The translations under genes were made by a program, and so were the position numbers. Positions 1-37,581 of a stretch of DNA of 37,581 bases are shown piece after piece; the stretch's first letter is position 1; every line of letters begins with the position of its first letter. The notes beneath the pieces are model-generated. The model ran no database searches. It worked only from the letters and a program-made list of their open reading frames with translations, and had not been told where the DNA came from. The stretch comes from an uncultured Eubacteriales bacterium (GTDB lineage: Bacteria > Bacillota > Sulfobacillia > UBA995 > UBA9673): NCBI GenBank assembly GCA_913063835.1, contig CAJXZV010000010.1, forward strand, positions 1 to 37,581, in the 5' to 3' direction.

Positions 1-60
1 CCAGGAGACTGCGTCCGATGTTCCGGACGGCGTTGACGAGTCCGAGGTGGACGAGGGCTC

Positions 61-64
<4 letters not shown>
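1..64 (-). CDS. FtsX/MacB-like ABC transporter permease, N-terminal fragment truncated by window edge
   Basis: Minus strand reads TTG AGA GCC CTC GTC CAC CTC GGA CTC GTC AAC GCC GTC CGG AAC ATC GGA CGC... = (M)RALVHLGLVNAVRNIGRSLL, typical permease N-terminus; TTGA overlap with the ATPase stop codon. Confidence 0.6.
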
Positions 65-801
<737 letters not shown>

Positions 802-1112
802 CCTCGGGCTCCCTCCCTTATCCGACCGCCGGACCTTCCTCCGACCGGCTCGTGGCGGTCCCCTCGGGGCCGGCCGCGGCCCGGGGTCGGGCTCCGGTCC
901 GGATCGGCCGCGGTCCCGCGCTTGTGGCCTTACGCATCTGCGGGTTTAGAGCCTGGGTGAGGGTTCACCTCTGGATGAAGTTGCCCGGCAGGCGCAGTTT
1001 CTTGCCGGACGCTGCCGGGCGCGGGCAGTCGAGGTCCGCCTCGAGGAGGCGGGCCTTTCCAGAACTCGCATGTCGTTTCCCGGAGCCGGTCCCGCCGGGC
1101 GGTCGCGCCGGG

Positions 1113-2123
1113 TCAGGACGGGCCGGCGCCTCCCAGCTCCTCCACCGCCGCAAGGAGCATCTCGAGGGGCTTCATGTCCGGCTGCGAGGCATGGAGGCGC
1201 CGGTAGACGGCGTCGAACTCCTCCGTCCGGTAGTCTCTGCCCATATCGTACAGCACGGGGGCTCCGAGGACCAGGGAGTTGTAGAACCGGCAGAGGTTCT
1301 CGAAGCCGCGGTAGACGAGGTCGAAGTCGTAGAGCGGTCTGCCCTTCCCGCGGAGGCGCACTCTTCCGTCGGCATCCGGCCAGGTGAAGGCCTTGATGAG
1401 GTCGATGAGGAGATGGGTCCCGGTCTCGTGACTCATGAGCTGGGTCAGCGTATCGAAGTCCTGGTAGGGGTAGAAGACGTTCCGGTCGTAGCCGAGCGAG
1501 TTGGCGTCCGGGCCGTTCTTGGTCGCGCTGACGAGGACGATCTGGTAGCGCGCGGCCCTGAACTCCAGGCCGGTGAAACGCTCCCAGGCCCCGATGACGT
1601 CGCGGCCGGCGAAGTGGCGGTCGAGGCGGGAGGCCACCTCCTCCATCCCCGGCCTCTCGGCCGGCCAGACCTCGGCTTCGTAGGTCGGGAAGTTCCGCAC
1701 GAAGAGGCGTCCGAGCCGGGCTATGGGGCCCCGGAAGCCGGCGCCCGCGGCCAGCCACCGCTCATCGACCGTCTCGACCCAGTCCTCACAGAGCCGCCTC
1801 AAAGGGGCCCGGTAGCGGCCGAGGAAGGCCTGCGGGTCACCGGCCAGGGCCCGGTCGAGCCGCTCGAAGTACTCCCGGATGGCCGGCACCGTATCGAGGT
1901 TGAGGTAGGAGGGGAGGAAGATGACGGGCAGGACCAGGGGACCGGCGCGGCCGTCCCCGAAGGTCAGAGGGTCCCGGAGCTCCGCGAGAAGGGCCCGGTC
2001 CTCGGCGGTCACCGTGTGCCGGTACCGCTCCCCGTAGTCGCTCTCGAACCCCACTCCGGCGACGGCCATGAGGTGGAAGGCGTAGTTGGGCCCCTTCTCG
2101 ACGACAGCTTCTATCGGTTTCAC
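1113..2123 (-). CDS. Uncharacterised protein with HExxxH motif (possible metal-dependent hydrolase)
   Basis: 336 aa ORF in the same direction as the upstream GH31 gene; contains LTQLMSHETGTHLLIDLI. No family recognised. Start GTG. Confidence 0.7.
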   Translation of the reverse strand: MKPIEAVVEKGPNYAFHLMAVAGVGFESDYGERYRHTVTAEDRALLAELRDPLTFGDGRAGPLVLPVIFLPSYLNLDTVPAIREYFERLDRALAGDPQAFLGRYRAPLRRLCEDWVETVDERWLAAGAGFRGPIARLGRLFVRNFPTYEAEVWPAERPGMEEVASRLDRHFAGRDVIGAWERFTGLEFRAARYQIVLVSATKNGPDANSLGYDRNVFYPYQDFDTLTQLMSHETGTHLLIDLIKAFTWPDADGRVRLRGKGRPLYDFDLVYRGFENLCRFYNSLVLGAPVLYDMGRDYRTEEFDAVYRRLHASQPDMKPLEMLLAAVEELGGAGPS

Positions 2124-2143
2124 CCGGCTTCAGTCACTCCTAT

Positions 2144-2167
2144 CCTTCCTTCGGTCCTTCCTTCGGT
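2144..2167. repeat. Perfect 12-bp tandem repeat CCTTCCTTCGGT x2
   Basis: CCTTCCTTCGGT at 2144-2155 and 2156-2167, in the leader of the minus-strand gene 1113-2123. Confidence 0.9.
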
Positions 2168-2275
2168 GGGTCGGCTGTCAAGCGCCACCGACCGGAGTCC
2201 TCGTCACCCGAAACCCGAACACCGACAATCTGCGCGTCTACCCAGACACCGGCGACCTGGGCCTCCGTCACGGGG

Positions 2276-4633
2276 TCACTCTCCCAACAGTCCCTCGGCC
2301 TCGAGGTTCCGGACGAGCTCCAGCCCTGCCGCCGAGCCCTCCGCGAAGAAGACGGCCGGCTGTCCGATGGGGGCGGACACGGTCACCGTCAGCCCCCCGT
2401 CACCATCGGTCGACCCGTAGACTTCCCCCGTCCAGAGGTGGACCCAGCGCCCCCGCGGGAGGTAGACCTCTACTTCCCCGCGGCCCGGGTCGAGGACCGG
2501 GGCCACCAGGAGCTCCGAGCCGACCAGGAACTCCTCGTAAGAGATGCCGTAGACGTTCGGGTCGTCCGGATAGTGGACGAAGAGGTGGCGCACGACAGGG
2601 AGTCCCGTCTCGGCCGCCTCGGCCACCAGGCGCTTGCGGTAGGAGGCCCACGCCCTGTAGACCCGGGCCATCCGGTCGAACTGGGCCATCGTCTCCTCGT
2701 CCGTGTAGAACTGGACGTTGTCCTCCGGCCGGTTGCCTTCGTGCGTCCGGTAGACGACGGTGAAGGCGCTGAGTTCCATCCACCTCATCAGGAGCTCCTT
2801 GGACCGGTGGTAGTTCCTGATGGGATTGGTCACGGCCGTGTAGCCGCCGATGTCGCTGTGGTTGAAGGCGAAGCCCGAGAGCCCGCTCGAGAGAAGGGCC
2901 GTCACGGCCGACTTGATGCCGTCGAACCGGTCCCAGCTCACGAGCTGGTCGCCCGTCCAGAAGAGCGTGGCATACTGCGGGCTGCGCGAGAAGCCCGAAC
3001 GCATGAAGAAGACGTATTCGTCCTGCCCTTCGGGCCCCTCCGCCGCCTCCACCTCCTCGACCACCTCCCGGTTGAGCCTGGCCCAGAGTTCCGGGTAGAG
3101 GTTGTGGACCCGGGCGGCAGGCTCGCCGGAGTGGAGGACGGCGTCGTAGGGGAGGGCCTCACCGAAGTCGGCCATCCAGCCGCTGGCTCCTGCGCCCACG
3201 ACCTCCTCCCGGATGATGCCCTTCATCCACTCCCAAGCGGCCGGGTCGGTGAGGTCGAGAAGCCCGGCCGAGAAGTCGGTGTTCCGGATGAGGTAGGGCT
3301 CGCCGTCGGCGTTCTCGACGAACAGGCCGAGGGCAAGGGCCTCCTGGAAGAGGTTGCGCTCCACGCCGGGCTTTTCCGAGACGTCCGCCAGGAAGGGGCT
3401 CACATAGGTCATGACCCTGATGCCGCGAGAGTCGAGGTCGGCAACGAGTCCGTCCCAGCCCGGGTAGTGGTCCTCATCGAGCTCCCAGTTCCACCAGAGC
3501 TGTTTGCCGAAGCTGGTCACCCGCTGGCCCACCCAGTCCTGGAGCCAGAAGGCGGCCACGGGCGTGCCCCGGGCCTCCAGGTCGGCCAGGACCCGGCGCA
3601 CCTTTGCCGTGCCGCCCTGCATCCCTACCACGGCTCCTTCGAGTACCCAGTCGGGGAGGGGGCGCATCCGCCCGGCGTATTCGGTGTACTCACGGATGAG
3701 GTCGGGCGGGGTCTCTCCGTAGAGGATGCGGCCGGCCATCGTGTTCGCGAAGAGGCGGACCTGGACCCGGTCCGGCCTGCGCAGGTCGAAGACCACATGC
3801 TCGGAGTTCTCGAGGAACAGCGAGCGCAGGCGGGAGGTGATGTAGTGGGGCACGGCGGCGTAGGTGGTGTGCCAGGCCCCGCCGGCGCCGGCCGTGAGGT
3901 CGGCCCCGAGGGTTATCGGCTGGGCCCCGCGCCCTATCCCCTGCTCCGTGACGAAGATGGGGAGCCAGCGCCCCTTCATGTCGAGGTGGGTGAACTGCTC
4001 GCCGAACCCGAAGAAGTGTTCGTCGGGGTCCGAGGCGTAGGTGAGGAAGGTGCGGTTCATGGCGCCGTTGTGGATTTCCAGCTCGAAGGCTAGTTGGTTC
4101 TCGTCCACGGCGGTGAAGGTCAGGGTGTAGGTGGTGTGCGGCGGCCGTTCGGCCCGTCCGGGGCCGGCGTCCAGGCGGCCCCGGATGACCAGGCCGTCGC
4201 GTGGACCGGCGCCAGCCTCTCCGGACGAGAGGGTGATGCTGTCGACGGTCTGGTGGGCGAGGACCTCTCGGAGGGAATCCTTGACGGTGAAGTGGCCCCT
4301 CGATTCGGTGACGGTCTCCACGCCCCGGGCGGCGGCGATGAACGACCGGCCGGGAAGGGTGGCCCAGAGGACCTTCTCGGGGGCGTCGCCGTGGACCACC
4401 TGTAGCCGTCCCCCGTCGCCGTCGTCCCAGGTCACGATGAACGGACCGACCTGGTAATCGGTCCCGGGCAGGACTGCCGGCTCGAAGGTCAGGGTCCCCG
4501 AGACCTGCCTGCGGGCGTACAGGTCGACCCCCCAGCGGGCGGCGGCCAGGGCCGAGGCGGACAGCACCACGGCCGCGATGACGCCGACCACCAGCTTGCC
4601 CAGGGTCTTCAGGATGCGCACCGTCTTCCTCAT
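2276..4633 (-). CDS. GH31 family glycoside hydrolase, YihQ (sulfoquinovosidase)-like, membrane anchored or secreted
   Basis: 785 aa; FWLQDWVGQRVTSFGKQLWWNW, GWMADFGEALPYDA (nucleophile Asp), FWTGDQ (acid/base Asp), NHSDIGGY, RTHEGNRP all match YihQ-type GH31; N-terminal hydrophobic helix VVGVIAAVVLSASALAAA. Confidence 0.92.
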   Translation of the reverse strand: MRKTVRILKTLGKLVVGVIAAVVLSASALAAARWGVDLYARRQVSGTLTFEPAVLPGTDYQVGPFIVTWDDGDGGRLQVVHGDAPEKVLWATLPGRSFIAAARGVETVTESRGHFTVKDSLREVLAHQTVDSITLSSGEAGAGPRDGLVIRGRLDAGPGRAERPPHTTYTLTFTAVDENQLAFELEIHNGAMNRTFLTYASDPDEHFFGFGEQFTHLDMKGRWLPIFVTEQGIGRGAQPITLGADLTAGAGGAWHTTYAAVPHYITSRLRSLFLENSEHVVFDLRRPDRVQVRLFANTMAGRILYGETPPDLIREYTEYAGRMRPLPDWVLEGAVVGMQGGTAKVRRVLADLEARGTPVAAFWLQDWVGQRVTSFGKQLWWNWELDEDHYPGWDGLVADLDSRGIRVMTYVSPFLADVSEKPGVERNLFQEALALGLFVENADGEPYLIRNTDFSAGLLDLTDPAAWEWMKGIIREEVVGAGASGWMADFGEALPYDAVLHSGEPAARVHNLYPELWARLNREVVEEVEAAEGPEGQDEYVFFMRSGFSRSPQYATLFWTGDQLVSWDRFDGIKSAVTALLSSGLSGFAFNHSDIGGYTAVTNPIRNYHRSKELLMRWMELSAFTVVYRTHEGNRPEDNVQFYTDEETMAQFDRMARVYRAWASYRKRLVAEAAETGLPVVRHLFVHYPDDPNVYGISYEEFLVGSELLVAPVLDPGRGEVEVYLPRGRWVHLWTGEVYGSTDGDGGLTVTVSAPIGQPAVFFAEGSAAGLELVRNLEAEGLLGE

Positions 4634-4728
4634 CTCCTTGCCTTGGCCGGGTCGCCGTCATTCCTTTGCCGTCACCGCAGGTTGCCCTTCGAGGTTCCTC
4701 ACGTCGGCGTGGTTCCTTATTCGGCAGG

Positions 4729-4762
4729 CGCCGATAGTCCCCTCGGCGCTGGCCGCCGATAG
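4729..4762. repeat. Direct repeat CGCCGATAG x2, centre spacing 25 bp, in divergent intergenic region
   Basis: CGCCGATAG at 4729-4737 and 4754-4762 between the divergent GH31 and M28 genes. Confidence 0.5.
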
Positions 4763-4868
4763 AAGATTCCAAGGAGAACATCCCCCACCTGGTGAAATAT
4801 GCCGACGGTGTGCGCTCCGAGGACGGAGGGAGACCGGCGCATAGACGAGGGCAAGGGGGAGTCGGCGC

Positions 4869-6131
4869 ATGGACGAGGACAGGGGCGACACCGGCGCAGC
4901 CGTGGGCGGCGGCTCTAGAGCGCCCGCCGCCGACGCCGAGGTCAAGAGAAGTGTCGAGACGTGGCTGGGCCACATCAAGGTGCTGGCCGGAGATATCGGG
5001 GCCCGCCTTCCGACCTCCGAAGGCGAGGCGCGGGCTCTGGACTACTGTGAACGGATTCTCCGGGAGGCGGGCCTCAGGCCCAGGACGGACTCCTTCGTGA
5101 GTACGGGTTCTGTCTTCAGACCGCACCTTCCCGCGGCGGCGGGCTTCCTCCTGGCCTTCGTCCTCTACCCCGTGGCCCCTCCTCTGACGGCCTGTGCCGC
5201 GGCGGCTCTGGCGGCTTTCTCCCTCTTCTGTGAGGTCCGGGAACTCACCCTGCGGTCAAACCCGCTCCGCGCGCTCCTCCCGCACAGACCGAGCCGCAAC
5301 GTCTTCGCCGTGGTCGAGCCTTCGGAGGCCGTCCGGCGCGACATCGTCCTCATCGGACACGTCGACACCCAGAGGACTCCGGTCATCTTCAGGTCACCCG
5401 GCTGGATGCGGGCCTACCGGGTCTACTCGGTCCTGGCCTTCGCCTCGTTCGCCCTCCAGTCCCTTGCCTATCTCGGCGGGGCCGTCTTCGGCTGGAGCTG
5501 GGCCTGGCCGGCGTCGGGGGCGGCCGCCGTGTCGGCCGTCCTCCTCATCGCCCTCTGCCTTGAGGCCGAGGCCAGCCCCTCCACCACGGGGGCCAACGAC
5601 AACGCGACCGGGGCGGGCCTGGTTCTCACTCTGGCCGGCGAGCTGGCCTCGAGGCCCCTCTCGTGGTCGAGGGTGTGGTGTCTGTGCACCGGGTGTGAGG
5701 AGGCGGTCCACGAGGGGGCCAAGGCCTTCTTCGCCGCCCACCGGGGGCGGATGCCCAACCCGAAGGCGGTGGCCTTCGAGATGCTCGGGTGCGACGGGCC
5801 GGCCTGGGTCGTGAAGGAGGGTTTCGTCCTCCCGCTCTGGAGCGACCCGGGGCTCCGCCGGCTGGCCGCGCGGGTGGCGGCCGAGAACCCGGAGCTGGGC
5901 GCGCGCCCCGCGCACCTCAGCGGCGGGGTGACGGAGATGTCCGACGCCATCCTGGCCGGGGTCCCGGCCATCACCGTCATCGGCCTCACCCCGGAGGGGA
6001 CGGCCCCGCACTGGCACCGCCCGTCGGACACCGTCGAAAAGATGGACCCCGGGGCCATGGCCCGGAACTACCTCTTCGTCCGGGCCCTGCTCGAAGCCAT
6101 GGACACGCCCGAACTCGAGCCGGCGGGGTGA
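4869..6131 (+). CDS. M28-family-like zinc peptidase with internal transmembrane segments
   Basis: IGHVDTQR, ANDNATGAG, GCEEAVHEGAKAFF and APHWHRPSDTVEKM fit M28 metal ligands; hydrophobic insertions in the middle. Confidence 0.85.
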   Translation: MDEDRGDTGAAVGGGSRAPAADAEVKRSVETWLGHIKVLAGDIGARLPTSEGEARALDYCERILREAGLRPRTDSFVSTGSVFRPHLPAAAGFLLAFVLYPVAPPLTACAAAALAAFSLFCEVRELTLRSNPLRALLPHRPSRNVFAVVEPSEAVRRDIVLIGHVDTQRTPVIFRSPGWMRAYRVYSVLAFASFALQSLAYLGGAVFGWSWAWPASGAAAVSAVLLIALCLEAEASPSTTGANDNATGAGLVLTLAGELASRPLSWSRVWCLCTGCEEAVHEGAKAFFAAHRGRMPNPKAVAFEMLGCDGPAWVVKEGFVLPLWSDPGLRRLAARVAAENPELGARPAHLSGGVTEMSDAILAGVPAITVIGLTPEGTAPHWHRPSDTVEKMDPGAMARNYLFVRALLEAMDTPELEPAG

Positions 6132-6271
6132 GCTCGTCTCCTTCTTTGCTTTCCTCTCGCTAGTCTTCGGTCTTTCCTGTTCTCTCCGCCTTTCCTGACG
6201 CTTCTCTCTGTGGACCACGCTGTTTCCGTGGTCCGGAGTGAGACCCTCGCCGACCGGCCGGTTCGCCGGAT

Positions 6272-6288
6272 GTCTCGTTGTGCAAGAC
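6272..6288. promoter_or_regulatory. Imperfect palindrome GTCTCG-TTGTG-CAAGAC, candidate IclR operator
   Basis: 17-bp imperfect inverted repeat about 130 bp upstream of the iclR start; CGTTGTG core recurs inverted (CACAACG) at 6388-6394. Confidence 0.3.
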
Positions 6289-6416
6289 GGATATGTCACC
6301 TCGCGGGACCGCCGCGGAAGGGCGCGGCCGGTCCGAGGGCGAAGGCGGCCTAGGCCAAACACTAGACGGCCGTCCTGCCTGGCGAGACACAACGGCTTCC
6401 CTGGGAGCGGATTTCC

Positions 6417-7280
6417 GTGCGGCAGCGGAGAGCCAAGTACGAGTACTACCGGGTGGTCGCGGTGGAAAGGGCCCTGGAGCTTCTGCGTATCTTCGCGCAG
6501 GACCGGGCCGAGCTGACCTTGGCTCAGATGGCCGAACGCATCGGGCTGCACAAGAGCACGGTCCACCGCCTTGCGCTCACCCTCGAGAAGGCCGGTTTCC
6601 TGCGTCGCAGCCCCACGACCGGCGCCTACAGTCTCGGGCTCAAGCTCCTCGAGTTGGGGGCGGTGGTCCTCAACAGCCTGGAGCTCCGGACCCAGGCACG
6701 TCCCCACCTGGAGAGGTTGCGCCGAGACACCGGCTGCACCGTGCACCTCGGCATCCTGGATGCGGGCGAAGTGGTCTACATCGACAAGATCGAGGGCGAC
6801 ACCCCGGTGCGCATCTACTCCCAGGTGGGCCGACGGGCGCCGGCGCACTGCACCGGGCTGGGGAAGGCCCTGCTCGCCTTCCAGCCCGCGTCTTCGGTCC
6901 GCGAGCTGGCGGCCGCCCAGGGGCTCAGACGCTACACCCCGGAAACGATAGTCACCGTCTCCGACCTGATGTCCGAACTCGAGCGGGTGCGCCGGCGCGG
7001 CTACGCCGTGGACATGGCCGAGCACGAGCCGCTCGTCCACTGCGTGTCCGCACCCATCCGTGATCACAATTCCGAGGTCATCGCCGCCGTGAGCATCACC
7101 CTGATCGTCCCCTCCCTTTCCGCGGCCGAGGTGGAACGGTACGCCGGCGCGGTGGTGGCCACGGCCCTGGCGATATCCAGGGACATGGGGTGGGCTTCCG
7201 GCGCGGAGGCCGCCGCGACCAGCCCCGCGGCAGGAGCGACCCGCGGGGGTGGCCGGAGTTGTGGAGGTCCCTTGCTTTGA
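6417..7280 (+). CDS. IclR family transcriptional regulator
   Basis: N-terminal wHTH (ERALELLRIFAQDRAELTLAQMAERIGLHKSTVHRLALTLEKAGFLRR) and IclR effector domain (VHLGILDAGEVVYIDKIEGD, HCTGLGKALLA). GTG start. Confidence 0.95.
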   Translation: MRQRRAKYEYYRVVAVERALELLRIFAQDRAELTLAQMAERIGLHKSTVHRLALTLEKAGFLRRSPTTGAYSLGLKLLELGAVVLNSLELRTQARPHLERLRRDTGCTVHLGILDAGEVVYIDKIEGDTPVRIYSQVGRRAPAHCTGLGKALLAFQPASSVRELAAAQGLRRYTPETIVTVSDLMSELERVRRRGYAVDMAEHEPLVHCVSAPIRDHNSEVIAAVSITLIVPSLSAAEVERYAGAVVATALAISRDMGWASGAEAAATSPAAGATRGGGRSCGGPLL

Positions 7281-8341
7281 AGAACACAGCCGTCACCGTC
7301 AAGAAGATGCTGCGGCCAGGGTGGGGTTCTTCCGCCACCCTGGCGGTGGCCTCGGTCGTCCTCTCTCTTGCCGCGCTCTGCGTGTGCAGCTTTCTCGCGG
7401 GCGCCAGCCCCTTGAAGGTGATGACCGCTCTTTTCGAGGGTGCCCTTCGGGGCAGGTACGCGCTTGTCACCACCCTGTCGGAGTGGGTGGCCATGACCCT
7501 CTGCGGGCTGGCCGTCCTCATCCCGTACCGGGCCGGCTTCTTCAACGTCGGAGGACAGGGCCAGCTCGAAGTGGGAGCCATAGCGGCGGCCGCGGTGGCC
7601 TTGTCGCTGACCGCCCCGCGGCCCCTGGTCGTACTTGTCGCCCTGCTGGCGGCGGTGGCCGCCGGCATCCTGGTCGTCAGCGTTCCTCTCGTCCTTCGGC
7701 TGCGCCGCGGGGCCAGCGAGGTCACCACCACCATCATGATGAACTTCGCCTGTGTCCAGTTCATGTACGCCATGGTCACCGGGCCCCTCAAGGACCCCGA
7801 ATCCTGGTACGGCACGACTCCCGCCGTGCCTGAAATGTGCCGGCTGCCCTCGTTCCCTCCCGGCACCGAGATTCCGGTGGGCACATGGGTGGCCGTTCTC
7901 ATCACCGTCGGCGCGGCGTGGCTGATGAGCTCCACCGTGTTCGGTCTGCACCTGCGGGCGGTGGGGGGCAACCGGCCGGCGGCGGTCGCGGCCGGCATAC
8001 CGGCTGAGCGCGTGTTCACCAAGGCCGTCCTTATGGGGGCGGCCCTGGCCGGCTTGGCCGGCGGACTCCAGTTGCTCGGGTACACCTTCCGCGTCGCGGA
8101 GGGCTGGTCCAAGTCGTGGGGCATGGTGGGCATCCCCATCGCCCTCTTGGGGGGCAACCCGCTGGGAGTCCTCGTGGTGGGACTGCTCTTCGCCATCCTG
8201 GAGACCGGATCCCGTTCCATGCAGGCCCTCACCGGGGTGCCGGCGGCTCTCATCTATCTTTTCCAAGGTCTGCCAGTACTCATCTACTTGGGCTTGAGGG
8301 CCAGCGCCTGGTACTCGCGCTGGGCCCGGGCGGCCCGGTAA
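7277..8341 (+). CDS. BMP-type (nucleoside/basic membrane protein family) ABC transporter permease
   Basis: Multi-TM; YRAGFFNVGGQGQLEVGAIAA, RGASEVTTTIMMNF, GLQLLGYTFRVAEGWSKSWGMVGIPIALLGGNPLGVL; TTGA start/stop overlap with iclR (ORF track start 7190 is an over-extension). Confidence 0.9.
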   Translation: MKNTAVTVKKMLRPGWGSSATLAVASVVLSLAALCVCSFLAGASPLKVMTALFEGALRGRYALVTTLSEWVAMTLCGLAVLIPYRAGFFNVGGQGQLEVGAIAAAAVALSLTAPRPLVVLVALLAAVAAGILVVSVPLVLRLRRGASEVTTTIMMNFACVQFMYAMVTGPLKDPESWYGTTPAVPEMCRLPSFPPGTEIPVGTWVAVLITVGAAWLMSSTVFGLHLRAVGGNRPAAVAAGIPAERVFTKAVLMGAALAGLAGGLQLLGYTFRVAEGWSKSWGMVGIPIALLGGNPLGVLVVGLLFAILETGSRSMQALTGVPAALIYLFQGLPVLIYLGLRASAWYSRWARAAR

Positions 8342-8346
8342 GGACG

Positions 8347-9267
8347 GTGTGGGCGTTGGAAGTCCAGTGGTGGGCCGACTTCCTCTCGGCGGTCCTGCGG
8401 GCGGCGACCCCGCTCGTCTTCTGCGCGCTGGGCGTCCTGGTGTGCGGGCGCGCCGGCATCCTGAACATCGGTGTGGAAGGTTCCATGCTGGTCGGGGCCT
8501 TGGCCGCCGTCCTGGCGGCGGTCTATTCGGGAGACCCCTGGATGGGCGTTGTCGGCGCCCTGGGCGTGGGGTTGGCGGCCGGTCTGGTCCTGACCCTTCT
8601 CACCGTGTATCTGCCGACCGACCAGGTCGTCACAGGCATCGCCTTCAACCTCGTGTGCCTGGGAGTGACGAGCTTCATATACAAGCTCCTGGTCCTGGGC
8701 GGGGTGCAGTTGATGGCTCCCGCGCTCAGAGCCGCCCAGGACGCCGAGGGAGCGGTCTCTCTCGCCGGTCTCGCGGCCGCGGTCACCCCTCTCACCTGGA
8801 TCGCCCTCTTCCTGGTCGCGGTGAGCTGGGTCTTCCTGTTCCGGACGGGGCCGGGTCTTCTGTGGCGTTCCGTGGGCGAGAGCGCATGGGCGTCCCATGC
8901 CGCCGGTCTCAACGTCTTCCGGGTGAGGACCGTGGCCGTGGTGGTGGGCAGCCTTCTCAGCGCTCTGGGAGGGGCCGCTCTCACCCTGGGCTGGGTGCCC
9001 ACGTTCACCGACAACATGACCATGGGCCGGGGCTTCATAGCCCTGGCGGCCGTTTACTTCGGACGGTGGCACCCCGGCCTCGCGCTGGCGGCCTGCCTGC
9101 TCTTCGGGGCGGGGGAGGCCTTGGCCTTCCGGGCCCAGGCCCTGGGGACAGGGCTCAACCCCTACTACTATCTGATGCTGCCGTACGTCGTCACCCTCAT
9201 GGCCGTGGCCGCGATGGGACGGTCGGTGGAGCCGCGCGACACGGGCAAGCCCTACGCGAGGAGGTGA
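8347..9267 (+). CDS. BMP-type ABC transporter permease, second subunit
   Basis: Multi-TM; CGRAGILNIGVEGSMLVGALAAVL, TDQVVTGIAFNLVCLGVTSFIY; GTG start after the previous stop. Confidence 0.9.
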   Translation: MWALEVQWWADFLSAVLRAATPLVFCALGVLVCGRAGILNIGVEGSMLVGALAAVLAAVYSGDPWMGVVGALGVGLAAGLVLTLLTVYLPTDQVVTGIAFNLVCLGVTSFIYKLLVLGGVQLMAPALRAAQDAEGAVSLAGLAAAVTPLTWIALFLVAVSWVFLFRTGPGLLWRSVGESAWASHAAGLNVFRVRTVAVVVGSLLSALGGAALTLGWVPTFTDNMTMGRGFIALAAVYFGRWHPGLALAACLLFGAGEALAFRAQALGTGLNPYYYLMLPYVVTLMAVAAMGRSVEPRDTGKPYARR

Positions 9268-9356
9268 GGAGCAGGCTGCTCGGGGGTTGCCTGCCCTGGG
9301 ATCCGAGACCGAGTCTCAAGGAACGGAACCGAGTCCGAATGTCGAGGAGGGTTACG

Positions 9357-10385
9357 ATGTCCAAGAGGTCGGTAGTGCGGCGCCTGGTGGCGGGTGTCCT
9401 GGTGCTGCTCTTGCTGGGGGGGCTGGCGGGTTGCGCCGCCGAGGAAGAGAAGCCGGCCGCCCAAGAGACCAAGGTCAAGGCGGCGATCATCTTCTCGATC
9501 GTCAATCCCGCCCGCGCCGGGGGCTGGGACCGTGCCGACTGGGCCGGCATCGAGGCCTTGCGGAACGAGTACGGCTGGGAAGTGACCGTGGCTGAAGGGG
9601 TGCCCTACGCCCAGACGGCCGCCACGGCCGCAGGTTACGCGGAGCAGGGGTACGACCTGGTGATCTTCCCGGACGCCGGTCAGACGGCGGCGTTCCTCGA
9701 GGTGGCGCCCAAGTACCCCAAGACCTGGTTCGTCATGATGTCCATGTGCGAGAAACTGCCGAACTCGCCGCGGGTGGCCGCCTGGTCCCCGGACCTGTAC
9801 GCCTACGGCGAGATGGTCGGTCTGGTGGCGGGGAAGGCCACGGAGTCCGGCATCATCGGGCTCGTCGGCGGTGTGCCTGTTCCGGCCCTGATCACCCTGT
9901 TCAGCGGGACCATCGAGGCGGCCAAGTTCGTGCGGCCCGACGTGGAGGTCCTCACCTACTTCGTGGGTGACTGGGTGGACGTGGCCAAGCACCGCGAGCT
10001 GGCGGCCCTGCAAATCCAGGAGGGCGCGGACGTGATCTTCCCCGAGACCGGCCCCGGAACGCTGGGGTGCTATGAGGCGGCCCAGGCCGGCGGGGCCAAG
10101 ATCGTGGGCTTCGCCTGGGACATGTACGAGGACGCCCCCGAGGTCATGCTGACCAGCGTCATCATCAACAAGCCGCGGATGTACAGGGACCTGGCCGAAC
10201 AGTTCATGTCCGGAGACCTTGAGAAGAAGATCGTGCACTGCGGTGCCGAGTACTTCGGCCTTGCCGACTTCCGGGGGAGCCTTCCCGAGGAGACGGTGAA
10301 AGAGATTCAGGACCTGGTCACCAAGCTGCAGAACGGTGAGCTGCCCATCCCGGTGGTCATCCACGAGGAGATCGGCGGGAGCTGA
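9357..10385 (+). CDS. BMP-family substrate-binding lipoprotein of ABC transporter
   Basis: Lipobox LLGGLAGC; BMP/PnrA-like fold signatures; AGGAGG 6 nt upstream of ATG 9357. Confidence 0.9.
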   Translation: MSKRSVVRRLVAGVLVLLLLGGLAGCAAEEEKPAAQETKVKAAIIFSIVNPARAGGWDRADWAGIEALRNEYGWEVTVAEGVPYAQTAATAAGYAEQGYDLVIFPDAGQTAAFLEVAPKYPKTWFVMMSMCEKLPNSPRVAAWSPDLYAYGEMVGLVAGKATESGIIGLVGGVPVPALITLFSGTIEAAKFVRPDVEVLTYFVGDWVDVAKHRELAALQIQEGADVIFPETGPGTLGCYEAAQAGGAKIVGFAWDMYEDAPEVMLTSVIINKPRMYRDLAEQFMSGDLEKKIVHCGAEYFGLADFRGSLPEETVKEIQDLVTKLQNGELPIPVVIHEEIGGS

Positions 10386-10473
10386 ACCCGGGTCGGGCGT
10401 ATGCGGCGAAGCCGGGGCGGGGCCGTGGCCCGGTCCCGCCCCGGCTCCTGAGTGGGAAGGAGCAGGAACCAGG

Positions 10474-12051
10474 GTGCAGGCGGATTCGGCTGTGGCGGTG
10501 AGCATGAGGGGCATATGCAAGTCCTTCGGGACGGTGCAGGCCCTGGACGGCGTGGACATGGACATCTCCGCGGGGGAGATAAGAGCCCTGGTCGGGGAGA
10601 ACGGGGCCGGCAAGACGACCCTCATGACCATCCTCTACGGCATGTACCGTCCGGATGCCGGCCGCATGACCGTGTGGGGGCGCCGGACCGGGCGGGACTG
10701 GTCGCCGCGGCAGGCCATAAAGGCCCGGATCGGCATGCTCCACCAGCACTTCTCCCTCATCCCCAACCACACCGTGCTCGAGAACGTCCTCATGCCCCAG
10801 CTCGGGTGGACCCACATGAGGCCCAGGTGGCATCACCACCGGGCGGTCCTGGAAGGTCTGTGCCGGGAATACGGCTTCTCGTTCCCCCTGGAGGCCCGTG
10901 TGGAGTCGCTCTCGGTGGGCCAGCAGCAGCAGGTCGAGATTCTCAAGCTGCTCTACCAGGGTGCCAGACTCCTCATCCTGGACGAACCCACCGCCGTCCT
11001 CACCCCTCAGCAGACCGAGAGGCTGCTGGAGCTCCTTCTGCGCCTGCGTGACCAGGGCCATTCGGTGGTGCTCATCACCCACAAGCTCAACGAGGCGTTC
11101 GCGGTCGCCGACAGCATCACCGTCCTGCGCAAGGGGAGACACGTGGCCACCGTGCCGCGGAAGGACAGCGATCCCCGGGAGATAGCCTTCATGATGGTGG
11201 ACAGGGAGTGGTCGGCCACACCCGATTGGGAGCTGGAGGCGCCCGAGCCGGGTCCTCTCCTGGAAGTGAAGGACCTCGTGGTAGGTGATGAGCACCAGAG
11301 ACCCGCCGTGGACCGGGTCTCCCTCGTGGTGCGGGCGCGGGAGCTCGTGGGTGTGGCCGGGGTGGCCGGCAACGGGCAGACGGAGCTGGCTGAAGCCCTG
11401 GTGGGGATTCGCCGCACCCGTGGGGGCCGCATCGTCATCGCGGGCCAGGATGCCACCTCATGGACCATCACCCGGCGTCTGCGCGCGGGTCTGCGGTTCA
11501 TCCCCGAGGACCGCCACCGGCACGGGATGGTGGGCGAGCTGAGTCTTGCGGAGAACCTGGTGATCGACCGTTGCGACAGCCCTCCTTTCTCGGTGCGCGG
11601 CGTGCTGCGCCGCCCGGTGATCCGGCAGGCGGCCGCCGAGGCGGTGGAGCGCTACGGGATACAGGCTCCCTCCCCGGAGACGCCCATGATGAACCTCTCC
11701 GGCGGGAACCAGCAGAGGGCGGTGCTGGCCCGGGCCCTCGCCGGTTCGCCGCGCGTGATAGTGGCCCACCAGCCGACCCGTGGGCTGGATTTCGCCGCCA
11801 CCGAGTACGTGCGGGCTCAGCTCGTCCGGTGTGCCGCCCAGGGGGTGGGCGTGCTCGTCTTCTCGAGCGAGCTTGAAGAACTGATGCTTCTCTGTCACCG
11901 CATCCTGGTGATGTACAGGGGGCGCTTCATCGGCGAGCTCAGCCGGGACGAATTCGATGCGGGCACCATCGGCCTTCTCATGACCGGTCAGGTGCCCGAC
12001 GGTGGGAGGCGCGATGGTCAAGGTACTCGGAATCTCGGGCAGCCCGCGTAA
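10474..12051 (+). CDS. BMP-type ABC transporter ATP-binding protein (double ATPase)
   Basis: Two ABC domains: GENGAGKTTLM, LSVGQQQQVEILKLLYQGARLLILDEPTAVL, and second half LSGGNQQRAVLARALAGSPRVIVAHQPTRGLD. Confidence 0.93.
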   Translation: MQADSAVAVSMRGICKSFGTVQALDGVDMDISAGEIRALVGENGAGKTTLMTILYGMYRPDAGRMTVWGRRTGRDWSPRQAIKARIGMLHQHFSLIPNHTVLENVLMPQLGWTHMRPRWHHHRAVLEGLCREYGFSFPLEARVESLSVGQQQQVEILKLLYQGARLLILDEPTAVLTPQQTERLLELLLRLRDQGHSVVLITHKLNEAFAVADSITVLRKGRHVATVPRKDSDPREIAFMMVDREWSATPDWELEAPEPGPLLEVKDLVVGDEHQRPAVDRVSLVVRARELVGVAGVAGNGQTELAEALVGIRRTRGGRIVIAGQDATSWTITRRLRAGLRFIPEDRHRHGMVGELSLAENLVIDRCDSPPFSVRGVLRRPVIRQAAAEAVERYGIQAPSPETPMMNLSGGNQQRAVLARALAGSPRVIVAHQPTRGLDFAATEYVRAQLVRCAAQGVGVLVFSSELEELMLLCHRILVMYRGRFIGELSRDEFDAGTIGLLMTGQVPDGGRRDGQGTRNLGQPA

Positions 12052-12811
12052 GGGCAACAGTCAGTTCCTACTCGAGCAGGCGCTCGAGGCGGCCCGGGCG
12101 GTCAGCCCCGGGAAGGTGGAATGCACCCCGTACACCCTCCGGGGGAAGAAGTTCGCGCCCTGCGTCTCGTGTTTCCGCTGCGGGGAGCAGGGCGGAGAGT
12201 GTGTTCTGAAAGACGACTTCCAGGAACTCCGTGACCTCTGGGTCGCGGCCGACGTGGTGATATACTCGGTCCCCGTCTACCACATGGGGGTGCCGGGCCA
12301 GCTCAAGTGCTTCCTGGACCGGCTCGGCAACAGCCTGTTCGGGCGCTACCGGCACCTCTTCCCTGCCGGTGTGGACAGCCTGCCCAAGTTGCTGAAGGTG
12401 GTGGGGGCGATCGCCCAGGGTGTGCACCTCTGCTCCGGGCAGGAGCACACCATCACCGACCTGGTCTGCCACGCCCTGATCCTGCAGTGCATCCCGGTCA
12501 CCGGCGACATGTGGCAGTCCTACATCGGGGCGGGCGGGTGGACCTCCAACGACATCGCCAGGGACGCTCTGGCCCGTCAGGCCGAGGCGGGGGAAGCGGA
12601 CGCGGCCGTGCTGGTGAAGGCCGCCCGGGACGTCGGCCGCAGGGCCACGGAGATCGCCCTCGTGCTCCGGGAAGGCGGACGGGTGCTCAGGGACACCCTC
12701 AGGGCGGACCCGGCCTATCTGCCCTTCCTGGAACGGCTGGGATGCGCGGACCCGACGACGGCGGGAGGCGGTAGCGGTGCAGAGCCCGGGGCCGGTCAGG
12801 GAACGGATTGA
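12014..12811 (+). CDS. NADPH-dependent FMN reductase / iron-sulfur flavoprotein family
   Basis: GISGSPRKGNSQ flavin-phosphate loop, CVSCFRCGEQGGEC cysteine motif, VYHMGVPGQLKCFLDR. Confidence 0.88.
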   Translation: MVKVLGISGSPRKGNSQFLLEQALEAARAVSPGKVECTPYTLRGKKFAPCVSCFRCGEQGGECVLKDDFQELRDLWVAADVVIYSVPVYHMGVPGQLKCFLDRLGNSLFGRYRHLFPAGVDSLPKLLKVVGAIAQGVHLCSGQEHTITDLVCHALILQCIPVTGDMWQSYIGAGGWTSNDIARDALARQAEAGEADAAVLVKAARDVGRRATEIALVLREGGRVLRDTLRADPAYLPFLERLGCADPTTAGGGSGAEPGAGQGTD

Positions 12812-13436
12812 GCGGGCCGGAGTGATGGCCATACTGCGCCGGGTGCCCGAGGCCAGGTTGGAGCCCGCAGTCGAGGCGCTCCGGCGGGGAGGCATCCGGG
12901 TGGCAGAGGTGACCTGGGACGACGAGTCATCCCCCGACCTGCTCCGGCGGGCGATGGCGTGCTCGGGTGACGACTCCCTGTGGGGCATGGGGACGGTGAC
13001 AGATGCCCGGCAGGTCAGGCGGGCGGTGGCCGCCGGGGCCCGGTTCATCGTCACCCCCGTGTTCATCCCCGAAGTGGTGGAGGAGTGCCGGCGGCAGGGT
13101 GTGCTGTGTGTCCCGGGGGCCTTCAGTCCCACCGAGGTCTATGAGGCCTGGCGGGCGGGAGGCGGTCTCATCAAGGTCTTCCCCGCCGGCGTCCTCGGGG
13201 CCCCGTACTTCCGACATCTGAGGGGCCCCTTTCCTGACGTCCCTCTCCTGGCCGTGGGTGGGGTGAGCGCCGACAACACCCCCTCCTTCCTGAGGGCGGG
13301 AGCGGCCGCGGTGGGGGCCGGCGGTGCGCTTGTGCGCAGGGACCTCATCGAACGCGGGGACTGGGAGGCGCTGGCGGAGTGCGCCAGGCGCTTCGTGGCC
13401 GCCGTACAGGAGGCGCGTTCACCTTGCTCTCGATAG
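12777..13436 (+). CDS. KDPG/KDPGal aldolase family protein (DgoA/Eda-like)
   Basis: AEVT, GMGTVTD, FIVTPVF, GLIKVFPAG (Schiff-base Lys), AVGGVS; overlaps the upstream gene. Confidence 0.88.
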   Translation: MQSPGPVRERIERAGVMAILRRVPEARLEPAVEALRRGGIRVAEVTWDDESSPDLLRRAMACSGDDSLWGMGTVTDARQVRRAVAAGARFIVTPVFIPEVVEECRRQGVLCVPGAFSPTEVYEAWRAGGGLIKVFPAGVLGAPYFRHLRGPFPDVPLLAVGGVSADNTPSFLRAGAAAVGAGGALVRRDLIERGDWEALAECARRFVAAVQEARSPCSR

Positions 13437-13951
13437 GGGTCGACCCGACCCGGTGCACCCGGTGCCGAAGGTGTGAGGCGGTCTGCGAGATGGCCCACGG
13501 CGGCGACGGTCGGGGCCTTCAGAGCCGGGTGAGGATAAGGGACTCCGGCTGGCCCCTTATCAGCATCTGCCGTCACTGCGAGAGCGCACCCTGTGCCGAC
13601 GCCTGTGTCAGCGGAGCCATACGGACCGACCCGCTGGAGGGGACGGTGCAGGTCGACGCCGCCAGATGTGTCGGGTGCTGGAGTTGTGTGATGGAGTGCC
13701 CCTTCGCGGCCGTCACCATGGCCGACGTGGCCGGTCGCGGACCGAGAGCCTCGAAGTGTGACGGTTGCCGGGAATGGGGCTTCCCCCTGTGCGTGAGGTA
13801 CTGCCCCACCGGTGCCCTCCGCGCCGGGGCGGGCGCGGGCGAGACGAGCGGCCGGGTGAGGCGCGAGCACGCGGCGAGGCTGGCGCTCTTGCCGGGCCGC
13901 GGGACGTGGCCGGCACTTCGGGGACGCGCGGGCGGGGGGACACCGGCGTGA
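13424..13951 (+). CDS. 4x[4Fe-4S] polyferredoxin-like electron transfer subunit
   Basis: CTRCRRCEAVC, CRHCESAPCADAC, CVGCWSCVMECP, CDGCREWGFPLCVRYCP; TTG start behind ACAGGAGG. Confidence 0.88.
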   Translation: MLSIGVDPTRCTRCRRCEAVCEMAHGGDGRGLQSRVRIRDSGWPLISICRHCESAPCADACVSGAIRTDPLEGTVQVDAARCVGCWSCVMECPFAAVTMADVAGRGPRASKCDGCREWGFPLCVRYCPTGALRAGAGAGETSGRVRREHAARLALLPGRGTWPALRGRAGGGTPA

Positions 13952-15171
13952 ACTACGTGGTGGTCGGTGTCAGCGCCGCCGGTCTGAGCGCTCTGCGTGC
14001 CATCCGGGAGCTGGACCCCCACGGCGACGTCACCGTGGTGGATGAGGAGACCCGTCCTGCCTACTCCCGGGTCCTGCTCACCCACTACATCGCCGGCAGG
14101 GTGGGAGAAAGGGACCTCTTCCTCGTGGAGGAGGAGTTCTACCGGAGGTGCGGGGTCCGAGCCCTGCTGGGGGTGCGGGCGACAGGACTTGACCCGGATG
14201 GGAGGCAGGTCCATCTGGCGGACGGGCGCGTCCTGGGATACGACCGGCTCCTCGTCGCCACCGGGGCGAGGGCCGTGGTCCCCGCCTGGTCCCCTCCCGG
14301 GGGCGCTGGCGACAGAGGCGGGGGAGGCGAGACAGGCGAGACGGGCGTGACAGGCCTGCGCACACGGGAGGACGCCGTCCGCATAAGGAAGGCGGCGCTC
14401 GCCGGGCGCCCTGTGCTCATCGTCGGCGGCGGTCCGGTGGGGGTGAAGTTGGCGTGCGCTCTGCGGGAGCTGGGTGTCATCCCCACCCTGCTCGTCGGTT
14501 CGCCGCGCATCCTCTCCCAGGTGGCGGACAGGGAGGCCTCCCTCATCCTTGAGCGGCACCTGGCGCGGTGCGGCGTGAGGGTGAGGTGCGGCGTGGAGGT
14601 CAGGGAAGTGGCCAGAGGTCCTCACGGCACGGAGGGGGTCGTGCTCTCCGACGGTTCTGTCCTGCCCGGCCGACTGGTGGTCGTCTGCAAAGGGGTGGAG
14701 CCCCGGACCGAGCTTGTCGGCGGGCACGTGGCCGTCCGCCGCGGGGTGCTCGTCTCCGGCGCCATGCGGACGTCGGTGCCGGACATATACGCGGCGGGTG
14801 ACGTGGCCGAGTGCCCCGACATCTGGGGCGAGGGCACGCGGGTGAGCGCCATCTGGCCGCACGCCTCGAGACAGGGAAGGGTGGCCGGGACGAACATGGC
14901 CGGCGGCCGGGACCTGTTTGACGGGGTGCTGCCCAGGAACGCCATGGACGTGCTCGGGACGCCTTTCGTGTCCATGGGCGTCCTTGACGCCCCGGCCGAA
15001 GGTGGATGGCGGTCGGTCTCGCGGCGGCGGGGCGACTCCTATCTCAGGCTGGTCATACGCGGGGACAGCGTGGTGGGGGCCGTCCTGGTGGGCTGTGTGC
15101 GACTGGCGGGCCCCATCCAGGCGGCCATCCGCAGGGGCGGCCGGGGCTGGGAAGAGGTGGTGGCGCCGTGA
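13948..15171 (+). CDS. FAD/NAD(P)-dependent pyridine nucleotide oxidoreductase (NirB-N/AorC-like)
   Basis: NYVVVGVSAAGLSALRAIRELDP (FAD), VLIVGGGPVGVKLACAL (NAD), DIYAAGDVAE; GTGA overlap with the upstream stop. Confidence 0.9.
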   Translation: MNYVVVGVSAAGLSALRAIRELDPHGDVTVVDEETRPAYSRVLLTHYIAGRVGERDLFLVEEEFYRRCGVRALLGVRATGLDPDGRQVHLADGRVLGYDRLLVATGARAVVPAWSPPGGAGDRGGGGETGETGVTGLRTREDAVRIRKAALAGRPVLIVGGGPVGVKLACALRELGVIPTLLVGSPRILSQVADREASLILERHLARCGVRVRCGVEVREVARGPHGTEGVVLSDGSVLPGRLVVVCKGVEPRTELVGGHVAVRRGVLVSGAMRTSVPDIYAAGDVAECPDIWGEGTRVSAIWPHASRQGRVAGTNMAGGRDLFDGVLPRNAMDVLGTPFVSMGVLDAPAEGGWRSVSRRRGDSYLRLVIRGDSVVGAVLVGCVRLAGPIQAAIRRGGRGWEEVVAP

Positions 15172-15210
15172 GGGAGGCAATGGCCGGCGCGGAGTCTGGA
15201 GGGATGGGCG

Positions 15211-15675
15211 ATGGAGAAATTCCTGGTGGTGTATCCTGACCTGTGCACAGGTTGCCGTCTGTGCGAAGCGGCGTGTTCGTACCGGCACGAAGGGGTGTAC
15301 TCACCTTCTCTTTCCCGCGTCAGAGTGGTCAAGTTCGAGGACCGGTGTCTGAGCGTGCCGGTCGTCTGCAACTACTGTGAACAGCCCCCGTGTGAGGCCT
15401 CCTGTCCCACAGGGGCGATGTCCGCCGCCCCGGACGGGCGGTACGCGCTGGTGCGGGAGGACCGGTGCATCGGGTGCAAGGAGTGCGTCAACGTCTGTCC
15501 GCTCGGCGCCGTGCGGATGCACCCGCGGACCGGCGTGGCCGTGCGCTGTGACCTGTGCCGCGGGGACCCGGAGTGCGTGAAGGTGTGCACCGCAGGCGCC
15601 CTGAGGTATGAGCCTCTGGAGGCCGCGGTGCGGGAGAAGCGGCGGGCGCGGGCCGCGTCCCTGAACCCGGTGTGA
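15211..15675 (+). CDS. 4x[4Fe-4S] polyferredoxin-like electron transfer subunit (AorA/HycB-like)
   Basis: CTGCRLCEAAC, CNYCEQPPCEASCP, CIGCKECVNVCP, CDLCRGDPECVKVC = 16 Cys. Confidence 0.92.
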   Translation: MEKFLVVYPDLCTGCRLCEAACSYRHEGVYSPSLSRVRVVKFEDRCLSVPVVCNYCEQPPCEASCPTGAMSAAPDGRYALVREDRCIGCKECVNVCPLGAVRMHPRTGVAVRCDLCRGDPECVKVCTAGALRYEPLEAAVREKRRARAASLNPV

Positions 15676-15695
15676 CGAGGGAGGGAACGGCAGAC

Positions 15696-17609
15696 ATGAG
15701 GGAGATTGCGGGCGACATCCTCTACGTCGACCTGAGCGAACGGCGGGCGTGGCGGGAGCCGGTCCTGCACGAGGACATCCTGAACTTCCTCGGTGGCCGC
15801 GGCCTCAACGCTCACCTGCTCTGGAAGCTGACGGGGCCGGACACCGACCCCCTGGGCCCCGACAACCCGCTCATATTCGGCGCCGGCCTGTTGTCGGGGA
15901 CCGAGGTCCCCTGTTCCGGACGCACCACGGTGACCTGCCGCAGCCCGGCCACGCGGTGGTACCTGAAGACCAGCGGAGGCGGGCACTGGGGCGGGGAACT
16001 GAAGTTCGCCGGGATCGGGCACCTGGTCATAACGGGCAGGGCCGACCACCCCGTCTACCTGTGGATCGACGACGGTCGGGTCGAGTTCCGCGACGCACGT
16101 CCGATATGGGGCAAGGATGTCCGCGAGACGGACCTGAGCGTCAAGAAGGACGTCGGAGACGAGGACATCCAGGTGGCCGCGATCGGTCCCGCGGGAGAGC
16201 GGCTGGTCAAGTTCGCCGGCATCATGTTCTCTGTTTACAACACCGCCGGGCGCGGCGGTGCCGGCGCGGTGATGGGGGCCAAGAACCTGAAGGCTGTCGC
16301 CGTGAGGGGGACCGGGGCGCTACGGGCCGCCCAGCCCGCCCGCTTCCACGAGGCGGCCGTCGAGTGCCGCGAGGCCCTCTTGGCCGAGTCGGGCGGCGAG
16401 GGGCTGGCCCGCTACGGCACGGCGGGGAGCGTCGAGGCGGTCAACGAGCTCAGGGCGTGGGCCTCTTACAACTTCCGGCGCAGCCGCGACGAGGACGTCT
16501 ACCCGCTCAGCGGTCAGTACCTCGTGGAACGGGGCTACCTGAAGCGCCGGGTGGCATGCCTGGCCTGCGTGTTCGGCTGCCACCGCTACACCGAGTTGAC
16601 CCGGGGCGAGTTCGCCGGCTGCTACACGGGTGGTCCGGAGCTGGAGACCCTGGGGTCTTTCGGTTCCGGCTGCGGCGTGTCGGACACGGAGGCGGTGATC
16701 AAGGCCAACGAGCTGTGCAACATCCTGGGCATGGACACCATCTCGTGCGGGTCGGTCATCGCCTGGACCATGGAGTGCTACGAGAAGGGGCTGGTCTCGG
16801 CACGGGACCTCGACGGGCTCGACCTGCGCTGGGGAGACGCCAAGGCGGTCATCGAGATGGTGCGCCGCATCGCCTACCGGGAGGGCTTCGGCGACGTCTT
16901 GGCCGAAGGGGTGAGGGCCGCCGCCCGGCAGGTGGGCGGGGACTCGTACCGCTGGGCCGTGGAGGCCAAGGGTCTCGAGCAGTCCCGGGTCGACACCAGG
17001 TCGGCCAAGGCCTACGCGCTGGCCTTCGCCGTCAACCCTCGGGGTGCGGACCATCTGCACACGGAGACGTTCGCCGAGTTCGGCCTGAGTCCTGAGGGCA
17101 GGGCGCTCATCGCCAGGATCACCGGGGACGAGAAGTACGCCGACCCGTGTATGGTCGAGAAGAGGGCCGAGATCGTCCGGTGGCACGAGGACTGCTTCGC
17201 GGTCACCGACGCGCTGGGACTCTGCGCCTTCTCGAGCACCGCCCTCTACGGGGTCACGCCGGCGCGCATGGCCGAGCTCTTCTCCGCCGCCACAGGACAC
17301 GAGATCTCCGAGGAGGAGATCATGAGGGCGGGACGCCGGATCGTCACCCTCGAGAAGTGCTTCAACGTGCGGGCGGGTGCCGTCAGGGCCGACGACTGCC
17401 TCCCCTGGCGCCTGATGCACGAGCACACGCCGGACAGGCCGGACCCGGACGCCATCAACGCCCCCGAGGAACTGGACAGGATGCTGGACGAGTACTACTC
17501 CCTGCACGGATGGGACCTTGAGACGAGCTGGCCCACCTCGGAGACCCTGGAGAGCCTGGGTCTCGGCGACGTGGCCCGCCGGCTCGCCGCCGCCGGCAAG
17601 CTCAGGTGA
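15696..17609 (+). CDS. Tungsten-dependent aldehyde:ferredoxin oxidoreductase
   Basis: PCSGRTTVTCRSP, GRGGAGAVMGAKNLKAVAVRG, CLACVFGCHRY [4Fe-4S] ligands, DALGLCAFSS C-terminal ligand. In-frame GTG at 15672 also possible. Confidence 0.95.
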   Translation: MREIAGDILYVDLSERRAWREPVLHEDILNFLGGRGLNAHLLWKLTGPDTDPLGPDNPLIFGAGLLSGTEVPCSGRTTVTCRSPATRWYLKTSGGGHWGGELKFAGIGHLVITGRADHPVYLWIDDGRVEFRDARPIWGKDVRETDLSVKKDVGDEDIQVAAIGPAGERLVKFAGIMFSVYNTAGRGGAGAVMGAKNLKAVAVRGTGALRAAQPARFHEAAVECREALLAESGGEGLARYGTAGSVEAVNELRAWASYNFRRSRDEDVYPLSGQYLVERGYLKRRVACLACVFGCHRYTELTRGEFAGCYTGGPELETLGSFGSGCGVSDTEAVIKANELCNILGMDTISCGSVIAWTMECYEKGLVSARDLDGLDLRWGDAKAVIEMVRRIAYREGFGDVLAEGVRAAARQVGGDSYRWAVEAKGLEQSRVDTRSAKAYALAFAVNPRGADHLHTETFAEFGLSPEGRALIARITGDEKYADPCMVEKRAEIVRWHEDCFAVTDALGLCAFSSTALYGVTPARMAELFSAATGHEISEEEIMRAGRRIVTLEKCFNVRAGAVRADDCLPWRLMHEHTPDRPDPDAINAPEELDRMLDEYYSLHGWDLETSWPTSETLESLGLGDVARRLAAAGKLR

Positions 17610-17619
17610 GAGTGGGGGG

Positions 17620-18759
17620 ATGCGCATGCCCGTTCGAGTTCTAGGTCAAGAAGACGTCGAGCCTCTCCTCGAGGGAGTGGGAGCTCTGGGCACCGGGGGA
17701 GGAGGTGACCCGGCCTGGGGCAGGGTGATAATGGAGAGAGACCTGCGCCAGGGCCTCACCTACCGCATCATACCTCCGGAGGAGGTCCCCGACGACGCCG
17801 TCGTCGTCAGCGGCGGGTACATGGGATCGGTGAAGACCCTCGAGGAGATGGGGTTCGAGAAGGTCGTAGAGGACTGGGACCGGCGCTTCGAGCTGCTGGA
17901 GGCCCTGCGGGCCATGGAGGGCCTCCTGGGGCGCAGGGTGGAGTACGTGGTGCCCTTCGAACTCGGAGGCCTCAACACCCCCGTGATGCTGAGCCTGGCG
18001 GCCAGGGCCGGGGTGGTCATGGTCGACGGGGACGCCCTCGGTCGGGCCGCCCCGGAGACGCAGATGACCAGCTTCATCGGGCACGGTGTGCGCCTGACGC
18101 CCATGCCCCTCGTGGACCGGCGGGGCAACACCGTCATCGTCCGCGAGGCGGCCTACCCGGCCTACGCGGACGAGCTGGGCAGGTGGGTGGTCACCCGCGG
18201 GGGCGGCACAGGTGCCAACACCCACTACCCGATGACAGGGGCCGAGCTGAAGCGGGCCGTCGTGCCGGGGACCATCAGCCTGGCCCTCAAGGTGGGACGG
18301 GCCATCCTGGAGGCCCGGGCCGGCAGGGAGGACCCGGTCGCCGCTTTCTGCCGGGTCGCGGGCGGCACCCTGCTCCTCCGCGGCCGGGTGACGGAGGTCT
18401 CAGGGGAGGACCGCGGGGGCTTCTACGTCACCTGGGTGACCGTGGAGGGAGCCGGGGCGCCGCCTGAGAGGATGCGTCTGGTCATCAAGAACGAGACCAT
18501 GGCCGGGTGGCTTGACGGCCGTCTCGTGGCGGTCTTCCCGGACCTTCTGTGCCTCCTCGACCCGGCCACCGGGCGCGGCATCATGAGCGTGGAGCTCGCC
18601 GAGGGGCTCGAGGTGTGTGTGGTGGGGGTGCCGTGCCACGGCCGCCTGCGCGAGGCCTTGGACACGCCCGAGGGTGCGGCCGCCTTCTCCGGGGCCCGGT
18701 ACGGCTGCCCCGACCTCGAGTACAGGCCCATCGAGGAACTCATCAAGGACCTGGGCTAG
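17620..18759 (+). CDS. DUF917 domain protein
   Basis: ALGTGGGGDPAWGR, VVSGGYMGSVKTLEEMG, PFELGGLNTPVMLSLAARAGVVMVDGDALGRAAPETQMTSF are typical of DUF917. Confidence 0.88.
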   Translation: MRMPVRVLGQEDVEPLLEGVGALGTGGGGDPAWGRVIMERDLRQGLTYRIIPPEEVPDDAVVVSGGYMGSVKTLEEMGFEKVVEDWDRRFELLEALRAMEGLLGRRVEYVVPFELGGLNTPVMLSLAARAGVVMVDGDALGRAAPETQMTSFIGHGVRLTPMPLVDRRGNTVIVREAAYPAYADELGRWVVTRGGGTGANTHYPMTGAELKRAVVPGTISLALKVGRAILEARAGREDPVAAFCRVAGGTLLLRGRVTEVSGEDRGGFYVTWVTVEGAGAPPERMRLVIKNETMAGWLDGRLVAVFPDLLCLLDPATGRGIMSVELAEGLEVCVVGVPCHGRLREALDTPEGAAAFSGARYGCPDLEYRPIEELIKDLG

Positions 18760-18762
18760 GAC

Positions 18763-19740
18763 ATGCGGGGAGGACGGACCTTGGCAGCAGCTTACGATGT
18801 AGTGACCTGTGGAGAAGCGATGGTCCTCTTCAGCCCCGACACGCAGGGGCCGCTCCGGCACGTGGCGCTGTTCCGCAAGTACGCCGCAGGGGCGGAGCTG
18901 AACCTCAGCGTGGCCCTGGCCCGACTGGGGCTGCGGACGGCCTTCCTCACCAGACTGGGCGACGACGAGTTCGGCCACCACATCCTGTCCTGCATGCGGG
19001 CCGAGGGGCTGGACACCAGCCTGGTGCGCCTCGACCCGACCCGGTCCACGGCCGTCTACTTCAAGGAGTACCGGCCGCTGGGCGACACGTGTGTCTACTA
19101 CTACCGCCGGGGAAGTGCGGCCAGCGCCCTGGGGCCGGAAGACCTGGACCCGTCCTGGCTCGAGGGAGCGCGACTGGTCCACCTGACGGGCATCACTCCG
19201 GCCCTGAGCGAGTCCTGCCATCTGCTCTGCCTCCGCATGCTGGAGGCGGCGCGCGAGATGGGCGTGCCCGTCTCCTTCGACCCCAACGTGCGGCTGAAGC
19301 TGGTACCCAGAGAGGAAGTCCCCCGTCTCATGGAGCCCTTCATGCGCCAGTGCCGCCTGCTGTTGCTCAACGAGGCCGAGCTCGACCTCCTCTTCGGGAC
19401 GACAGACCCCGGTGTGGCGGCGCCGCGGGCGTTCGAATGGGGGGTGGAGGTGCTGGCGGTCAAGAGGGGCGCGCGGGGAGGCGTGGCCCTGACCGGCCGG
19501 GGCGAGGTGGTGTCACGGGAGGGGTTCCGGCCTGCCCGCGTGGTCGACCCTGTCGGCGCCGGCGACGGTTTCGACGCCGGCTTCGTCTACGGATACCTCA
19601 TGGGCTGGCCGCTGGAGCGTTGCCTGAACCTGGCCAATCTGGTGGGCGCCTCCGCCACGGCCGTGCCGGGGGACTATGAGGGCTACCCCTTCCGGCACGA
19701 AATCGACGCGTACCTCGGTCCGCCCGCCGCAGGTTGCTAG
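18763..19740 (+). CDS. PfkB family carbohydrate kinase, 2-dehydro-3-deoxygluconokinase-like
   Basis: AGAELNLSVALARLGLRTAFLTRLGDDEFG, SFDPNVRLKL, VDPVGAGDGFDAGFVYG. Confidence 0.9.
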   Translation: MRGGRTLAAAYDVVTCGEAMVLFSPDTQGPLRHVALFRKYAAGAELNLSVALARLGLRTAFLTRLGDDEFGHHILSCMRAEGLDTSLVRLDPTRSTAVYFKEYRPLGDTCVYYYRRGSAASALGPEDLDPSWLEGARLVHLTGITPALSESCHLLCLRMLEAAREMGVPVSFDPNVRLKLVPREEVPRLMEPFMRQCRLLLLNEAELDLLFGTTDPGVAAPRAFEWGVEVLAVKRGARGGVALTGRGEVVSREGFRPARVVDPVGAGDGFDAGFVYGYLMGWPLERCLNLANLVGASATAVPGDYEGYPFRHEIDAYLGPPAAGC

Positions 19741-19784
19741 CGGCGCCGGCCGCAGCATCAGGGCAGAGGAGGTGTCAGGGACCC

Positions 19785-20978
19785 TTGCCGCGACTTTCAT
19801 CTACTGTCACCAGGGTTCCGCAATCGGGAATCAGGAGGATCATGAACCTGGCCGCGGGACGGCAGGATGTGGTGCGCCTCGAGGTCGGCGAGCCCCTGTT
19901 CTCCACGCCGTCCCATATCGTGGAGGCCGCCGTGCGGGCCGTGAGGGACGGCTACACCCGGTACACCCCGAACGCCGGCCTCCCGTCCGTGAGGGAGGCC
20001 GTCTGCGCCCGCATGCACCGGGACTACGGCCTCGAGATACGGCCGGAGAGGGTCTGCGTGACCGTGGGTGGGGTGGGAGCAATCTCGTCCGCCCTCCGCG
20101 CAGCGGTGGAGGCCGGGGACGAAGTCCTCATCCCCGACCCGGGCTGGCCCAACTACTACATGATGGCCGTGGTGGCGGGCGCCGTCCCGCGCCGCTATCC
20201 CCTGCGTCCCGAGAACGGTTATCTCCCCGACCTCGACGAACTCAGGTCCATGGTGGGCCCGCGCACGAGGGTGCTGGTGGTGAACTCGCCCTCCAACCCT
20301 CTGGGGACGGTCTTCCCGCCCACCCTCGTCGAGGCCCTGGTGGATTTCGTCTCGACGCACGACCTCATCCTCATCTCGGATGAGGTGTACGACTGCATCA
20401 TATACGAGGGCACCCACCGGACCGCGTGTACCTACGACCCCGACGGCCGCGTTGTCGCCGTCTTCAGCGCCTCGAAGACGTACGCCATGACGGGGTGGCG
20501 GGTCGGCTACGCCATCGCCGGCGAGGAGATGGTGCGCCAGATGGCCAAACTGCAGGAAGCCTATGTGTCGTGCGCTCCGGCGCCCTCCCAGAAGGCGCTG
20601 GAGGCCGCCCTTGCCGGCCCGCAGGACTGCGTGGAGGCCATGTGCCTGACATACCGGGAGAACAGGGACCTCACGTGCCGGCTCCTGGCCGAAAGGGGCA
20701 TCCCCCACCGGAGACCTGAGGGGGCGTTCTACGTGTGGATAGAGGCGGGCTGCCGCAACTCGACGGAGTTCGCCCACCGCCTTCTCACCGAGCGCGGGGT
20801 GGCTCTCGCCCCGGGGAGCACCTTCGGTCCGAGAGGAGAGGGGTACGTACGCGTGTCCCTGGTGTCGGCGGCGGAGGCAATCCGTGAGGGCGTCGCCGCG
20901 CTCGCGGCGGCCGTCGCCGGCGCCGGTGCGCCCGGGCGTGGACGGCCGGACGGTTGCCCCGGGGGGTGTGAAGCATGA
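19785..20978 (+). CDS. Class I/II pyridoxal-phosphate aminotransferase
   Basis: RLEVGEPLFSTPSHIVEAA, NSPSNPLGTVFP, DEVYDCIIYEG, SASKTYAMTGWRVGY (PLP Lys). Start uncertain (TTG 19785 keeps SGIRRIMNLAAGRQDVVRLEVGEP). Confidence 0.9.
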   Translation: MPRLSSTVTRVPQSGIRRIMNLAAGRQDVVRLEVGEPLFSTPSHIVEAAVRAVRDGYTRYTPNAGLPSVREAVCARMHRDYGLEIRPERVCVTVGGVGAISSALRAAVEAGDEVLIPDPGWPNYYMMAVVAGAVPRRYPLRPENGYLPDLDELRSMVGPRTRVLVVNSPSNPLGTVFPPTLVEALVDFVSTHDLILISDEVYDCIIYEGTHRTACTYDPDGRVVAVFSASKTYAMTGWRVGYAIAGEEMVRQMAKLQEAYVSCAPAPSQKALEAALAGPQDCVEAMCLTYRENRDLTCRLLAERGIPHRRPEGAFYVWIEAGCRNSTEFAHRLLTERGVALAPGSTFGPRGEGYVRVSLVSAAEAIREGVAALAAAVAGAGAPGRGRPDGCPGGCEA

Positions 20979-21454
20979 AACCGGCCCGCTACCTGATGCC
21001 TCAGGCCGTCTTCGTGGTGACCGGAGCCGCGGGGGAGAAGACGGCGGGGATGACGGCCTGCTGGGTGAACAGGGTGTCGCACCGGCCTCCTCTCTTCGCC
21101 GTGGCCATCCATCACGGCAGCCACACCCGCGAGGTGGTGGCGGAGGGAGGCTGCTTCTGCATCCACATCCTTCGCCACAGTCAGGTCGACCTCGCCCGCA
21201 GGTTCGGTTCTGTGAGCGGTCACGAGGTGGACAAGCTGGCCGGGGTCCCCTGGCGGCGGGGCGAGAGCGGGGCGCCCGTGCTGGAGGATGTCCTGGCCTA
21301 CCTGGACTGCCGTGTGGTGCACCAGTTCGAGGTGGGCGACCACACCTTGTTCGTCGGCGAGCTGGTGGGCGAGGGCGTCTTCCGGCAGACCGTGCCTCTT
21401 CTCTTCCGCCCTGAAGACTACGCCGACATCGGCCAGGCCGGAGACGAAGGCTGA
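20975..21454 (+). CDS. Flavin reductase-like domain protein
   Basis: MTACWVNRVSHRPPLFAVAIHHGSHTREVVAEGGCFCIHIL; ATGA overlap with the aminotransferase. Confidence 0.88.
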   Translation: MKPARYLMPQAVFVVTGAAGEKTAGMTACWVNRVSHRPPLFAVAIHHGSHTREVVAEGGCFCIHILRHSQVDLARRFGSVSGHEVDKLAGVPWRRGESGAPVLEDVLAYLDCRVVHQFEVGDHTLFVGELVGEGVFRQTVPLLFRPEDYADIGQAGDEG

Positions 21455-21467
21455 CGGCTGACGACGA

Positions 21468-21510
21468 CAGAGGGGCGAGATTTCCTCGCCCCTCTGTTCT
21501 TGTCTCTTTT
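21468..21510 (+). terminator. Rho-independent terminator at the end of the 14-gene operon (convergent with rdhA)
   Basis: CAGAGGGGCGAG-ATTTC-CTCGCCCCTCTG (12-bp perfect stem, 5-nt loop) followed by TTCTTGTCTCTTTT. Confidence 0.9.
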
Positions 21511-21563
21511 CTTTCGCTTCAGCGGTCGGCCTCGTGCTGAGGCCTCCAGGCTCGCGGCGCGCT

Positions 21564-22916
21564 CTAGCCCTTGATGTCCCACTCCGCGGTCTTCCAGAAC
21601 CTGACCGCTTCGTCCGGGTTGCCCCACGTGCCGTAGCCCATGATGTCGTCCAGGCTGATGAAGAAGCTGTTGAAGGCCGGCGTGGTGGCGGCGACACCCT
21701 TGACCACGTCGTGCAGCCAGCTCTTCGGCTTGGAGAAGGGGCAGACCCGCAGGCAGATGCCGCAGCCCGTCCCGACCTCCTGCCAGAACTTGTAGCACTT
21801 CCACACGTGGACGTACCACCTGTCGCCACCGCCGCCGGGGTTGTTCGACGGGCACTGGGGTTCGTTGTAGTCGTCGTCGAACGGGATGGCTCCGGCCGGG
21901 CATTCCCGGGCGCACTTCTTGCAGGTCTTGCAGAACTCGCGGACCCCGAAGGATATCCGCTTGTCCGGCGCTATGGGGAGGTCCGTGAGGATCTTTATCG
22001 GCCGGAGGGCCGAACCGAGGACCGGGTTGACGAGCAGGCCGTGCCGACCCTGCTCACCGAGGCCGGCGTCGATGGCAGCCGGCACGCTCAGGCTGGTGTC
22101 GTTGCCCATCGGGAGGGCCTTGTAGCCGATCTGGCGGAGGAACTCGGCCATGGTGCCGGCGAGTTCGGCCATGCGCGAGTAGGCGATGCTGATGGCACCC
22201 TCACCGAGAGCCCCGGGGCAGAACTGCATGAGCTGGAGGTCGATGGGAACAAGGCAGACGATCATGGACTGCATCGACTTCGGGATGAGGTGGGCCTCAT
22301 CCGTGTGCGTGGGCGTGTCCACCTCGTCGGTGAAGACGTAGGGGATACCCTTCCTGTCGGACTCGTAGAACCACAGCTCGTTGACCTTGCAGACACCGAC
22401 GTCGGCGGCCCCGAACACGCGCGCCGCCTTCTTGACGACGATGTTCGCCTCCTCGGGAGTCCCCTTCCAGGGGCCGAGCTTTTCCAGCCAGCCCGTCTTG
22501 GCCACGCCGAGCGGCTCCCAGCTGTAGAAGTTGAAAGCACGGGTCCCGGTCCACCCGCAGTCGTACAGAGCATAGTCGAGCTGGGTGAAGCCAGGCTCCT
22601 TGGCCATCTGCTTCTCCAGGGCCACCTCTTTCTGGCTGGTCCCGGCGAGGAACTCCATGAGTTCGGGGGGACGGCCGAACGTGCTCTTCTTCTGGGGGAA
22701 CCTCTTCAGCCGACTTATGTCGTGCGGGAACTCGTCGATCTGCTTGATGGTGAACTTCGTCAGCGGGCCCGCGTTGAAGAGGCTGTTGGGCCCGTCGCTG
22801 ACGGCCAGGGCGGGACTTGACGCGGCAAGGACTCCCGCCGCACCGGCCAGAAGGCCGGCACCCTTGAGGAAGTCCCGGCGGTTGACCCCCTGGGCCTTCT
22901 TCTCTTGCTCGGTCAT
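21564..22916 (-). CDS. rdhA: Reductive dehalogenase catalytic subunit (RdhA), TAT-exported
   Basis: TAT signal NRRDFLKGAGLLAGAAGVLA; two Fe-S motifs CKTCKKCARECP and Cx10-CGICLRVCPF; VPAAIDAGLGEQGRHGLLVNPVLGSALRP is characteristic of RdhA/QueG-like corrinoid proteins. In-frame GTG at 22937 is an alternative start. Confidence 0.92.
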   Translation of the reverse strand: MTEQEKKAQGVNRRDFLKGAGLLAGAAGVLAASSPALAVSDGPNSLFNAGPLTKFTIKQIDEFPHDISRLKRFPQKKSTFGRPPELMEFLAGTSQKEVALEKQMAKEPGFTQLDYALYDCGWTGTRAFNFYSWEPLGVAKTGWLEKLGPWKGTPEEANIVVKKAARVFGAADVGVCKVNELWFYESDRKGIPYVFTDEVDTPTHTDEAHLIPKSMQSMIVCLVPIDLQLMQFCPGALGEGAISIAYSRMAELAGTMAEFLRQIGYKALPMGNDTSLSVPAAIDAGLGEQGRHGLLVNPVLGSALRPIKILTDLPIAPDKRISFGVREFCKTCKKCARECPAGAIPFDDDYNEPQCPSNNPGGGGDRWYVHVWKCYKFWQEVGTGCGICLRVCPFSKPKSWLHDVVKGVAATTPAFNSFFISLDDIMGYGTWGNPDEAVRFWKTAEWDIKG

Positions 22917-22956
22917 CTCCTTAGCCAACCTCCTCACACTGAGAACGTGAGCAAGC

Positions 22957-23250
22957 TCATGCGCTGGCGCCGGTCCTGCGGGCGGTCTTCACTATCAGCA
23001 GGCGAAGAAGGATGAAGAGGACCACGCCGATGCCGCCGAAGATGAGCCCGCCGGCCGTGGCCGCCTGCGGGTACCCCTCCGCCACGCTCGTACCGATCCA
23101 GGCCGCCACGAACAGGGCCCAGAGCGCGACGACGGCGACACCCAGCCAGTGGTACCAGACGAGAGCGACGCCTTCCCTCTTCGCCCAGCCGAGGAGAGCC
23201 TGGACGGCCCAGAAGGCCACAGCTCCCAGCAGGAAGTACATGAGAACCAT
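22957..23250 (-). CDS. rdhB: Putative reductive dehalogenase membrane anchor RdhB
   Basis: 97 aa, three predicted TM helices, immediately upstream of and co-directional with rdhA; AAGGAGG at 23258-23264. Confidence 0.75.
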   Translation of the reverse strand: MVLMYFLLGAVAFWAVQALLGWAKREGVALVWYHWLGVAVVALWALFVAAWIGTSVAEGYPQAATAGGLIFGGIGVVLFILLRLLIVKTARRTGASA

Positions 23251-23278
23251 CGTCCGACCTCCTTCGCTATGGTGTCAA

Positions 23279-23298
23279 CTGCCGCGACGGAGCGGCAG
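23279..23298 (-). promoter_or_regulatory. Leader hairpin upstream of the rdhB ribosome-binding site
   Basis: CTGCCGC-N6-GCGGCAG (7-bp perfect stem) about 14 nt upstream of the SD in the predicted transcript. Confidence 0.45.
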
Positions 23299-23383
23299 AA
23301 CGTGCCGAAAGGGCTTGGATTCTGGCGTGATGGGACTTCTCAGTGGAACGGTTGTCGTGTCAGGACGGTTCACCACACCGTCC

Positions 23384-23425
23384 ATGCTACTCACGCCTGA
23401 GAGGGGTGTCTGTAGCACGTGCTAC
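23384..23425 (-). promoter_or_regulatory. Predicted class II Crp/Fnr-activated promoter of rdhBA: GTA-N8-TAC-N22-TAGCAT
   Basis: Minus strand TGTAGCACGTGCTACAGACACCCCTCTCAGGCGTGAGTAGCAT; palindrome centred at 23418.5, -10 box TAGCAT at 23389-23384, predicted TSS about 23377 so operator centre is at -41.5. Confidence 0.7.
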
Positions 23426-23426
23426 A
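23411..23426. promoter_or_regulatory. Perfect 16-bp palindrome TGTAGCACGTGCTACA (operator 1)
   Basis: Sequence equals its own reverse complement; GTAGC-N4-GCTAC geometry. Confidence 0.8.
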
Positions 23427-23442
23427 AGGGGTTTCGCCCTCA

Positions 23443-23456
23443 GTAGCCCAGGCTAC
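23443..23456. promoter_or_regulatory. GTAGC-CCAG-GCTAC inverted repeat (operator 2)
   Basis: Same 5-4-5 half-site motif as operator 1, centre 31 bp upstream (-72.5). Confidence 0.75.
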
Positions 23457-23487
23457 AATGGGTGGCCTGGCCGCACCGGGGAGGCCT

Positions 23488-24186
23488 CTAAGGGATGACC
23501 ACCTTTCTCAGGAACTCGACGGCCTTGGGGGGGATGAGAGCCGGCTCTCCGCCCCGGAACCCGCAGAGGACCGCCAGGCGGGCCATGAAGGCGGTCTTCA
23601 GGCTCTCCTCGAGGGCGAAGGTGATGTTCAGGGCCTCGCGCAGGTCCCGGCCGACCGTCACGAGGCCGTGGTTCCGGAGCAGGACCGCCGGCCCGCGGGC
23701 GAGCGCCTCGGCCGTCCTGACGGCGAGGTCGTTGCTTCCCGGCGCCGCGAACGGCACGGTCCTGAGCTCCGTGAAGCGCACGGCCTCGAGGGTGAGAGGC
23801 GGCACGGGCTCTTCGAAAAGGCTCCACACCGTGGCCAGCGGCGCATGGGTGTGGACGACCGCTCCGACGTCCGGGCGGGAGGCGTAGACGGCCAGGTGCA
23901 TCCCTGTCTCCACGGAGGGCCTTATCCGCGCCCCGCTGCTGCCGGTCGGGGGCGGCTCCCGCACGGGCCTGCCCTGGTCGTCCACCTCGAGGACGTGCTC
24001 CGGACCGAGCCCGCCCTTGAAGATCTGGCTGGCCGTGATGAGGATGTGGCCGGTGTCGGGGAGTCTGACACTGACGTTGCCTCCGGTGGGGGTTATGAGT
24101 CCGTGCTCGTAGAGTTCGTTCACGGTCTCGACCACGGCCTGCTTCAGGGCCGGCAGGCGGTCGTCCCGGGTCTGTCCAGATGCCAT
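23488..24186 (-). CDS. Class II aldolase/adducin family protein (L-fuculose-phosphate aldolase-like)
   Basis: TPTGGNVSVR, HLAVYASRPDVGAVVHTHAPLATVWS, LLRNHGLVTVGRDLREAL: zinc-binding HTH and HG motifs. Confidence 0.92.
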   Translation of the reverse strand: MASGQTRDDRLPALKQAVVETVNELYEHGLITPTGGNVSVRLPDTGHILITASQIFKGGLGPEHVLEVDDQGRPVREPPPTGSSGARIRPSVETGMHLAVYASRPDVGAVVHTHAPLATVWSLFEEPVPPLTLEAVRFTELRTVPFAAPGSNDLAVRTAEALARGPAVLLRNHGLVTVGRDLREALNITFALEESLKTAFMARLAVLCGFRGGEPALIPPKAVEFLRKVVIP

Positions 24187-24411
24187 GGGGCTTGCCTCAC
24201 CTCGGTCTCGGGCCGGCTTCGTTTCGCGCCGGTCTGCATGGGTCTCCGGGACATCTATGTCGGCCGGGACCGGTTCTCCTGCTCAGGGGCCGTGGCTTGC
24301 CGGCGCCCGAGACTCCGGGTAGGTCTGGGGCGCCGCGGGAAGAAGAGAAGGGCAGGGCTCGGGGCGGACGCCCCTCGAGCGAGCGACGTTGTGAGGAGGA
24401 GGTGGGTCCCG

Positions 24412-26580
24412 GTGCCTGTCGGCTACAGGGTGGCCGTGGACGTCGGCGGCACCTTCACCGATTTCGTCGTGACCGGCCCCGGAGGAGAGCTCGCGGCCTT
24501 CAAGGTCCCCTCCACCCCGAAGGCGCCCGAGCAGGCGGTGCTGGGCGGCCTCCGCATGCTGACGGGAGCCGGGCCGGCTCCCGTCCCCCCGACCGAGGTC
24601 ACCTTTCTCGGACACGGCACGACCGTGGCCACGAACGCCGTCATCGAGCGCACCGGAGGGCCGGCGGGACTCCTCATCACCGAGGGTTTCGGCGACCTCC
24701 TTGAGATCGGGCGGCAGATGCGCCCCTCGCTTTACGACCTCCTCGCCGACAAGCCGGAGCCACTGGTGGAGCGGGAGTTCGTCTGGGAGGTCCCCGAGCG
24801 GGTGGCGGCCGACGGCTCGGTCGTCCGGCCGCTGGACCGGGAGGGCGTAAGGAGGGGTCTGGCCCGCCTTCGCTCCCTCGGCGTGAGGTCGGTGGCGATA
24901 TGCTTCCTCAACGCCCACGCCAACCCTGAGCACGAAAGGGCGGCGGCCAAGATCGCCCGGGAGGAGTACCCGGAGCTCCATCTCTCGGTCTCGCACGAGC
25001 TTCTGGCCGAATTCCGCGAGTTCGAACGTCTGTCCAGTGTGGTGCTCAACGCCTACCTGTCGACGGCCATGGGGGAGTATCTTGACCGGCTCGCGGCCGG
25101 GGTGGCGCGCGAGGGGATAAGGACGGGCATCCACCTCGCCCATTCGGCCGGCGGCCTTCTGACCCTTCAGCGCTGTCTCCACCGGCCGGCGGCCACGCTC
25201 CTGTCAGGCCCGGCCGCGGCGCTGGTGGCCGCGGCCTCGGCGGCGGCGGGGGTCCTCGAAGGGCCGGGGCCGGCGGACCCGCCGGCGACCGACCTGGTCA
25301 CCCTTGACATGGGCGGGACGAGCGCCGACGTCGGACTAGTCCGGGACGGGCGTCCGGCGGTGACCACGGCCCGGAAGGTGGCCGGGTGGCCGTGCCTCTT
25401 CCCGATGCTGGACATCGAGACCGTCGGGGCCGGGGGAGGGAGCGTGGCCTGGGTCGACGCCGGCGGTCTGCTCAAGGTCGGGCCCCGCAGCGCGGGGGCC
25501 GAACCGGGACCGGCTGCCTACGGCCGGGGCGGGGAGGAGCCGACCGTCACCGACGCCGATGTCGTTCTCGGACGCCTCGGGCCGGAGGGGCTGGCCGCCG
25601 GGCGCGTCTCCCTCGACCCCGAACGGGCCCGCCGGGCGGTCTGGGACAGGGTCGCCCGCCGGCTCGGACTTTCCCTCGAAGAGGCCGCCTGGGGCGTCCT
25701 CAAGGTGGCCGGAGCCACGATGGAGTCGGCCGTCCGCCTCATGACCATAGAGAGGGGTCTCGATCCCCGGGACTTCAGCCTGGTCGCCTTCGGCGGTGCG
25801 GGGCCGCTCCACGCGGTGGCCTTGGCCCGGGCGCTCGGGATGCCCAGGGTCATCGTCCCGCGCGACCCGGGGACGTTCTCGGCCCAAGGCCTCCTCGCCG
25901 CGCGGGTGAGGACGGACGCGGTGAAGACTCTCCTCCTGACGCTCGAGCCCGACCGGTGGGGCCGTGGCGCCGCGGCCAGGCGCGTCCTCGAGTGCGCTGC
26001 CGCCCTCGCCGAGGAAGTGGCCGGCGTCCTGGAGGAGGAGGGTATCCCTCCGCGGTCGGCGGAGGTCCGCACCGTCCTCGACCTTCGCTACGAGGGACAG
26101 AACCACGAGATACGGGTGGCGTTGGGCCGTCTCGGGTCCGAGGATGACATCGCTCGGGCCGTCCGGCTCTTCCACCGGCGCCACCATGAGCTCAACGGCT
26201 ACCGTCTCGAGAGGGCCCCTGTCGAGGTCGTCAACGTCCGCGTTGAGGGGACCGGCCGTCTGCCGGGAAGCGGCCTCCCGAGAGCCCGCCGGACCCCGGC
26301 CCCGGCCTCCGCAGGGGCGGCCGCTCCCCGCTCCCGCCCCGTCTACTTCGGCCCCGGCTACGGCTGGCTCACCACGCCCGTGGTCGGACGCGAGGCCCTC
26401 GAACCCGGCCGGTGGCACTCGGGTCCGCTCGTCGTCTCGGAGCCCGACGCCACGACCCTGGTGCCTCCCGGGGCCCGGGTCAGGCTGGTGGCCGACGGGG
26501 GCTGGGCCGGGAGCCTGGTCATCGAGCCCGGCGTGGGGGAGGGCGTCGGAGGTGGCGGTGGAGGTGACGGTGATGGGTGA
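24412..26580 (+). CDS. Hydantoinase/oxoprolinase A subunit (HyuA family)
   Basis: YRVAVDVGGTFTDFVVTG, GHGTTVATNAVIERTGG, LDMGGTSADVGLV, VAFGGAGPLHA; GTG start after GAGGAGGAGG. Confidence 0.92.
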   Translation: MPVGYRVAVDVGGTFTDFVVTGPGGELAAFKVPSTPKAPEQAVLGGLRMLTGAGPAPVPPTEVTFLGHGTTVATNAVIERTGGPAGLLITEGFGDLLEIGRQMRPSLYDLLADKPEPLVEREFVWEVPERVAADGSVVRPLDREGVRRGLARLRSLGVRSVAICFLNAHANPEHERAAAKIAREEYPELHLSVSHELLAEFREFERLSSVVLNAYLSTAMGEYLDRLAAGVAREGIRTGIHLAHSAGGLLTLQRCLHRPAATLLSGPAAALVAAASAAAGVLEGPGPADPPATDLVTLDMGGTSADVGLVRDGRPAVTTARKVAGWPCLFPMLDIETVGAGGGSVAWVDAGGLLKVGPRSAGAEPGPAAYGRGGEEPTVTDADVVLGRLGPEGLAAGRVSLDPERARRAVWDRVARRLGLSLEEAAWGVLKVAGATMESAVRLMTIERGLDPRDFSLVAFGGAGPLHAVALARALGMPRVIVPRDPGTFSAQGLLAARVRTDAVKTLLLTLEPDRWGRGAAARRVLECAAALAEEVAGVLEEEGIPPRSAEVRTVLDLRYEGQNHEIRVALGRLGSEDDIARAVRLFHRRHHELNGYRLERAPVEVVNVRVEGTGRLPGSGLPRARRTPAPASAGAAAPRSRPVYFGPGYGWLTTPVVGREALEPGRWHSGPLVVSEPDATTLVPPGARVRLVADGGWAGSLVIEPGVGEGVGGGGGGDGDG

Positions 26581-28186
26581 GGCCGCCGCCCTGGACCCGG
26601 TCACGACCGAGGTCGTCGGGTCCGGTCTCCTTGATGCGGCCGAAGGGGTCGGGGCGGCCCTGGTCAGAGGGGCTTTCTCGCCCAACATCAAGGAGAGGCG
26701 CGACTGTTCGGCTGCCGTCTTCGACGCCGGCGGTGAGCTCGTGGCCCAGGCCGAGCACATCCCGCTGCATCTGGGCTCCCTCATGGGCGTGGTCAGAGAG
26801 GTGCTCCGACGGTTCCCGGCCCCGGCAGACGGCGCTTCGGAAGGCGGCCTGCGCCCGGGGGACGCCTTCATCGCCAACGACCCCTATGCGGCCGGAGGGA
26901 CCCACCTTCCCGACATCACCCTTGTCAGCCCCTTCTTCCACGGGGGCAGGCTCGTCGGGTTCGTGGCCAACATCGCCCACCACTCCGACGTGGGAGGCGC
27001 GGTTCCCGGCGGCATCGCCGGCGACGCCCGGTCGATCTACGAGGAGGGTCTGCGTCTGCCGCCCCTCCGCGTGATGGAGGGGGGACGCCTGCGGGACGAC
27101 GTGGTCGAGCTCATCAGCCTCAACTGCCGCCTGCCCGAGCAGCGCCGCCTCGACCTTCAGGCCCAGGTGGCGGCGAACGCCGTCGGCCTCGCCCGCCTGG
27201 AGAGCCTCTGCCGGCGCTACGGGGCCTGCACCGTGGCCCGCACCATGGCGGCCCTCCTCGACTACTCCGAGGGCCGCCTCCGCCGGGTGGTCCGGGACAT
27301 TCCCGACGGCGTCTACTCCTTCGAGGACTTCCTCGACGACGACGGCCTCGGTCGGGGACCTCTCCCGGTGCGGGTGAGCGTGCGGGTGGAGGGGGAGGAC
27401 CTGACCTTCGATTTCACCGGGTCGGCGCCCCAGGTCGGGTCGGCCGTGAACGTCCCGCGGGCCGCCCTCGAGGCCACGGTGTTCTACGCGGTGAAGGCCG
27501 CGCTGGACCCGGACCTGCCGGCCAACGGGGGCTTCCACCGGGTCATCACCATCAGGACCGAGCCGGGGAGCATCCTCGACCCCCGGCCGCCCGCGGCCTG
27601 CGGGGCGCGGACGGACACGTGCCAAAGGGTGGCCGGGACGGTCCTCGGAGCCCTGGCGAAGGCCCGACCGGAACGGGTGCCGGCCGGGTCCAACGACGCC
27701 AGCACGGCGGTGGTCTTCTCGGGGCGGGACGCACGCGGGCGCGAGTTCGTCTATGTCGAGGCCGTGGGGGGCGGGGGCGGGGCGAGGCCCGGCAAGGACG
27801 GTCTCTCGGGCGTCCAGGTCCATGTGACCAACACCTCGAACCTGCCCGTGGAGGCTCTCGAGGCCGAGTTCCCCCTGCGCGTCGAGGCCTACCGGTTCGC
27901 CCCTGGCTCCGGGGGGCCTGGCCGGTGGAAGGGGGGTCTGGGCCTCGTGCGCGACATCCGCGTCCTGGCCGACGGCGTCGTGTTCTCCTGCCACGGCGAC
28001 CGGCAGAAGATACCGCCCTACGGGCTCCGCGGGGGAGGCCCGGGTCGGCCGGGGAGGTTCGTCCTCAACCCGGGCCGCCCCGACGAGCGCGTCCTGCCGT
28101 CGAAGACGTCAGGTGTCGTCCTCTGCCGGGGGGACCTCCTTCGGATAGTCACACCCGGGGGCGGGGGCTACGGCCGGCCGACGTGA
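26573..28186 (+). CDS. Hydantoinase B/oxoprolinase family protein (HyuB)
   Basis: SPNIKERRDCSAAVFDAGGELVAQAEHIPLHLGSL, NDPYAAGGTHLPDITLVSPFF, GGVYSF-type region, TPGGGGYG C-terminus; overlaps the hyuA stop by 8 nt. Confidence 0.92.
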   Translation: MGEAAALDPVTTEVVGSGLLDAAEGVGAALVRGAFSPNIKERRDCSAAVFDAGGELVAQAEHIPLHLGSLMGVVREVLRRFPAPADGASEGGLRPGDAFIANDPYAAGGTHLPDITLVSPFFHGGRLVGFVANIAHHSDVGGAVPGGIAGDARSIYEEGLRLPPLRVMEGGRLRDDVVELISLNCRLPEQRRLDLQAQVAANAVGLARLESLCRRYGACTVARTMAALLDYSEGRLRRVVRDIPDGVYSFEDFLDDDGLGRGPLPVRVSVRVEGEDLTFDFTGSAPQVGSAVNVPRAALEATVFYAVKAALDPDLPANGGFHRVITIRTEPGSILDPRPPAACGARTDTCQRVAGTVLGALAKARPERVPAGSNDASTAVVFSGRDARGREFVYVEAVGGGGGARPGKDGLSGVQVHVTNTSNLPVEALEAEFPLRVEAYRFAPGSGGPGRWKGGLGLVRDIRVLADGVVFSCHGDRQKIPPYGLRGGGPGRPGRFVLNPGRPDERVLPSKTSGVVLCRGDLLRIVTPGGGGYGRPT

Positions 28187-28318
28187 GGCGCCGTCCGGCG
28201 AGGGGGGCGCCGACGGCAGGAAATCGGGATTTACATACTAAATAAAGGCTAATCCTAAGCAATAATCCTGTGCACCGCCCTACTGCTCCCGTGATGAGGG
28301 GCCGGGGAGGGACACCTG

Positions 28319-29050
28319 ATGGAGGAACAGCGTCCGACCGGCAGTGATGACTTCTGCGGGGACATCCGCTACGCCGACCCTGTCCTGCCTCTGGACTTGG
28401 GCCCGTGGCCGGAGGTCTTCGAGACGGCTCCGAGCAAGGTCCTGAAGGCCGGGACCGTCTTCAGCTACATCGGGCCGGAGCACGGCCTCTACTTCATCGA
28501 GAGCGGGCAGGTCCGCTTCTTCGCCGTGTCGGCGCGCGGCACGGAGAAGACGTTCTGCATCCTCGGCCCCGGAGCGATGTTCGGTGAGGCCAACCTCGTC
28601 GACCCGACCCCCACCCGCTGGCTCGCCACACCCCTCACCGACACGGTCGTCAGGGTGCTGGACGTCAGGACGGCCCGCCGGCTCATGGAGGAGCGCCCCG
28701 AGCTGACCTGGGCCCTTCTCTCCGCTCTCATCATGCGGATGAAGCTGCTCGGCAAGCAGATGGCCGACCAGTGCTTCCGCACGGTTCCCAGCCGCATCGC
28801 GTGCCTCATCCTGGCCAGGTCGGCCCGTGACGGTGGAGAGGGCCCGGCGCAGGCCGGCGACCGGGCAGGCGGGCGCACCAGGCTCACCCATGACGACATA
28901 GCCCGGCTCGTCGGGTCGAACCGCGTCACCGTCACCCGCACCCTGCGGACCCTGCAGAGCCGAGGGCTCATCCGCTACGAGCGCAACCTCGAGACGGTGA
29001 CCATCCTCGACCGGCCGGGTCTGGAGGCCGTGGCCGAGGAAGACCTCTAG
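28319..29050 (+). CDS. Crp/Fnr family transcriptional regulator, CprK/RdhK-like
   Basis: Cyclic-nucleotide-binding-like fold (YFIESGQVRFFAV...GPGAMFGEANLV) and HTH LTHDDIARLVGSNRVTVTRTLRTLQSRGLI; N-terminal DFCG motif; encoded near rdhBA. Confidence 0.85.
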   Translation: MEEQRPTGSDDFCGDIRYADPVLPLDLGPWPEVFETAPSKVLKAGTVFSYIGPEHGLYFIESGQVRFFAVSARGTEKTFCILGPGAMFGEANLVDPTPTRWLATPLTDTVVRVLDVRTARRLMEERPELTWALLSALIMRMKLLGKQMADQCFRTVPSRIACLILARSARDGGEGPAQAGDRAGGRTRLTHDDIARLVGSNRVTVTRTLRTLQSRGLIRYERNLETVTILDRPGLEAVAEEDL

Positions 29051-29397
29051 GGACTCGAGGCGTCGTCCTCCTCGGGACCCTCCCGGAAGGACGCCGGGGA
29101 GCCGCCGGCCGCCCCTGCCGTTGTCGGAAGGCGGAATATCTGCCGGGCGGTCCTGACGATCCAGCTCCAGTGAAGGGCCAGGTGGAGGATGACGAGGCCG
29201 ACGAGGGCGAGGTTCGCCACGGTGTGGACCTCGCGGACCTCCTCGCGGGTCCCGAGGAAGGGAAGGAGGTCCGTGCCGAGGCGGCCGGCGCGCCCGCGGG
29301 GGATGAAGAAGGCCAGGGCTATGCCGGTGTAGGCGCCGACGAGGCCTGTGAGAAGGAGGACCGCGTCGACGAGGAACAGGAGGCGGTTTCTGGTCAT
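29047..29397 (-). CDS. DUF4405-like small membrane protein (cytochrome b561-like)
   Basis: MTRNRLLFLVDAVLLLTGLVGAYTGI... EVHTVANLALVGLVILHLALHWSWIV; start trimmed from the ORF track to ATG 29397. Confidence 0.7.
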   Translation of the reverse strand: MTRNRLLFLVDAVLLLTGLVGAYTGIALAFFIPRGRAGRLGTDLLPFLGTREEVREVHTVANLALVGLVILHLALHWSWIVRTARQIFRLPTTAGAAGGSPASFREGPEEDDASSP

Positions 29398-29513
29398 GCC
29401 TCTCCCTCCAGGTGTCGTGGTCGCGCAACGGTTGCGGCCCCGGGGAGGCTCGGGGGCCCTCGGCGGTGAAAGGCCTTCCTTAGTATGCCCGCCATCTGAC
29501 ATGACCGGGGCGG

Positions 29514-30524
29514 TCAGGCCCGGACGTCCAGGCACCGCCGCAGGGCTTCCAGGCAGCGGTCGATGTCCCGGACGGTCCCGACGGTGATGCGGATGTGGCG
29601 GGCGAGCGCCGGCTCTCGGGGGTAGTGGCGGACCCGGACGCCTTCGTCCCTCATGGCCGCCTCGACCTCGGCCGCAGGGTGAGGCACACGGCAGAGGACG
29701 AAGTTCGTGAGGGAGGGCAGGGGGGTCACCCCGGGAAGGGCGGCCAGGCCCTCGGACAGCCGCCGTCGCCCCTCGACGGTCCGGACGACGACATCCTTCA
29801 CGTAGGACGGGTCAGTCAGGACGGCCGACCCGACGAGCTCGGCGAGGGCCCCGATGTTGAACGGCTGCCTGGTCTCGTCGAGCCGCTCGACCACCTCCGG
29901 CGAGGCCAACGCGAACCCCACCCTGAGGCCGGCCAGGCAGAAGGCCTTGGACATGGTTCTCAGGATGATGAGGTTGGGGTGCCTTTCCAGGAGGTGCACG
30001 ACGGTGCCCCCCGCGAACTCCCAGTAGGCCTCGTCGACGACGACCCACGGCCTGGGCCGGACGGTGAGGAGTCGGCCGAGGTCCTCTTCGGAAAGGACGC
30101 GGTTCCCGGTGGGGTTGTTCGGGAGGCAGGCGAAGACCAGTGAGGGGTCCCGGCTCGCCTCACGGAGGAGGGCCTGTGTGTCGGCGCGGAAGGCGTTCCC
30201 CTCCACCTCGAGGGGGACCCTCACGACCTCCAGCCCGGCAAGGGCGGCCGCCCGGGAGTACTCGGGGAAGGTGGGTGGCATGACCACGACCCGGCGCACG
30301 GACGGGCGCAGGGCGAGGACGGTCATGTTGATGGCTTCGTCGCCGCCGTTGAAGGCGGCGACCTGTTCGGGCCGCACCCCCGCGTAGGCCGCGTAGAGCC
30401 CGCGGAGACGCGGCGCTCCCCGGGGCGGGTAGCGGTTGAGCGCGAGGTCCTCCGGCCTGAGGACCCGCGAGAGGATGTGCGCTGGGACCCTGTAGGGACT
30501 CTCGTTGAGGTGGAGGGAGAGCAT
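29514..30524 (-). CDS. HisC-like class I/II aminotransferase (histidinol-phosphate aminotransferase family)
   Basis: LNESPYRVP, NPTGNRVLSEEDL, VVDEAYWEFAGG, RTMSKAFCLAGLRVGFA; AAGGGAG SD before ATG 30524. Confidence 0.88.
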   Translation of the reverse strand: MLSLHLNESPYRVPAHILSRVLRPEDLALNRYPPRGAPRLRGLYAAYAGVRPEQVAAFNGGDEAINMTVLALRPSVRRVVVMPPTFPEYSRAAALAGLEVVRVPLEVEGNAFRADTQALLREASRDPSLVFACLPNNPTGNRVLSEEDLGRLLTVRPRPWVVVDEAYWEFAGGTVVHLLERHPNLIILRTMSKAFCLAGLRVGFALASPEVVERLDETRQPFNIGALAELVGSAVLTDPSYVKDVVVRTVEGRRRLSEGLAALPGVTPLPSLTNFVLCRVPHPAAEVEAAMRDEGVRVRHYPREPALARHIRITVGTVRDIDRCLEALRRCLDVRA

Positions 30525-30701
30525 CGGGGTCACTCCCTTTCGGACTTCCGGAGCCGTACGGCAGATGATACTCCGGCCCCGTGCCGTATCTCCTGCCGCG
30601 CCGGCCGCCGGGTCGGCCTCCCACCGGGGGCGCGGCCGGTCGGGCGCCGCACGCCGTCGGGAACACGCAGGGGCATGGGGGTTGCAGGAGGTAGGGGAAG
30701 C

Positions 30702-32069
30702 ATGAGCGTTCGTCGGACACGCCAGCCGGTGGCAGGACTCGAGGTGGCCTTCTTCGCCTCGCCCATCGCCCGGCGCGAGGAGACGGAAGCCTCGGCCGCC
30801 GAGGTCGAGGGGGAGCTGCGGAAGGTGGGCGAAGACCTCCGCACGCCGGCGAGGGTCGCCGTGCGGACCGGGGCGGACACCACCGTGCAGGTTGCGGGAC
30901 ACGCTGGCGCCGGCGAGGCGCAGGCTGAGCGACCCGGCCGGGTCTTCGTGCCCGTCCCGGTGGTCCTGACCGGAGGGACCGAGGCCCAGGTCCTCGCCTG
31001 GCTGGACCGGCAGGCGACTGCGGCGGCGCGGGAGGGCGGGCGTGCCCTGGCTCCTCTCCTTTTGGCCCTGCCGCATTCGAACTCCCTGCCGGCCTGCCTG
31101 GAGATCCTCGCCCGGCTCCACACGGACGGCCGGGGCGGGCGCGTGGCCGTTGTCGGCAGGGCGGGTTGGTCCCGCGAGCTGTCGGCGGCGGCCGCGGCGG
31201 CGCGTGTGGCGGGCTTCATGCGCTCGGCCCGCATCGGGCTTTTCGGGGGGCCTTCGGAGTGGCTCGCGGCGAGCTCGCCGGACCCGGAGACCGTCCGCCG
31301 GGTGTGGGGCCCCGAGGTGGTGACGATACCGCTGGACGAGGTCGTTCGGGCCTGCCGGGCCGTCCTCGCGGAGGACGTGGCGGGGCTCCGCCGCCAGGCG
31401 GCCGAGCTCATGCGCCGGGCGGAGGAGGTCGTCGAGCCTGAGCAGGACACCCTCGCCGGGGCCCTGGCCCTTCACCGCGCCCTTCGCGGGTTGGTCCGCC
31501 GTCACCGTCTGGACGCCGTCACCGTGCGGTGCTTCGACCTCCTCGGGCCCGTCTCAAGCACCGGGTGCCTGGCCCTTTCCCTCCTCAACGACGAAGGGGT
31601 GACGGCGGCCTGCGAGGGCGACCTTCCGGCCCTGCTGACCATGATGGTCCTTGGGCGGCTCACCGACCGGGCCGTCTTCATGGCCAACCCCTCCGACCTC
31701 GACGAGGCGGCCGGCACGGTGACTTTCGCCCACTGCAGTGTCCCCCTCAGCCTCGTCCGTCCGTTCCGATTGAGGTCCCATTTCGAGTCAGGCGTCGGTG
31801 TCGGCATCGAGGGACGGTTCGGGCCGGGAGTCGTGACCGTGGCCCGCATCGGGGGCCGTGACCTCCGTGAGGCGGAGGTCTTCCGGGGGGAGGTCCAGAC
31901 CTCCGGCCCCGGCCACCGCGAGGACCTCTGCCGGACGCAGGTGACCCTTGCCGTGGGCCGGACCGTCGTGAGAAGGCTCCTCGAGGCCCCGCTGGGGAAC
32001 CATCACCTCATCGTCCCGGGCGACCACGTGGAGGCCGTGCTCGACTGCCTCGAGCGGGTCCTGGCCTGA
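30702..32069 (+). CDS. L-fucose/L-arabinose isomerase-like family protein
   Basis: CFDLLGPVSSTGCLALSLLNDEGVTAACEGDLPALLTMMVLGRLTDRAVFMANPSDLDEAAGTVTFAHCSVP matches the FucI C-terminal-like region; GGAGG SD before ATG. Confidence 0.75.
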   Translation: MSVRRTRQPVAGLEVAFFASPIARREETEASAAEVEGELRKVGEDLRTPARVAVRTGADTTVQVAGHAGAGEAQAERPGRVFVPVPVVLTGGTEAQVLAWLDRQATAAAREGGRALAPLLLALPHSNSLPACLEILARLHTDGRGGRVAVVGRAGWSRELSAAAAAARVAGFMRSARIGLFGGPSEWLAASSPDPETVRRVWGPEVVTIPLDEVVRACRAVLAEDVAGLRRQAAELMRRAEEVVEPEQDTLAGALALHRALRGLVRRHRLDAVTVRCFDLLGPVSSTGCLALSLLNDEGVTAACEGDLPALLTMMVLGRLTDRAVFMANPSDLDEAAGTVTFAHCSVPLSLVRPFRLRSHFESGVGVGIEGRFGPGVVTVARIGGRDLREAEVFRGEVQTSGPGHREDLCRTQVTLAVGRTVVRRLLEAPLGNHHLIVPGDHVEAVLDCLERVLA

Positions 32070-32120
32070 GCCTCGAGCCCGACGTTGACACGGCTTTCCG
32101 GCGCGAAGTATCATTTGCCC

Positions 32121-33104
32121 ATGAAAAGGGTCTTCTCGGGCGTCCAGCCCTCCGGCAACCTGACTTTAGGCAACTACCTCGGCGCTCTCCGGCAGTTCGT
32201 GGCTTTGCAGCACGAGCACGAATGCTTCTTCTGCGTCGTTGACCTCCACGCCATCACCGTCCCTCAGGACCCCTCGCTCCTGCGCGCCAAGACCGAGGAG
32301 GTGGCCGCGCTCCTTCTGGCCGCCGGCCTCGACCCGACCAGGATGACCCTCTTCGTCCAGTCCCACGTGCCGGCCCATGCGGAGCTGTGCTGGATCCTGA
32401 ACAGCGTCACGACCTTCGGGGAGCTCGGCCGGATGACCCAGTTCAAGGACAAGGCCAAGGGCCGGAAGTCGGTCTCGGCCGGGCTTTTCAACTACCCCAT
32501 CCTGATGGCCGCCGACATCCTCCTTTACCGGACCCACCTCGTTCCCGTAGGGGCAGACCAGAAGCAGCATCTCGAGCTGACCCGGGAGGTCGCCCAGCGC
32601 TTCAACAGCCGCTACGGGGAGACGTTCGTCGTCCCCGAGCCCCTCATCCCCAAGGTGGGGGCGCGCATCATGGCCCTCGACGACCCCACGAGCAAGATGT
32701 CCAAGAGCAGTGAGGTCCCAGCCAGCTATATCGCCCTCCTCGACCCGCCGGACACGGTCAGGGCCAAGGTGGCCCGCGCGGTGACCGACTCGGGCCGCGA
32801 GGTCCGCTACGCGCCCCAGGAGAAGCCCGGGGTCTCGAACCTCCTCGTCATCTACGCCCTTTGCTCGGACAAGAGCATCCAGGAGGCCGAGCGCGACTTC
32901 GAGGGTGCCGGCTACGCCGATCTCAAGCGGGCGGTGGCCGAGAGCGTCATCGAGACCCTGCGCCCCCTCCAGGCCCGCTACAAGGACCTCACCGTCTCCG
33001 GCGAGGTCCACGAGGTGCTGGCCGCGGGCCGCCGCCGTGCGGCCGAGGTCGCCGGGCCGGTCCTGGAGGAGGTCAAGGACAAGGTGGGCCTTCTCCGGGC
33101 CTGA
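32121..33104 (+). CDS. trpS: Tryptophanyl-tRNA synthetase
   Basis: FSGVQPSGNLTLGNYLGAL (HIGH-like), NYPILMAADILLYRTHLVPVGADQKQHLELTRE, KMSKS. Confidence 0.97.
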   Translation: MKRVFSGVQPSGNLTLGNYLGALRQFVALQHEHECFFCVVDLHAITVPQDPSLLRAKTEEVAALLLAAGLDPTRMTLFVQSHVPAHAELCWILNSVTTFGELGRMTQFKDKAKGRKSVSAGLFNYPILMAADILLYRTHLVPVGADQKQHLELTREVAQRFNSRYGETFVVPEPLIPKVGARIMALDDPTSKMSKSSEVPASYIALLDPPDTVRAKVARAVTDSGREVRYAPQEKPGVSNLLVIYALCSDKSIQEAERDFEGAGYADLKRAVAESVIETLRPLQARYKDLTVSGEVHEVLAAGRRRAAEVAGPVLEEVKDKVGLLRA

Positions 33105-33230
33105 GGATGTCCTCCTGCCTTTCCACCACCCCCGGAAATCCCGCCCTCCCCGCGTCTTCTATAGGGAAGAGCGACCGCCGCGACAGGTCCCGGGTCGCGG
33201 CGGTGTGTCTCGCGGGAGGTGTCGAGGACG

Positions 33231-35039
33231 ATGGTGAGATTGCCGAGATGGGCGGCTGTCCTCTGTGCTGTCGCCGTGGCCCTGACGGCCTGGAGTCCGG
33301 GTCTGGCGGTGGCCAAGGGCGGTCCTCCGGGGACGCCCCCGGGGTTGTCGGAGGACGGGACACCGCGGGGGTTGGCTTTCGGCCGGTTCCGCGACGTGGA
33401 CAAGGGACACTGGGCGTTCCGCGACATCGTCATGATGCGGGTCAAGAACGTCTTCGGGGGCTACGGAGACGGCCGGTTCGGGCCGCAGGACCCCGTGACC
33501 CGGATCCAGCTCGTGTGCCTGGCTCTCCGCATCATGGGTCTCGAGGACGAGGCCGAGGCGCTGGACCCCGAGACGGTCGGCGGCATCCTCGAGGAGGCCT
33601 TCGTCGACGCCGACACGGTGCCGACCTGGACCGGCGCCCGGGAGTGCCTCGCCTACGCCCACCACCACGGCCTCTTGCTGGGGCTGTGCCACGATGAGCA
33701 GGACCGTTTCCGGGCCGACGACCCGGCGACCCGGCTCGAGGTCGTCGTGACCCTCGTCGAGGCCATGGGTCTGGATGACGAGGCCGTGGCCATGTCGGAG
33801 GCGGAGATAGACGCTCCCGACGCGGAGACCGTTCCCGCGTGGGCCCACGGCCACGTGGCCCTCGCGATGGAGATGGAGCTCCTGCGCGGGGATGAGACCG
33901 GTGCCCTCGATTTGTCCGGGCTCGTCACCCGGGCGCAGATGGCCGCTCTCCTCTCCCGGGTCGACGACCGGGAGGACAACGAGGTAGACCGGGCCGTGAT
34001 CAACGGTGTGCTCGTGTCGGTCACCACGGGGGAGGACCCGAGCATCACCATCCGCACGGAGGCCCGCGAGCTGGAGGAGTACGCGGAGTACGAGGAGGAG
34101 CTGGCCGAGGACGAGGCCGCTGAGGGTGACCAGGAGCCGGCGTCTGAGGGCCACGAGGAGCCGGCGTCGGGGGGCGAGCAGGAGTCGTCCGAAGAGGAGG
34201 GGACCGAGCCCTCCGAGTCCGAATCCGAAGGCTCCGAACCCGAGGGCTCTGAGGCGGGAGGAGACGACAGCGGGCTCGTCGAGGAGACCTATCCCGTGAC
34301 TGACGACTGCCTTGTGTTCCTCAGGGGCCGTCCGGCCGCGCTGGAGGACCTCCGGCCCGGCGACGAGGTCCATCTCCGTCTGTCGGACGGCGAGGTCGTG
34401 GTCATCGACGCCCGGACCGAGCAGGTCGAGGTGTCCGGATACTTCGTCGAGGGCCTCTATAGCGAGGACGGCACCCTCGTCTCGGTCACCATCGAGGTGA
34501 CCGAACGCGAACAGGGAACAGGTGAGGGTCCCTCTCCGGGCACTGTCGAGACCTTCCCGGTCGCCGAGGACGTGGCCGTCTGGTTCCGCGGGGACCACGA
34601 CTCCGACGTCCGGCCGCGCAAGGGCGACCGCCTCGAGCTGAAGCTCGTCCACGGCGAGGTCGTCATCCTGGTCATCGACGAGCGCTGCGAGCTGAGCGGC
34701 GAGTTCGAGGGTCTGTTCGTCTCCTGGGGTCCCGACGCCGGGACCATCACCTTCACCGTCACCGATATCGAGTGGGAGGACGGCGACCCCACCGACATCG
34801 ACTTCACGTCTGCCGGGCAGGACCTCACCCTTGACCTGGCCAAGGAGTGCGTCGTGCTATACCGGGCCGGGACCATCTCGATGGACCAGCTCTCCGACGG
34901 CGACCCGATCGAGGTCAAGGTCAAGGACGGTCTGGTCGTGAAGGTCCGCCTGGAAGACTCGGAGTCACCCGAAGCCGACGACGGGGACGACGCCGGAGAG
35001 GAAGAGGACGAGGAGGAGGGCGCGGGCGGCGAGGGCTAA
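33231..35039 (+). CDS. Exported SLH-domain protein with acidic linker and repeated beta-rich modules
   Basis: Signal peptide; SLH-like FRDVDKGHWAFRDIVMMRVKNVFGGYGDGRFGPQDPVTRIQLVCLALR; acidic linker; C-terminal repeated GD.V.lkl.dGeVv modules. Confidence 0.85.
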   Translation: MVRLPRWAAVLCAVAVALTAWSPGLAVAKGGPPGTPPGLSEDGTPRGLAFGRFRDVDKGHWAFRDIVMMRVKNVFGGYGDGRFGPQDPVTRIQLVCLALRIMGLEDEAEALDPETVGGILEEAFVDADTVPTWTGARECLAYAHHHGLLLGLCHDEQDRFRADDPATRLEVVVTLVEAMGLDDEAVAMSEAEIDAPDAETVPAWAHGHVALAMEMELLRGDETGALDLSGLVTRAQMAALLSRVDDREDNEVDRAVINGVLVSVTTGEDPSITIRTEARELEEYAEYEEELAEDEAAEGDQEPASEGHEEPASGGEQESSEEEGTEPSESESEGSEPEGSEAGGDDSGLVEETYPVTDDCLVFLRGRPAALEDLRPGDEVHLRLSDGEVVVIDARTEQVEVSGYFVEGLYSEDGTLVSVTIEVTEREQGTGEGPSPGTVETFPVAEDVAVWFRGDHDSDVRPRKGDRLELKLVHGEVVILVIDERCELSGEFEGLFVSWGPDAGTITFTVTDIEWEDGDPTDIDFTSAGQDLTLDLAKECVVLYRAGTISMDQLSDGDPIEVKVKDGLVVKVRLEDSESPEADDGDDAGEEEDEEEGAGGEG

Positions 35040-35065
35040 GAAGGTGCGCTCTTCCCGTACGCGGA

Positions 35066-35099
35066 GCGAAGGGCCCGGTCGATTGTCCGGGCCCTTCGC
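35066..35099. terminator. Bidirectional hairpin between convergent SLH-protein genes
   Basis: GCGAAGGGCCCGG-N8-CCGGGCCCTTCGC: 13-bp perfect stem, 8-nt loop; no clear U-tract. Confidence 0.75.
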
Positions 35100-35133
35100 C
35101 GTCCCTTGCCGTCACCGGTGGTCGAGGCGGGTC

Positions 35134-36825
35134 TCAGGGGCGCAGCCTGTCGACGAGGACGGCCGCCTCGGCCCGCCTGAGGGGTGAGACGGGACGGAAG
35201 GTCCCGTCCGGGTACCCGTTGAGGAGACCTTTCTGGGCCGCCTCAAGCACGGCTGCGAGCGCCCAGGCCGCTATCTGGGAGCTGTCGGTGAACTCGGGAA
35301 CGGGGGTGTCCGGGGGAGCAGGCAGCTCGGCCTTGACCCGGGCGGCGACGACGGCCGCCTCCTGCCGGGTCAGGTCTTCGAGCGGTTCGAAGAAGCCCTC
35401 GGCCCGGCCGAACATGTACCCGGCGGCGACGGCCCCCGTCACGGCGTCATAGAACCAGTCCGACTCGGTGACATCGATGAAGGAGGGTACAGGAACCCCG
35501 GTGGGAGGCGGCTCCAGCTCGAGGGCCCTGGTGAGGAGGACGGCGAACTCGGCTCGGGTGATCGGCCGGTCGGGCTCGTAGGACGGGGCACGCGGACCGT
35601 CCCCGGCGCTGCCGGTGCCCTTGATGACCCCTTCGGCCCGGAGCCGCGCGATGGCCTCGAAGGCCCAGTGGCCGAGGGGGACGTCCGCGAAGGGGCTCTG
35701 GTCGTTCTGGTCGGCGGGTGCGGCCGTCCCGGGCGCCTGGCCGAGGCCGCCGGAGAACCCGGCCTTGCCGGCGATGACCTCCCAGAACCGCATGTCCTCC
35801 TGGCCCAGGGACCAGAGGGCGACACCACCGAGGCCGTACCGGTTGACCATGTCGACCTTGAAGTCGACCGAGTAGCTGTTCTCGTACCACACTTCGTGCC
35901 TCACGCCTGAGGAGTAGTAGACGAAGTAGGGGACCTGGGCGGTGCTGTCCCAGTGGATCGTTGCGCCGTAGCGGGCGGCAAGGCCGGGGGCGTCGGCGGC
36001 CTTGATGGACCGGCACCCGGCGTAGGACCAGTCGTACCCGTATCCGGCGAGGCCCAGGAGGATCTTCTCCCCGGGGACGACGGTCACGGCGTACTCTATG
36101 ACCTTCTTCACCCAGTCCGCTCCGGCCACGGGTCCCGGACCCGACCAGGGCCCGTGTTGGTCATAGGTCATGATGACCAGATAGTCGACGACCTCGCCGA
36201 GGGCGGCATAGTCGAAACAGGCCGCGAAGCTGTTGATGGAGTCGTCGGCCGACCATTTCGCTGGGACGGCCATGGTGACGAGGAGCCCGGCGGGCCGGAG
36301 CCTGGCCGACAGTTCCCGCATGAAGGCCGTGAGGCCAGCCCGGGTCGAGGGGGGCATGCCCTCGAAGTCGATGTTGACGCCGTCGTAACCTCCCTCGACC
36401 AGGAGGCGGTAGATGTTCTCAACGGCCCTGGTGCGGACCCACGGGTTCAGGAGGGGCGTGTCGTCGGAGACCTTGTTGATGAGGGGAAGCACCTTCTTGC
36501 CCGCGGCCTGAAGCCTTGTTCGCAGGGCGTCGTGGTCCGTCTCGCGGCTCGAGAGGGTGCCGTCCGCCCTCAGGGTGAACCAGTAGGGGGAGAAGAAGTC
36601 TATCCTCGACATGTTCGCGTCGAGGGAGGCCATCGGGTCGGGGTCCCCACCCCACTTGGCCCAGTAGCCCATGAGGACCCCGTCTCCGGACTCCGCGGCC
36701 ATCGCCGGTGAGACCCAGCCGGCCGCGGCCGAAGCGAAGGTGACGGCCGCCGCGAGCAAGAAATTGAGGACCCTGGGCCCAAGGCCGCGAGCGAGCCTGG
36801 AGCAACCTCTTCCGGTTCTGTTCAT
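35134..36825 (-). CDS. Exported GH18 (YaaH/YdhD-like) glycosidase with C-terminal SLH domains
   Basis: Signal peptide; GGYDGVNIDFEGMPPSTRAGLTAFMRELS, YLVIMTYDQHG, LGLAGYGYDW; SLH FADVPLGHWAFEAIARLRAEGVIKG, FIDVTESDWFYDAVTGAVAAGYMFG, FTDSSQIAAWALAAVLEAAQKGLLNGYPDGTFRP. Confidence 0.92.
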   Translation of the reverse strand: MNRTGRGCSRLARGLGPRVLNFLLAAAVTFASAAAGWVSPAMAAESGDGVLMGYWAKWGGDPDPMASLDANMSRIDFFSPYWFTLRADGTLSSRETDHDALRTRLQAAGKKVLPLINKVSDDTPLLNPWVRTRAVENIYRLLVEGGYDGVNIDFEGMPPSTRAGLTAFMRELSARLRPAGLLVTMAVPAKWSADDSINSFAACFDYAALGEVVDYLVIMTYDQHGPWSGPGPVAGADWVKKVIEYAVTVVPGEKILLGLAGYGYDWSYAGCRSIKAADAPGLAARYGATIHWDSTAQVPYFVYYSSGVRHEVWYENSYSVDFKVDMVNRYGLGGVALWSLGQEDMRFWEVIAGKAGFSGGLGQAPGTAAPADQNDQSPFADVPLGHWAFEAIARLRAEGVIKGTGSAGDGPRAPSYEPDRPITRAEFAVLLTRALELEPPPTGVPVPSFIDVTESDWFYDAVTGAVAAGYMFGRAEGFFEPLEDLTRQEAAVVAARVKAELPAPPDTPVPEFTDSSQIAAWALAAVLEAAQKGLLNGYPDGTFRPVSPLRRAEAAVLVDRLRP

Positions 36826-37083
36826 TTTCGACTGAAAACCTCCCTGAAAGGAAGCGTCTCCGCCAGCAACAAGGCGGGCGGAGATGTGGTTGACATAACG
36901 TTAGACCCGGCGTGCGGTTTCCCTGCCGGGACGAGCGGGTAATGATTGTCAGTAACAGGTCAATGTGAGAAACGTGTGGTTGCGGACAATGGAGGGGCCG
37001 GAACGCCGCCGGACGTCCCTCCTTTGGCGGGCGGCTTGGCTCGCGACGGCCGCCGCGGTGCGGAAGGCGGGAGGAGAAACGCT

Positions 37084-37569
37084 GTGAGCGGCGGGGGGAC
37101 CCGGACCCTGGGGCGCCCCAGGCTGGTCATCGACGCGGACGCCTGCCCCCGGGGGGTGGTCGAGACGGTGAGACGTCTACAGCCGCGCTACGGGTACGAG
37201 GTCGTGACCGTCGCCTCCGTGGACCACGTCATCGACCCGTGGGGTCCGTGGCACGAGCACGTCGTCGTGGGCCCCGAGCCACAGGCTTCCGACATCGCCG
37301 TGGCCAACAGGGCCAGGACGGGGGACGTGGTCGTCACCCAGGACTGGGGGCTGGCCGCCCTTCTCCTGGGAAAGGGGTGCCGCGTCATCTCGCCTTCGGG
37401 CTACACCTACCGGCCGGAGACCATCGACATGCTCCTCGAAGAGCGCCACCTGAAGGCCAAGGTGAGGCGGGCCGGGGGCCGGACCCGCGGGTCCCGGCCG
37501 CGCGGCGCCGCGGAGGAGGAGCGCTTCGAGCGGGCCCTCGTGAGGGCGCTCGAGGAGGGCGCGGGGTGA
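37084..37569 (+). CDS. YaiI/YqxD (UPF0178, DUF188) family protein
   Basis: LVIDADACPRGVVETV, ASDIAVANRARTGDVVVTQDWGLAALLLGKG, YTYRPETIDMLLEERHL; GGAGG SD before GTG 37084. Confidence 0.9.
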   Translation: MSGGGTRTLGRPRLVIDADACPRGVVETVRRLQPRYGYEVVTVASVDHVIDPWGPWHEHVVVGPEPQASDIAVANRARTGDVVVTQDWGLAALLLGKGCRVISPSGYTYRPETIDMLLEERHLKAKVRRAGGRTRGSRPRGAAEEERFERALVRALEEGAG

Positions 37570-37581
37570 GGCCGGGGAGGC

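Follow-up and report, generated by a model that had tools for sequence, protein, structure and literature searches.

We found that the two palindromes upstream of the reductive dehalogenase genes rdhBA in the window (the whole stretch of 37,581 nucleotides analysed here) are, judging from sequence comparison, very probably operators of a dimeric Crp/Fnr activator; the proximal one would form a class II promoter within a compact organohalide-respiration regulon that extends over two genera of one family, with a Crp protein encoded on contig C18 as its probable regulator. The wider proposition, that a dedicated, self-controlling Crp/Fnr protein outside the RdhK and NtcA families reads GTAGC-N4-GCTAC and runs a chromosome-wide organohalide-respiration regulon in which the dehalogenase is coupled to the covalent attachment of flavin, to Tat export and to a new membrane microprotein, is one that we hold to be only a little better than evenly balanced. 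RdhK control, as known so far, is exerted on rdh clusters, and we know of no described dehalogenation biology in the present lineage.

The operon is encoded on the minus strand. Its first gene (22957..23250) codes for an rdhB-like small membrane protein of 97 amino acids, named by position and without a Pfam hit, and is followed by rdhA (21564..22937), which codes for a reductive dehalogenase that is exported via Tat and has two 4Fe-4S motifs (TIGR02486, 248.6 bits). The closest named RdhA relative in GTDB, from a Desulfobacterales MAG, is only 43% identical, and thus no closer footprint is available. Upstream and in the same direction as the rdh genes lies a class II aldolase gene (23488-24186, minus strand, stop at 23488), beyond which come divergent hydantoinase A/B genes and then a Crp/Fnr-family gene on the plus strand (28319..29050). 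Convergent with this crp gene is a gene for a DUF4405 or cytochrome b561-like membrane protein (29047-29535, minus strand), and upstream of the crp gene is an AT-rich inverted repeat, ATTTA-N5-TAAAT (28229-28243), unlike the GTA boxes described below.

Both palindromes lie in the 237-bp gap between the aldolase gene and the rdhB-like gene. Operator 1, the proximal site, is a perfect 16-bp palindrome, TGTAGCACGTGCTACA (23411..23426, minus strand), with a GTA-N8-TAC core and its centre at 23418.5 (predicted -41.5); operator 2, the distal site, is GTAGCCTGGGCTAC (23443..23456, minus strand), with its centre at 23449.5 (predicted -72.5). The centres are 31 bp, or about three helical turns, apart, and operator 1 is followed after 22 nt by a predicted -10 element, TAGCAT (23384..23389, minus strand); the operator GTAGCACGTGCTAC and this hexamer make up the rdhBA promoter. 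The implied transcription start, at 23377 on the minus strand, derives from geometry only, by analogy with NtcA class II promoters (PMC3898017). Palindromes, spacing and the distance to TAGCAT, as read on the minus strand, agree to the base with the earlier note, which had also placed operator 2 correctly but had written it as 'AGTAGCC..GGCTACT'; AGTAGCC is the plus-strand reading, and the flanks on the rdh strand are TTGTAGCC...GGCTACTG. No sigma-70 -35/-10 pair was seen in the gap, and the TGn directly before the -10 element is missing, alone among the N22 promoters of this genome.

As each palindrome can form a hairpin of 5-6 bp some 30-60 nt past the aldolase stop codon, and the RNA fold reaches -35.2 kcal/mol, the pair could also be read as RNA elements of the aldolase gene, serving as terminator or as processing hairpins. 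There is no T-run, however, and no terminator was called in the gap; the fold has a modest z-score of -1.58 and is equalled in 14 of 200 shuffles, and no RNA family was matched at threshold. The same boxes also occur before unrelated genes at a fixed distance from the -10 element. We therefore rejected this reading, which we consider very improbable.

We searched for the sites by pattern in the complete assembly (G000; 2,303,886 bases, 181 contigs, 93% complete), with the reversed pattern as control. Exact GTAGCN4GCTAC occurs twice in the whole assembly, both times at rdhBA, and the reversed pattern four times, elsewhere. When one or two mismatches were allowed, the motif was not enriched in the window or in the genome (24 matches against 268 for the control in the genome). 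This indicates that the signal lies in the clustering of the two sites and in the geometry of the promoter rather than in abundance, and motif abundance alone was rejected as evidence. The earlier note had raised the prospect of a motif at random frequency with no rdh association; the pair proved unique in its exact form and layout matches do precede rdh genes, but the relaxed motif gave no enrichment.

In an out-of-sample query of four genomes of the family, GTA-N8-TAC-N22-TAN3T had four matches in G000 and five in a second genome (G002), with no reversed match in either, and one match in each of the other two (G001 and G003). The version with N23 added five matches, four of them before the same gene set, including the crp genes and the apbE side in both genomes; the fifth, at C45:12186, looks like part of a coding region. 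When the spacing was left free between 10 and 40 nt, nine of the 12 GTAG-type matches fell at 22 or 23 nt (binomial tail 4e-9, or about 1e-5 with each operator counted once; both approximate, as one match was reported per start). A box near -41.5 with a -10 element at fixed distance is what characterizes a class II Crp/Fnr promoter, and spacings of 22 and 23 nt stand far above the others. The NtcA-like class II layout with a GC-type box, as the earlier note had proposed it, thus recurs before organohalide-respiration genes in two genomes. That two palindromes and a TAN3T should have come together by chance is barely credible: the pattern was admittedly chosen after the sequence had been seen, and the TAN3T match alone is expected at about 0.3% in 70% GC DNA (our own estimate), but the predicted layout has nine matches against none for the control in the two genomes, and the majority of these precede orthologs.

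In a scan of 154 genomes from the class, the layout with a TANNAT form of the -10 element had four matches against zero in G000 and four against zero in G002, and none of the other 152 genomes showed a comparable excess over control. The operator TGTAGCN4GCTACA was matched in seven of the 154, mostly inside genes or in a terminator, and was rejected as a class-wide motif by itself. Orthologous promoters were counted in the same two draft genomes in which they were found; as the regulon is present in two genomes only, its conservation rests on a single comparison.

Two observations were made elsewhere in the class. Contig C203 of G003 (L213:1-403) carries GTATCCCGAGATAC-N22-TACGCT before an 84-aa RdhB-like membrane ORF extending up to the end of the contig, and our searches of G003 found no RdhA or Crp relatives. 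In a different family, four genomes (G052, G036, G100 and G103; L194, L195, L196 and L198) have a conserved Crp-type class II promoter between crp-like and ferredoxin-like genes, with GTAAC-N4-GTTAC or a near form, N22 and mostly TATAAT.

Nearly all promoter matches stand before orthologous genes in G000 and G002. Their consensus is tTGTAGC-N4-GCTACAG with a -10 of TAgcAT, often with TGn directly before it, and the half-sites are GTAGC or GTAAC. In G002, an rdhA gene has the operator GTAACCTTCGCTAC and the -10 element TAAGAT. A gene for an rdhC-like FMN_bind/Fer4_5 membrane protein has the promoter in both genomes (proteins 60% identical), as do hepS(Gx)-tatA-tatC at N22 (tatC 70% identical) and apbE-nusG-II at N23 (apbE 56% identical); in each genome, both the rdhC-like gene and the hepS-tat genes are preceded by the hexamer TAGCAT at the same distance as rdhBA. 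A single operator serves the divergent apbE-nusG (23 nt) and hepS-tatAC (22 nt) units in both genomes (L205:7298-7311 and L206:4129-4142). On the contigs, apbE and rdhC are not linked, and their one connection is the common promoter type. Both genomes likewise have a Crp/Fnr gene with the promoter at N23, on C18 in G000 and C22 in G002 (57% identical), and in each case a gene for an iron-sulfur protein comes next; in G002 only, a crp gene beside rdhA on contig C71 has the operator GTAATATGTGTTAC, N22 and TAAGCT. Three other rdhA genes of G000 (on C21, C94 and C95) have no such promoter within one mismatch, and hence the dehalogenases are not all controlled by it.

The remaining target is a microprotein gene with its own class II promoter, of 39 aa in G000 (C45, L209:2766-2885) and 33 aa in G002 (C15, L210:2429-2530). 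Both products have a single membrane span and share the stretch LAAILLLVFIWPT, and over 14 codons the pair has seven synonymous differences against one non-synonymous. The resemblance to FixS is weak (18.9 bits, below cut-off). The gene lies between one resembling alpha/beta-hydrolase genes and one resembling CAAX-protease genes.

These promoters also bear on the sign of control. The sites might instead be recognized by a repressor or by some protein of a different family, with the class II Crp likeness being incidental, and many repressor families do use perfect palindromes. This seems unlikely, given that the distance to TAN3T is 22 or 23 nt in about a dozen promoters, that a sigma-70 -35 element is absent and that the same box stands before a crp gene in both genomes. 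We infer activation by a Crp/Fnr dimer: bound to operator 1 at -41.5, it would contact RNA polymerase and substitute for the missing -35 element. Operator 2, three helical turns upstream, may hold a second dimer that strengthens or cooperates with the first. The spacing fits the earlier suggestion of two dimers on one face of the DNA, but the 45 bp upstream of the other promoters of the set contain no second complete operator at 31-bp spacing, and a site like operator 2 has so far been seen at rdhBA alone.

The assembly has two clear Crp/Fnr genes, the one in the window and the one on contig C18. The earlier note had named the window protein, and in a variant of the present reading this protein would activate the same class II regulon, alone or with the C18 protein. 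Its gene and the operon are about 5 kb apart, GTA boxes suit its recognition helix, GSNRVTVTR, and in G002 a crp gene adjoins three of the four rdhA genes. It has no ortholog in G002, however (30-31% identity at best), despite the same promoters there, no GTA-N8-TAC box was found in its own promoter region, and the gene lies beyond the hydantoinase genes in the orientation opposite to rdh. We have demoted it to second choice, possible but rather doubtful. Parsimony instead favours the C18 protein, which is probably the regulator, because it has an ortholog in G002, the promoter precedes both copies and operator 2 differs by one base from the crp operator on G002 contig C22, GTAGCCTGGACTAC. The assembly completeness leaves room for a third Crp/Fnr protein.

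The recognition helices of the two candidates, RVTVTR in the window protein and RVSVTE in the C18 protein, share the R-V that is also found in NtcA-type proteins. The C18 protein, whose only close relative in the class is the G002 protein, carries E at a helix position that is R in CRP and NtcA-type proteins, and its base preference therefore cannot be read confidently. Of 57 Crp proteins checked for autoregulation, few are encoded by genes with a GTA or GTG box in front. The helix code is to be taken as suggestive. The C18 and C22 proteins (L211:3921-4604 and L212:1137-1781) have two effector-domain cysteines in common, in RLRCSVV and GD-CGET, and by eye lack the usual arginine-serine of cAMP binding; a redox or small-molecule switch is possible, and an organohalide effector, by analogy with CprK/RdhK, would be a guess.

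The crp genes beside three rdhA genes of G002 (L038, L039 and L040, on contigs C39, C71 and C70) code for differing helices (RVTVTL, RVAVTR and RVTVTK). Distinct palindromes, TGTAATATGTGTTACA and TGTGATGATTGTCACT, lie near two of them, and GTTGTCCGGACAAC lies upstream of the third crp-adjacent rdhA. These neighbours are possibly RdhK-like pairs with diverged specificities.

Under the preferred reading of a Crp/Fnr-activated regulon, rdhBA, the rdhC-like gene, apbE with nusG-II and the hepS/Gx-type genes, tatA and tatC, the microprotein gene and the regulator's own gene would be activated together. The list would correspond to the needs of organohalide respiration: the enzyme, a route for its export (RdhA has a Tat signal), a covalent-flavin electron carrier and the enzyme that attaches the flavin. 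One box type would thereby connect genes that are not linked, namely those for protein export, the dehalogenase, the presumed electron carrier between quinol and the dehalogenase, and the enzyme flavinylating carriers of this kind; the shared box provides independent support, from genetic context, for the still-debated role of RdhC/PceC as a flavinylated electron-transfer partner of RdhA. The microprotein is a candidate new component. With a box as readable as GTAGC-N4-GCTAC-N22-TAGCAT, further members may be sought in genomes beyond cultivation, and how dehalogenation is controlled in a lineage not studied before can be tested directly.

Among known systems, the class II promoters of cyanobacterial NtcA have GTAN8TAC at -41.5 and TAN3T after 22 nt (PMC3898017). 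Core, spacing and -10 element are identical in the present layout, whereas host and genes differ, and neither present Crp reaches the cut-off of the NtcA model (TIGR03697 scores of the Crp/Fnr proteins are 50.8, 36.9 and 44.9 bits, against 244.95), so that they do not qualify as NtcA orthologs. In genomes from Aarhus Bay, NtcA- and CRP-type sites have been predicted before reductive dehalogenase genes, with an NtcA-like box before one; that site, GTATAAATATAAAC, lacks the TAC half, and the parts of the report available to us describe no regulon or spacing test (PMC12090745). We found no description of the present box or regulon in the literature searched, which was covered in part.

RdhC proteins are defined by [S/T]G[A/S]TX[S/T] and two CX3CP motifs, and an electron-transfer role has been proposed for them (PMC5928378). 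As in RdhC/PceC with Ftp/ApbE flavinylation, the G002 protein has FMN_bind and Fer4_5 domains, both CX3CP motifs and the FMN motif TGATFT; the G000 protein deviates, with TSATFT and with CX3CA in the second motif.

Another known system is CprK/RdhK of Desulfitobacterium. Dehalobox DB7, TTAAT-N4-ATTAA, is a 5-N4-5 repeat centred at -41.5 of an rdhBA-type operon, and RdhK boxes read TTAAT or TTAGT (PMC7062800). The present box before rdhBA has the same 5-N4-5 geometry and, by prediction, the same position, and the half-site GCTAA of DB8, TTAGTatacGCTAA, is one base from GCTAC. The present half-sites, however, are GTAGC or GTAAC with an invariant GTA-N8-TAC core, and none is TTAAT or TTAGT. By score, the C18 and window proteins are closer to CRP of E. 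coli or of mycobacteria than to CprK (for C18, 56 bits with E. coli CRP against 30-31 bits with CprK structures; for the window protein, no CprK match at 1e-3). Finally, the favoured regulator is not encoded beside the operon, and its putative regulon further includes rdhC and the genes for flavinylation and Tat export.
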